A DNA stretch of 64,000 bases. Source: Zygaena filipendulae (taxonomy: Eukaryota > Arthropoda > Insecta > Lepidoptera > Zygaenidae). Shown piece by piece: positions 1 through 64,000 of this stretch. The notes under the pieces were generated by a model. The model did no database searches. It saw only the letters and a list, made by a program, of their open reading frames with translations, and was not told the origin of the DNA. Positions within the stretch are counted from its first letter, which is position 1. Each line of letters opens with the position of its first letter. Where the stretch lies: positions 10,811,001 through 10,875,000 of the forward strand of contig OU015657.1 in NCBI GenBank assembly GCA_907165275.2, in the 5' to 3' direction. Position numbers and translations under genes: made by a program.

Positions 1-3000
1 TGCGCTGCTTCGGGGTCAATGGCCCCGAGTACGTCGACTGAGTTCGATGCCCATTTGCGCAGGTCAAAGTGGCCGCGTCGGTGGATATCTCGCACCTGGT
101 TGGACACTTCAACGGCTTCGGCCGTGGTCTCGAAACTGTCTAGGTAGTCGTCCATGTAGTGATTATTGACAACGGCAGTTGTCGCCCGTGGCATAGTATT
201 TTGGTATCTTACCGCGTTTCTGTTCTTAACGTAGATGGCCGTTGACGGCGAGCAGGTGGCGCCGAAGATGAGTGACGTCATCCGGTATTCTGTCGGCGGC
301 TCGCCGTCGCGGCGACTACCTCTCCACAGGTATCGGAGCGCGTCGCGGTCGGACGGGCGTATCTTCACTTGCATGAACATCTCCGCTATATCTGCGGTGA
401 CAGCAACGGCATGCTGCCGGAAGCGCATCATGACTCCCGGTAGCGACTGTAGCAGATCAGGACCTGTGAGCAAGTGATCATTGAGGGAGACTCCCTTCGT
501 CTTGGCAGCGGCGTCGTGAACTATTCTAAGTTTCTCCGGTTTTAACGGGTTCACGACGGCAAAGTGTGGTAAGTACCACGTTCGATTCGGCGTAGACGAT
601 GCCGGTGCGGGTTCAGCGTAACCCTTCTCTATGAGAGCAGTCATTTGTTCCTCATACCTTACTTTCAGCGATGGCGATCGGTCGAGCTTCCTCTCGATGC
701 CGTGGAGACGACTCAGGGCGTTCTCCCGGTTACACGGCATCGCAGGATCGTCCTGCTTCCACAGCAGCGCAGTCTCGTACCGGCCGTCCTTCTCCGTCGT
801 GCACTCGTCGAGGATGCGCAGCGCACGTGCCTCCGGGTCATTGACCGGACGCTTCGGATTCACTGTAAGGGACTCAAGAGCAAAATAATGTTTTAGTTGC
901 TCGTCCATGCGGTCATCTGTGGTCAGGTGGTATACATGGTGAACTCTCTGTCCTAGTGTTCGGCTGTGTGCACCATGGAGTACCCATCCGAGGGGTGTGA
1001 GGGAGGCGACTGGCTGGTGTCGCTGACCCTTCCTGACCTCCGACGCCAGCAGGAGGTGCCAATTGTCTTGGCCGATTAATATTCTAGGTTGAATGTCATC
1101 ATACCTTATTTCATCCTTTATGTCCTCCAGGTGTAAGCAGTCGGCTAAGTCGCTCTCGGTGACTGCTTGTGGGGACAGGCGCAGCGCGTCTATAGTTCGC
1201 GCCATGATCTCGGCGTCGCCTCTGCTCCCTTTCAGCTGCAGGGCGACGTGTTGCGACGACGGTGTAGCTAGCCTCGTCCCGGCGATCGCCTCTATGAACA
1301 GAGGTTCGACCGGCCCGGTCGCGCCAGTCTGGCGCGCGAGATCTGCATCTACTAAAGTTATAGTGGACCCGTCATCGAGTAGGGCGTGAGTGTTTACCAC
1401 TCCCGCCGGTCCGGACACACACACAGGAATTATTTTTAGATACGTCTGGAATTTAGTGGGAGCGCACGCGGTTGTAACTGTTTCTGTTTCCTGCGTCGGT
1501 GCTTTTTTCGCACGCGACGTCGAGTGTAATAACGCGTGGTGCGAGAGTGGGCATCCATCGCGGTCACACTTTTTAGTTTTACAACTATGCATTCGTTTTC
1601 GTACACGTAAGCATCTAAAACATAATCTACGCTCTTTTGCTAGGTCCCAGCGGGCATCACAAGATAAATCATTAAATTTCTTACATACCTCTGTGGTGTG
1701 TCCGACGGCATTGCAAACTGGGCACTTTGATTTCGCACTATCACTATTTTCGGTGGCTGCGAACGTTCGGTTCGGCCGGCGCTGGGGCGGGCGGCTGGCC
1801 GGCTCCAGCGGCGACACTTGTTCGGGCTGCGCGTAGGGCGCGCACGTTTCGGCTTCCAAACCGAGGAATCGAGCCAGGGTCACGAGGTCTGGTTCCTGGT
1901 CTCGGTGTGGCTTGGCATATTGATACCATCTATATCTGATACTAGGGCACAGTTTATCTGTTGTTACCTTAACTATATCCGGATTGTTTAGGTACTGCTG
2001 CCTGTTGAGCGCCTGTAGCGTTGCCACGGAGTTGGTGACCCGACTCGCGAAGATGCACAAGTCGCGCGGCGAGTCGGTCGGGCGCGACAGGGCGCGCAGG
2101 CGGTCCAGCTCGGTGCTGGCGATGCAGTCCGGACGACCAAAGCGAGACTCCAGCGTCCGCATGATCTCATCTGGATTTGAGTTGCAGATGAGGAGGCTTT
2201 CGACGGCCTCTTTCGCCTTCCCGCGGAGGCTGCGGCGAAGGCGGGCGACGTTCTCGGTTGCGGTGTACGTAGAGCTGGAGTCCTTGTAGGCTGCGTTGAA
2301 CAGCAGCCACTCTTGATGTGAACCACTGTAGTTCGGTAGTTCGGCGAATGCGCGTGAGCGCGCATGTCCCCCTCTGGCTGCGAGGGCGATGGCCTCGGCC
2401 AGCTGAGACATATTCACGTTTGTCTCGGCTAGCGGGGTGGCGCCCGAGGGCGCCCAAACAGGCGGCGGCTGTGGCCCGGCAGGCGGCGGCGCCCAGGCGG
2501 GCGGCAGCGGCGCGGCAGGCGGTGGTGCCCATGCGGGCGGCGAATGCCCAGCGGGCGGAGGTTGCCCAGCGGGCGGCGAATGCCCAGCGGGCGGAGGTTG
2601 CCCAGCGGGCGGCGATTCGGCGGGCGGCTGCAGCGGCGGTGGCGGCGGCCCGGCGAGTGTTGGCGCTGCGATCGACGGCAGTTGCGGTTGCAGCGGCGGT
2701 GCGGGCACAGAGGTGGGCGGCGGCGGCGCGGAGAGCGGTTGTTCGATCGGCTCATCTGGAAAATCAAAAAGATGTGCCCGGCTGTCTGTTAGCCACGCAC
2801 CCACTCTTTTATTAGTTTCTGCCACGGATATGGCATCGACGTGGCTCTCGATGGATTCCAACTCTTCCTCGGCCTCTAAGACGGCGAGACGAGCGGCGGC
2901 GAGCTTCAGGCGGAGGCGCGCCTCTTGACGAGCCTTGCTCTCCTTTTTTACCGTCCTGCTGCCGCTGCGACGGGTACAGGCGTCGCTAGCGGACAACACA

Positions 3001-3554
3001 GACTCGGCGGGGACGGTAGGCAGCTGTGGGCGCTGTGGCGCCTGGGTTCGCTCAGCTGTGTGAGCGGTGGCGGTCGTCGCGGCGACCGACGGCGTCTCGG
3101 CGGCGGACGGCGTCGGTGCGACTGACCCGGTGGGGGCAACGGACGGCGACGCGGCGGTGGCCGGCGTCTGTTGCAAGCGGCAACGCGAGTGTTGCGGCAC
3201 TATATGCTCGGACGTCGAGCGAGCTATAGCAGTAGTCGCGGCGGCCGACGTCGTCACGGCGGCGGACGGCGTCGGTGCAACAGGCTGCATCGAATCAGCT
3301 GACGGTGGCTCGGCGGCGGCCAGCATCAGCTGTGAGCGCTGTGGCGCATCGGTGCGCTCGACGGTATGGCGAGCGGTGACAGTCGCGGCGGTCGACGTTA
3401 TCGCGGCGGTGGACGGCGTCGGCGCCTCTATAAGACTCACGGTTACGGGCGTGGACGTTCCGGCGTCTATATCTTCGGACGGTGAGGCGGGCGGCTGGCG
3501 ATGCGTCACCGGCCGGGCCTGAGAACGGCCACTCGTAGAGCGAGTCACCGGCAT
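1..3554 (-). CDS. gag-pol: BEL/Pao retrotransposon Gag-Pol polyprotein (partial, runs off window)
   Basis: I translated the minus strand from ATG at 3554 to base 1 without meeting a stop: 1184 codons, continuing past the edge. Residues 1-200 are Ala/Thr/Pro-rich with a repeated ERT(D/Q)APQR(S/P)QL motif at 66-76 and 168-178. A charged coiled-coil segment lies near 205-245. A proline-rich stretch with PPAGQ/PPAGH repeats lies near 290-365. A BEL-type Gag (DUF1759-like) core begins near 405 (ELPNYSGSHQEWLLF). A CCHC zinc knuckle is at 611-624 and a second Cys/His cluster at 645-677. The aspartic protease motif LLDDGS has D727 and D728. The reverse transcriptase starts near 960, with motif A D1055 and the YMDD box at 1133-1136. 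RNase H and integrase would lie outside the window. No frameshift or stop is visible, so the copy is young. It is GC-rich compared with its surroundings. Confidence 0.95.
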   Translation of the reverse strand, partial: MPVTRSTSGRSQARPVTHRQPPASPSEDIDAGTSTPVTVSLIEAPTPSTAAITSTAATVTARHTVERTDAPQRSQLMLAAAEPPSADSMQPVAPTPSAAVTTSAAATTAIARSTSEHIVPQHSRCRLQQTPATAASPSVAPTGSVAPTPSAAETPSVAATTATAHTAERTQAPQRPQLPTVPAESVLSASDACTRRSGSRTVKKESKARQEARLRLKLAAARLAVLEAEEELESIESHVDAISVAETNKRVGAWLTDSRAHLFDFPDEPIEQPLSAPPPPTSVPAPPLQPQLPSIAAPTLAGPPPPPLQPPAESPPAGQPPPAGHSPPAGQPPPAGHSPPAWAPPPAAPLPPAWAPPPAGPQPPPVWAPSGATPLAETNVNMSQLAEAIALAARGGHARSRAFAELPNYSGSHQEWLLFNAAYKDSSSTYTATENVARLRRSLRGKAKEAVESLLICNSNPDEIMRTLESRFGRPDCIASTELDRLRALSRPTDSPRDLCIFASRVTNSVATLQALNRQQYLNNPDIVKVTTDKLCPSIRYRWYQYAKPHRDQEPDLVTLARFLGLEAETCAPYAQPEQVSPLEPASRPPQRRPNRTFAATENSDSAKSKCPVCNAVGHTTEVCKKFNDLSCDARWDLAKERRLCFRCLRVRKRMHSCKTKKCDRDGCPLSHHALLHSTSRAKKAPTQETETVTTACAPTKFQTYLKIIPVCVSGPAGVVNTHALLDDGSTITLVDADLARQTGATGPVEPLFIEAIAGTRLATPSSQHVALQLKGSRGDAEIMARTIDALRLSPQAVTESDLADCLHLEDIKDEIRYDDIQPRILIGQDNWHLLLASEVRKGQRHQPVASLTPLGWVLHGAHSRTLGQRVHHVYHLTTDDRMDEQLKHYFALESLTVNPKRPVNDPEARALRILDECTTEKDGRYETALLWKQDDPAMPCNRENALSRLHGIERKLDRSPSLKVRYEEQMTALIEKGYAEPAPASSTPNRTWYLPHFAVVNPLKPEKLRIVHDAAAKTKGVSLNDHLLTGPDLLQSLPGVMMRFRQHAVAVTADIAEMFMQVKIRPSDRDALRYLWRGSRRDGEPPTEYRMTSLIFGATCSPSTAIYVKNRNAVRYQNTMPRATTAVVNNHYMDDYLDSFETTAEAVEVSNQVRDIHRRGHFDLRKWASNSVDVLGAIDPEAA

Positions 3555-4240
3555 TGTGATTCGCTGTTCTCCGTGATCGCGGCTCGAATGGACCAGAAAT
3601 GTACGTGCCAGATGGGCTGTCGGGCAAGTGGACTGTATGACGATTACTCTGTCCACCTGACTCGTACGTAGCTATTACTGGGTACGGAGACACAGGAATC
3701 AGAACGGCGAATGCCAGTGATAACGCTCTTTTACTATCTAATCAGAGCGGCACTATACCCGTGACCACTAGCGTATGCAACGAGCTTAACTAGAAAATAC
3801 TATATCGCGAACTGATTCTAATTAAACTTGTCTAAGCTATATGACGCATTGTCTTTCTAATATTTGGCGAACTGTAAGGTTCCTATTTCAATGTCTAATA
3901 TTTATAACTTTTTTCTAGTGCGCGTTTTGCTAGTGTTCGCAGGAAATAAATGCAGTTTCTGTTCATTTAATTTTCACAATCTCAATTAATGTAAGCTTAC
4001 CCATTGGTCACAGTCAATGGCTATCAAAAATGACGAGTCGAGGACATGAAGCTCACTGCTATTCGTGGCTCCTATTGGCCAACGGTTTTTGCTCGCTATA
4101 CTCAGCGGGCGGATGCGATTCAGTGGCCGTAAAAGCTTCTAGAAACTTTACCCTTTATTGCCAAAGTGATGGCCGCTTTTATGGGCTTGGCAATAAGGTT
4201 CAATATACAAGTTTTAGTCTATTTTAAAATTATAGGTGCA
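3555..4240 (-). mobile_element. Leader and probable 5' LTR region of the BEL/Pao element
   Basis: This is the stretch directly upstream of the Gag start on the minus strand, where a BEL/Pao element should carry its primer-binding site and 5' LTR. A minus-strand TGGCATTCGCC follows a TATCAC at about 3710-3725 and could be an LTR-end/PBS junction, but it does not match a tRNA end I recognise. The 3' LTR is outside the window, so LTR limits cannot be fixed by comparison. Confidence 0.35.
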
Positions 4241-4790
4241 CCTCTAAACCTATACAATCTTTCTATACTTAGGTTGCTATACATTATTACTTATACCTAG
4301 CTTATACTATGAAGACGTCGGTTGTCTCGGGCACGTCGGTCGTCCTGCACATATACATCTTAAAAAAATAAGCACTTACTTACCTACTTATTCAACTTAC
4401 CTCCAAGTAATTTACTGATAGATCTCTACCGACGATCTACTATAGATCTAAATCCATGTTTAGAAAATATTAGGTATGTTTTAGAAGGTATAGGTAGGTA
4501 TTAGGTAGGCAAATTGTTGTCAAAGTGTACCCTTAATACTTGTAGATAGAAAATACTTCCAGACGCAGTTAACTGGAGTGCCCTCAGGGTTTCAATGACA
4601 AAGCTTTCGCGTCCGGCACAAGAGACTTTCGAATTCTACGAGGAGTTCCTACTCGATATTAATAGGATCTATTCGACATCAAAGCTGTATTTTACACGGT
4701 TCGCTGAAAATATTGCAGACGGTACATAATTTGACAATTAAAAGTTCAAATAGACTTATGTGTTTAACTTTTGTAGTGACCGAAGGTATA

Positions 4791-5285
4791 AATAAAAAGC
4801 GGCCGAGTGCGAGTCGGACTCGCCCATAAAGGGTTCCGTAGCAGCAAGTAACATAATATAAAAGTTCTTGCAGTTCGTTGTAACTTTAATCGATGTTTTA
4901 ATATAGTGTTATTTTACGGTTTACGATTTATGACGTATTAAAAAAAAATACTACTTACTAGATTTCGTTCAAACCAATTTTCGGTGGAAGTTTGCGTATT
5001 TGCTTAATGTACATCATATATTTTTTTTAGTTTTATCATTCTCTTATTGGATCTTGAAAAAAAATTGTTGAGTTTCAGTTCTAAGTATGGGGAACCCCCA
5101 TAAGTTATTGTTTTTTTTATATATTTTTGTGTGAAAATCTTAATGTGGTTCACAGAATACTTCTACTTACCAAGTTTCAACAGTATAGTTCTTATAGTTT
5201 CGGAAAAAAGTGTCTGACAGTCGGACAAACATGACGAATCCATAAGGGTTCCGTTTTTGCTATTTGGCTACGGAACCCTAAAAAC
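4791..5285. mobile_element. Interspersed repeat with subterminal inverted repeats (AGGGTTCCGTAGC)
   Basis: AAGGGTTCCGTAGC near 4828 is matched in inverse by GCTACGGAACCCT near 5268, and the unit opens with AAAAGCGGCCGAGTGCGAGTCGGACTCGCCC. I recognise these sequences as a common lepidopteran interspersed repeat, but I cannot name the superfamily from this copy. It has no coding capacity. Confidence 0.6.
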
Positions 5286-5289
5286 ATAA

Positions 5290-5895
5290 CTTATTGACCA
5301 CGCAACTACCTTAACTAGTATTGTATTCATTAACAGTTATATTAATTAGTTTTAACAGCCCAGCGTTGCTGCCGAAACTAGCCGAGTTCACAAGTTTTAA
5401 GTTATGTCAATACCAATTTACTATGTTAAAACGCGGCGCATGGGTATTAAACCCGATAAATACTAGATAAACGCCCATAAACAGATCTATTCCAGATTTT
5501 ATTTGATTAACACTAGTGGGTACTTTTTTATCTAACTGTAAAATAATAACAAATCGTTTTTAACAAGCATTGTTAAAAAAAAGCAAATGACACCAGTAGA
5601 GGGGTGATTAGATCCAAATATATAAAAAAATAAACAAAAATACAAAAAATATAGTATTTCTCTGTATAATATTAGTATAGATCTATAAAGTATAGCGATA
5701 ACTTTTTTCCATAAATGCGAGGCATGTTTAATTAAAAGCGTTAATTAAACGTACGAGCTATGTGTAATTAACACTAAAGTACTTATATGTATATTGTATA
5801 TTATCTATGGCTTTACATGAACGCGACAAATAACCTAACGAACGAATAAAAACATATTCTTTAAACAACTTTAACATAATTATGTAATTAATAAA
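5290..5895. other. AT-rich non-coding stretch
   Basis: I see no gene, RNA or repeat boundary here. It contains only A/T runs and short stop-ridden frames. Confidence 0.5.
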
Positions 5896-5897
5896 TT

Positions 5898-6079
5898 ACT
5901 AGTTATTCTCGCGGTTTCACCAGAATTAATTTCGAAGTTCCCGCGGGACTTCCGGGATAAAAAGTGTCCTTCTCTGTACCCTTGACAACGTGTATGCAAA
6001 ATTTCATTTCAACCGGTTGAGTAGTTAATTGAAAGCGTATCAAACAAAAACACTTTCGGATTTATAAAATAGTAAGGAC
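5898..6079 (+). repeat. CCGCGG repeat, AATATTAGTAGGAT-tail type
   Basis: Shows the head CTCGCGGTTTCACC, the GGGATAAAAAGT and CTTGACAACGTGTATGCAAAATTTCAT modules, and a decayed tail ending in AGTAAGGACT. It is followed head to tail by a second copy. Confidence 0.8.
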
Positions 6080-6205
6080 TAGCTGGTGCCCGCCGTTTCA
6101 CCTGCGTTAATTTCGGAGTTCACGTGAGAACTTTTGGATAAAAAGTGCCTACCGTATTTACTTTTCTATTTTCCTGACAATGTGCATGTAAGCAAGATTT
6201 CATAA
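6080..6205 (+). repeat. CCGCGG repeat, truncated
   Basis: A second copy in the same orientation starts at CTAGCTGGTGCCCGCCGTTTCACC and fades after the GCAAGATTTCAT module. Confidence 0.7.
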
Positions 6206-6497
6206 AGTTCCACCCGCTCTTTCGAAGTATACCACGTATACATACATACAGCAGAAGTATTTTAAAAATATTGTATTTACGCTTTTTCTCAAATATTGGA
6301 TTTATTTTAATCGTGCCACCATATGACATTAGAAGCCCCTCAATGTTTACTTGTTGTATATACCTACCAATGTAAAAACCTACAGTGTAGTATATGAGCG
6401 CAGTGATAAAACTTTTAAATGCAGACTTGTAAATATGCCACTCACCTTTGAGAGTAACCATGTGTCAGTTTTTCTAGAAATCGCTTTTATTAACACA

Positions 6498-6715
6498 ACT
6501 AGCTATTACCCGCGGTTTGACCCGCGTTAAAAGTGCTGTATGTCCTTCTCTGTACTCATGACAACATGTACTCATAACATTTATATGCAAAATTTTCATT
6601 TCATGGTGATCGGTTAAGTTGTTAAACTTAACCGATCACCGAAAAGCGTGAAAGCATAATAACAAACAAACAAACTCGCATTCACATTTACAATATTAGC
6701 CATTAAGTAAGGATT
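6498..6715 (+). repeat. CCGCGG repeat with an internal hairpin
   Basis: Head ACTAGCTATTACCCGCGGTTTG and a tail with (AACA)n and ACAATATTAGCC. The GGTGATCGGTTAAG module is present twice in opposite orientations around 6605-6641, giving a near-perfect local palindrome. Confidence 0.8.
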
Positions 6716-7319
6716 ATTCACAAGATGTGTTCGTGACATCGTTCCTATGGTCTTAGATTTTCCTGATACTGCTATTAAATAGCTACAATATTTTTTAATT
6801 TAGCTTAAAATAAATATAATAGGTAGCTTATTATTATTGTGATTATCACCTACAAATCAGAACGTACATATAAATGTTTTTTTTTTTATAATTTCATATG
6901 AACAGATAAAAAAAGTCGTGAAGTTTCGAAGTCCTACAGCACTACGGATCGTAGTCCTCGTAGAGCCTCTACGACGTATTTAGGCACGTAGTTTATAATT
7001 TTGTGAGAGTGATAAGAACATTGGTTATCAAATAGGTAGGTAGGTATGTACTTATAGCTCACTCACGGTGAATAAGTACTATGGCTAGATAGCAACAATA
7101 AACAACTATAATTTGCGTATTTGTTATAATAATTGGAAATACTACTGCCTGTATTTTTCACGCTACAATTTCCGAAACTAAATTTACAATTTTATTAACA
7201 ATATTGGACTAAAAACGCGTCTGAATAGAATTTTATAATTTTTTTTTATAAAAAATCGTTTCAATAATTTTTTTCAATGAAATTTTTACATGCTTTACGT
7301 GGCCCACTTAAGAGATACT
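6716..7319. other. Non-coding stretch
   Basis: AT-rich sequence with poly-T runs. No gene or repeat family is recognisable. Confidence 0.5.
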
Positions 7320-7362
7320 TGTCAGAGCCCCCGAAATTCACGGGTGAAACCGCGGGAAATGA
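7320..7362 (-). repeat. CCGCGG repeat, head remnant
   Basis: Only the inverted head survives (CCCGAAATTCACGGGTGAAACCGCGGG). Confidence 0.6.
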
Positions 7363-7591
7363 ACACGCATGTTGCTGACCACTGGCGCGCCGACTAATGT
7401 AATTAAAGGTCATTCACCCGCCTAAATTAATGTTTTCATATTCTCTCTGTGAATTATCAGAATGAACTGTGATTTGATTATACCTACTTACATTATAAAT
7501 GTGAATGAGTTTGTTTGAACTGCTCCTCGTGACATTTTGCATACACGTTTTGCACATTTGCATTTAGCATAATCATTATTAACTTACCTAC

Positions 7592-7895
7592 TAGCTATTC
7601 CGTTTCATCCCCGTTAATTTCGGAGATCCAGCGAGTATACCGAGATAAAAATACTACCCTATATTTTTTCTGTACCCTTGACAACGTGTAAGACGTGTAC
7701 TGTGTAGTATGTAAAATTTCATGTAGTTTTACCAGCGTTCATTACGGAGTTCCCCTGGCAATTCCAGGATAAAAGAACCCTATGTCCTTCTTTGTACCGA
7801 TGAAAACATGTATGTACAAATTTCATGATGATCGGGGTTGATAAGGCGTGAAAGCGTAACAAACAAACAAACTCGCTTTCTCATTTATAAGAATT
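7592..7895 (+). repeat. CCGCGG repeat, compound of two partial copies
   Basis: Two heads in the same orientation (GTTTCATCCCCGTTAATTTCGGAG and TTTTACCAGCGTTCATTACGGAG) share one tail with CGTGAAAGCGTAACAAACAAAC. This suggests insertion of one copy into another, or a partial tandem duplication. Confidence 0.7.
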
Positions 7896-8204
7896 TATGT
7901 GAAGCTATTAATATAGTTGTAATATATACCTCGTGACTACACGTGTGGTGATAAAGGCTTAATTAAATATAACAACTGTTTATCTACGATCAACACAACG
8001 CTACCAGATGATAAAACAAAATGTAACGCATAGTGTTGATGGATATTAATCAATGTTCACTTGTCAATTACACATGTTTACTCGTAATAATCAAGTGTTC
8101 AAACGCTATTAAATATCCACTTCTATATTATGTCCTATTACTTTACCCATATAAAGGAAATAAATGCGCGTAGTATTTTGAATTGTGCTACACATATTAC
8201 ATAT

Positions 8205-8320
8205 TACAGCGGTTGCCGAGTTCGAATCACCCGTTGCAAAGCGTGGCTTCACATTTCAACAGTGAACTTGAGATGTCCGTGAAGGAAAACATCGTGAGGA
8301 AACCATAGCCATGTTTGGTA
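8205..8320 (+). repeat. Probable lepidopteran retroelement fragment
   Basis: The phrase GAACTTGAGATGTCCGTGAAGGAAAACATCGTGAGGAAACC resembles a fragment I associate with lepidopteran retroelements. No open frame supports a protein, so the class is left open. Confidence 0.35.
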
Positions 8321-8879
8321 GGGATAAAGCACTTTCGATACTGGCTGGTTAGCTGTCAAGTTGAGAATCTGTCGCAGTGTGTAACAGTTACAACCCTAGC
8401 GTGACAGGATTGTTTTTATTTTCAGTAAAACGTAGTGATTACCTTCTCTCTGTTTTCAGTCAAGTGTTCATAAGCGTTAGGTAAACACACGACGATCGTT
8501 TTGTATTAATTTTATGTCTGTGCATGCCGTTGAGCTAAAAATATACCTACTCTCCTGTTGGACGGAAGGGAGAATTCGACAGTGGCTCCACAGGTCCTGT
8601 GGCCATTTCCTGTACTACACACGCACTATTGTAGCTCTACAGACATAAAAAGATTAATATTTATATTAAAAAACCACTTATTTTGTATAAATACCATCTT
8701 ATCACACTTCAAATTAAAATTTTAATTAAATTTTATACCTACTTATTATATAGGTGGGTACTTGTTCACTAAATACTAATGAATTCATTAATGAACGAAC
8801 AAAGGCGTATATACGCAAAATCTTTTTTTTAATCCATTGAGTATACTGATACATACGAGAATTTTTGCTATCATGATGA

Positions 8880-9115
8880 TTATTTTATCAGTCGATAGAC
8901 GTCAACTGCTGGACAAAGGCGTCCCACGAAGATTTCTACTACGACCAATTTTGCACAATTGATGACTAAAACTCTTAAATTATTAAAGAGCTCTGTATAT
9001 AAATGAACTTTTACTTACCCAACCTCGCGGTTTTCCAATGAATTGTTCGAAGATCTAGGCACCAGCGGCCTATAGGTGGACCTCGTCATGGTCACCGACT
9101 CGTCTTTGGCACCAT
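8880..9115 (+). repeat. Degenerate LINE 3'-region-like repeat
   Basis: CAGTCGATAGACGTCAACTGCTGGACAAAGGCGTC, and later CACCAGCGGCCTATAGGTGGACC, resemble the 3' region of a widespread lepidopteran LINE. The copy is interrupted by unrelated AT-rich sequence and is heavily decayed. Confidence 0.45.
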
Positions 9116-9973
9116 AAATCACTTTGTACACTTAACTAAATCTCAACATTATAACTGAACCGTCGCCGGTGTTAATTGAGCAAATACAACACACGGCCAC
9201 TCGTCAACGGGGTGTTAGAACAAATCATCGGCGAATACAATGGCCTTGTTTACTTAGCAGCCGGTCTCCAAGATAAGAACTATCTAGACAGTTATCACAC
9301 ATCGAGGACGAATGTTTAATTTATCGTTTATAACAACATAAGATGATTATTTATAAGTAAAAAAGTCAATAAAAAAAATGCCAAAAGGGGCACTCGATTA
9401 TTCAATTTTATACGTGTAAGGATAATACTGTCGAGAAAAAATATTGTGAACGGTGTGCGTTCGATCAATAACATTAAATGTGGGGTGAAGGCACCGTTGT
9501 TGGCTTTTGTCGGCTACCACGCCTCTCGAGGCGTATTCTTAGTCAAATTCAATTCAACGCCATCTATTAATCACTTTGGTGACTAGTTCTATTCTAATGA
9601 AATATTTTTATCAGTGTGTATCATAAATGTATTTAATAATAAAATTTATGACGTATTGATTTTATTAAAACGGAAATAGGTGGCCCCGAGCTTAACTACA
9701 TACAAGAATAACTATTAAAGGTTAGGTTAGTAGAATGAATATAGATAGTGGTTCTTTTTGTACCTAAGTAGGAGAAAAGGTGTCACATTAATGGGTATAG
9801 AGAGAAGAGATAATACATTTTAAGTCTTAAAAATATACTTAGTTATTAAAATAACTGTAACTTTAAATTTGTACTCAGGAGTCAGGTGTACAAAAGTATG
9901 TAAAAATAGTGTCTACTTTTTTGATTACAACAAAGTCTTGTGTATTGTGCCAACGTTGCAATTTTGTATGATA
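9116..9973. other. Non-coding; 3' flank of the small membrane-protein gene
   Basis: No gene is visible. A minus-strand AATAAA at about 9659-9664 lies some 310 bases past the stop codon at 9974 and could serve as a poly(A) signal for that gene. Confidence 0.4.
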
Positions 9974-10583
9974 TTAAATAGTTTTCTTCTCTTCAATTGA
10001 TTCAGGTTTATCTGAAGTCTTCGATTCTTCTTCTATTTCTTTCGTTAGCTCTTCCAAATCTTTCTCGGCATTTTTGAGATCTTCTTCGGTTATATTCAAA
10101 TCGGGGAACCGTTTCTGGCAAAGGAAAAATCAACGTGTTCGAGATGATTTAGCATTTTACCTATCCCACTAGCTAATTTTATGAATCTGCACGTTTGGAT
10201 TTCTGTACTATTTATGCTAAGTCGAATGAATTTAATTGAATCTTATTTAAATTGTACACAAACAACAGATTGTAGATTTTCAACACGTGGGCATAATAAT
10301 TTTTATATCGGTAGATCACTAAGAGTTCGGAAATTCACGCGGGCAAATCGCTGGAATCAGCTAGTTGTTGGTAAACTAGTGAGTGGGTACACTTTAATAT
10401 TCTTACTTGTAGTTCCTTTAATGTGTTTTGCATGTCATTCTGTTGCTGCCTAAGTCGGCGAGGCAGCGTGAAAACGGCATTGAACAGTCTCAGCATGATC
10501 CAGCATAGCACTGTCAGGGCGCCATACGTAAGCATTGCCTTACCCATGGCCCAGTAATCCACAGTCACTTGTTGGTTCTTCAT
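9974..10583 (-). CDS. Small single-pass membrane protein, two exons, unknown function
   Basis: Exon 1 is 10407-10583 (ATG to CTACAA, donor GTAAGA). Exon 2 is 9974-10114 (acceptor TTTGCCAG, stop TAA). The phase-0 junction gives a 105-residue protein. Residues about 14-38 form one hydrophobic segment (GKAMLTYGALTVLCWIMLRL), followed by a basic patch PRRLR. Residues about 45-90 are predicted amphipathic or coiled coil with many Lys/Glu (QKRFPDLNITEEDL). The C-terminus is acidic then basic (ESIEEKKTI). Charge placement suggests an N-in or mitochondrial/ER anchor with a soluble coil, but this is inference. I do not recognise the family. Support comes from consensus splice sites, phase agreement and protein-like composition on both sides of the intron. 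It is transcribed in the same direction as Snx4, about 3.5 kb downstream of it. Confidence 0.72.
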
Positions 10584-11429
10584 TGTTACTTGCTGTGTGA
10601 TTTAGTGTAGTGATTGAACGAGATTTTTTATGAAATATTATTTAAAAAAAAAAGCTTTTTTTCGATTTAATTTTGTTATTACGTCCTTCGTGCGCCGTGT
10701 TGTTATTGAAACGGGTGTTAAAAGATTCTAACCGAGTTTCCCATGTCGATGTTGTGACTGTGTCCCTCAAGAATTATTGATGGGTACAGCGGTGAGCAGA
10801 AATCGTCAACTATGTCCACAATACTATTTTATTTACCTGTTACTGTTTTCATTTTCATTTTATTTTTCACTTTTTGAAAAGCTCGCAGCTATATAACAGG
10901 CGAATAAGAATAATAGAATTAAGCCAATAATGAGCTTTTACAAATACAACAGGTTACAGGAAGATACTTTGCAGAAGTAGACAGATATGACGTGGGAACT
11001 ATAAAATGTAAGAATTTTGTTTAAAATTAGGTAGAATAGAACTACGAGGAAATGAGAGAGAAAAGTCTAAAACAAATGTATGGCTCTGGCTTGGCTGGCA
11101 GCAATGAAACAAGGTTGGTAAGCGTCCAATACTAATGACAGAATATTAGAATAGTCTCTAATTACGGGAAGGTTGCATTAAGGAATGTATATAAAATATT
11201 GATATTTCAAAAGGTTTCTCTAAGTTTGTCGCCTAAAAATGAGTGAATGTCGATCGTCGAAAGAAAACCTGTTTCGCAATCGGTTCTATAAGCGATATCT
11301 GTAATGTACCTATCTGTAATAAATCGTTCACGTACAGCAAAGTTATCTAAACAGACAAAGACAGGTCAGCTATTTTAATGTCACCCTTGAATAGGTCACG
11401 AGAGCGTTACGACTATGGTTTATTATCAA
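10584..11429. other. 5' flank of the small membrane-protein gene
   Basis: This stretch should hold the promoter and 5' UTR of the minus-strand gene starting at 10583. I see no clear TATA/initiator pair and no other gene. Confidence 0.4.
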
Positions 11430-11642
11430 AAAGTTGTGCCCCGCGGTTTCACCCGCGTTAATTTCAGAGTTCCCTCGGGAATTCCGGGATAAAAGTACCC
11501 TATGTGTTAATCTGATGTATAAGCTATATTATTGTAAAGTTTCATTTAAATCCATCTAGTAGTTTTTGCGTGAAAGAGTAACAAACATCCATCCATCCAT
11601 ACATACTTACAAACTTTCGCGTTTATAATATTAGTAGGATTA
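11430..11642 (+). repeat. CCGCGG repeat, near full length
   Basis: Complete head (TGCCCCGCGGTTTCACCCGCG), GGGATAAAAGTACCCTATG, the TAAATCCATCTAGTAGTTTTTGCGTGAAAG module, a (CATC)n stretch and the tail TTTATAATATTAGTAGGAT. Confidence 0.9.
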
Positions 11643-11939
11643 GGAGAATTTTAACGAATAGTTGCCGATATATGCAATCGATAAATCCATAGCGGTGTGT
11701 GTAAGGTCAGCAATTAATACGACATGACATCTGAATAATGGTATTATACACGGTTATGTTGGGATCATGTTGTATTCATTTCGTTACACCACAAAACAAA
11801 ATCATATTATAGGTACGACGTTGATATTTGACTAGATAATTTTTAATTGTACGCAGCGCAACTTGGTTCCAATTAAACAGAGCTTGAACTATGATATCAG
11901 ATCACTGATGAGTATTATATTATCTGTGACTGATGTATC

Positions 11940-12164
11940 TTTACTAATATTATAAAGAGGTAAAGTTTGTGAGTTTGTGAATTGTGAGTGTGATGTTGTA
12001 GGGGGTAAGGACGTTGTGTTCTGGATCTACTGAACCGATCTTAAAAATTATTTCACCAATAGGAAACTACGGTAGTACTTACTTAGTGGGTACTTTTATC
12101 CCAAAATTCTTATGGGAACTCCAAAATTACCGCGGGTGAAACCGTGGGTGACAGCTAGTATTTA
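11940..12164 (-). repeat. CCGCGG repeat, near full length, inverted
   Basis: Begins with the inverted tail TTACTAATATTATAAAGAGG and ends with the inverted head TTACCGCGGGTGAAACCGTGGGTGACAGCTAGTA. Confidence 0.85.
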
Positions 12165-12242
12165 TATAAAAACATTCTCATAATACATGCTACACATTAA
12201 TGGGTAAAAATAATTTTAACCATCATCACAAAAATAAATGCA

Positions 12243-12285
12243 GAAGCGGGGGTCGAACCCGCGCAGCTGATTCACCAAATCAAAA
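12243..12285 (-). repeat. tRNA-like B-box fragment (SINE or tRNA relic)
   Basis: The minus strand reads GCGCGGGTTCGACCCCCGC, a T-arm with a perfect RNA polymerase III B box and a 5-bp stem. The rest of a cloverleaf cannot be built, so this is a relic or SINE piece rather than a tRNA gene. Confidence 0.35.
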
Positions 12286-12289
12286 TTTA

Positions 12290-14082
12290 GGTTTACAGAA
12301 GACATTTTACTTAGCGATTTAAACCGAACGAATAATAAGGATAATAACTATTTTTATGTGGAGAGGTTATATTATAAATGAAATTAGATTTGTATGTTTA
12401 TTCATATTAAATGGTAGGTTTTATTATTAAAATATTGTAAGTAACTACTTCCCGTACATTTTGCAACTAATTTCACAATAATAAACAGTGGCTCAACATA
12501 ATATATTACATAATATCTACCTACTAAAATGTTAAATGAGCGAATCTACTAAAATGTAAAATAAAGATAAATTTTAGAATATTTGTTACTTATATATCTA
12601 CGGATCATTGAATAAATTATTCTTTGAAACCTACTTTATAACAGTACAAAAAGTGGCTACGTATTGTGTTGGTCTTTACATCACAGTTGAGTATTAAATT
12701 ATAGTAACATTAATTAATTATTATACGCGATTTTCCTCACCTATTTGTTAAACATAACCCTTTGATTTGTTGAACATAATGGCCGAAACACATTGGGCTT
12801 TAAAGGCCCTATTAGGCCATTTACCCTAAAATTAAGTAGTTTACAAAGAAACGTTCATAATATCAGAATAAAGATAAACGTAGTAGTATTTTCACAGATT
12901 ATATACCAATAGGCGGGAAATATTAGGTAGACGATAACAGCCCTTCAGGAGGATCTTCACATTGTTTTCATGCGAATTTCAATGGATATTTTGTTACGCT
13001 ACGGACTAATTTTCCTTTTCGGCGGACACTAAAGTCTTTTGTTTTCAGTACTCTTTCAGCGTAGATTTTTGTATACTAAATTAAAATATCTAAGAAAATT
13101 CGTACAAAAAAAAATCAAATCGTGACGATAACTCATAAACTACATAGTTAACGTTAGTCAATTTTACCACTCAGTCATTGATTTATCGGCTGCTGGTCTA
13201 TTTATCTGCAGTGAGAGCGAAATCTTCTCAATCGATTGTGGTGTTAAGAAACCACTAAGGTTTAAGGAAAAGATAAAATTTTATCGAGTATAGGTTCTTT
13301 TCAGTTGTTGAACTTTATTATCATCGCAGTAAGATTCAAAGTGATCCCATATTTTCGATTCTGACTGCATAATAGATAAGTGCGTGCTCCTATAAGCCTT
13401 AAACTGATTGATATCTCTCTATAATATTTAAGAAGAACGATTTTAGTTTAACATTTGCTTAACATTTATACATATTTAAGTTATCATAGATATGTGTAAT
13501 GTAGGTATACTATATGCCCAGATTTGAAAGTGGGACACTTTCATATGTTCATCGCATTGGGTTTAAATACCAATTTGAACTTCGGACCTTTTGATTTGAA
13601 TGGGCCAAATCAATTCTTCTTCAATAAATCAATGATTAAATAAAAAATTGTGTTCAACAACAGTTATTAATGAATTAATTAAAACGAATATTTCTTTTTT
13701 TGATTAAAAAGCAAATTTACATACGTGTTCTAATTAAATCTTGACTCGGGCGTTTCTTGAGTTTCATAACTTCACAACTAAACCGTGCAAATCTATTTAC
13801 AAATATTTGAATAGAACAATAATGTACGTACAATTTTATTTTTTATTTTATCAATCTTTGAGACACCGAAAGCCTAACTAATGAATCTAGCATCGCCGGC
13901 AATATAGTAATATGCACGACAACTAATAAAATAATAATAGGAGTAATAATATTAATTATTATTAAATAACTATAATCTTAGACAATAATCATAACATTAT
14001 TAATTATTGTAGGATAAATAAACCTGTACATTTTGGTATAAAAAACTTGCCTCGACAACCCGAAGTGAGTGAGTGAAGCAGT
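12290..14082. other. Intergenic sequence and Snx4 3' UTR side
   Basis: The Snx4 3' UTR must start at 14082. Minus-strand AATAAA hexamers at about 13835-13848, some 240 bases past the stop, are reasonable poly(A) signals. The rest is AT-rich with no gene I can support. Confidence 0.45.
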
Positions 14083-14133
14083 TCAGGGCATATTTTGAAG
14101 GCATTCTTTGATTTGGGACCACGCTTGTAAATT
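14083..14133 (-). CDS. Snx4: Snx4 coding exon 10 and stop
   Basis: Acceptor TTTGCAG, then NLQAWSQIKECLQNMP and TGA. The C-terminus aligns with the GIQVWTNAKECFSKM end of vertebrate SNX4, so the gene is complete. Confidence 0.93.
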   Translation of the reverse strand, partial: NLQAWSQIKECLQNMP

Positions 14134-17100
14134 CTGCAAACAAAATAAACTATTATATTATTTTACCCAATACGTGTCTGTCGTTCACTTCTGTAAAATT
14201 TTATAGGACTAAAAATGTTCTGCGTCAGTTTACTTCCCGCAGCACAACGCTGCGCCTATTCATTCCAATTGCCACGATTTAGCTAATAGTAATGACTGTT
14301 TTAACCCTTTAAATAAATAAATAAATAAAAATGTTTTTTCATTACTCATACTCGGAAAGTAGGTCTGAAATTGCCTGAGAAGCGGGTTGAAAGTAACACT
14401 TTTCAGCCCTAGGGAGAATCGCTTTCAACTGACAGCTGGATACTGCAGAAACTCAAGTTTTTTTTTTATGTCATAGGGGGCATACTTACTGGCCAGTAGC
14501 ACACCTAATGGTTGATTTATGTAAAATAAAATTCACTCATTTTTTTCTTTAGCTAATTCCTATTTTTATTTTGACTTTCCTTGCATTCGTAATGAAAAGC
14601 ACAGTGTTATCCTCGGGAGAAAGACTTATTTAGTCCCTCGATCTATTGGCGCCAAACCCCGTCTCGGGACTAAATAAGTTACTTTCACCCCTAGGATAAC
14701 AATGTACTATTGCAGCCTTAACTCACTTCCAGCGCCACAACCTTTAGGCATAAATATTTAAAATTGCAGTGATTTGTTAGTAACGAATTGACACGAATGT
14801 TTGGCGCAAGGAGCACGTCTTTCGTAGATCGTGATATTACGGGGATGGCGGTGAAGGGATTAATTTTGATTTTTTCTGCTAAGAAACTTATTGGAACGAA
14901 GTTCCTTACTATTAGGTATTAGTATCTTTTCTAAAACGTACTCACCTTTTTAGCAGCTTTAATTTGCAGCGATATGAAGCCGACGAGCGACTCGTGGAGG
15001 TCTTTGTCTTTCTGCTTTTGGAACAGTTCAATCTCCAAGGACACTTTCTTGGAGAATTCCCTTAAACGAACATAAATTTAATTTAAAACTAATCGCCGCC
15101 CCCGGATATGTTCGCGTGATGTCCTAAAGCACAACCTTAATACTAACATATTATAATACGCTTTAAGTTTGAAACTGACGTGAATATTACTCTGTCTGGT
15201 AATGCACTTACTGTGTTAAAATAAGCGCCTGTACGCTATAAAAATCATATCTGCAGGTTATTTATTTTGAAATCTATGGCAGAATATGTAAATAGGGTAA
15301 ATATATTTTTTTCATAATAATAATAACAATATATCTGCAGTAATTTATTAAAACATAAAAAAAAAATCTAAAAACCGCCAACATTTTTGGCACTTCCAAT
15401 TCTTAAGGGATAAATAAATGTCGCAGAGTTATCATATCATCACAAGTCAGTATTCACTCTATTTCACATATTTTACTATACAGATATCGTTAAAGCGGAT
15501 CCCTTACACATACACATTACACACACACGCTTAGATACGCTAAACTTTGTTTTATTTTGACATTTTTGATTTTTCATAAAAAGTTTAAAATTTTATTGTA
15601 CAAATAATTGTAATGTATATCTTGTTTTATATTCGTTTTTATTAAAGATATGGAAGAGCTGCACATCCTAACAAAAGTATATATTTATATTTAAAAGGAT
15701 GTTCAACAAACCATATTTGCAAAAATACCTTTGGTTATGAAATAAAAAATTTGAATTTGAATAGCGACAACGATAGCAACTCACTCGAGATCGGCCTTCG
15801 CCTTCTGTATGGCGAGCTGGTCCGCCTCGATCTTGGCGTCGAGCGCGCGCGTGCTCTGGTCGCGCACGATGTCCGGCTCCGTGGTGCCGAACAGCCGCGA
15901 CATGAGCCCCGACTTGCCGGCCGCCGCGCGCCCGCGCTCCGACACCCTGCCCGCACCGCGCACACGTCGTCATGTACAAATGTATACCCTATACCCTGTA
16001 GCGGGGCTGCTCCGACACCCTGCCCGCACCGCGCACACGTCGTCAGATACAGATATATACCCTATACCCTGTAGCGGGGCTGCTCCGACAGCCTGCCCGC
16101 ACCGCGCACACGTCGTCAGATACAGATATATACCCTACACCCTGTAGCGGGGCTGCTCCGACAGCCTGCCCGCACCGCGCACACGTCGTCAGATACAGAT
16201 ATATACCCTATACCCTGTAGCGGGGCTGCTCCGACAGCCTGCCCGCACCGCGCACACGTCGTCAGATACAGATATATACCCTACACCCTGTAGCGGGGCT
16301 GCTCCGACACCCTGCCCGCACCGCGCACACGTCGTCAGATACAGATATATACCCTACACCCTGTAGCGGGGCTGCTCCGACACCCTGCCCGCACCGCGCA
16401 CACGTCGTCAGATACAGATATATACCCTACACCCTGTAGCGGGGCTGCTCCGACACCCTGCCCACACCGCGCACACGTCGTCAGATACAGATATATACCC
16501 TACACCCTGTAGCGGGGCTGCTCCGACACCCTGCCCGCACCGCGCACACGTCGTCAGATACAGATATATACCCTACACCCTGTAGCGGGGCTGCTCCGAC
16601 ACCCTGCCCGCACCGCGCACACGTCGTCAGATACAGATATATACCCTATACCCTGTAGCGGGGCTGCTCCGACACCCTGCCCGCACCGCGCACACGTCGT
16701 CAGATACAGATATATACCCTACACCCTGTAGCGGGGCTGCTCCGACACCCTGCCCGCACCGCGCACACGTCGTCAGATACAGATATATACCCTACACCCT
16801 GTAGCGGGGCTGCTCCGACACCCTGCCCGCACCGCGCACACGTCGTCAGATACAGATATATACCCTACACCCTGTAGCGGGGCTGCTCCGACACCCTGCC
16901 CGCACCGCGCACACGTCGTCATGTACAAATGTATACCCTATACCCTGTAGCGGGGCTGCTCCGACACCCTGCCCGCACCGCGCACACGTCGTCAGATACA
17001 GATATATACCCTACAGCCTGTAGCGGGGCTGCTCCGACACCCTGCCCGCACCGCGCACACGTCGTCAGATACAGATATATACCCTACACCCTGTAGCGGG

Positions 17101-20100
17101 GCTGCTCCGACACCCTGCCCGCACCGCGCACACGTCGTCAGATACAGATATATACCCTACACCCTGTAGCGGGGCTGCTCCGACACCCTGCCCGCACCGC
17201 GCACACGTCGTCAGATACAGATATATACCCTACACCCTGTAGCGGGGCTGCTCCGACACCCTGCCCGCACCGCGCACACGTCGTCAGATACAGATATATA
17301 CCCTACACCCTGTAGCGGGGCTGCTCCGACACCCTGCCCGCACCGCGCACACGTCGTCAGATACAGATATATACCCTACACCCTGTAGCGGGGCTGCTCC
17401 GACACCCTGCCCGCACCGCGCACACGTCGTCAGATACAGATATATACCCTACACCCTGTAGCGGGGCTGCTCCGACACCCTGCCCGCACCGCGCACACGT
17501 CGTCAGATACAGATATATACCCTACAGCCTGTAGCGGGGCTGCTCCGACACCCTGCCCGCACCGCGCACACGTCGTCAGATACAGATATATACCCTACAC
17601 CCTGTAGCGGGGCTGCTCCGACACCCTGCCCGCACCGCGCACACGTCGTCAGATACAGATATATACCCTACACCCTGTAGCGGGGCTGCTCCGACACCCT
17701 GCCCGCCCCGCGCACACGTCGTCAGATACAGATATATACCCTACACCCTGTAGCGGGGCTGCTCCGACACCCTGCCCGCACCGCGCACACGTCGTCAGAT
17801 ACAGATATATACCCTACAGCCTGTAGCGGGGCTGCTCCGACACCCTGCCCGCACCGCGCACACGTCGTCAGATACAGATATATACCCTACACCCTGTAGC
17901 GGGGCTGCTCCGACACCCTGCCCGCACCGCGCACACGTCGTCAGATACAGATATATACCCTACACCCTGTAGCGGGGCTGCTCCGACACCCTGCCCGCAC
18001 CGCGCACACGTCGTCAGATACAGATATATACCCTACACCCTGTAGCGGGGCTGCTCCGACACCCTGCCCGCACCGCGCACACGTCGTCAGATACAGATAT
18101 ATACCCTACACCCTGTAGCGGGGCTGCTCCGACACCCTGCCCGCACCGCGCACACGTCGTCAGATACAGATATATACCCTACACCCTGTAGCGGGGCTGC
18201 TCCGACACCCTGCCCGCACCGCGCACACGTCGTCAGATACAGATATATACCCTACACCCTGTAGCGGGGCTGCTCCGACACCCTGCCCGCACCGCGCACA
18301 CGTCGTCAGATACAGATATATACCCTACACCCTGTAGCGGGGCTGCTCCGACACCCTGCCCGCACCGCGCACACGTCGTCAGATACAGATATATACCCTA
18401 CACCCTGTAGCGGGGCTGCTCCGACACCCTGCCCGCACCGCGCACACGTCGTCATGTACAAATGTATACCCTATACCCTGTAGCGGGGCTGCTCCGACAC
18501 CCTGCCCGCACCGCGCACACGTCGTCAGATACAGATATATACCCTACAGCCTGTAGCGGGGCTGCTCCGACACCCTGCCCGCACCGCGCACACGTCGTCA
18601 GATACAGATATATACCCTACACCCTGTAGCGGGGCTGCTCCGACACCCTGCCCGCACCGCGCACACGTCGTCAGATACAGATATATACCCTACACCCTGT
18701 AGCGGGGCTGCTCCGACACCCTGCCCGCACCGCGCACACGTCGTCAGATACAGATATATACCCTACACCCTGTAGCGGGGCTGCTCCGACACCCTGCCCG
18801 CACCGCGCACACGTCGTCAGATACAGATATATACCCTACACCCTGTAGCGGGGCTGCTCCGACACCCTGCCCGCACCGCGCACACGTCGTCAGATACAGA
18901 TATATACCCTACACCCTGTAGCGGGGCTGCTCCGACACCCTGCCCGCACCGCGCACACGTCGTCAGATACAGATATATACCCTACACCCTGTAGCGGGGC
19001 TGCTCCGACACCCTGCCCGCACCGCGCACACGTCGTCAGATACAGATATATACCCTACACCCTGTAGCGGGGCTGCTCCGACACCCTGCCCGCACCGCGC
19101 ACACGTCGTCAGATACAGATATATACCCTACAGCCTGTAGCGGGGCTGCTCCGACACCCTGCCCGCACCGCGCACACGTCGTCAGATACAGATATATACC
19201 CTACACCCTGTAGCGGGGCTGCTCCGACACCCTGCCCGCACCGCGCACACGTCGTCAGATACAGATATATACCCTACACCCTGTAGCGGGGCTGCTCCGA
19301 CACCCTGCCCGCACCGCGCACACGTCGTCAGATACAGATATATACCCTACACCCTGTAGCGGGGCTGCTCCGACACCCTGCCCGCACCGCGCACACGTCG
19401 TCAGATACAGATATATACCCTACAGCCTGTAGCGGGGCTGCTCCGACACCCTGCCCGCACCGCGCACACGTCGTCAGATACAGATATATACCCTACACCC
19501 TGTAGCGGGGCTGCTCCGACACCCTGCCCGCACCGCGCACACGTCGTCAGATACAGATATATACCCTACACCCTGTAGCGGGGCTGCTCCGACACCCTGC
19601 CCGCACCGCGCACACGTCGTCAGATACAGATATATACCCTACACCCTGTAGCGGGGCTGCTCCGACACCCTGCCCGCACCGCGCACACGTCGTCAGATAC
19701 AGATATATACCCTACACCCTGTAGCGGGGCTGCTCCGACACCCTGCCCGCACCGCGCACACGTCGTCAGATACAGATATATACCCTACACCCTGTAGCGG
19801 GGCTGCTCCGACACCCTGCCCGCACCGCGCACACGTCGTCAGATACAGATATATACCCTACACCCTGTAGCGGGGCTGCTCCGACACCCTGCCCGCACCG
19901 CGCACACGTCGTCAGATACAGATATATACCCTACACCCTGTAGCGGGGCTGCTCCGACACCCTGCCCGCACCGCGCACACGTCGTCAGATACAGATATAT
20001 ACCCTACACCCTGTAGCGGGGCTGCTCCGACACCCTGCCCGCACCGCGCACACGTCGTCAGATACAGATATATACCCTACACCCTGTAGCGGGGCTGCTC

Positions 20101-23100
20101 CGACACCCTGCCCGCACCGCGCACACGTCGTCAGATACAGATATATACCCTACACCCTGTAGCGGGGCTGCTCCGACACCCTGCCCGCACCGCGCACACG
20201 TCGTCAGATACAGATATATACCCTACACCCTGTAGCGGGGCTGCTCCGACACCCTGCCCGCACCGCGCACACGTCGTCAGATACAGATATATACCCTACA
20301 CCCTGTAGGGGGGCTGCTCCGACACCCTGCCCGCACCGCGCACACGTCGTCAGATACAGATATATACCCTACACCCTGTAGCGGGGCTGCTCCGACACCC
20401 TGCCCGCACCGCGCACACGTCGTCAGATACAGATATATACCCTACACCCTGTAGCGGGGCTGCTCCGACACCCTGCCGCACCGCGCACACATCATCATGT
20501 ACAAATGTACACCCTACACCCTGTAGCGGGGCTGCTAGTAATGCCAACTTATACCTACTGCTAGGTCACTGAGTACTGACATCATATCGAACAAAATCTA
20601 TACTAATACTAGCTGTCCCCCGCGATTTCATCCGCGGTAATTTCGGAGTTCCCGCGGGAATTCCGGAAAAAAAGTGCTGTAGTTTACGGTGATAAGCAGT
20701 TCCCCGCATCAATTCCGGAGTGCCCGCGGGAATTCCGGGATAAAAACTATCCTATCTTTTAAGTTGGACCATTTTATAAATGGTTATAAAATTTTATCAA
20801 AATCCGTTCAGTAGTTTCGGAGTCCATCGCGGACAAACAACGTGACACGTGATTTATATATATTAGATTAAATTATAAATGTGAAAGTTTGGATGGATAG
20901 ATGGATGTTTCTTATTAAATCACACCAGAACGGCAGAACGGAATTGGATGAATTTACGCATTATACTACTTACTTGAGACATCTTTTTAAACTAATCGTA
21001 AATACCAATAATATCGGCTCCATGCGCACGTGGTCTCAGCACTGTACTTAAACACCACACTCGTCCGTCGGTCGGTAACGTACTAACTCTGTGCGTCACA
21101 CACATCTACATTGGAGCCCGTGCGGAGGAGACGACAAGTGCGTGCTTATCTCTTTCTCGCATACACTACATCTAACCCGATGACAAGTTTGAATATGAAC
21201 TGGTTGTTAAAGACCTGTTGTTGAGCGTGTCGTGCGCGTTCTCCAAAGCGCGCTGCAGCGCTTCGTGGTTGCTGCACAGCTGCTGCAGCGCTCCCGCGTA
21301 GAACAGGTACTCCTTGAGCTGGTCCGCGAGTTGCTCTTCGTCCTCCGCCACCGAGTCTATGCTGTCTGCTATCGAGTCTGACATGAACAACAAATAACCA
21401 AAAAAATAAAAATCATGACCCTTACAGTGGTGAAACTAGAACCACCTGTTATAAAAACAAAAATTTATATTGAAAAACAATACCACTATACAAATACATT
21501 AGAATATAAAGAATAGGGTACATAATTATGTACTACTTTTGATGACAATTGTTGCATTTAAACTTGATATCCCAAAGTTGAAAAAATATCAGAAAACTAA
21601 TATTATGAAGAGAAGTATAGATTTTTTGTATGTTTGTCTATACTAATAAAGAGGAAAGATTAGATTTTTTGTTTGTTTGTTACGATTTAACACAAAAACT
21701 ACCTGACTGATTTAAAAAATGGTTTCACCATTAAAAAGCTGCATTATCCCTGAGTAACATAGGTTATATTTTAATCCGGAATTCCCGCGGGAACTCCGAA
21801 ATTATTGCGGGCGAAACCGTGCAGGACAGCTAGTAATGGATAAATACCAAAACTACCATACCAATTTAAAAAATTCATACACTTATTGGAAGCTACAGTA
21901 TTAGTGCCATAGGAAACTTTTTAGAGTTCCCCGAGGGAGTTCCGAAATTCACGCAAATGTAACTGCTAGTTTATAACGTAGAAATATGCTAGTCTCTTAT
22001 ATGGATAGCTGTTTCCCGCTAACGTCCACAAACATTATCACTTTGCAATATATTAGTGTAAAAAACAAACCAAGCTGTCTTACCGAAGTAATGCCCGGCC
22101 TTTTGCAGACCGTCCCCCATTTCCTTCTCGATGACACTCCACTCGCTAAACAGTTTGCCGTAGTTGGCGTGCAGCTTGCATAGCGCGTAGTTCTTTTCTA
22201 TTATCTTTGACCTGTCGGGAGATTTTATCACATAATCTATTACCTCTATTTGTTTTTAAATTAATATTATGTATTTTGGATGAAATTTTTAACCGACTTC
22301 CAAAAAGGAGGAGGTTCTATGTTCGATTGTATGTATGTTTTTTTTTTTTTTTTTTTTTTTTTATGTATGTTCACCGATTACTCGAAGACGGTTGGACCGA
22401 TTTGAAAAATTCTTTTTTTGTTTGAAAGGGTATACTCCCAATTAGGTCCCATTGCCACCAAGTCCAGATCTGATGGTGGGATCTTGGAGAAATCGAGGGA
22501 ACTCTTCAAAAATTATAGGCACACCTATAGCGATTTGGGTATTTTTTATAGTAAATCGTTCATTTGCTTTTGAAAAGCAAAATTTGAAGAAGTGGAACTG
22601 ATGATGAAGACCACAGATGGTCATCGGAACTACTCAACAATAATATGTAGTTCACGGATTCCGATTGGAGCGATTTCGAAAATTGTTTTTTTGGATTTTT
22701 TATATTAAATCGTTTATTTGCTTTTGGGAAGTAAAATTTGAAGAAGTGGAACTGATGATGAAGACCACAGATGGTCATCAGAACTGCTAAATAATAGGTA
22801 TTTCACAGATTCCGATTCGTTAACTTTAATATGGTTTCTAAACAATTTATGTTCATCACAATGTATATGGTGAAGTGGAACTGATGATGATGTACCAGGA
22901 GAACTCCTCAACAATTAACGTCCCTGCGTCGGGAAAAGCAATATTTTGTAAAAGGTGATGAGCAGTTGACATTAGGCTATTGTAACTTAGAGAAATTACG
23001 AACTAAGTCACTTAAAAGCGAGAAATAAACAAATTTTTAACAAAAAAATTAAAACCGACTTCCAAAAACATAAAACTAAAAATCTCAAAATAAAAAGCTA

Positions 23101-26100
23101 AAAATAACAACATACCGATTTAATCCAAAAGACAAAAACACACGTAATATTATTATTGGTTTGTGCTACCACTAATCGGTATGAAGTCGGTGACAAGCCA
23201 AATATGGAGGGGGTAGATGGGCTAAATCGACTCCTGCTACCAGTTTTTTGTGAACAGGACAACCCAAGTGGGCAGAGGCTTGTCACCGAATTCAAACCGA
23301 TTAGTGGTAGCACAAACCAATAATAATATTACGTGTGTTTTTGTCTTTTGGATTAAATCGGTATGTTGTTATTTTTAGCTTTTTATTTTGAGATTTTTAG
23401 TTTTATGTTTTTGGAAGTCGGTTTTAATTTACTTTACATAAGTATACAGAAAATTAATATTACGGTACAAGACATTTTATTAATTTTCTGACATTGTGAG
23501 TCCTAAATTATGTAGTTTTATTTCTTTTCTTTTTTATATTGAATTTGACTTTTTTTTTGTTTTTATTGATATTTATGACATATTGTATACCTAATTGTGT
23601 AATTCTTTTGTATTGTGACTTTTACCTATATTCGAATTAAAATTTTTGACGATCACTTTATCCTTTGACATATTATAATTTAATGTAATTTTGAAATTGA
23701 TAATGTGAAATAAATGAATCTAATCTAATCATAATGTAGGAAAGCACTCGGGAAATGTCAATGGAAGTTCAACCCTCCTAAGGGGCTAGTTCGTATACAA
23801 ATGGGTAGATAATAGTTTTGAAGTTCACCAACGAAAATAAAACACTTTCGGATTTTTCGTAGATATTTCAATCAAAAAGGGTGAAACGTAGATAATTTGT
23901 GGAAGGGTGGGGAGGAATAGTTAGTATAGATAAATACACAATACTAATTTAAATTATTCCTCACAGATTACATAAGGATATGTACCTTGTATAAAGGAAG
24001 TTTCCTAAATTAGTTTCTAGCTGCTTCCCATAATTCTTCACGCTTTCAATTTGTGGATCCGGTTTCTTCAGTCTGATGGACACCGACAAGGATTTAAGCT
24101 TATTCTCTGCTTGCAATATGTAACCTTCAATCATAAGACATGGCAAATTTTAGATAAGGCGCAATCATATAATTAGCAGGTCGGCACGAGTCGAAAAAAC
24201 ATAGATTGAAATTCGAAACATCGTAGACTTAAAGCCTAATAGGGATGTTGACTACATTTGAAAATCAAAATTCTAATTAGTCCGTCAGTTAGAAAATAAA
24301 AAAAACAATAGACACGTATTTTTTGCTTTTTTAAATAAATTAAAATATACAGAGATAAAGCGCATTAAAGTTTAGGATGAGGAGGTCGTGACGTCACTAA
24401 CCACAAAACCGCCATACAAACTGTCAGAATAGTGACGTCACGCGAAATTTCAACTCAATATATCGCCGTTATTTTTTGATTACGTAAAAAAAGAAAAAAT
24501 ACGTGTCCAATATTTTTTAATAATCTACAAGACGGACTAAAAAATAAAAATTAGTCAACATGCCCATTCAGTTATAACTTTAATGTGACGGTTATGGTAT
24601 AGAAAAATAGAAATGAAATCAATTTTTTAAGGATTTTATACTTATAACGGGTGGAGACGACACAATATGACAATAAATTAAAACACTGACAATACTAATA
24701 TATAAGAGTATAAAGAAACTATCAAATAAGTCTTAATATCGAAATCCCGCGCGAAATCGAAATTTCTTATTTATGAAAATTCTCCTCACTTGTATTTTTT
24801 TCCTGGCTAGCTAAATGGATGTCGGATAGGTGAACAACGTCCGTCCTCCACGTTGCCAATCAGGTGGCACCGCGCGCGCGCGCAGTTGCCGCTCTTGTCA
24901 CGGGTTAGTGAACTAATGTTAACAAATGGTGTTCTATTTTTTTTTAATCCTATTTAGATTGTTCGAAATTTTTTTGTATTTCGATATTAGGACTTATTTG
25001 ATAATTTCATTATACTCTAATATATTAGTATTGCTGGCATGAAAACAATTTATTCGCGCCATATCTTTTTCATTTTATAGTGTTAGTAATTGTGGGTAGC
25101 TTTATTTTAAATATAAAAATAGATAGGTAATAAGTCAAAATAGATGCTCCCCTTTTGTAGAAATTACCAAATCATGGACTAGAATAAATTTCCACTTTTT
25201 CCCGAAAATACATATTTTTTACGAGTGGCGTCAAATGTCATTTTACCGTACCACTGTCGGTAATGGTCTCCCGCCACCCGTGCTCCTGCTGTATGAAGTT
25301 CAGGAACTGATCGTCGAAGCACAAAAGCGGATGTGACGCAACTCTCAAAAGGAAATTTTCCAAGCCCGCCCGACGACGCTCCACAAATTCAGGATCGGTC
25401 GTGTCCGACTTACGCCATGCGTAGAGAATCTGGAACAACACAATAACTACTACGTAAAATTGCCCATTTTATAATATTCTTAAATAGTATAAGACAAATT
25501 ATAAACACAACATATTTTTATGGTTCTTACTTCTTTGCCAAATCACAAAACGGGACCTTTTAAGATTGGTACACACAGTCAGTGTGGCGAGATCGCGACG
25601 CGATGCTAACTGCTATTAGTAGTAAACTATATATACTTAATTATATAATATGTATACATATATGAAAGAAACATATATATATAAGATAAGATACACAGTT
25701 TATAAGATACACCACAGATCAACTAGCGTCGCGCAGGGCGTGTCTGCACTTTGTATCCTTTTAAACATAACTGGCTGTCCGTTCTGTTCTTAGCTGACAT
25801 CTCCTGCCTGTCAACTATCTACCTGCAAAATTTCAACTTCATACGTCAAGTAGTTTTCGAGATTTATTTAGTCAGAGCAAGACCTTTTATTGATATAAAT
25901 AAACAGTTCCATATAACTGATAGTGCCACTATCTCACCCTGCCGGCTGTGTAATGTGTATTTCAACCCATCTAACTTGGTCATGCTTTTGTGTCAATAGG
26001 TATATTGCAGCCTTTCCAACACTTCATTTGATTATTATGAGTTTTGATGCAACTCACTATTCCTGAGAGCTCAGGACAACTGAAGAGACACAAAATACTC

Positions 26101-28009
26101 AAACTCGACAGTTAATGTTGAATAAATATGGAGATGCTCCCGCTGGGGAATATGCTCTGCAAGCTAACTTCGCACTCAACTCATCTGCTTATAGTCTTAC
26201 TGACTGATTGCAAGATAAAATTATATATTGTATATAAAAAAATAGTTTTGATGAATTTTTCTAGTTTGTTACCCGTTTTTCAGGCAGCGGTGGAATGACA
26301 ACATGCGGGTAAGTCACTTGCAAATAATCATGTATCTGTTCAAATTCTGTGTATCTTCTCCATATGGTGCTGATTTTAGATTGCACCAGTTTATAATCAG
26401 GATCCGTTACCCTGCAAAGTACATTTATAATACCACACAATATTAAACTGTTAGTTAATTAGTTAAACTAAAAAGTCACAGCTGTACTCAGAGTAGTTTT
26501 TTCGCATTTGAGTTAAATTTAGTTAAATGCCAATTAACATTAAATAATGAACTCTGATTGGGGCAGTTTTGTTTTTAAAATCTTTACTTAAAATTAAGTA
26601 ATCATAAGTAATTATTAAAACAACTCTGAGTGTGGCCGTTACACTGCAAACTACACAAACTTAATGCAATGCAAACCAAATAACACATTACATAAAAAAA
26701 GAAAATTACTATAGGAAGTTATTTTTCTTCCAATTAATTGTATCTCACAAAAGTAGTTCACAAAATTTTGTATGTTGGACATAATATTAATATTCATTAT
26801 ATGACAGTGAGGCCAGGATATTAATATTGTGTAAGTATACTTTTAAGATCACGTTACAAAGAGCTTCAATTATTGCTAAGATTCAAAAAACTCATCGAGT
26901 GACTAATCCTGGTGAACAGACAATAGGCTAGTTTCCTAAATTTTCTTTTTTAGTCCGTTTTGTAGATTATTAAAAATATTGGACACATATTTTTTATTTT
27001 TTATGTAACCTTAAAATAACGGAGATATATCAAGTCGAAATTTCACATGACGTCATGCCTTGCTACAGTTTGTTTGCACGTTATAGTGGGCTGTGACATC
27101 ACGAGTCCCCCACCCTAAACTTTAATGCACTTTATCTATGCATATTTCCATTATTTTAAAAAAGCAAAAAATATGTGTCTTTTATTTTTTGATTTTTTTA
27201 CCCAGGAAACTAGCCTATTGCTTACTATTGCAGCTGGCCACACTGCAAGTGACACCCCTAGGTAGGTGTCTAGCTAGTTGAGTGTGGCCACCTGCAATAC
27301 TTATGCAATATGTCTGTTGACTAGGATTAGTCACTCGGCGATTTCCATGGCTCTTAGCAATAAGCACAGCTTTTGTAGTGTGGCTTTAGCCATAATATCC
27401 CTTTCATATTTTCTTTTCTCTTTTAATGGAACCTCATACCAATGCTAAAAAATAAAAGAGACAATTATAAAAAAAATAAAATATATCAAGCAAATATAAA
27501 TGTAGAATGAATAAATATTTCACTGATTATTTATCTATTGTGATTGATTTTATGTCTAACATTCATAGTATATTGCCAATACTGTAGGTATCTAAATAAA
27601 TTATTTTTTATAAATAGGAAGAAAGTCTTAATTATTTTTAATATTATGACTTTCGTCTACAAAGCAGAAGCAGCCTGCAAACTAAAATCTAGCCTGCGAA
27701 GAAGAATGGTCTTCAATTTCTATGTTTACTTACTTCAAATCAATTAAATAGACGGTATAATGGTCCCGGACATGCAATGTTCCATTAGCACGCTTTTCAG
27801 ATTCTACAATGGATATATCAACATGTTTCAGCAATGTATCCTGGAAGAAAAATGAATTTATTGAAAATATTTTGGCGTCTACACAAGTAGGCGTAGTAGT
27901 AGGTAGTAACGGGATAGCGATATTTTACAAGATTCTCCAGTTCCTCGATTGTTTCCACCGTGAGTGGCGAGCTCGAAGCTTTGATCGGCGAATTCTCTGC
28001 CGACATCAT
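14083..28009 (-). CDS. Snx4: Sorting nexin-4 (SNX4), PX-BAR protein, complete ten-exon gene
   Basis: SNX4 binds PI3P on early endosomes through its PX domain, dimerises and curves membrane through its BAR domain, and sorts cargo for recycling; it also serves autophagy. Ten coding exons (27929-28009, 27734-27840, 26273-26411, 25252-25429, 23986-24124, 22084-22211, 21215-21377, 15785-15946, 14946-15060, 14083-14133) sum to 1263 nt, giving 420 residues plus stop (human SNX4 has about 450). All nine junctions keep frame. PX landmarks: IWRRYTEF with R82-Y83, the PPLPEK loop at 103-108, and FVERRRAGLENFLLR from 124. BAR landmarks: NYGKLFSEWSVIEKEMGDG in exon 6, EDEEQLADQLKEYLFYAGAL in exon 7, SRLFGTTEPD in exon 8, and QAWSQIKECL near the C-terminus. 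The first ATG at 28009 is followed by a second ATG at 28006. Introns 2-7 are loaded with repeats; intron 7 is 5.3 kb and mostly one minisatellite. Confidence 0.95.
14332..14710. mobile_element. Non-autonomous element with GTTATCCT inverted ends, copy 1 (Snx4 intron 9)
   Basis: Contains TTCATTACTCATACTCGGAAAG, ACCCGCTTCTCAGGCAA-like sequence in inverse, and a hairpin module at 14606-14702 flanked by GTTATCCTCGGG and CCCCTAGGATAAC. An inverted, longer copy lies at 44985-45570, and the two define the element. Confidence 0.7.
14946..15060 (-). CDS. Snx4: Snx4 coding exon 9 (BAR)
   Basis: Acceptor CGTTTAAG, donor AAG|GTGAGT. Encodes residues 366-404 (ELFQKQKDKDLHESLVGF), matching the IERFKEQKNRDLKEALISY helix of vertebrate SNX4. 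Confidence 0.93.
15785..15946 (-). CDS. Snx4: Snx4 coding exon 8 (BAR), acceptor inside the minisatellite
   Basis: Acceptor GTGCGGGCAG at 15947-15956 lies in the first 73-bp repeat copy, and the first 11 exon bases are shared with the repeat. Donor CTCGA|GTGAGT. Encodes residues 312-365, including KSGLMSRLFGTTEPDI. Confidence 0.88.
15936..20536. repeat. 73-bp minisatellite, 63 copies, carrying the Snx4 exon 8 acceptor
   Basis: The unit reads from GCTCCGACACCCTGCCCGC through ACACGTCGTCAGATACAG and ATATATACCCTACACC to CTGTAGCGGGGCT. The first GCTCCGAC at 15936 and the last at 20462 are exactly 62 x 73 bp apart, so all complete copies keep length; the last one has a 1-base deletion. Copies differ by a few substitutions. 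Copies 1, 14, 35 and 63 carry a CATGTACAAATGTA variant instead of CAGATACAGATATA. The array fills 87% of Snx4 intron 7. Read on the minus strand, each unit contains GCGGGCAG|GGTGTCGGAGC, the exon 8 acceptor. Short open frames in it are by-products of the period. Confidence 0.98.
20606..20872 (+). repeat. CCGCGG repeat, compound, GTGACACGTGAT tail type (Snx4 intron 7)
   Basis: Two heads in tandem (CCCGCGATTTCATCCGCGG; CCCGCATCAATTCCGGAG) share one tail with TTTTATCAAAATCCGTTCAG and GTCCATCGCGGACAAACAACG. It directly abuts the minisatellite flank. Confidence 0.85.
20873..20975 (-). repeat. CCGCGG repeat, tail-only fragment
   Basis: Inverted tail with AAATTATAAATGTGAAAGTTTGGATGG and AACGGAATTGGATGAAT; the head is missing. 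Confidence 0.55.
21215..21377 (-). CDS. Snx4: Snx4 coding exon 7 (BAR)
   Basis: Acceptor TTCATGTCAG, donor AACAG|GTCTTT. The donor is weak beyond GT, but it is the one that keeps frame into exon 8. Encodes residues 258-311. Confidence 0.9.
21596..21836 (-). repeat. CCGCGG repeat, inverted (Snx4 intron 6)
   Basis: Double inverted tail start (ACTAATATTATGAAGAG and ACTAATAAAGAGGAAAG), then CGGAATTCCCGCGGGAACTCCGAAATTA and the inverted head ending GACAGCTAGTAAT. Confidence 0.85.
21905..21975 (-). repeat. CCGCGG repeat, head remnant (Snx4 intron 6)
   Basis: GTTCCCCGAGGGAGTTCCGAAATTCACGC and GCTAGTTT are the decayed inverted head. Confidence 0.6.
22084..22211 (-). CDS. Snx4: Snx4 coding exon 6 (BAR helix 1)
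   Basis: Acceptor CCGACAG, donor TTCG|GTAAGA. Encodes residues 216-257 with the highly conserved NYGKLFSEWSVIEKEMGDG. Confidence 0.95.
22288..22930 (+). mobile_element. AACCGACTTCCAAAAAGG repeat with internal tandem duplication (Snx4 intron 5)
   Basis: Opens with AACCGACTTCCAAAAAGGAGG, followed by a run of 25 T at 22338-22362. A module with GAAGAAGTGGAACTGATGATGAAGACC occurs at about 22588 and again about 22740, with a weaker third near 22872, spaced roughly 150 bp. This is a familiar lepidopteran repeat; its class is not fixed here. Confidence 0.7.
23046..23430. mobile_element. Long foldback element: 154-bp arms, 77-bp loop (Snx4 intron 5)
   Basis: Positions 23046-23199 are the reverse complement of 23277-23430 with two mismatches. 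The arm ends carry AAAACCGACTTCCAAAAAC, the terminus of the neighbouring repeat family. Transcribed with Snx4, it would fold into a very long hairpin. Confidence 0.93.
23986..24124 (-). CDS. Snx4: Snx4 coding exon 5 (PX-BAR linker)
   Basis: Weak acceptor ATTGAAG, donor ACAAG|GTACAT. Encodes residues 169-215 (AENKLKSLSVSIRLKKPDP), matching the LKALNATFRVKNPDK segment of vertebrate SNX4. Confidence 0.92.
24238..24572. mobile_element. CRE-bearing MITE, copy 1 (Snx4 intron 4)
   Basis: Terminal inverted repeats GGGATGTTGACTA and TAGTCAACATGCCC, with inner inverted TAGTCCGTC and GACGGACTA. The centre carries two TGACGTCA octamers (GTGACGTCACTAACC, AGTGACGTCACGCG). No coding capacity. Confidence 0.88.
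24640..25040. mobile_element. Long-TIR MITE with (CG)n core, copy 1 (Snx4 intron 4)
   Basis: The left end (24691-24746) and right end (about 24978-25032) are inverted repeats of about 55 bp containing AATACTAATATAT and ATCAAATAAGTC. The centre has CACCGCGCGCGCGCGCAGTTG. The second copy at 51337-51745 shares the preceding ATAACGGGTGGAGACGAC as well. Confidence 0.85.
25252..25429 (-). CDS. Snx4: Snx4 coding exon 4 (end of PX)
   Basis: Acceptor GTTCCAG, donor AGTG|GTACGG chosen because it alone restores SGYILQ with exon 5. Encodes residues 110-168 including EFVERRRAGLENFLL. Confidence 0.93.
25560..26270. other. Snx4 intron 3, no recognised content
   Basis: AT-rich intronic sequence with no repeat family or gene that I recognise. 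Confidence 0.5.
26273..26411 (-). CDS. Snx4: Snx4 coding exon 3 (PX core)
   Basis: Acceptor TTTGCAG, donor CGG|GTAACA. Encodes residues 63-109 with the PI3P-binding RRYTEF motif and the proline-rich PPLPEKR loop. Confidence 0.95.
26921..27220. mobile_element. CRE-bearing MITE, copy 2 (Snx4 intron 2)
   Basis: Same interior as the copy at 24238 (TAGTCCGT, CATGACGTCATGCC) but with its own perfect 17-bp outer inverted repeats, CAATAGGCTAGTTTCCT. One of the two CRE octamers has decayed to TGACATCA. Confidence 0.85.
27734..27840 (-). CDS. Snx4: Snx4 coding exon 2 (PX strand region)
   Basis: Acceptor TTTTTCTTCCAG, donor AA|GTAAGT. Encodes residues 28-62 (HVDISIVESEKRANG), the first beta strands of the PX domain. 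Confidence 0.93.
27929..28009 (-). CDS. Snx4: Snx4 coding exon 1
   Basis: Residues 1-27, starting MMSAENSPIKASSS, an unstructured N-terminus. Donor CTT|GTAAAA, phase 0. Intron 1 is only 88 bp. Confidence 0.88.
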
Positions 28010-28248
28010 AGTATGTAAAATAACACGAATTTCGATGGTTGTGCAATTAAATCATAAGTCTAGTTAATTTGTGAATTAAATTCGAAAAGATTCGGACTTT
28101 CGGTTTAAAAAACTTTTGCAATTTTACATTTGCAATCTTTAATTGACTTTGACACTTGACAGTTGACAGAACTGATGACATTGACATAAGGACTGCGTTT
28201 CAAGATACAATGGGTTTGTTCCGTAAACATTATGGGCATTGTAAGGTA

Positions 28249-28256
28249 TGACGTCA
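28249..28256. promoter_or_regulatory. CRE-like octamer TGACGTCA upstream of Snx4
   Basis: A palindromic ATF/CREB consensus 240 bases upstream of the Snx4 start codon. Unlike those in the MITEs, it is not inside a copy of that element. Function is inferred from position only. Confidence 0.4.
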
Positions 28257-28358
28257 CTGCAGTATATTGTGAAGCCGTTCCTAATTCCTATAAAGTTATG
28301 TTAGCTATACTGAGAAATGCTGTCAATCACTCATGTCAACCGATCATTGGTCTGAGGT

Positions 28359-28372
28359 TGATCACGTGATCA
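28359..28372. promoter_or_regulatory. TGATCACGTGATCA palindrome (MITF/TFEB-type E-box)
   Basis: A 14-bp perfect palindrome about 350 bases upstream of the Snx4 ATG. Its core TCACGTGA is the M-box recognised by MITF/TFEB-type bHLH-zip factors, which drive lysosome and autophagy genes. Confidence 0.4.
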
Positions 28373-28825
28373 CCTTACCTCAAAACACAGTACCAAAATA
28401 GCGACGATTAAAACGTCATACCGCCTACTGCTGACACTGCGGCAGTATACTGAAAGTTATTCGGAACGAATTTTAGGGCACTGGGAGCACTGGGCCAGTG
28501 CTATCAGTGCATTTCGGAACATATTATCCGAAATTATAATATCGTTAGTGTATGTTCCGATATGTACACTGCGAGAACGTGCTCTTACTGAGGAGAAATT
28601 CGAGTGGGGCTCGCTCTGCCATTTGCTCGGGGCTGCGTTCCAGGACTTCAATGCGTGAAGGAACGCAGAGAACGCAGAGTTCGCAGTCAGAAATAAAAAA
28701 GGTAGTTATGCACTTTTAATACAAACAAACAAAAACCGTGCGTTTGCGATCGGCCTAAGCCTATGGTTGTAACGGTCTAATATCATTATAATCTGAGATT
28801 ATAATAATATTATCATATTTCCTTA

Positions 28826-29036
28826 CATATTATAAAACAAAGTCCTCTGCTGCGTCTGTTTGTCTGTTTGTTCGCGATAACCTCAAAACCTATTGAACAG
28901 ATTTTCATGTGGTTTTAACCAATAGATATTAGAGTGATTCAAGAGGAAGGGTTATATGGTATAGTTTATCCTAGAATTACTGCGGGTAGGTATTCCAAAA
29001 TTACCGCGGGTGCAACCGCGGGGGATAGCTAGTATA
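28826..29036 (-). repeat. CCGCGG repeat, GATAACCTCAAAACCTATTG tail type
   Basis: Inverted copy with the third tail type (AAACAAAGTCCTCTGCTGCGTC, AACCAATAGATATTAGAGTG) and the head ACCGCGGGTGCAACCGCGGG. Confidence 0.8.
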
Positions 29037-29284
29037 TTTATATAAGTAGGTACCTAAATGAAAATATTTGAATGAAACTACACTATGCCCGCGCTATATT
29101 TGCGACGTTTGAATTAGTAATTAACTATAACTTTTAAGCAATATTTAAAGTTTCTATAGACCTAGCGATTTGGTCCAGACATTAATGAATCAGTCAGTTA
29201 GTCTGTTAGTGGATAGAAAACGATATATTTATATTTAATTTTATGAAAAGAATTAAAATAAATCATCAAACGGACTTCACTACA

Positions 29285-29455
29285 ATAAAAAAATAAAGTC
29301 GTCAGCCGCGTCTGTCTGTCCGTGATAAACTCAAATACGTTAGATACTTATGAACGGATTTTGATGCGGTTTTCATCAATAGATATAGTGATTCAAGAGG
29401 AAAGTTTATACGTATATTTTATCCTGGCAGGTGCAACCGCGGGAATAACTAGTAA
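29285..29455 (-). repeat. CCGCGG repeat, same tail type, shortened head
   Basis: Tail with GTCTGTCTGTCCGTGATAAACTC and ATCAATAGATATAGTGATTC; the head is reduced to GGTGCAACCGCGGGAATAACTAG. Confidence 0.75.
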
Positions 29456-30026
29456 TAACATAGGTAAACCAGTAGTCTGGCGCACGTGCATTTGCGATAA
29501 AAGTAGATTGTAATAAATACCTACCAACCAAAATCTACTTAACCTATATAAAAGTTTGCAGTGCAGTTTGTCAGTGCGCGTCGCTAAAACTAGTGTGAGA
29601 AAAGTATTGGCGTTCAGCGCGGCGTCCCAAGTTGATATTATATTTTCCACAATTACTTACTTATTCCCGAAACTGCCAATTTTGCCAAAACCGTATTTTT
29701 GTACTGACGACCGTGGTTTTCATTTGTTTTCATACTGAACTGAGTTGATGCCACATCCATAATACCTATTTATATATTCTGTGGGCGCGATAATGACGCC
29801 AGCGCACCTTCAAACACCACGCGAGCGCAGCCGCGGGTAAGCAGCTAGTGTTTTTTTTTTATAAATTCTTATCTATTTGCCGAGTCGCCCGAACATATTT
29901 TCAGTTGATGATATTTTAGTCCATAGTGTGTGGTCGTTCAACATACACGATAACACGACTGTTTATTGTCCTGTCGCAGTATTTGTGCCTACCGATATAT
30001 TATTTAAATTAAATTAATTTTTCGGC
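29456..30026 (+). promoter_or_regulatory. 5' flank of the caspase gene
   Basis: This must hold the caspase promoter and 5' UTR. Arthropod initiator-like TCAGTT lies near 29904. A decayed CCGCGG-repeat head (CCGCGGGTAAGCAGCTAGTG) sits at about 29832-29852. No TATA box is convincing. Confidence 0.35.
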
Positions 30027-31184
30027 ATGTCCAATACTACACGAGAGCATGGCACCAACGATCACATCGTTGACAATGCTCAATCACCAACTGAGATCGT
30101 TGAAGACAATCAGGCTGAAGGTGATGATCAGTATAATTCAAATGTAATTTTAACCGACAGCGCCAGTGATGATAAAATAACCGTGACCGACGCACGAGCT
30201 TTTTCCAGTCCGGTGACAAAGGAAAATACTCAGTCACCGACTGAGTTTGATGAAAACATTCTGACGGAAGGCGTTGACCAAAGAGACCAAATGAATAAAT
30301 CGAAAGAAATCTCTGGCGACGATGAGAATCCCGATGATGAAAAATCCACAGTGACCGACGCCCGAGCTGATATCAGTACTGTGACAAGCGAAGTGTATGC
30401 AGCGACAACTGTAGAAAAATATGCTCCGTATTACTACATGAAACACAAGAACCGTGGCAAAGCGTACATTTTTAATCACTTTGCTTTCAATGAGTCTTTA
30501 GATCTCCCGAAGCGCACTGGAACCTATATCGATCGGGATAATTTGACTAGTGTACTTCTAGATATGGGATTTGATGTGTTTCAACGTGAGGATCTAACGG
30601 TGAGTGAAATCCACCGAGAGATTATGACTCTTGCTCGCATGAACCACACAGACAACGACTGTGTGCTGGTGGCTGTGATGACTCATGGAGATTACGGCTT
30701 ATTGTACGCGAAAGATACTCATTACCGACCGGAGACTTTGTGGGAACCGTTCACTGCTGATAGGTGCAAAACTTTAGCTGGCAAACCCAAACTATTTTTC
30801 ATTCAGTCTTGCCAGGGGTTTAAAATGGACAGCGGGATTATGCTTTCGAGACAATTTACACAGTGTGATGGCTCAAATAAACGTTCGCCCGAAGTATATA
30901 AGATTCCTGTACACGCAGACTTTTTGATAGCTCGTTCTACGATACCAGGTTACTTTTCATGGCGGGAGCCTAATTTTGGTTCTTGGTTTATTCAAGAATT
31001 GTGCGAGGAGTTAAAAAAATATGGGACAAGACAAGATTTATTGCGACTGTTGACGTTTGTGAATCAAAAAGTTTCTATGTACGAGACTTACAATCCGTCG
31101 GACTTGGAGAAACATCGTAAGAAACAAACACCGAGTATCAGTAGTATGTTGACCCGGTTACTCGTGTTTCACCCTAAAAATTGA
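30027..31184 (+). CDS. Effector-type caspase, intronless, with duplicated prodomain
   Basis: A 385-residue cysteine aspartyl protease, intact in one exon. Residues 1-130 are an acidic prodomain without CARD or DED. Two related blocks of about 50 residues (19-68 and 69-121) each start QSPTE and contain TVTDARA. The caspase fold starts at APYYYMKHKNRGKAYIFNH. Specificity Arg is in RTGT (R163). Catalytic His220 is in VAVMTHGDYG and catalytic Cys262 in FFIQSCQG. The likely intersubunit cleavage is after D281 (FTQCD|GSNK). The small subunit has HADFLIARSTIPGYFSWREP, GSWFIQELCEEL and a C-terminal MLTRLLVFHPKN. It resembles lepidopteran caspase-1, an executioner of apoptosis, but the prodomain is far longer than the roughly 30 residues usual there. 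Oddities: QSCQG for QACxG, Arg303 and Glu314 at conserved pocket positions. Lack of introns suggests a retrocopy. An AATAAA lies at 31315. Confidence 0.96.
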   Translation: MSNTTREHGTNDHIVDNAQSPTEIVEDNQAEGDDQYNSNVILTDSASDDKITVTDARAFSSPVTKENTQSPTEFDENILTEGVDQRDQMNKSKEISGDDENPDDEKSTVTDARADISTVTSEVYAATTVEKYAPYYYMKHKNRGKAYIFNHFAFNESLDLPKRTGTYIDRDNLTSVLLDMGFDVFQREDLTVSEIHREIMTLARMNHTDNDCVLVAVMTHGDYGLLYAKDTHYRPETLWEPFTADRCKTLAGKPKLFFIQSCQGFKMDSGIMLSRQFTQCDGSNKRSPEVYKIPVHADFLIARSTIPGYFSWREPNFGSWFIQELCEELKKYGTRQDLLRLLTFVNQKVSMYETYNPSDLEKHRKKQTPSISSMLTRLLVFHPKN

Positions 31185-31292
31185 AACTACACCTTATTGT
31201 TAGTGACCGTTTGTTATCGAGGATATTAATCGTGATTCGTGTATGTACGGTTTTTAATGCGCTAGGTCTAGAACTTAAAAATAACGAAGTGT

Positions 31293-31874
31293 CTAGTCGT
31301 CCACTAAGCGGATTAATAAATATTATTAAGTCGTTCGCTAAACATAGTACACTACAATAGTATACTATAGTACAAAGTATAGTATAACTACATAAATTCA
31401 CAAAATAGGTTGTCAATATAGGTATTGTTATTATATCATCGTAACATTGTAAATACCGTTAGATTGCTTACAACTTAACGCGTTATTTTTTGGTTATGGT
31501 TATTTTTTGGTTAATCGGTAGATATTGGTTAGGTTATGCTTTGAGGCTTGCACTGGACCAAGTAGCGCGAGCGTAGCGAGCGTGCCGCAGCAGCGACCGT
31601 GCGCCAAAGACAGTCAGTGTTCACGATTTTTTGCCAATTTATCTGAGCAATTTATAATCTCACGAGATAGATTATAATCTAACGGTAGTTATTTGCAATT
31701 TTACAATAAAATATTATACAATTTATTTTTAAACAACACTTGTTTATCAAAACGGTTTTTCAATCGGCGTGCAAATCTCGTAACAAAAAAAGAACGTTAG
31801 GAAAGATCATTAGGTACATTTGCATTTAGTGAAGTATTAATTTTAGTTTATTCGTCCGTTTAGTGGACGACTAG
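31293..31874. mobile_element. TIR element downstream of the caspase (CTAGTCGTCCACTAA ends)
   Basis: Arms 31293-31320 and 31847-31874 are inverted repeats of 28 bp with three mismatches. The interior has no ORF. The left arm ends in AATAAA at 31315-31320, which is also the first poly(A) hexamer after the caspase stop. Confidence 0.75.
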
Positions 31875-32015
31875 CAACAGCCTAAAAATAAAAGCCGTTG
31901 CTATTCGTACTTAAAGAGGATGCATAGTATACTATTTGTCCTATTATTACATGTATATCGGTTGGATAAGAAATATTTATCCACACATATATTACCTACT
32001 ATTTTTTTATACATA

Positions 32016-32072
32016 ACTAGTTGTTTACCGCGGTTTCACCCGCGGTAATTTTGGAGTTCCCGCGGGAAATTA
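32016..32072 (+). repeat. CCGCGG repeat, head only
   Basis: AACTAGTTGTTTACCGCGG to TTCCCGCGGGAAATT, cut off before the GGGATAAAA module. Confidence 0.75.
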
Positions 32073-32835
32073 AATATAAAAAATAATTAACATATTTATT
32101 AAATAAAAATATTTTTACACAGATCATATCTAAGGTTTTCATTTTTAAAATATATACTTAACTAAATAACATATAAATAAACCCAATGGTTACTTTTGTA
32201 CCTAGTAGGTAATATGTAATATGTAAAAAAGTATATGTAAAAAATATATGTAAAAAAGTAAGAATAGGTAAGAATCGAAACAGTTTTTAAAATAAACCAT
32301 AAAATATACCTAACTATCCAGTTTCCACTTTCTGTTTTAATTTAAAACTCCGACAATACTGGGGACAAAAAATGTAGTAGAAACCAAGTTGAAATGTGAC
32401 TTAGTAACAACTACTTAACTAGGTCCTGGATAAGTGGTTGTCTTGTGGCATATCAGTTCTACCTATAGTAGATAGGTACATTATCTTTTTTCTAGATTAC
32501 AGATTACAGTATTAACAATAATAAAATGTTATTTGTACACTGACTCTTACAATCATATTATGAAATTTATCCAAAAATAGATAAAAAAATGTTTAAAAGT
32601 GGACACAATAGGTACCTACTAAATAAATGGACATAAATAGAAACAGGAAAAGCATATTAGTATTTTAATAATTAATAAATTTTGGACATAATATCACACA
32701 GCGCTATGGTTCCAAACAAAAAAGCTTGTACCTCCTATGTACTATGTACTATGTAGGTACATGTAGGTACTAGACAACTGATTTATTACATACCTATCTA
32801 TTATTATCCTTTCTTTGTTAATAGGAACATACAAA
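32073..32835. other. AT-rich non-coding stretch with GGTA tracts
   Basis: Contains repeated GTATATGTAAAA and short ACTATGTAGGTACATGTAGGTA tracts. No gene. Confidence 0.5.
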
Positions 32836-32859
32836 TGAGTACCGACTATTATTCAGTTT

Positions 32860-33361
32860 TCAATTTGGCAAACCGAATACTCGGCCGAATAATTCGGTTC
32901 AGTCTTTAACAGATTGCCGGTTTATTGGCGCCAAAGTTCTTCTTGTTCTTTCTGATGGTTTTATGATATAAGTTATCACTTTTGCTTCAAACCCTATTTA
33001 AAACTGATCGACAGAATCAAAAGTAGTGGACAATCATTTGAATAATTATTCATTAGAGATAATTTACGAGTTACTACGAGCAGGTATACCTACTGTTTCA
33101 ATGCTTAAAAAAGTGATCCTATTTAGAAATTAAAATTAAAGCATCCATGTCGAGTTGACTTTTTAAATGAATAGATAGGATTGCTTTAAATTAAAATGTT
33201 CATTTCACTATGACTTTAACCTAACTCTAACACTTTTTTTAAAACGAATACTCGGCAATTGAACCAAGTTATTCGGCCGAGCACCTACCTACGAGTATTA
33301 AAAAGAACGTCGAATACACCGAATACCGAGTAGTAACCGAGTACTTGGCGCATCTCTAATA
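32860..33361. mobile_element. Possible hAT-like non-autonomous element
   Basis: The right end in inverse reads TTAGAGATGCGCCAAGTACTCGG, close to the GAGATGCACCGAATATTCGG termini I know from insect hAT-like elements. GAATACTCGGCCGAATAATTCGG near 32875 is the matching inner repeat on the left. The left tip is not visible. Confidence 0.45.
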
Positions 33362-33548
33362 CTCAACTAATTATATTATGATATTATTACCTCGAGATTC
33401 GAGTAGGAAAACACAATTAATAATTATAGTCATCGCAGTGCAGGCCCCATATTCTGTGCCGGTGGCGGGGTGGTCAGCCCGTCAGCTTGCGCACCCGCTC
33501 TTGTCAACCAAAAAAACGCAAAGCAATTTTTATGTTCTATGTATTTAT

Positions 33549-33797
33549 TTATTTTAAAAAATTCAGTAGGTAATCATGTTGCTTTTCTGAAAAAGGCGAA
33601 GAAATAATATGTTTTAGGTTTACAATGTCTGTTCGTGTCATAACATAATTATGAAGTTTCACAACAAGGAGGTGCCACCACCAAATGCAATTTGGTTCTT
33701 GGCCCGGCCCCGGTAGTTCGCACACTTTATTGAATCTTCCGTGCTTTAACGACGTTATAGCGGCATACGGGACGAAATACGAATCACATTCTCTCAA
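33549..33797 (-). other. Unassigned open frame, possible eroded exon
   Basis: An 82-codon minus-strand frame with tryptophan-rich, protein-like composition (NCIWWWHLLVVKLHNYV) ending in TAA. A stop lies just upstream, and no convincing splice partner or family is seen. It may be a relic of a transposon or gene, or chance. Confidence 0.25.
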
Positions 33798-33974
33798 AAC
33801 TCACAATCAGCCGAAGAGTGTGCAGGGAACCTTCCACAACCTCGTTTTACTTCAACCACAAAGTACTGAGTCCGGTAGGTAAACATTTATCCTATGGGCT
33901 ATGGCACTTAACCCATCCCAAATTACAATAAAAGTGTCTATTTGTGTAGGCACGTAATATCGAGAGAACTACAT

Positions 33975-34258
33975 AATAAAATATATTACTTTATAAAGAG
34001 ATCAACGTTTTTTGTACGTCTGTCTAAATTCTAAACTAATTTTTGTAATGGATATTTATGAAGAATTTTTTTTTGTAATAAGTATTTGATTACTTACCAA
34101 CTTGTTTGATTACTAAATTTTGACACTGAAGTTAATTATAAGTTCTGGAATAGAATAATGTAAAATAATGTACTTTTATAATGAACACAATATAAAGTTC
34201 CCGAGAAATTCTCAAAATTCAGGTGGGTTAAATAAACCGCGGGGTGCAACTAGTTTAT
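33975..34258 (-). repeat. CCGCGG repeat, strongly decayed, inverted
   Basis: TATTACTTTATAAAGAGATCAACG marks the inverted tail and GGTTAAATAAACCGCGGGG the head; the middle is replaced by AT-rich sequence. Confidence 0.55.
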
Positions 34259-34446
34259 ACTAAGCATTTGTCATTATATAAAAGTACATAATGTAAGTTT
34301 TACATACATACATAATGTAACATAATGGCTCAACCGATCATACCCGGTGTGAGGGGTACTGAGAAGGACATAGGGTACTTTTTATCCCGGAATTCCGGCG
34401 GGATTTCCGAATTCAAAGCGGGTGAAACCGCGGAGAACACCTAGTA
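34259..34446 (-). repeat. CCGCGG repeat, inverted
   Basis: GAGGGGTACTGAGAAGGACATAGGG, TTTTTATCCCGGAATTCCGGCGGGA and the head AAAGCGGGTGAAACCGCGG are all present; the tail is eroded. Confidence 0.8.
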
Positions 34447-34449
34447 CTC

Positions 34450-36215
34450 ACGTACTGACGATGAGTTCATAAGCTAGCTTAGTAATGAGTTCTGAAACGC
34501 TTTCCTCCCTCACCTTTCCGTTGCTTTCTCTTGTATTGTGTCCATTCGGCGGCAATTTTCAAGGCATTAACTTTACTGGCACCCTTTACTGGCACTGGCA
34601 CCAACAATACGTAATAAATAAAAAAGGGTACGATAATGAGACGTTGGCATTTATTTTTTTTGGAATGTTCAATAATAACACAATAATTTCGTATCAATAA
34701 AAGCGAGAAATTGAACGGCAAGGACCCTCTAAAATTAATTGAAATGGAAATGGCGTCGAAAGCAGCGGGCCATATCATAAAATTTCGCGAAAATATAATG
34801 AATAAATAATTTGTCGTTTCAAACAGAACGATAAGGATAGGTACCTAGGTATAGCTAGATATACCAATTTTTTTATAAAGTTAGGGTTTTCTCACTGTAC
34901 CTATATCAGATAGAGGTTAGGTTAGTTTTGCATATCAAGAGACTTTAACCTACTATCGAAAGCTGATACTGCCTATTTTTTTGCCGACTGTATTTTTTTT
35001 TTAAATCCGTGAGTGCAGGTGAAAACATAATATACTTATGTAAAAACTAGGGTTAGTCTTCTAAGAACAGTACCTATTTCATTTGATAGCTCGTACAATG
35101 AACATGTCTAAAATTTTCATGACAATCTGATACGATACCTACCCAATTACCTACAGTTATGGTGGTTTTAATTTCGCACATTTATTCATTTATTTATCTG
35201 TTTAACAATTAATGCATACAAGAACAACATAAAAAGGAAGGAAGTACCTATAATAGTAAAAGTTGTGGTTTTCGAAAAAAAAAATTCAAAACAATAATGT
35301 AATTTTATTTGCTTATTTGATTTTTTTTTTATTCAATTGATTTGTATAATGTAATTTTATTAGGACGATAGTCATTTTTCTTATGTCATGTAGAAAATGT
35401 TCAAAAATGTTATATATATAAGAATATTGTTTGTACCTACGCCTCATTGGCAGAATACAGATGTGCAATTTTCTAACATTAACACATTATTATTCGCTGT
35501 ATTCACAAACTTATATAAATAAATAAAATGTATTTTGACTGTAGGTAGGTATATACGATCCCCACTAACAGAACCCTTCGTCAGATATGTGTGGTCCGAC
35601 AAGTAGGTATCTACTTAGTACTTAGCAGTCTTTTTTTTAAATTCAGCATTAAATTGCGTTAGCATTAGAGCTTCGGAGGACTTTTCGCAAGTAAATTAAT
35701 TTAGCTCCGGGTCATAAGGCACAGAAATCATGAGATGGGTGGAGTGAATATTCTTGTTCAGATGGCGAGGCACGGCCGGTCGTTAGCGGGTGCGGGTTTA
35801 GTGTTTAATCGAAAATACTGTTTACTACCTGTTTCACGCGGCTTCGAAATAGTCGGTAGGTACCTACCAGTAATCTAACGATAAAAATTTATGTCTTAAG
35901 AAAATAATCGATAAAGTACCTATATTTGATTATTGACTCTACATTTTATAAATACCTAGTGTTATGCATGTAAACAAAGAACGTATCAATAGGTAATTTA
36001 AAAAAGGCACAAAGTCTTACAAAATTACACAATCTTAATCTATGATTCGTACTTATGTATCTTGATTATAAATGTCTTGATTGAATGTAGGTACCTATAT
36101 TGTAGTGATTTTAGAATTCAAAATTCCAAAGTTCAATCAGATTTCATAACCAATTTTCCCAAAATAGACTTTGTGATAAATAGGAAGAATAACTAGTAAT
36201 TAATTAACTTAGTTT
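34450..36215. other. AT-rich non-coding stretch
   Basis: Only stop-ridden frames and GGTA/TACC tracts; no gene or assignable repeat. Confidence 0.5.
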
Positions 36216-36219
36216 AGTT

Positions 36220-36292
36220 AGTACTTTTTCCCGGAATTCCCGCGGGAACTCCGAAATTACCGCGGTTGAAATCGCGGGAGACAGCTAGTAAA
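36220..36292 (-). repeat. CCGCGG repeat, head half
   Basis: TTTTTCCCGGAATTCCCGCGGGAACTCCGAAATTACCGCGG followed by GACAGCTAGTAA; the tail is absent. Confidence 0.8.
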
Positions 36293-36714
36293 TTTATTTC
36301 TGTGTCACCATTATGGAACGTTTTCAAATTTATATCCGTGATCTATTTCCATAATTTAGTGTGTAGTGTAGATCTGTATTCTATGTAGGTTTATATAGGC
36401 CTGTTTGAATGTTCAAAGGTATTAGACATCTAAGCTCTTTAGAGTTTAAATATCAAATAATCTTATCAAAGAAATTATACTAAACACTAGGGAGGGAATT
36501 GCGAATATTTATAGGAAAGCATTTTCATAAACCTATTACCATCGTAAAACACACGGAAATCCGCTTTGTGGGCCTCTCAAAGTACCGCAGCGAAGACTAA
36601 CAAAGGAAAGAAATCACTTTCAATTTGTTAAATGTGCCAACTGCGATTGGTCACCGGAATAAACGGGATATAATCGTACTACGCCACCAAAATGGGTTTC
36701 TAAATCACTACATA

Positions 36715-36912
36715 GAATAAAACAAAGTAGCTTCCCGTTTGTTTGTCCCTATGTATGCTTAAAACTTTAAAACTACGCAACGGATTTTCATACGGATTTC
36801 ACCAAAAGATAGAGTGATTCATGAGGCAGGTTTAAATCTGTATTTTATGCTGGGATTCCTGTGGGAACTCTGAAATTACCGCGAGTGAAACCGCGGGGGA
36901 CCGTTAGTATTA
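36715..36912 (-). repeat. CCGCGG repeat, third tail type
   Basis: Tail with GTTTGTTTGTCCCTATGTATGCTTAAAAC, ACCAAAAGATAGAGTGATTC, then TTACCGCGAGTGAAACCGCGGGGG. Confidence 0.85.
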
Positions 36913-36914
36913 AA

Positions 36915-38105
36915 TTCAAAGATAGAGACATAGTTACATTTTCTGGAAGCAATATTCACTAAGCGATTGACCGCACAGAGAGCAGCATTGTAGGTTTTGA
37001 TTCTGTACTAGATTCCAAAAAAGAAAGGTTGTGCTTCCTCAGTAGATGTTGTTTTTGCAAATTACACGACGTGAAGTAGGTTTTTTTGTGATTCTTAATA
37101 TTATATCCTCCTATCATTGGCACAGGCACGTAGTGGTTATATGTATACTCTTTGGGCACAGGTCTACTTCGTACAAGGCTCACACACGCTTTTCAAATCG
37201 CTTCTTGTCGCATGATGCAATTTCCCCTCAAGATATTTCCGTTCGCGGCAAAGCCTGTGATAATTGGAAAGTATGGAAACAAAACTTGTCCATGGATACA
37301 CTTTAGAGCCTGGTTGTGGATCCAAGTGGATAGAAAATGTTTATGGATGTGTATTTAGAATGTTCCTTTAGGTTTATGGATCTACGAACCTGGAATTAGA
37401 CCCACAATCTCGCTGATTAAGTTATTAATTCTACCGCTGGCCTAACATTAGTATAAACAGGTAGGTAATGAATTTTAGTATAAAAATTAATTTGCTTTTT
37501 TTTGTTCTATAGAAAAACTAGCCCACAAACATCAAATGGACTTGTTCTTTTTTGTTTTTTTTTATCCTATATTAATTTAAACCAAATTATAAAAATTAAG
37601 CGCCTTTGTTCGTTAGTGAAAATGTAAAAGCATTACCTATTTTGGGCCATAAATGCTTCAGTGAAGAAAAGTTGTCAACCACAGACCTGTTGCTAGGTAC
37701 TTATAGGTACGGACTTTCCATAGTAAAGGACAATGGTAACAATGACAAAATTAAAGAATCATTTGAGGAACGACTTTTAGCTCTAACTTGTGCAGAAATG
37801 GATGTTAAATTTATTTCTTTGTTTTTTTAAATTACGTTATCGTTATTATATTTGTGTAAATGTGGTGGTATTTGCTTTATATAAGGTCTAATAATGTCGA
37901 ATAATGTGTCGTAACAACGAAATAATATCGTAAGGTTGTTGGTTTCCTATACTTACTACCCATATAATTATTGCACGTTCTTAGAGCGTCCTATTGAGGT
38001 ACATCTGTAAAGAGTTACTTCCAAGAGTTCAGCTTAACGACTGTGACGATCTGTTTGTGACTGTTACGAATGATTTTAATGAGTTTCTTGTTGTGTCCTG
38101 CTCGT
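36915..38105. other. Non-coding stretch with one unassigned frame
   Basis: A plus-strand frame 37606-37830 (74 codons) reads fairly protein-like around LSTTDLLLGTYRYGLSIVKD, but it has no family match I know and no clear splice context. The rest is AT-rich. Confidence 0.3.
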
Positions 38106-38109
38106 TATG

Positions 38110-38300
38110 CACCTACTGCAGCTGTCTCCCGCGGTTTCCCCTGCCTCAATTTCAGACTTCCTTTGGAATTCCGGTATAACAAATATCATAATTATGTTCT
38201 TTTCTGTATGTCTGACAACGTGTATGTATTTCATGATGATCGGAATCATTACAAAAAAAAAACAAACAAACTCAATTTCACATTTAGAATATTAGAATTG
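38110..38300 (+). repeat. CCGCGG repeat, diverged
   Basis: GTCTCCCGCGGTTTCCCC head, TGACAACGTGTATG and CATGATGATCGG modules, tail AATATTAGAAT. Confidence 0.75.
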
Positions 38301-38857
38301 TTTTACCATTCGCCACTCTTGTTTCGGGATTCCTTTTGGAACTCATTGTATAGCGATTAAAAAGTACCTACGCTATATCTTATTTCTAAACCTAATGTGG
38401 ACTAAAATATTTCATGAAAAAAGCCGTTCAGCAATGAACCTATCATTTACCTTCAACTCCGAATCAGAGTTAAAAAGTTGTATGTATATGAAGGAAAATA
38501 GCATAATATACTAATGAGTAATACGAGTACTTCATGATTAAAACAGAAAGCTATCGATAAATTGGACTTTACTTATTCAAATGTTATTATACTTTACTGT
38601 CTCAAAAATAAGTTAAATGGAGGAAAACCGCAAATACATACATTTATACCAAACATCAAAACACAAGAGTATAAATGAAAATTGTCGCCAGCACACAATT
38701 CAGAATTAATTAGGTACATTTGCGAAACTATTTGCAATTAAACTTGGTGAGTTCACTTTATAGTAAAACAAGGTTCATTATTTGGATAATGTATGTTCGG
38801 AATTCGGATATAATCATAGTAAAATTAAAAGTTTCCGGGATATGAAAATAAAATTAT

Positions 38858-39140
38858 ATCTACCTAGTCCGTCAGTTAGATAATAAAGAAATAGTAGACC
38901 TGTATTTTTTGCTTTTTCAAATTATTGAAAAATACTAAAAAACGCATTAAAGTTGTGTGGAGTGGGGGCTCCTTGACGTCATATCCTGCTATAAACTGTA
39001 GCACGGCGCGGCGTGACGTCACGCGACATTTCGATGTATCTCCGTCATCTTTTCATTACGTAAAAAAAAATAGGAGTCCAATATTTTTTATTAATCTACA
39101 AGACGGGTTAAAAACTAAAATTTGGTTGACAAGCCCATTA
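38858..39140. mobile_element. CRE-bearing MITE, copy 3
   Basis: TAGTCCGTCAGTTAGATAATAAAG at the left, CAAGACGGGTTAAAAA and TTGACAAGCCCATTA at the right. Two CRE octamers (CTTGACGTCATATC, GTGACGTCACGCG) survive. Confidence 0.82.
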
Positions 39141-40438
39141 TCAGTTTCTGCCAGGTTCTCTAACCAAACGGTACCTACTGTCATTAAACTTAACACAATA
39201 TCTATACCCGGTAAAGTTTCTTAAGTGAACTAAAAGATAGTGTGTGTGTGATGTTCTGTTCGTTGTCGTCAACTACACGCTCGTCACTTCCGTTGCAAAG
39301 TATTCATATCTAAAAGACGGTGACAGAATGACAACATATGACTGGATGTGAGAGAAAGAGAAGGCTGCCTGCGCGTGTGGCGACAAAACGAAAAGAGCGT
39401 AAAAACAAACATTTTGATCATAGAAATTGTAACTTTGGCAATCTTAAGTAGGTTTTCAATTTCTTTGTATTAAATCATCACTGAAATATAATGTCAGAGT
39501 ATTGTTTAATATGTATTTAATTGTGTCAAAAGCACCAAATTTGTAAACCTACCTACTGAGGGAAAAAATAAATCTTTCAATAAAATTATTTCTATATTTA
39601 TGTGATTATAGGCGTAATATCTACCTATCACCACACATCGCGTAGGTACCTAGTCCGAATACAGGCGATATGTTGTCACTTGCAAAGATTACGTATCTAA
39701 TCTTAGTGATATAGGGACAATTCTATTTGCGTTTGCGGCTTGCGTTTGCGTCACATGCGAATCGATGAAATACCACTCAATTATAGATTTATTATTTGCA
39801 GTCCTAAAGAAATACACCTAATACAAGTATCAAAATACATACCTACTTCATGTACATTGTAGTTTGTACATTGATTCAATTGAATAAATGCAATGTAGGC
39901 ACCAAATTTGGTCCTTCCGTTTATTTGGACGAACGTTACATAAAAATATACTTAGGTAAGTACATTTGTGATTTATTTAACAACAAATTATTATGAGTGT
40001 ACTAAAAGTTAAAACACCTCTGCCTATTGCTTCGTAGTAGATATATAGGTGTGACGTTACGTGGTTGTAACCATCGTTTTTGAAGACAGTTAAAAATAAG
40101 ACAATAATTATAAAACAGATAATAATAATACTATTATTATATTAGTTGGTAAATCCGGTAAACCCGATGGTGCCTGGCGATGGCGCCCGGGCACTTCTGC
40201 TTCTATAAATACTACGAAGCTGTGTTTTTTTAAATGAAGTATAGGCGAAAAAACCACCTTTTCATATTTATGACCACCTTTTCATTCAATAATTTAACGC
40301 TACTTTAAGGTAATCACCGTTTGGGTAAAAATATTTCCCCAAGTCTCGCAGCGATGAAACTTTTGAATGCTTTAACATTTCATAAAAAACTTTCGTTTCT
40401 TTGACGTGTACTTAATTCTATTGTTTGTTGTACATTCT
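39141..40438. other. Non-coding stretch
   Basis: No gene or repeat family recognised. Confidence 0.45.
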
Positions 40439-40439
40439 T

Positions 40440-40772
40440 GGTAATGGGCATGTTGACTAATTTTTATTTTTTAGTCCGTCTTGTAGATTATTAAAAAATA
40501 TTGGACACGTATTTTTTCTATTTTTACGTAATCAAAAAATAACGGCGATATATTGAGTTGAAATTTCGCGTGACGTCACTATTCTGACAGTTTGTATGGC
40601 GGTTTTGTGGTTAGTGACGTCACGACCTCCTCATCCTAAACTTTAATGCGCTTTATCTCTGTATATTTTAATTTATTTAAAAAAGCAAAAAATACGTGTC
40701 TATTGTTTTTTTATTTTCTAACTGACGGACTAATTAGAATTTTGATTTTCAATAGTAGTCAACATCCCTATT
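40440..40772. mobile_element. CRE-bearing MITE, copy 4, complete
   Basis: Outer TIRs GGGCATGTTGACTA and TAGTCAACATCCC, inner TAGTCCGTC and GACGGACTA, two intact TGACGTCA octamers. It is nearly the reverse complement of the copy at 24238, so it looks recent. Confidence 0.88.
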
Positions 40773-41019
40773 AATTAGTTAGTGGAGTCTGCAGGCTCAT
40801 AAATCAGTCGTAAAACAAAGACCTCTGTTGCGCTACCTCAGGCTTGTCTTAGCTTTTTATTGTTTAGTACTTACTTTATTAAAGTGTAGGCGGTTATGTT
40901 CAATTAATTTTTTAAAAAAATAATAATATAATGTTTGGACATTTTCAGAAACAGCGCAATCCTTGTACCTACTAAACAGATATTGGTAGGTACGACCAGG
41001 TAATTATAACTGATGTACT

Positions 41020-41327
41020 AATCCATACTATCCATACGAATATTATAAATGCGAAAGTAACTCTGTCGGTCTGTCTGTCTATATCTGTTATGCTTTCATG
41101 CCTTAACATTGCATACACGTTGTCAGGGGTACAGAAAAGGATACCTACAGGGAATTCCCGCGAGAACTAACTCCGAAATTAACGTCAGTGAAATCTCATG
41201 AAATTTTGCATAGGTATACGCGCGTTGTCGCATGGGTACGGAAAAGAATATAGGGTACTTTTATCCCGGAATTCCCGCGGGATCTCCGAAATAAATGCGA
41301 GTGAAACTGCGGGGAACAGCTAGATTT
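41020..41327 (-). repeat. Two CCGCGG repeats in tandem, inverted
   Basis: One tail (CGAATATTATAAATGCGAAAG) is followed by two successive body/head segments, each with a GGGTACxGAAAA module and an AATTCCCGCG head. Confidence 0.8.
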
Positions 41328-41734
41328 TTGATTTTGACATCGCGATATATTGACCTTTTGATGTTATTTATACCTGAACCACTCATTTTATAAGAACATT
41401 AAATATATTATGTAATACATTCTCAATGAAACCCATATTCGCATTGATGAAACTTTCGGTCAAAGCCAGTTTGAAAAAAATCTACTTAAAAGTAGACCAA
41501 CTCTAGGTTTTGACTGTTGTCATCTAACCAAGACTTTTACCTAGCTATTGAGTGACTGCATAATGCTTAATTTTCAAAGTTAATTAATTGGAACAAACCT
41601 AAATTAATTATTAATATTAATGAAAAATACAATTAAAAATGATAATTAGAGAACAAAACCTGCTACATAAAAAGTTATAATAATAAAAGTAATAACAAAG
41701 ACAGAAATAAATAAATTAATTTCTTTAAAATAAT

Positions 41735-41975
41735 AATAATCCACATCACAACACATAGATCTACTTGATCCCACAGTAAGCTATTATTAGCTTGTGTCGT
41801 GGAAACCAAGCAAACGTGGTATATACTACATAGAATTACTTTTATATATTATACTACACCCAGGCTGGAAAATGAAACCCTGTGTTCATCACACAAAGTC
41901 CACCCCTACCGGGAATCGAACCTGGAACCCCTTGATTAGCGGATAGGCATGGTGACCTCTGCGCCAATCGGGTCG
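41735..41975 (-). mobile_element. tRNA-derived SINE
   Basis: The minus-strand head CGACCCGATTGGCGCAGAGG carries an A box and GGTTCGATTCC a B box, spaced as in a tRNA promoter. The body follows (TAATAATAGCTTACTGTGGG) with an ATTATTATT-rich 3' end. Confidence 0.82.
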
Positions 41976-42535
41976 TCATTATACTTATGTTTCAGTCTTA
42001 TTTTTATCATTAAGACTATATAATCGAAATAGTTTCCAGAAAATCGATAATAATCAAGCAAAAAAAAAACAAACTAACAGAGCAACGGTCAACCAAAAAT
42101 CAACTGTCGAGTGTCGACCCATTCCTTTTAACGAAAAAGTTAAAAATATAAGCTGACAAGTAAAATTCTAATTAAAACAACATTTGATAAAATTAGCCAA
42201 GTTAAATTGGCAGTCGCGAGGCGGGGCTCACTTTGGCACGAGTTGACGCGTGTCCCGGCCGGACTTGTCCGTATGAATTAAGTGGGGTATCAACCTAAGT
42301 GCAAGTTTGTGACATGGGATGTAATGTATTTACGCAGAAATTTGCATGTTTCAACTTGTAATGTCGCTTTATTTCAAAATAATTCAACAACGATTTATTA
42401 TTATTAGGAGATTAAAAATGTCTATTTACAGTGTGTCATTCTGTCTACACATGTTACCTACATACTTACATGTTTAGGTTCCTTTTTCTATGTTAGTTGT
42501 TTTACAATTCTACCTACGTTTTGTTCATTTATGTC

Positions 42536-42600
42536 AGGGGTCTCCAAACTACGGCTCGTGGGTCCGGTCTGGCCCTCGAGGACCAACAATTAGGGTTGCC
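42536..42600 (+). mobile_element. hAT-like terminal remnant
   Basis: CAGGGGTCTCCAAACTACGGCTCG matches the well-known class of hAT-like termini starting CAGGGGT. No opposite end is recognisable. Confidence 0.45.
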
Positions 42601-42759
42601 ACCCGTACTGATTGCATGATATATTATAGAAAAATAATATAGTACGAAAAATACTATATTTTTATATCTAATTCAACTGTGATTGGTCTGGAACGCACCC
42701 GCAGCGCAGTACGGGGAAGTGATGATTTATTTAAGACATACCACTGCAATAATAATTAG

Positions 42760-42938
42760 TTCCTAATATAAAGAGAAGTTTGGATGTAGGGGTACCTTTA
42801 GAATATATTATAAAAATACTTTCAGCGACTGAAGGCTGTAGTATCCCTGAGTGATCTAGGATATTTTATCCCGAAACAAAGATTTCTCGCGAAAATACCA
42901 AAATATGCTGATGGAACCGCGGAGGGAAAAGCTATAGT
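42760..42938 (-). repeat. CCGCGG repeat, decayed, inverted
   Basis: TAATATAAAGAGAAGTTTGG tail, GTATCCCTGAGTGATCTAGG body and GATGGAACCGCGG head. Confidence 0.65.
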
Positions 42939-42939
42939 G

Positions 42940-44984
42940 TGATCGTAACTTAAAATATATTTTTTATTTTATTGTAAGAAAAAAAAGCTGTTTTTCGTGG
43001 TTTAAAAAGGACATTATTGTTTCGGGACTTCCTAGAAGACACCATATATTTTATTATCTTAAGACTATTTTTTGGTTCGTTCTCTCTACCATTAGATCTT
43101 TTGATGTTAAATAATAAGAAGACGTTTTTTTCCGTGTCAAACTTATTCAGAACTCGAAAGCGTCTTGGCGTCATCAAAAGCTTCCAGTAAGTAAGTGGCT
43201 GCCGTAAAGTAAATACGATAAACACAAAGCGGGCAGTTCATTCCCCGGAGTGAGGCCGAGAGTCCTTAGTCCTTATCACATATTGGGAATTTCATGTTTA
43301 TGCCTATTGCTACTTATTTAAATTTGATTTACCAGTAGATTTTTTGTTTTAAATGAGATCTGTGTAGAAGTTATCACGTTCAAACAAAAACGAAATTAAT
43401 TCCATTAGTTACCCTTCAAACTCTCCCGATTCTTATTTTAACTGGAGGTTTGGCAGTGCCCCACCAAGTCCAGCAAAAAAAACAGCATATTGGACCGTCC
43501 TCTACCTACTTCATTGTAGATGAAGCTAGAAGTCAAAATTTTCAGTGAGTAAGAGCACTCAATAGAACTTGCATGGTATATTTTCAAATTACATGACTTG
43601 ATTTTACATGGGATTTCATAATTTTTTTCGACGGAAAAAGTTGTAGAATTGCGCGCTGTGTTGCTAAATTTGAATTTTTGTGCATTTTATATTTCAATTA
43701 TTATTTCCAATACAACGACGCAGCCCACAGTTTTATTATATTAGATAATGTAGGTATAGATTGTATTTACCTACATTAGATTATGCAGGCTTCTTTACTC
43801 TTTGCACTTAATAAACCTCATTAAAAATATCACGAGTAATACTCTTCTATCGGTTTCAGACAGTAGCGAGTAAGTAGGCACTGTTGCTATACCGCACCTA
43901 TTGATTTCATTTGCAAAACATCGATACTCTCAACTCTCGAGCGTGCCGAGTGCGCTATCTACTAGGATAACACAAACAAATTAAACTTGCCAAGAGACAA
44001 TTCGAGCTAACTGGTTTCCAACTACAATTCATAAGGTAGAATTCCATTAGCTAATAAACGGAGCGAAGATATTACAGTGTTATTAAGATATTGTACACTC
44101 AACACAGGGTAAAGTGTGTTTTACTCGTGTGTTATTCGTGCAAAAAAACCCACGTGGCTTATCGTCTCTGCCATATACACGGTCTTCAAGTACGCATAAA
44201 ACATTTTTGAAGTGGATCCCTATTTCTTTGTCATCCAGTTTAGTTTTTATGTAAGTACCTACTCCGGTAAAGTCTTTAACCTTTTGACTGTTAGTTTTTT
44301 TTTAAGAACTATTAATGTAACTATTATTATCTAACGAGCCATCATTGACGCCTTGCTACTCATATAGATAGGTTGCCTAGGCCGTATCAGGTGGCCCCAT
44401 TTTATATGAATAACAGCCTAAAGAGGCAGAATAAAAAAAGTATCATGAAATTTTTTGGTGCCTTACACTAAAAGTATCACTTGAGGTTAGTTTTCAGGTC
44501 AATATTGCTTTATGGTAGGTTTGGGGTACCGTGGAAACAGCTAGGCGACTCAAAAACCTTTGGATGACCTTTATCAATGCCATTTAACGATTGAAGATGA
44601 TGAGAACTTCCCACTAATTTTATAAGGGTGCTTACAGACTATGTAATATGTTAAGTAATTTGTGTTATATATCACTCCTACATTATATAACCTTGTTATT
44701 AAACATTGCAACATAAAACAATGCTGTACACATTAGAATAAAAATGCAAAATAACAATGTTATACAACCATTGTCATTTCTCGTTTTTCAATGTTATGCT
44801 ATCCACAATGGCGACACTGAAAGGACGTTTTACTACTTGCGGCTGCGACTGTTGTACACTTTTAAGTAACAAAAGAAATTGAAAAAGCTAAAGTGACTGA
44901 GTTATATATGTAACATATCATTATAACACTCAGTGTCTACATTATCTGAAACATGTTATATAATAACAACATCTTACACACAAT
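42940..44984. other. Non-coding stretch
   Basis: About 2 kb of AT-rich sequence without a supportable gene, RNA or repeat boundary. Confidence 0.5.
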
Positions 44985-45570
44985 AATACATTGTTATCCT
45001 AGGGGTGAAAGTAACTCGCTACGCTCGGGCGCCAAACCCCGTCTCGGGACTAAATAAGTCTTTCTCCCGAGGATAACACTGTGCTTTTCATTACGAATGC
45101 AAGAAAAGTCAAAATAAAAATAGGAATTAGCTAAAGAAAAAATGAGTGAAGATCGGATAGTCACTTGACACTTTCCCACCTATTTCTTTTTCTTTGGCCG
45201 GCTAGCTATTCAGCCAGTATTTTTTATTTACATTGTGGCGACCTAAAAAAAATATTATCTTTAATTATTAAGTATTAATTAAAGAAAATAAAAAAATATA
45301 AATAGGAATTAGCTTAAGAAAAAGTGAGTGAATTTTATTTTAATTAATACCTACTTAAACTTTACGTTATTTCAATTTTACATCGCGCTGGCTGTATAGA
45401 AAGTTGAAACATGGTTCAATAGAAATGTGAAAATAGACCTAGTTTTTTTTTAATAATTTGACAGTTGTCAGTTAAAAGCGATTCACCCTAGGGCTGAAAA
45501 GGGTTACTTTCAACCCGCTTCTCAGGCAACTTCAGACCTACTTTCCGAGTATGAGTAATGAAAACATCTT
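44985..45570. mobile_element. Non-autonomous element with GTTATCCT inverted ends, copy 2 (inverted)
   Basis: Inverse of the element at 14332-14710, in order: TTGTTATCCTAGGGGTGAAAG hairpin module, AAAATAGGAATTAGCTAAAG, then ACCCGCTTCTCAGGCAAC and CCGAGTATGAGTAATGAAAA. The AATAGGAATTAGCT segment is duplicated (45117 and 45300) around an insert. Confidence 0.75.
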
Positions 45571-45574
45571 AATA

Positions 45575-45762
45575 TTTATAAATTACGCATCACGTTGTTT
45601 GTCCGCGATGGAGTCGTATACACTACTGAAATGATCATGATGAAATTCGGTCACTATGTTGTAATTTGGCCCCACTTAAAAGATAGGATAGTTTTTATCC
45701 TGGAATTCCCTCGGGAACTCCTAAATTACCGCGGGTGAAACCGCGAGGGACAGCTAGTTATA
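45575..45762 (-). repeat. CCGCGG repeat, GTGACACGTGAT tail type
   Basis: Tail with CATCACGTTGTTTGTCCGCGATGG, then the head TACCGCGGGTGAAACCGCG. Confidence 0.85.
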
Positions 45763-45811
45763 CTATGATAATATGTTTTTTTTATATAGTCTGTACACAC
45801 AGTAATAGTAT

Positions 45812-46015
45812 AGATGTTTCCCGCGGTTTCACCCACAATAATTTCTGAGTTCCCGCGGGCATTCCAGGCCAAAAATTACCCTTTACCCTATTCCAGACTA
45901 TAATAACCTATCCCCGTGTCAAATTCCATCCAATTCCATTTAGCCGTTCTGGCGTGATTGAGTAACAAACGTCCATCAGTTCAAACATTCACATTTATAT
46001 TATTAGTATTATTTA
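45812..46015 (+). repeat. CCGCGG repeat, near full length
   Basis: Head GTTTCCCGCGGTTTCACCC, tail TTCACATTTATATTATTAGTATT. Confidence 0.85.
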
Positions 46016-46269
46016 ATAATTATATATCAATTAAATAAATTATAATATAAAAAAATATTACATTGTAATATTTAACATTATTATATTATTTATTATCTTT
46101 ACAATTTTATTCTCTTCGCTTTGCTGGTGTGGTGTTAGCCTAACGTCACAGCCGTTATCGCGCCATCACGCCAGCCGTGAAGCGATACTCGCTACGACTA
46201 CTACCGCTCTGGGGCCGTATTTTTGAATCGTTAGAATTATTTTCGCCCACGCGAATCCACGATCCACGG

Positions 46270-46455
46270 AATCGCGAATTCACATGCTAATGCTATCTGT
46301 TTACGATAATCTCCGAATCTGCTGAACGGATTGTCATGCGGTTTTCACAGGTAGATTAAGTTTTGTCAGGAGCTACGAGGCTATGTTTCATTTAAATCGG
46401 ATGTCGGAAAAAAACTTGTACTTATATAAAAACCTCCTGGTGCAGTTAGTATTAA
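46270..46455 (-). repeat. Third-tail-type repeat without CCGCGG head
   Basis: Tail CTGAACGGATTGTCATGCGGTTTTC is clear; the head is replaced by AAAAACCTCCTGGTGCAGTTAGTATT. Confidence 0.6.
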
Positions 46456-47415
46456 ATATATGTATATGAAAAGGTCACAAAATAGTAGGTTATTATGTAT
46501 AGGCATAGAAGTTTTATAACAGGTTTATAAGGAACGGATTTCCAGGGTTTCTGGTAGGTAATTAAACATCTAAGGCGAAGACTAAAACTCGGGTGAAATT
46601 ATGTACGTAGGGAATAGAAAATATACTCGTAGAATAAATACACAGCAGTAGGTAAATACTGAAGTAGGTAGATATTATAATTTGGTAGGTAGACAAACAA
46701 TACGGAATACCACGAGAAAATGAGAAAAGGAAAAGAGAATTAAAAAGATATTATTGAAATGTGAGTTGCTAGCCGTTACTTCTAAAATACTGGCTTAATC
46801 ACTGTTTTTAACTTTTTTTTATTTATTAATCTCGTTTTCTTTAAACTTTTTTCTCGTTGAATTTTTTTGATACGACTCCCTACCAGTATAAGCATTACTT
46901 GTTCTTAAATTTGATTTATGTATTGTATTATACCTATATCATCGCTGTTGCCTGTACCTTATCTCGTTTATTTTTGGTCGATATAAAGTACCTTAAATTC
47001 TCTGTCAGCTTTGAAACTTTGAGTTGTTCTTGTTTCATATTTTTACCGCAAAACAGGAACTATTAAGGATATGAAATAAGTTTTAGAAATAATCTAGGAA
47101 AAACAAGTAAGAAAAGCTTAGATTTTTTCGTAGTTATTGATATAAATTTGATTTGATTGCTGCAGTGAAATTTTATTGATTTATTCTTGACAATAATAAT
47201 TGGAAATCATGTGAACACGGCAAGAAACGTGCGCACAAGTCACAACGAGCAAGAAGATCAAAAAGAGTAGAGAAGTCAACTTGACGGTTGCTTTCGTTTC
47301 AAAACAACATGCAGGCGCTTGCTGTTGATATCTAAAAATTTTATTCAAATGGATGTGTAGTTGTGTATAGCGTAAACAATTCTTCGAAAAAAATAAAAAA
47401 CATTATACCTACAGC
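46456..47415. other. AT-rich non-coding stretch
   Basis: No gene or repeat boundary seen. Confidence 0.5.
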
Positions 47416-47417
47416 CG

Positions 47418-47560
47418 AACACAGAACCTCCTCCTTTTTGGAAGTCGGTTAAAAAGGAGGAGGTTTTAATCTATGTTCACCGACCTACACGAAGACGGTT
47501 GAACCGATTTAGAAATTCTTTTTTATTTCATCATTTTTTTATCAATTATATTCATTAAGC
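47418..47560. mobile_element. AACCGACTTCCAAAAAGG repeat, inverted-end fragment
   Basis: CCTCCTTTTTGGAAGTCGGTT is followed immediately by AAAAAGGAGGAGGTTTTAATC and CACGAAGACGGTTGAACCG, so two termini sit back to back. Confidence 0.7.
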
Positions 47561-47764
47561 GGTGCGGATTTCATATATCACTTTAAAGTTTGGCAATAGA
47601 TATCTTTAAAATTGCCAAAATAATCACCTGTAAATTTGCGTTTTGCATGCAATTTGCATCTTCATATAAATCTTAACCACTATTATAAATGCGAATATGA
47701 ATTTGTTACACTTTCAGGTCTTAATTGCTCAATAATCATGAAATTGGCTACTTGACAAAAAAAC

Positions 47765-48045
47765 TTTTTTTTAGTCCGTCGTGTAGATTAGTAAAAAATA
47801 TTGGACACGTATTTTTTCTTTTTTTACGTACTCAAAAAATAACAGAGATACATTGAGTTGAAATTTCGCGTGACGTCACAATTCGGTGCGGTTTGTATGG
47901 CGCTTATAATGAATATTGACGTCACGAGCCCCTCACCCTAAACTTTAATGCGGTTTATCTATGTTCATTTTCATTCAATTGAAAAAGCAAAAAATACGTG
48001 TATTATTTTTTTATTTTCTAACTGACGGACTAATTAGAATTTTGA
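47765..48045. mobile_element. CRE-bearing MITE, copy 5
   Basis: TTAGTCCGTCGTGTAGATTAG at the left, CTGACGGACTAATTAGAATT at the right, two TGACGTCA octamers (GTGACGTCACAATTC, TTGACGTCACGAGC). Outer TIRs are eroded. Confidence 0.85.
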
Positions 48046-48054
48046 TATTCATAC

Positions 48055-48168
48055 CTTGGAGAATACCCAATTTTGCATACACGTCGTATAGGGTACTTAT
48101 TATAGCGGTACATACTATCGCAGAATCTCCAAATTAACGCGGGCAAAACCGCGGGAAATAGCTAGTCT
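48055..48168 (-). repeat. CCGCGG repeat, truncated
   Basis: CATACACGTCGTATAGGGTAC body and AACGCGGGCAAAACCGCGGG head. Confidence 0.75.
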
Positions 48169-48457
48169 TCGAATAAACTTTTATAATGACCTTTTGCCAC
48201 GCCCACGATTCATTACAAAATTCGGAACATTAGTACTTATCAGACATAACAGATGGGGCAGGATCAGTTTTTGTTACAAATCGTCCCAATAAATCGTAAC
48301 CAACTTGTTCATAACCCACTTCCCAATGCTGGGTTCTACCTTCAATTTATCAGCAGCACAGTGCCTAAACGTATAAATAAATAAAATAAAGTGGTTACAG
48401 TATTGTTTTAATGTTTTAAAATTTAATTTCTCATGTTCATAAGCGGATTTGAAAAGG

Positions 48458-48533
48458 ATTTTTAGGTTCTCGTGTACCTATACCTATCTATAGGTAGGTA
48501 GGTAGGTATAGGTTGTACATGAGAACCTAAAAA
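48458..48533. repeat. Palindromic GGTA-tract hairpin
   Basis: TTTAGGTTCTCGTGTACC on the left is matched in inverse by GTACATGAGAACCTAAA on the right, around ATACCTATC and (GGTA)n tracts that also pair. Confidence 0.7.
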
Positions 48534-48849
48534 ACAACTTATTGCCATGACAAGGCCATGACAGTATTTCGACGGTCATCTTGTTGACCAATGGTCAATG
48601 ACGATCAATGGTTCTTAACTGTTATTTGAATATTGCTGTTCTTTTTTTTAATAAAGATTTACAAATATTACTTTTCGAATGAAATCCAAAATGGCATTAA
48701 GGCTTTATTATTTCCAAAATAAAAATTAAATATAAAATCAATTTCGTTCGAGACATTTACCTATCCCGAGCCAAAAAACTTGATGTACCTACCTACCTAC
48801 AATCTGCTATTTTGATGTAAATAAATTGTACTAAGTCTCGAACTATTCA

Positions 48850-49268
48850 GGGCCCTTATTCACTATGACCATAACACGGCGCGTTAAGATAACACGCCAC
48901 AAAAATTGTCTTTCCCTCGTAATCAAAGAAGTTTCACTTCAAAAAAATACATTTACAACGTTTCTTAAGGCACACAAATAATCCTACTACCTAATATTAT
49001 AAATGTGAAAGTGTAGATGTTTGTTACTTAATCACGCAAAAACGGTTGAACGGATTTGGATGAAAGGCATGCACGTTGTCAGGGGTACAGAGAAGGACAT
49101 AGAGTACTTTCTATTCCGGAATTCCAGCGGGAACTCTGAAATTACCGCGGGTGATACTGCGGGGCTCAGCTAGTTTCTAATATTTGGACCTCTAGATGGT
49201 TTGGAGATGCGTTTTTTGGACGCGCGTTATAGGCAAGACATGTTGTTGGTCATAGTGAATAAGGGCCC
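48850..49268. mobile_element. GGGCCCTTATTCACTATGACCA MITE, split by a nested repeat
   Basis: Left end 48850 and right end 49268 share a 22-bp perfect inverted repeat, followed by GCGCG-containing subterminal parts. A CCGCGG repeat (48986-49176) sits inside, so about 230 bp is the MITE itself. Confidence 0.85.
48986..49176 (-). repeat. CCGCGG repeat nested in a MITE
   Basis: Full inverted copy from CTAATATTATAAATGTGAAAG to TACCGCGGGTGATACTGCGG, GCTAGTTT. Confidence 0.88.
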
Positions 49269-49559
49269 AGATATTGTGTTGTGAGGCTACGATTTGCCCC
49301 TTTTTTACGCAGGCGAACGAGATCAAGAGTTAATGTTGCGTTACATGGTAAACGACATGACAAATTGGTTCTGCTATCTTTATGTACCTAGTAACCTTTA
49401 TGGTAGTACCAGATTCTGGAATCTTCGTAAAAAAAAACATTGTAGAGAAAAAAACTAATGTTATAAATTCTGAAATAGAGCAACTTGTGAGGATCGGGAC
49501 TCGGGAGGTACAATATTAGGTGTAAGTCTGAAAAAATATTTCAATGTAAAACCCACTAT

Positions 49560-49684
49560 GTATTAAACCCACTTCCCGCCGTCTGTGCGCTCAGATCTTT
49601 TAAACTACGCAGCGGATCTCTATCCCGGAATTCCCGCGGGAACTCCGAAATTACCGCAGATGAAATCGCGGGGGACAGCTAGTC
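49560..49684 (-). repeat. CCGCGG repeat, body and head
   Basis: Inverted head TTACCGCAGATGAAATCGCGGGGG. First of four copies packed into 700 bp. Confidence 0.8.
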
Positions 49685-49687
49685 TAT

Positions 49688-49850
49688 CTATCATATATAT
49701 AAATCACGTGTCACGTTGTTTGTCCGCGATGGACTCCGAAACTACTGAACGGATTTTGATAAAATTTTGTAACCATTCATAAAATGGTCCAACTTAAAAG
49801 TCAGGATAGATTTTACCCCAGAATTCCCGCGGGAACTCCGAAATTATTTT
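49688..49850 (-). repeat. CCGCGG repeat, GTGACACGTGAT tail type, head cut
   Basis: ATCACGTGTCACGTTGTTTG to AACTCCGAAATTA, then truncated against the next, opposite copy. Confidence 0.82.
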
Positions 49851-49857
49851 TATTAAC

Positions 49858-50060
49858 TACTAGCTGTGTCCCGCGGTTTCACCCGCGGTAATTTCGGAGT
49901 TCCTGCGGGAATTCCGGGATAAAAAGTACCCTATGTCCTTCTTTGTACCCCTGACAACGTGCATGCCAAATTTCATCCAAATCCGTTCAGCCGTTTTAGC
50001 GTGATTGAGTAACCAACATCCAAACATGTACACTTTCACATTAATAATATTAGTAGGATA
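49858..50060 (+). repeat. CCGCGG repeat, full length, best-preserved copy
   Basis: From CTAGCTGTGTCCCGCGG through CCCTGACAACGTGCATGCC and AATCCGTTCAGCCGTTTTAGC to AATAATATTAGTAGGAT. A good reference for the family. Confidence 0.92.
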
Positions 50061-50245
50061 GCTGTTCCCCGCGGTTTCACCCGCGTTAATTTCAGAAATC
50101 CCTCGGGAATTCCGGGATAAAAAGTAAGTAGCCTGAGTTACTCCTTATAACATCAGCTATCTGCCAGAGAGATTCCCGTTTAAGTCGGTCCAGCAGTTTC
50201 AGAGATTGCCTGGAACAAACAGGCAGACAAATCACAGAAAAATTT
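50061..50245 (+). repeat. CCGCGG repeat, alternative tail
   Basis: Starts at the last base of the previous copy's tail. Head CCCCGCGGTTTCACCCGCG, but the tail (CATCAGCTATCTGCCAGAG, GTTTAAGTCGGTCCAGCAG) differs from the other types. Confidence 0.82.
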
Positions 50246-50249
50246 TAAA

Positions 50250-50807
50250 AATTGATTTTTTGATGTTATTAAGTACCGTATGTAGGCTTTGTAGCTATGC
50301 ATTTAGTGAAAAGCTGTTAATTTAAAATTACAAACTAGATAATGCATGATTATCTCTTCCTAATACACTCATCATAATACATATTATTCTATATCTACCT
50401 ATAATTTATAATTTTCGTTTAAATTACTACATATTTATTTTTTATTTTTTATACTTCTTTTTTATATCGATATACAACTAATCTACCTTCAAATCTCAGA
50501 CGAAATAAAAACTCTATATAGAGTTGATTAACTGTACAGTACAGTTAGCAGATATTCAACACAACAAATTGTCATGCCTAAATAATATAATTTAATAATA
50601 AATTATACCTTAAACAAACACATAAACCAATTTTGCTCGAGAGAAGTTGAAAATAGCAAAAAAAAACCCCGGCGAAAAGAGCTGGGCGGAAATTAATTAA
50701 TGTTTTATTGCTGCTTTCCCGGAAATTCTGTATCATATTTCAATTTAGATATTGATTTCATTGGAATCAGCCATAGGTACCTTGTATATTGTACCGTATT
50801 ATGTATG
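50250..50807. other. AT-rich non-coding stretch
   Basis: No gene or repeat recognised. Confidence 0.45.
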
Positions 50808-51035
50808 TACTAGCTGTGCCCTGCGGTATCACCGCATCACCCGCGTGAGTTTCGGGATTCTCGCAGGAACTCCAAAGTAAAATTTTGTCCAAAAAATAAA
50901 ATAATAAATTCTGGGTCTACGAGTCTCAGACCTACCAAATATACACAGATCATAAAAATCGGTCAAGACGTTTCAGAGGAGTTCGATAACAAACACTGAT
51001 GTGACACGAGATTTTTATATATTATATAAATAGGT
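50808..51035 (+). repeat. CCGCGG repeat with partly duplicated head
   Basis: GCCCTGCGGTATCACCGCATCACCCGCG head and a TGATGTGACACGAGATTTTTATATATTAT tail. Confidence 0.78.
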
Positions 51036-51336
51036 ATATATATTATTATGTCACCGTGAAATTGTAAAATTCTGAGGACAAAAAATTCGGTGGGTGTTCG
51101 CACATCGGTACCATTTGACTCTGTTGCGGTCACAGTTCAAACAGCCTTACATAAATTAATATGGGGTGTCGGGGTTTATACGTAAATTATGCAAATACGT
51201 ACTCGGTAATGCCAACCGTTTATACAATCTGTTTAAGTATACAATTTTGCACATTTAAATAAAATACGTAAAAAAATGAAATTAAATACGTTTTTAACTA
51301 CAATCGCAGCATGATATCGCTATCATGATTGATAAG

Positions 51337-51745
51337 TATAACGGGTGGAGACGACAATACGACAATAAATGAAAACATCGGTAGTACTAATATATTAAGA
51401 GTATAATGAAACTATCAAATAATATCGAAATCTAGCGCGAAATCGGAATTTCCCATTTACTTATAAAATTTTTCTTAATCCTGTATTTTTTTCCTAGGTA
51501 ACGTTCTAAGTTATTACGGATAGGTGAACAACGTCCGTCCTCCACGTTGCCAACTCGCAGCGACTTTCAGCGCGCACGGCGCCAATCAGATGGCACCGCG
51601 CGCGCGCGCAGTTGCCGCTCTTGTCACGGGTTAGTGAACTAATGTTAACAAATGGTGTTCTATTTTTTCGAAAAAAAAAAATTTTCTATTTCGATATTAG
51701 GACATAAGTGATAATTTCAATTTTTTTTCATAAGTGGTGATTTCT
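51337..51745. mobile_element. Long-TIR MITE with (CG)n core, copy 2
   Basis: Shares ATAACGGGTGGAGACGAC, ACTATCAAATAATATCGAAAT, GGTGAACAACGTCCGTCCTC and CACCGCGCGCGCGCGCAGTTG with the copy at 24640. Its right TIR is more decayed. Confidence 0.85.
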
Positions 51746-51751
51746 TAATCT

Positions 51752-51944
51752 AATATATATAAATCACGTGTCACGTTGTTTGTCCGCGATGGACTCCGAA
51801 ACTACTTACTGAACGGATTTTGATAAAATTTTGCAACCATTTATCCCGGAATTATCTCGGGAACAAGGACATAGAGTACTTTTTTCCCGCAACCTCCGCG
51901 GGAACTCCGAAATTACCGCGGATGAAATGGCGGGGGACAGCTAG
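51752..51944 (-). repeat. CCGCGG repeat, GTGACACGTGAT tail type
   Basis: Full inverted copy, including a partial duplication of the TATCCCGGAATT body. Confidence 0.85.
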
Positions 51945-52045
51945 TACATATATATAAATCACGTGTCACGTTGTTTGTCCGCGATGGACTCCGAAACTAC
52001 TGAATCGATCGTGATAAAATTTGGTCACTATGTTGTAATTTGGCC
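51945..52045 (-). repeat. CCGCGG repeat, same tail type, truncated
   Basis: Repeats the same tail in tandem and stops at TTGTAATTTGGCC, where unrelated sequence begins. Confidence 0.8.
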
Positions 52046-52609
52046 GTCAGGGGTTAGCAAAAAAGGACATACCAGTCCAATCCTTCACCCCTTTTTGATT
52101 TTTTTGACACCTCCAGAGAGAAGGTAATCACTACGGACACCTCTCTTTCAATATAAAATTAAAAAAAAAATAACATTCCAAAAGAAAAATATTACAAAAG
52201 GTCGATAATGTAGCAGAGTGCTACACTATTTAGTTAAGCGACTACCTACTTGAATATTGTTTATTACCCAAATAGGTTTGTTTGGCGCTTGAGGTTCTGG
52301 GGGGGTAAATATTTGCTCATCATGACCGTTATCTTACGGATAATGGCTCAATAATAGAAATGCAAATGGCTCCACTCGGGTGGCGCCCGCGCCCGGCCCG
52401 TGTCAATATTGGGCGGGATACCGGAGACGCTCGACGCTCCTGATATCCGGTTTCGCGTGCTACACCGCAAATTGCCATTTGTAAAATTGATTCATGTTAA
52501 GACCCTCACACATTTTACTATTGACTTGATCTAGGCACACATAATCATTTATTTATTTTTACCTACCTACTACATATTATATGAAAATAAATAAATCCTA
52601 CTGAACCTA

Positions 52610-52787
52610 TCCACTAATCCTAAGAATATATGGATGGATGGATGGATGTTTGTTACTCTTTCACGCAAAAACTACTGGATGGATTTAAATGAAACTTTAC
52701 AATAATATAGCTTAGGGTACTTTTTATCCCGGAATTTCCGCGGCAACTCTGAAATCAACGCGGGTGAAACCGCGGGGCACAACTAGT
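52610..52787 (-). repeat. CCGCGG repeat with (GGAT)n
   Basis: (GGAT)n at 52628-52648, TTTGTTACTCTTTCACGC, and the head ACGCGGGTGAAACCGCGGGG. It is a near inverse of the copy at 11430. Confidence 0.88.
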
Positions 52788-52789
52788 TG

Positions 52790-53360
52790 TGTAATAAAGA
52801 CCGATCCAACTGTATTTTAACGACAGCGACAATAGTTTAATCCTTAATAAATTAGGTATATCATTGAATTCCAATACGAGTATGTTTGTTTGGTACGCTT
52901 TCACGCCGTAACAACTCAATATCAAGTGCATAAACCTTGTCAGAGGTATTACGTGTTTATTTAGATAGATATAATATTTATGAAAATAGGCAGAAACAAA
53001 AAACATAAATTTCATTTCATTTCATTTCAATTTTTACGTATTTACTTAATTCAATAGTGATTTTTCCGTCGCCTTTCGTAGTTGTAACTTAGAACATATT
53101 TATAAGGCTTTTTATCTATCAATGCTTTTTACTAGAGGTCAGTGTGTTTGAGCATAATATGTCAAGCGTAAATTGTGATAGTGGTTGGTTCAAGAAAACC
53201 GTAAGATGTTAAACAAAACCTAAATTACTTAAATTAAAGCTTATGTCAAAATATCAGAGATTGACGCAAGGATTACGGAAGGGCTCATGCGCGGGCTCTA
53301 AAGATTTTACTGCCTTTGGATGTGTTATTTTTGTTTTTATAGGTACTTAATATTATTACC
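52790..53360. other. AT-rich non-coding stretch
   Basis: No gene or repeat recognised beyond short remnants. Confidence 0.45.
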
Positions 53361-53361
53361 T

Positions 53362-53415
53362 ACTAGCGGCTTCCCGCCGTTTTACCTGAGTGAATTTCAG
53401 GATTTACTAGAGTAA
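53362..53415 (+). repeat. CCGCGG repeat, head remnant
   Basis: CTAGCGGCTTCCCGCCGTTTTACC only. Confidence 0.5.
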
Positions 53416-53419
53416 AGCG

Positions 53420-54715
53420 GAATATACTATAATTCATTCATAGGTTCATAAAAGGGTATAAAAGTGTCCACACAGAAAAAAATAAACACAATAAGTATTT
53501 ACTAAAACAATAAAAGTTACCATTTTGAAAACAAATTATCCTTTAGGCCCTTATAACGGAGACACTATAAAAAATATCTATATTCTATTTAAAGCGAAAA
53601 GCAGAATAATAAAATTATGTATTAAGAAAAAAATATTATGTACATAAAATAGAGTAGATTAGACTCAGAATAATTTCTTCTGAGAGATTAGATTAAAATT
53701 GTCGATGATAATTCTGTAGCGTGTAAACTTGATATCAAAAAGTTTTTGTAAGTGCCATAAAACGTCGACTTTTGGCGGATTTAGAAATAACTTTTTTATA
53801 TTTTGTTGCAATATTGTAGAGTTATTACAAAATTTTAAATATTATCCCACGGATTTCTTTTTATATTTTATGGAAGATCTAATTTTTTTTGTAGGGAGTG
53901 GCATTAGTTTTATTCCTTAAAATATATTTATCTATGAAATAAACTGTAAAATTCTTTGACGAGACGGTAACTAACGTTTTGTCTTTACTAGATTTTAATC
54001 GGTAAACTCATATACTTTATATTTATAGTTTTCTGCACAGAATTTTAGCTACCAATCAGTCCAGCTGCTAAAACCACAAAAGGTTTTGCTAGAGAGAGAT
54101 TTTAAAATTTTATATCCTCTTTTCCAACTCTATCTTCAGATATACGTAGATATGTTCGTAATATTGATTTTCTTCGAATATTATTGTGTTTTTGTGTTTC
54201 ACTACCGCGGAAGGTGTAACATGTTGCTCATCTTATATTCCAGTCGGTGAGCGAATAACAGATGTCATGTTATATTCGCTGCAGCCCGGCACCCAAGCGA
54301 CGCCACCGTCTCGAACCGTATTAGCGATGTCATTGAAAATATTGTGTTTTCAACATTCGCAACTATTCCATTGTAGATATCGATTTTTTTTTCTAAACTA
54401 AATAAAAAATGCCTCATCAAGTCAGGCACTCGTAATGAATGAATGAATGAAAAACACTTTATTGAACACATATTGAACAACACAAATAGTACAATAACAA
54501 AATCTCTGTACTTGACGGAATAGCCACTAGCCTTAATCTGTATTAAGGTCTGGTCACCTCTGTTTATTCACCAAGAGAATCAATGTAGAGTATAAAAGAC
54601 AATGTGCTGCACTTTCTTCGATATCCAATTTATAATATCATTATGTAGACATGTATCTATTATTATGGTAATAAAAACAGACCAAACTTAGCAATGATAA
54701 TTTCTCTCAAAGCTC
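53420..54715. other. Non-coding stretch with a (GAAT)n-tailed retroelement end
   Basis: (GAAT)n at about 54436-54450 followed by AAAAACACTTTATTGAACAC is, in inverse, an AATAAA-bearing retroelement 3' end with an (ATTC)n tail. The rest is unassigned. Confidence 0.4.
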
Positions 54716-54717
54716 TA

Positions 54718-54940
54718 AATTCTAATCCACTGAGCAAATAATCACTACGTTTTAAGAGTAGACACTTCCATACTAATCGCTTTTCCGATCTATGAAAGCA
54801 TTTTGTGCCAACAATGCCAATGCAGTATGACGCTGTCATAGAAATTTGGTTAAGTATTCAAAATTTGGTAAAGAAGTTCGCGCATAAATCTATAGTAACT
54901 TTTGGTTCAAGCTCAGGGTTCAAGGGAGTGTCGCTGGCCT
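54718..54940. repeat. Dispersed repeat D, copy 1
   Basis: CCACTGAGCAAATAATCACTACG through CTATGAAAGCATTTTGTGCC to AAGGGAGTGTCGCTGGCC. The inverse copy is at 56920-57130. Confidence 0.8.
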
Positions 54941-55093
54941 GTGAAAAAAAAAATGACATTCCAAAAGAAAAATATTAAAAAAGGTTGATAATGTAGCAGA
55001 ATGCTACAATAGGTATAGAGATAAACAATGGTACATCAACGGTCGGTCGTCAAGCTAGCTGTTGGGTTTATTCAATTAATAAGTTAGTAGGTA

Positions 55094-55400
55094 CCTGGAT
55101 GACCTAGCTTTGCTCGGTATTTTTTTTTTGGTAAATTTTACAGTTTTTACGGAAGTATATCTATATTTTTATCATCACAGTTTAACAACGCCTTCTGTTG
55201 TTATATGTTAAGTAGCTTTAGTGTTACTGTGTCGGTACTCGGTAGGTAAAGCCTCAAAGTACCAAACACATTTTTTTTTCATTGCCTGAAAACCCGGATA
55301 AAACGACGTTTTCTAAAAAAGAAACCTAGCTAGAACGATTAATCGCCCCCGAAACCTCCTGCATACTAAATTTCAAGAAAATACTAGTAAGGTAGCAGAT
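55094..55400 (+). repeat. GATTAATCGCCCCCG repeat, copy 1
   Basis: GATGACCTAGCTTTGCTCGG, CATTGCCTGAAAACCCGGATAAAACGACG, AACCTAGCTAGAACGATTAATCGCCCCCG. It has the look of a retroelement 3' region. Confidence 0.75.
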
Positions 55401-55724
55401 AGATAGATAGATTTTCATACATAAATATATACATAGTTGCGTTATTTTTTTAGCTCTATAGTTGACTTCAAAATGGAACGTTATAAAACTCTCCTCAGTC
55501 ACCAAATTATTATTCATGTACATTTGACGTGTGGTTAATATAGAATTAATGGAGCCCGCCCTCACTTTGACGCTCAAAACATGCTTTAAAGGGAAGCGCC
55601 ACGAAAATTATAAACGTGATAGGCGTACCGCGTAATTTGGCAGGGATGTGATTTTCTGAAAAGGTTAATTTATCACAGGTTTGTTGAAGGATGTTACGAA
55701 ACGTCCAATAGTTACGAGTTACGA

Positions 55725-55956
55725 CATCCATACATATAATATCCTTTGTCCTAAATGACTGACTGATGGATCAACGCGCAGCCAAAACCGCTGATCGTAG
55801 AGACCTGAAACTTGTAGGGTGTGTTCTTTGTATGACATAGGCATCCAATAAGAAAGGATTTTTGAAAATTCAACTCCTAAGGGGATGAAAAGGGGTTGAA
55901 AAGTTGGTGTGGAACAATCGAAAATATCGCGGGTGAAACCGCGCGGGACAGCTAGT
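55725..55956 (-). repeat. CCGCGG-headed repeat, fourth tail type
   Basis: Tail CCTTTGTCCTAAATGACTGACTG and GACCTGAAACTTGTAGGG, head ATCGCGGGTGAAACCGCGCGG. Confidence 0.75.
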
Positions 55957-55969
55957 TTTAAGTAAAAAA

Positions 55970-56222
55970 TATCTTGATCACCGAGCTTTGCTCGTTGTGT
56001 AGGTATAGCGCCATCTGTTCTCACGTAGAAAAACAAACAATCATTTTTCATTGCCTCAAAACACGGATAAAACGACGTTTTCTAAAAATGAAACCTAGCT
56101 AGATCGATTAATCGCCCCCGCAACCTCTTGCATACCAAATTTCATGAAAATCGTTGGAGCCGTTTCCGAGATATACAAGAATATATATATACAAGAATTG
56201 CTCGTTTAAAGATAGCAGATAA
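55970..56222 (+). repeat. GATTAATCGCCCCCG repeat, copy 2
   Basis: CACCGAGCTTTGCTCGTTGTG, GGTATAGCGCCATCTGTT, GATCGATTAATCGCCCCCG, CATGAAAATCGTTGGAGCCG. It follows the preceding repeat after a few bases. Confidence 0.82.
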
Positions 56223-56339
56223 GATATGACTCGGGCGCTTCGGTCGCCATCGAAATCAGGATTACGTAGGTATAAGGTGGGTGGATTTTTTTATCTTGTT
56301 AAGAATTAAGTTGTTAAGAATTATTTCCACCTAACCTAG

Positions 56340-56430
56340 TTTCGCTTTTACGTGTATGTAACCAGGTGGACCATTTCGGAATTCCCGCGGGAACTTCGAA
56401 ATCAGCGCGAGTGAAACCGCAAGGAAGAAC
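56340..56430 (-). repeat. CCGCGG repeat, head half
   Basis: CGGAATTCCCGCGGGAACTTCG and AGCGCGAGTGAAACCGC. Confidence 0.7.
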
Positions 56431-56919
56431 TTGTAGAACCTTATTTGAAGTAGGTAGACAAACAATCAAAATATAAGGTGCATAGAAGAAATATTATCGA
56501 ATAGGTACAAAAGTGTCCTTCTTCTTATTTATATTTGTTAGAAAAGCTTAGGTATACGGCGTCAGTCTGACGGTTAGTTTAGGAATCGAATATGTTCTTA
56601 TTATGAAGATGGAAAATAGCTTTTGTATTTACATATTGTGTAGATACCTATTTCAAATAGTTATATCTGGAAACTTTTATAAATACCTATTACATAATAT
56701 AACTGTTGTGACACTCTGTAGTAAAATTGTTTTTTATATTGTTTATTTTGAGTGGTGTTCAATAAAGAGTTTATTATTATTGTGGCAGAACTTTACTTGC
56801 CATCTACGGTTCGTGCCGTGCTTGCTGTGACGGAGAGCAAAGATTTGGCTAAATTGGCCTCGGTAGCGGATTATGTCCTGGTAGCGGCCGTTAAACCGTA
56901 CAACACCGTTAAAGTCAGG

Positions 56920-57130
56920 CCAGCGACACTCCCTTGAAGCAAAAGTTACTATGGATTTATGCGCGAACTTCTTTACCACCTTTGGAATACTTAACCAAAT
57001 TTCTATGACCGCTTCATACATTGTATTGGTATGGTTGGCACAAAATGCTTTCATAGATCGATTCAGCGATTAGTATGGAAGTGCCTACTCTTAAAACGTA
57101 GTTATTTAAAACGTAGTGATTGCTCAGTGG
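56920..57130. repeat. Dispersed repeat D, copy 2 (inverted)
   Basis: Reverse complement of 54718-54940, with a small tandem duplication of AAAACGTAGT near 57095-57118. An upstream GTTCAATAAAGAG at 56757 suggests a retroelement end. Confidence 0.8.
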
Positions 57131-57366
57131 TTGCAGCATTATCACGTCGGGGTCACCAATTTTCTACACTTTTCCTACTAGCTGTAGTTTGTATTTACTT
57201 CAGGGAATATAGTTATGATAGATTAAGAAAACGCGTGCAGAAAGTTATTGTTCGTGTAGCTTAATGTTAATTTACAAAGGGCGTGAGTGGTCGCTACAGA
57301 AGCTAGGAGAGCTGGCGTGCCTGAGGCCCGCGCTCGCTGAATAATAAACTCACATGTCAGTATCTT

Positions 57367-57866
57367 AAGCTGCGTCCACATTTGTAGCACCTTGCCGTAT
57401 CACGATCAGTCGTATCGTATCGAGTATTTGTATCATAAATATGGACGCTCATTTTGTCCATATCGTATCATTAAGGCGTATTTCGAAAAAATCACGTCCA
57501 TACTTAGTAAATGCTGTATCATGTTAGGTTCTAGTAAATGATCGCGTATCAAATGCATTCACGTCCAAGCTTGTTCGATACGACGTGTATCCTCTTTGAC
57601 TACCGCCAAAAAACCGACAAAGGATGGTTCGCGGTGTATCACAGATCGTGATACAGTATCAAAATACGTCCATACCACCGATCGTGATACGCGTATCGGA
57701 TACGAGGTGTATCAAGATACGTGTTTAGTATGGATCGGGCTGTATCAGATACGGCGTGTATCATTAACGGGTATCATTTTGTGTCCAAACTAGGGATCCT
57801 GATACGCGCTGTGGCCACGCAACGGAGATACGATACACAGAAATGCTACAAATCTGGACCCAGCTT
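57367..57866. mobile_element. GTATC-rich foldback element, 500 bp
   Basis: Terminal inverted repeats of 23 bp with two mismatches (AAGCTGCGTCCACATTTGTAG at the left; inverse AAGCTGGGTCCAGATTTGTAG at the right). The interior has 24 GTATC/GATAC pentamers in both orientations and no ORF of note. Confidence 0.88.
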
Positions 57867-57904
57867 TACAAAGTTGCAATGTGTCAGTGCTACATTATTT
57901 TAAG

Positions 57905-58740
57905 TAACTCTTTTAAACACATTATTAGTTTGGCGGGATTGTAGCTAAGAGATAACACTGGGCTCGGTTTTCTGCACAACATTCTATCCTATCTATATAT
58001 GGTATAAATGGTATATAGTTTACGTAAATAGAACCGTGTTGAGCTCCGATCGAGCATAGTACTTCTAGATAGATGATAATAAGGCAATTTATTTTGGAAT
58101 TGAGGCGATGGTGGTGCCGGGCAGTGCCGGATTAGCCCCGTAGCAAGTAAAATCTACCTACCTTAAACTTTACTTAAATTATGATTGATATTTTTAGTTT
58201 TATTCAAATAGCCACTTTTGAAAAGACATTTTTATGCAGCTGTGATTCCATACAAATTACACAATTTTTTATTTAAAAAAAATTGTGAAATTTTTCTACG
58301 ACATAAAGTAGTTTTTTTGAAACTGTGGGTATATTAACCGAAAAAGTGTGTTAACCCACACTGGAGAAATTTCGAGTACCTAAATCGTGTTTTAAAAGTA
58401 GGAGCGCCATTTTGTGTCAACATTTTTATGTTCAATATTTAGTTACATATTTAAGCAATGTAATAAGGTAAACACATAATTAAGGGGCGTTCCCTAACTA
58501 TCAATAAATCGTTCTGAATCAATAACTTAATTTTGTTGGTTAACATGTTGTTGCTTATCGGCGTCCATTTATGCCTACGTATATTCTCCTGCATGGTTTT
58601 TTATTTTGTTGTCTGATGTATAGGTAAGTTGGGGTTATTTAGCATTTCAATAACTATCTAATATTCTAAAAAAAAGCGCTGCCTGCATATACTTATAAAA
58701 TACTTTTGTATATTACCTCAGCATCTATCAAATATATTAT
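57905..58740. other. AT-rich non-coding stretch
   Basis: No gene or repeat recognised. Confidence 0.45.
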
Positions 58741-58741
58741 T

Positions 58742-58814
58742 ACTAGCTGTGCCCCGCGGTTCACCCGCGATAATTTCAGAGTTCCCGCAGGAATTCCAGG
58801 ATAAAAAGTACCCT
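58742..58814 (+). repeat. CCGCGG repeat, cut at the GTACCCTAT module
   Basis: Head CTAGCTGTGCCCCGCGG to AAAAAGTACCCTAT, where TGTTAGAAATGATACTCG replaces the expected GTCCTTC. Confidence 0.85.
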
Positions 58815-59114
58815 ATTGTTAGAAATGATACTCGATTAATACATTAAGCAACTGTTTTATTTACTGTATCACAAAGTAAATGCGCGCGTGCGTGCCCTCG
58901 CGCCAATTCCACAAACGATAATGCCGATCTCACTCACCGTTGACGGCTTCCACCCCAAATACGCGTCACATGACGTTTTATGTCACCTGTCAAGAGGGAT
59001 GTGATGTGGCCATCACTCCTCTAGACTTTATACAAAATATGAATCGCTAACAGACGGCCATTCTGTTAATGGAATGTCCCCATTCCTAAAAAAAATGTCT
59101 CTCGGCCATTCTAC
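58815..59114 (-). mobile_element. Possible LTR-like segment
   Basis: On the minus strand it reads TGTAGAATGGCC ... TTTCTAACA, with TATAAAG at about 59027, AATAAA at about 58860 and TG...CA ends. This is LTR-like, but no second LTR or target-site duplication is visible. Confidence 0.3.
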
Positions 59115-59700
59115 AGTAAAGTATGACCCCATACAAAGAATTAAATTTATAACTAAACAATCAAATACCTTAATTTCTTTTAAACAACATCTCCAATAAG
59201 TAGTAATTTTATGAAGAACATTATTAGGAACATTGTAATGGTAACAAAATTACACAAATTTATCCGTTGACTAAGACAATATCTAAATGTCAACATTATT
59301 AATTAAGTACATTAAATAGCCTTAAAGTATGTGTTAATACAAGATTTTATATTTTTTTGACTTAATTCATGATTTGAAGAAAAGAAAACAAAATATCTAT
59401 CTAAAAAGAAAATAGAATATTTGCAAGTAAATATTTCTGGAAGCAAAATTAAAATTATCAATATAATAAATTTTCATTTTAAATAAAGTAATATTAATAA
59501 CGGTACAAAAGTACAAATCAATTTGAAAATAAACATAATCCAAAACGAAATCTATACAAAATAAACATCAGAATAATACTTAACTGAAACATATTTTGTT
59601 GTTACATTCATAAACAATTTATTGATTTAAACTGTTCTAAGATCATCAAAGTAAGCATTTGTAGATTCTTCCATCATGTGAATACATCAGACTCGCCTCT
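59115..59700. other. AT-rich non-coding stretch
   Basis: No gene recognised. Confidence 0.45.
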
Positions 59701-59704
59701 TCAC

Positions 59705-60124
59705 AAATTTGTTTGCCTGCAGAGGGACACAATCGGATTTAATTCAATATTACACAACACCACCGAGCCTCTCGTTTGCCCACCGAGGGACACGGTCTAA
59801 CTCTCTAAGCCCAATCTGGCACCATCAAATTGTAGCCTACCGTTTGCCCACCGAGGGACACGGTCTGACTCTTTCAGCACAATCTTACACCACCGAGTTG
59901 TAGCCTGCCGTTTGCCCACCGAGGGACACGGTCTGACTCTTTCGGCACATTCTTGCACCACCAAGTTGTAGCCTGCCGTTTGCCCACCGAGGGACACGGT
60001 CTGACTCTTTCAGCACAATCTTGCACCACCAAGATGTAGCCTGCCGTTTGCCCACCGAGGGACCCGGTCTGACTCTTTCAGCACAATCTTGCACCACCAA
60101 GTCGTAACCTGCCGTTTGCCCACT
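59705..60124. repeat. 68-bp minisatellite, about six copies
   Basis: CGTTTGCCCACCGAGGGACA starts at 59773, 59841, 59909, 59977, 60045 and (partial) 60113, exactly 68 bp apart. A diverged copy precedes at 59709. Copies drift toward the left edge. Open frames on its minus strand are by-products. Confidence 0.95.
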
Positions 60125-60284
60125 CCAACGTCCTGTCATCACGATAGGTAGCGCGCTCGCTCCAATGCTGATCGATGGACGCACGCTCGCTCCGGGGTTT
60201 ATTATTTCACATTCAGGCAGCACGCTCACTGCGGTGTCAGCAGGTAGCCATCGGCAGCACGCTCGCTCCATGGTCTGACCATAA

Positions 60285-60914
60285 ACAACAAGAAAAATTC
60301 CAAAGCAATACCAGTTAGCTAAAGACTTAGGTATAATATTTGACGAAAAACTTACATTTAGATACCATAATGATCATGTAATTAATAGAAGCCTCAGTCT
60401 GTTGGGCTTCATCTCCAGATCCACCAAAGGTTTTAAAAAAAGACCCGCTAGCATCATTTATCTCTACTGCACCCTCGTCAGAAGTACTCTCGAATACAAC
60501 TCGGTTGTATGGTCTCCTTACTACACGGTGCACATTGACCGAATTGAAAGAGTTCAAAAACGCTGTCTAAAGTTAATTACTTTCAGGTATAAAAATTCCA
60601 CAAGATCGCTTCAGACGTACGGGGACAGGTTGAACAGATTCGGTATGATCTCTTTAGAAACCCGTCGCAAGGGTAGAGACCAGATCCTGCTACATAAAAT
60701 AATACACCACCAGATCGGTAGCCCTTACATCCTATCACTTTTAAATTTCAACACCAATTATCGCTCTCGACGTCCCAATACCTTCTCACTTCGGATATTC
60801 ACTAACAACACATCTTTTTACAATCCAGTTGTACGGATGTGTCGCCAATATAATGAGCTCGTCGCTAAAGGTGCAGATGTGGACGTTTTAATTGTAATTT
60901 TAGGGTATACTTAA
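60285..60914 (+). pseudogene. LINE (non-LTR) reverse-transcriptase ORF, C-terminal fragment
   Basis: An open frame of about 209 codons without its own start, entering from a junction with unrelated repeat sequence at about 60285. It reads QLAKDLGIIFDEKLTF, then LYCTLVRSTLEYNSVVW, RIERVQKRCLKLITFR and LETRRKGRDQILLHKI, the thumb and C-terminal region of Jockey/CR1-like LINE polymerases. The catalytic palm and the endonuclease are missing, so the copy is 5'-truncated and dead, though its remaining frame is intact. Confidence 0.85.
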
Positions 60915-61152
60915 AAAATATCAACGACTACCTCCGTCGCACTTGCTAATTGTGGTTCTATTTTTCTGAGATCCATAAATATCAAAATAAATTTAAATAT
61001 TACTTTGTACTTCGCTCGATATTTTTAGTCTTTCTAGGTATGCATATCTCTGGTTTGTGGTCGGAACATATAATAATACACTACAATAAGTAAAAATCGT
61101 AATGACTACAATCTGTTTTGTGTACTTAAACAAATAAATAAATAAATAAACC
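60915..61152 (+). mobile_element. LINE 3' UTR and (AAAT)n tail
   Basis: Follows the stop codon and ends in AAATAAATAAATAAATAAA at 61132-61150, a simple-repeat tail typical of target-primed insertion. Confidence 0.7.
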
Positions 61153-61239
61153 AGTTCATTGGCTCGTTGCCTCAATTTACGCTATCAGTAAATTAAATAA
61201 CTTAAATAGTTCTACTTGTGAAAAGTACCTACTTCAAGA

Positions 61240-61470
61240 ATCTGTTCACAACAAACTCTTCAATTTTATTACTGTTACTACTGCTCCAACAATTTTTATG
61301 AAATTTAGTATGCCGGGGGTTTCGGGGGCGATTAATCAATCTAGCTAGGTTTCATTTTTGAAAGCGTCGCTTCATCCGTGTTTTCAGGCAATGAAATATG
61401 AGTGTTTGTTTTCTACTTAAAAACAGATGGCGCTATACACAACGAGCGAAGCTCGGTGACCCAGATATTA
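61240..61470 (-). repeat. GATTAATCGCCCCCG repeat, copy 3 (inverted)
   Basis: CGGGGGCGATTAATCAATCTAGCTAGG, AGATGGCGCTATACACAACGAGCG and AAGCTCGGTGACCC are the inverse of the copy at 55970. Confidence 0.82.
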
Positions 61471-61479
61471 AGGGATTAT

Positions 61480-63890
61480 TATTGCAATTCAATAACTCGA
61501 CAGAGTTGTTAAATTCTGACCGCAAACCTTTTACCACAGAATAGATAGAAGAGGCAACAACTCAGTTTAGGATGAAAACTAGTATCGCCGGGTGACTCCC
61601 GTGCACAAGACCATAGTGCACAAATACATTTACTGGCATAATGAATGTAGGTAGAACGCCGCCGTTCGGTCACTTTTCTACCCAGTCACTGTTTCAAAAT
61701 TTCAGTTTTGGAAATATTGTGGGAAATACATTCGAGGTGCCAGCAAGGGGAGTTTCGGGAAAGTTAGAGTAATTGCTTCGTTGCGACCGTAATGCGCCTA
61801 CACCGCCTACATGGTCGCTAGTTATCATACTATTTTCTCTGTGTCTTATGAGACTGAATAATGAAGACGTATTTTCTTTTTACTAAAATTCACCATTACG
61901 AAGAAAATAGGTCCAAAGTTACCCGTTTGCTTAAGTCTACTTTTCTACGCTTCTTTGTAAGTACTATTAGTTTCTACTAATGTTACATAACATGACTATG
62001 TTCGCGTTCTGCTAAGCGGAATGCGTTTTAGCCGTAAAACAGCTATACAAAATATCTTTGATAGTCAAGATAGATCTAACGATACTACGATTTTCGATTT
62101 TCTACGAAATCCAGTGACATGATTTATCCAAAGAGGCATCGTAGATTATGTAGTCGTTCATGTCTATAAATTTTTCACTAAGGGAGGCCCTTACAAGATA
62201 CAGGGTGCTCAACAGGGCAACTACGTTATTTTGCTAGTAAATCGTAAACACACAAGGTATCATACTGATGCAATTAAGCCCTGATCAACTCTTATATTTT
62301 ATATTTGGTATTATCTATTACATTATTACAAGGCTTTGTCTCATTCAGTTTATTTAACATATCTTAATGTCACTTACTGGTGTGATGTGTATCTATCTAT
62401 CTTGGATAATTAACACTTTGCGAAGATAAGTTTTACTAGGGTAAGCTCAAAGTCCTTTGAATTTATTTTAGTATTGTTTACTGTCTTAAATAGTTTCTCT
62501 AAAACATTATCCCTAATATCTATGCCATGATATTCTATAAAGTTGTGGAATATGGTCGAAGATTGCTAAAGCCGATAACTTATTTTGTCATATTTCAAGG
62601 ATAGGTACCTAGTTTACTAAATATTGGTTAGGACTCTCTTCGTTCTGTTTGTAATTTATTGAACACCATACTAATACCATACCATTCTTCATGATAAACA
62701 AATATTCTTCACCTTAGCGCAATACTCTAACAGAGCTGTAGTCGAAGAAGAATAGCATGGATATTAAAAGGGTGATTATTAGACAGGGGGTCTACTTGGT
62801 CCTCCACAATATTCATATTATGGGTAATTGAAGTATACGATATATATTATCAATTTACTGTTAGTTCTTGTCACTATGAGAATATACTTGGATTTATTCT
62901 GGAAATTACTGTTATAATGATTGACAAATTAATTGTTTATAAGAGTGTGCCTTCCATTGCCGACTCGGCAAAGTGATACTAACATGATATCTTTTGCATC
63001 AACAGAACATTCTAATACCTTTATCACATTGAGTGAAAACGGAACACTGGGCGATTTTTAAAAAAAAAAACTGAGAGAGTTCAGACTACTCTATTAGGGA
63101 ATCCACTATTATGTAGGTCCTTTTTGGTTTAAGTAATCCTCGTTGTGAATCTAAGTGGTGTACTGAAGTTATACTATATCATTATTAATATTATTACTAT
63201 TTAATCCTTTATTGCACATAAAATGACAATATTTTCTTCTTTTTCTTCAATTCTGGCGAAACGCCAACGATAATACTACACTGATCCCTACTCAAACATG
63301 GTTACGGTTAATTATCTACAAAACCACCAGCTCGGAGTACAAAATAGATGAGTTCAAAATACATAGGTGACTGAAATAACGAAGATTAACTCGACACGCG
63401 TTTTTCGGTACCTACCTGCGGCTTTCAATAATCTATACTAGTACATGTACGATTATTGTAAGTTTACATTCTAAACCTCGATATTGACGTTTGGTCAATG
63501 CATTAAAACAACGAATGGATATATCATAACCTTTATTGAATGTTAGTCAATCAACGACTACATTGGTGATGACGCCCTATTCAGATCATATGAATTATAA
63601 AGGTTAAGAAACCCTGGTAATATCTCTATTTTATACTTTATTTTAGAGATTTTTTTTTTTCACGGGACTTATTTAGTCTTCTATGTCGTGTTTTAGTGTA
63701 CTTATTCAATTTTAAACTATACCTTTCTTTAGTATTAGGTATTGTATTATTTCTCTGATTTACTAAACCATCGATTCAGTAATCACTATAAAATTACTTT
63801 CCTGCGTTATTAATTTTCTGTTTTACCTACATTTTTGCAGTTAAATAATATTGAAGTGTCTGTTTGTAATCGATCGACACTAATTAGAAT
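61480..63890. other. Non-coding stretch, nothing recognised
   Basis: About 2.4 kb without a supportable gene, RNA or known repeat. Confidence 0.5.
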
Positions 63891-63894
63891 CTAA

Positions 63895-64000
63895 TTATTA
63901 TCTAGATTAGAATCTGCGTGTCCGTACATGCTAATCTTCGAAACTAATGAACGGATTAACATGCGGTTTTCGCAGGTAAATCAAGCTTAGCTTGAAGCAA
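63895..64000 (-). repeat. Third-tail-type repeat, cut by window edge
   Basis: AATCTGCGTGTCCGTACATGC, TAATGAACGGATTAACATGCGGTTTTCGCAGGTA match the tail of the copy at 46270. Confidence 0.65.

Follow-up and report, generated by a model that had tools for sequence, protein, structure and literature searches.

The Snx4 gene and its seventh intron

The window, which is the whole stretch of 64,000 nucleotides of Zygaena filipendulae DNA that was analyzed, carries an intact Snx4 gene on its minus strand, as had been proposed in the original prediction and as is now confirmed by protein matches and by an exon-by-exon model of 10 exons and 420 amino acids (coding region 14083..28009). Exons 1 to 10 of this model are located at 28009-27929, 27840-27734, 26411-26273, 25429-25252, 24124-23986, 22211-22084, 21377-21215, 15946-15785, 15060-14946, and 14133-14083, respectively, and all nine introns (9/9) are of the GT-AG type. 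The protein contains a PX domain (Pfam), together with a Vps5 C-terminal match that is under its cut-off, and is 75-90% identical to its counterparts in 37 close relatives. The best 34 of the protein-search matches are full length and 84-89% identical, and the named ones among them are from Lepidoptera, while a search of solved structures with the protein gave 29 matches, which are other sorting nexins or PX proteins and none of which is named SNX4.

Intron 7 (15947..21214, minus strand), which also proved to be the site of the repeat array described below, is 5268 bp long, with the array taking up 4590 bp of it, compared with 88-1774 bp for the other introns. It is flanked by exon 7 (21215..21377, minus strand), with the donor CAG|gtcttt, and by exon 8 (15785..15946, minus strand), which has 162 nt (divisible by 3), a G+C content of 72%, and the donor TCGA|gtgagt. 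The acceptor AG of exon 8 is at 15947..15948 on the same strand (gcgggcag|GGTGTC). The last codon of exon 7 is incomplete (phase 2, AAC AAC AG), the frame is restored by gcgggcag|GGTGTCGGAG, and over 34 residues around the junction the model aligns gap-free with 41 of 41 SNX4 proteins, which were picked from the best 120 of 724 matches and comprise 30 with Lepidoptera names, seven unnamed close relatives, and one each from a caddisfly, a lacewing, a bee, and a beetle. R312, the codon of which is split by intron 7, is kept in 38 of these 41 proteins, and in a second alignment of the query with nine proteins, seven of which are shorter or variant forms, the 7/8 junction is free of insertions. 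The gap-free alignment at the junction gives good support to the exon-proximal acceptor, and it is very probable from the model and the alignment that exon 8 begins where it was first read and that its first 11 bases (15936-15946), which are those within the array, encode ordinary SNX4 residues. The proposal that the nearest repeat unit contains the in-frame acceptor together with 11 coding bases is thereby upheld.

Structure of the minisatellite

According to Tandem Repeats Finder there is one array, at 15936..20536 (minus strand), with a period of 73, 63.0 copies, and 98% matches, and cutting the sense (minus) strand at the array's own unit start divides it into 63 units and a 3-bp partial unit. 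All of the 63 are 73 bp long except for one of 72 bp, and the 63 tandem copies of a 73-bp unit that were originally counted are thus borne out. Each unit is made up of 62 intronic and 11 coding bases. The copies were said to repeat both the acceptor and the coding bases, and this is the case for the AG in all units (63/63) and for the intact 11 bases, GGTGTCGGAGC, in 60 of the 63, with GCTGTCGGAGC in the other three. A 25-mer ending in the acceptor has 62 matches in the window with up to three mismatches, and it has none in any of 100 shuffles (100/100).

The unit adjoining exon 8 is copy 63 in sense order (15936..16008, minus strand) and holds the acceptor of exon 8 along with the 11 bases with which the exon begins. 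At the other end, 678 bp from exon 7, is copy 1 (20462..20533, minus strand), which has 72 bp and is the most diverged copy. The three bases AGC are common to both edges of the array. The consensus is matched exactly by 45 of the 63 units, the array contains 10 sequence types in all, and the variant units are scattered along it. The variants include G15C in six units and G64C in three, one of which also has G17A, with a few further single changes, and a haplotype of five bases (G17A/T27C/C30T/T35C/C36A) that is common to units 29, 50, and 63. A block duplication of about 21 copies had been suggested by eye, but in a permutation test the observed value was reached by 4110 of 20000 shuffles; a narrower adjacency count, picked after looking at the data, was reached by 457 of 20000. 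The block duplication was therefore dropped, as the permutation test does not support it.

An array with 45 identical units among 63 is prone to length errors, and the copy number could in part be an assembly artefact, with a true array that is much shorter or longer, which would be compatible with any of the interpretations considered below. We regard this as quite improbable, however, in view of the contiguity of the assembly (56 contigs, 366 Mb), the length of the array, which is merely 4.6 kb, and the scatter of the variant units along it.

Genome context and neighbouring features

A search of the whole 365.9-Mb assembly of 56 contigs with 401 bases of the array as the query gave at least 20 matches, counts in this search being lower bounds, and all those listed are at the Snx4 locus. 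In a genome sample of 20 stretches of 10 kb (200 kb), two of which flank the window, there is no array with a period of at least 10 and at least 10 copies; the sample does contain two long arrays with shorter units, of 5 bp (about 200 copies) and of 6 bp (about 213 copies), which are under the period limit of 10. A 25-base word of the unit has no match in the same 200 kb with up to four substitutions, the 25-mer has no exact match among viral contigs, and no Rfam family matches the window at gathering thresholds.

Several other features of the window were noted. A dispersed sequence resembling CTGTCCCCCGCGATTTCATCCGCGG occurs at 20613, 77 bp past the donor-side end of the array, and at ten other places in the window (up to four substitutions), and similar sequences give 28 matches in 15 of the 20 sampled 10-kb stretches. 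A second minisatellite is present at 59766-60123, with 5.3 copies of a 68-bp unit and 92% matches. The first 4000 bases have a G+C content of 55-62%, compared with 30-40% in those other 2-kb bins that are outside the array or take in no more than its edge, and they include G+C-rich short tandem repeats at 2459-2615 and 3075-3425; a long frame at 2407-2925 has no Pfam match at an E value of 0.001. On the plus strand, a frame of 388 codons without a stop (30018-31184) has a caspase domain (PF00656, E 1.6e-58), and the sequence at the usual place of the catalytic cysteine is QSCQG.

Splice signals across the copies

The splice signals of copy 63, where splicing is expected, are, as judged by motif, no better than those of the other copies. 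The branch-point-like motif CTGAC, a full match to yTnAy with the A at position -24 relative to the start of the exon, is found in 59 units, ATGAC replaces it in units 29, 50, and 63, and unit 1 is without either. Among the nine acceptors of the gene, that of exon 8 has the fewest pyrimidines at -20..-5 (7 of 16), followed by exon 6 with 8, and these same two acceptors, exon 6 and exon 8, are the ones with no yTnAy match in the last 40 bases. The exon 7 donor (21205-21220) must reach across the array. It deviates from the usual donor consensus at +3 to +5 and looks weak, so some mis-splicing is plausible.

Joining exon 7 to any upstream copy would lead to an in-frame stop at the tenth codon past the split codon (62/62), which by inspection is TAG and is supplied by the next unit, while skipping of exon 8 would keep the frame (162 nt, 54 codons). 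These outcomes bear on whether the units could serve as alternative exons or as stepping stones of recursive splicing, for which AG and GT motifs within the units might seem to qualify them. The core of a zero-length recursive site is AGGT, in which AG and GT are juxtaposed, and it occurs 0 times in the array, so recursive (ratcheting) splice sites are ruled out by the sequence. In a mutually exclusive exon cluster of the Dscam type every unit is a whole open exon; the in-frame stop that follows from each of the 62 upstream units rules out such a cluster or cassette. The probability left to this pair of proposals is close to nil.

Another proposal is that RNA folding silences the upstream copies, in that the branch point UCUGAC would pair with the exon-start GUCGGA and neighbouring units would pair with each other, leaving copy 63 more open on account of exon 8 downstream and its own ATGAC. 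The UCUGAC/GUCGGA pairing does appear in the predicted fold of one unit, and under three window settings the modelled unpaired probability of copy 63 lies above the median for copies 2-62, at the AG as well as at the branch point, with a rank of 1 to 4 of 63. Its absolute openness is low, however (0.20-0.35 for the AG, 0.09-0.16 for the branch point, and 0.002-0.11 for CAGG), and it is surpassed at the narrowest setting by two other copies for the AG and three for the branch point, and at the widest setting by one other copy for each. In addition, a four-unit stretch is no stabler than its dinucleotide shuffles (z = -0.92; 40 of 200 shuffles are at least as stable). Since the modelled folding does not exceed what composition gives, masking by structure was rejected as the main account and is kept as a weak rival that we hold to be highly improbable.

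Origin of the array and expected splicing outcome

The original prediction held that the array probably arose by amplification of the boundary itself, and this is supported as the best reading because the exonic bases of the unit encode SNX4 residues that align with the proteins of other species. The exon boundary would then predate the repeat and would itself have been copied. The array probably began with the tandem duplication of a 73-bp segment spanning the boundary of intron 7 and exon 8, and slippage or unequal exchange within the array probably brought it to 63 copies; the 45 identical units and the position of the most diverged copy at the donor-side terminus are as expected for expansion from within. 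The first duplication could have been mediated by microhomology, leaving AGC at both edges, although a match of three bases is a weak sign of this. Going by their titles, Zhuo et al. (2007) and Gao and Lynch (2009) reportedly deal with the origin of introns by tandem or internal duplication.

As for splicing, exon 7 would be joined to the exon-proximal copy, since no other acceptor adjoins the rest of exon 8 and gives the 162-nt exon. This agrees with the earlier proposal that the last copy is the sole one leading into the full exon, as it is copy 63 that runs into exon 8. From exon definition in general, the exon 8 donor is expected to pair with the nearest acceptor, which is the sole one that gives a short exon. 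With any other copy the exon would be longer and would contain an early stop, and nonsense-mediated decay would be the expected fate of the transcripts. Taken from the DNA, the array is therefore probably a passive minisatellite of the mirage type over the intron 7/exon 8 boundary, mostly tolerated as intron filler, with splicing still proceeding from exon 7 to the exon-proximal copy.

A different possibility is that the array tunes Snx4, with the upstream copies acting as decoy acceptors or as binders of splicing factors, such that the share of transcripts that carry a stop and decay, or that skip exon 8 in frame, would rise with copy number and the length of the array would set the amount of full SNX4. 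The retention of the AG in 63 of 63 copies and of the full yTnAy match CTGAC in 59 is in keeping with this. A quantitative effect on splicing is possible because in human ABCA7 the downstream exon is skipped more often when the array is longer; a donor at a distance of one unit is also used there (PMC5954066). In the same source, however, usage of that donor is unchanged with array length, and it was exon skipping alone that changed (PMC5954066). Moreover, an insertion at the junction is found in 0 of 41 SNX4 proteins, though the array need not exist in those species, and recent expansion without selection explains the near-identity of the copies. We therefore consider a copy-number dial of this kind unlikely.

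The array is a natural test of how the spliceosome chooses one acceptor among 63 that are near-identical. Clean use of the proximal copy would mean that the choice must rest on the neighbouring exon and its donor and not on the acceptor's own sequence; otherwise, copy number would be a variable with the potential to differ from one individual to another.

Comparison with known boundary repeats

Mirages in Adh3 were reportedly treated by Canestro et al. in 2002.

The statement in the original prediction that no described gene with such an acceptor array is known is wrong, as the literature includes the amphioxus mirages, with BflGb6 on the acceptor side, as well as ABCA7 and odorant-receptor genes of Ostrinia (PMC3087553, PMC5954066, PMC3081303). 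Mirages are minisatellites across intron-exon boundaries, and in Branchiostoma the genes concerned are BflGb6, BflGb9, and Adh3 (PMC3087553). In BflGb6 the repeated sequence consists of an intron's 3' end and the 5' part of exon 2; many of the units, though not all, contain splice signals, and the two haplotypes have 3 or 6 units of 150-160 bp that are 81-100% alike (PMC3087553).

The human ABCA7 VNTR in intron 18 consists of about 12 to 427 tandem units of 25 bp with a donor GT in each (PMC5954066). The Snx4 array is like it in that each unit repeats the splice site of the neighbouring exon, but the ABCA7 VNTR repeats the donor, starting at the GT and including no coding bases, whereas the Snx4 units hold an acceptor and coding bases (PMC5954066). 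A donor VNTR of this type is not what is found in Snx4, where the array repeats the acceptor and stops 678 bp short of exon 7. If array length did determine the amount of SNX4, the array would be an acceptor-side counterpart of the ABCA7 VNTR in a conserved trafficking gene, of which no other example was noticed by text search of open-licence literature.

The Ostrinia nubilalis OR5/8 genes have tandem repeats of 181 bp that extend from exon 7 into the 5' end of intron 7, with 2 to 5 complete units of 143 exonic and 38 other bases each, and in the text of that paper 'splic' occurs 0 times (PMC3081303). Like the Snx4 array these repeats are lepidopteran, but they are on the donor side (PMC3081303), and an acceptor-side boundary repeat in an insect was not noticed by text search of open-licence literature.

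The Snx4 array most resembles the mirages in being a tandem repeat within a gene over an exon-intron boundary, and BflGb6 in being on the acceptor side with coding bases included (PMC3087553). Each tandem unit combines exonic with intronic sequence of a single boundary, the authentic boundary is situated at the array's edge, where copy 63 is followed by the rest of exon 8, and splice signals recur in many units, the AG in all 63. In amphioxus, RT-PCR and Adh3 data suggested that splicing is undisturbed (PMC3087553). Unlike BflGb6, with its 3 or 6 units of 150-160 bp, Snx4 has 63 units with a length of 73 bp, of which 45 are identical, in another phylum and another gene (PMC3087553). What is unusual is the scale on the acceptor side, 63 units compared with 3-6 in BflGb6; on the donor side, ABCA7 has 12 to about 427 (PMC3087553, PMC5954066). 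Acceptor-side boundary minisatellites, described in amphioxus, are thus extended to a gene of an insect, in which the units are about ten times as numerous as in BflGb6.
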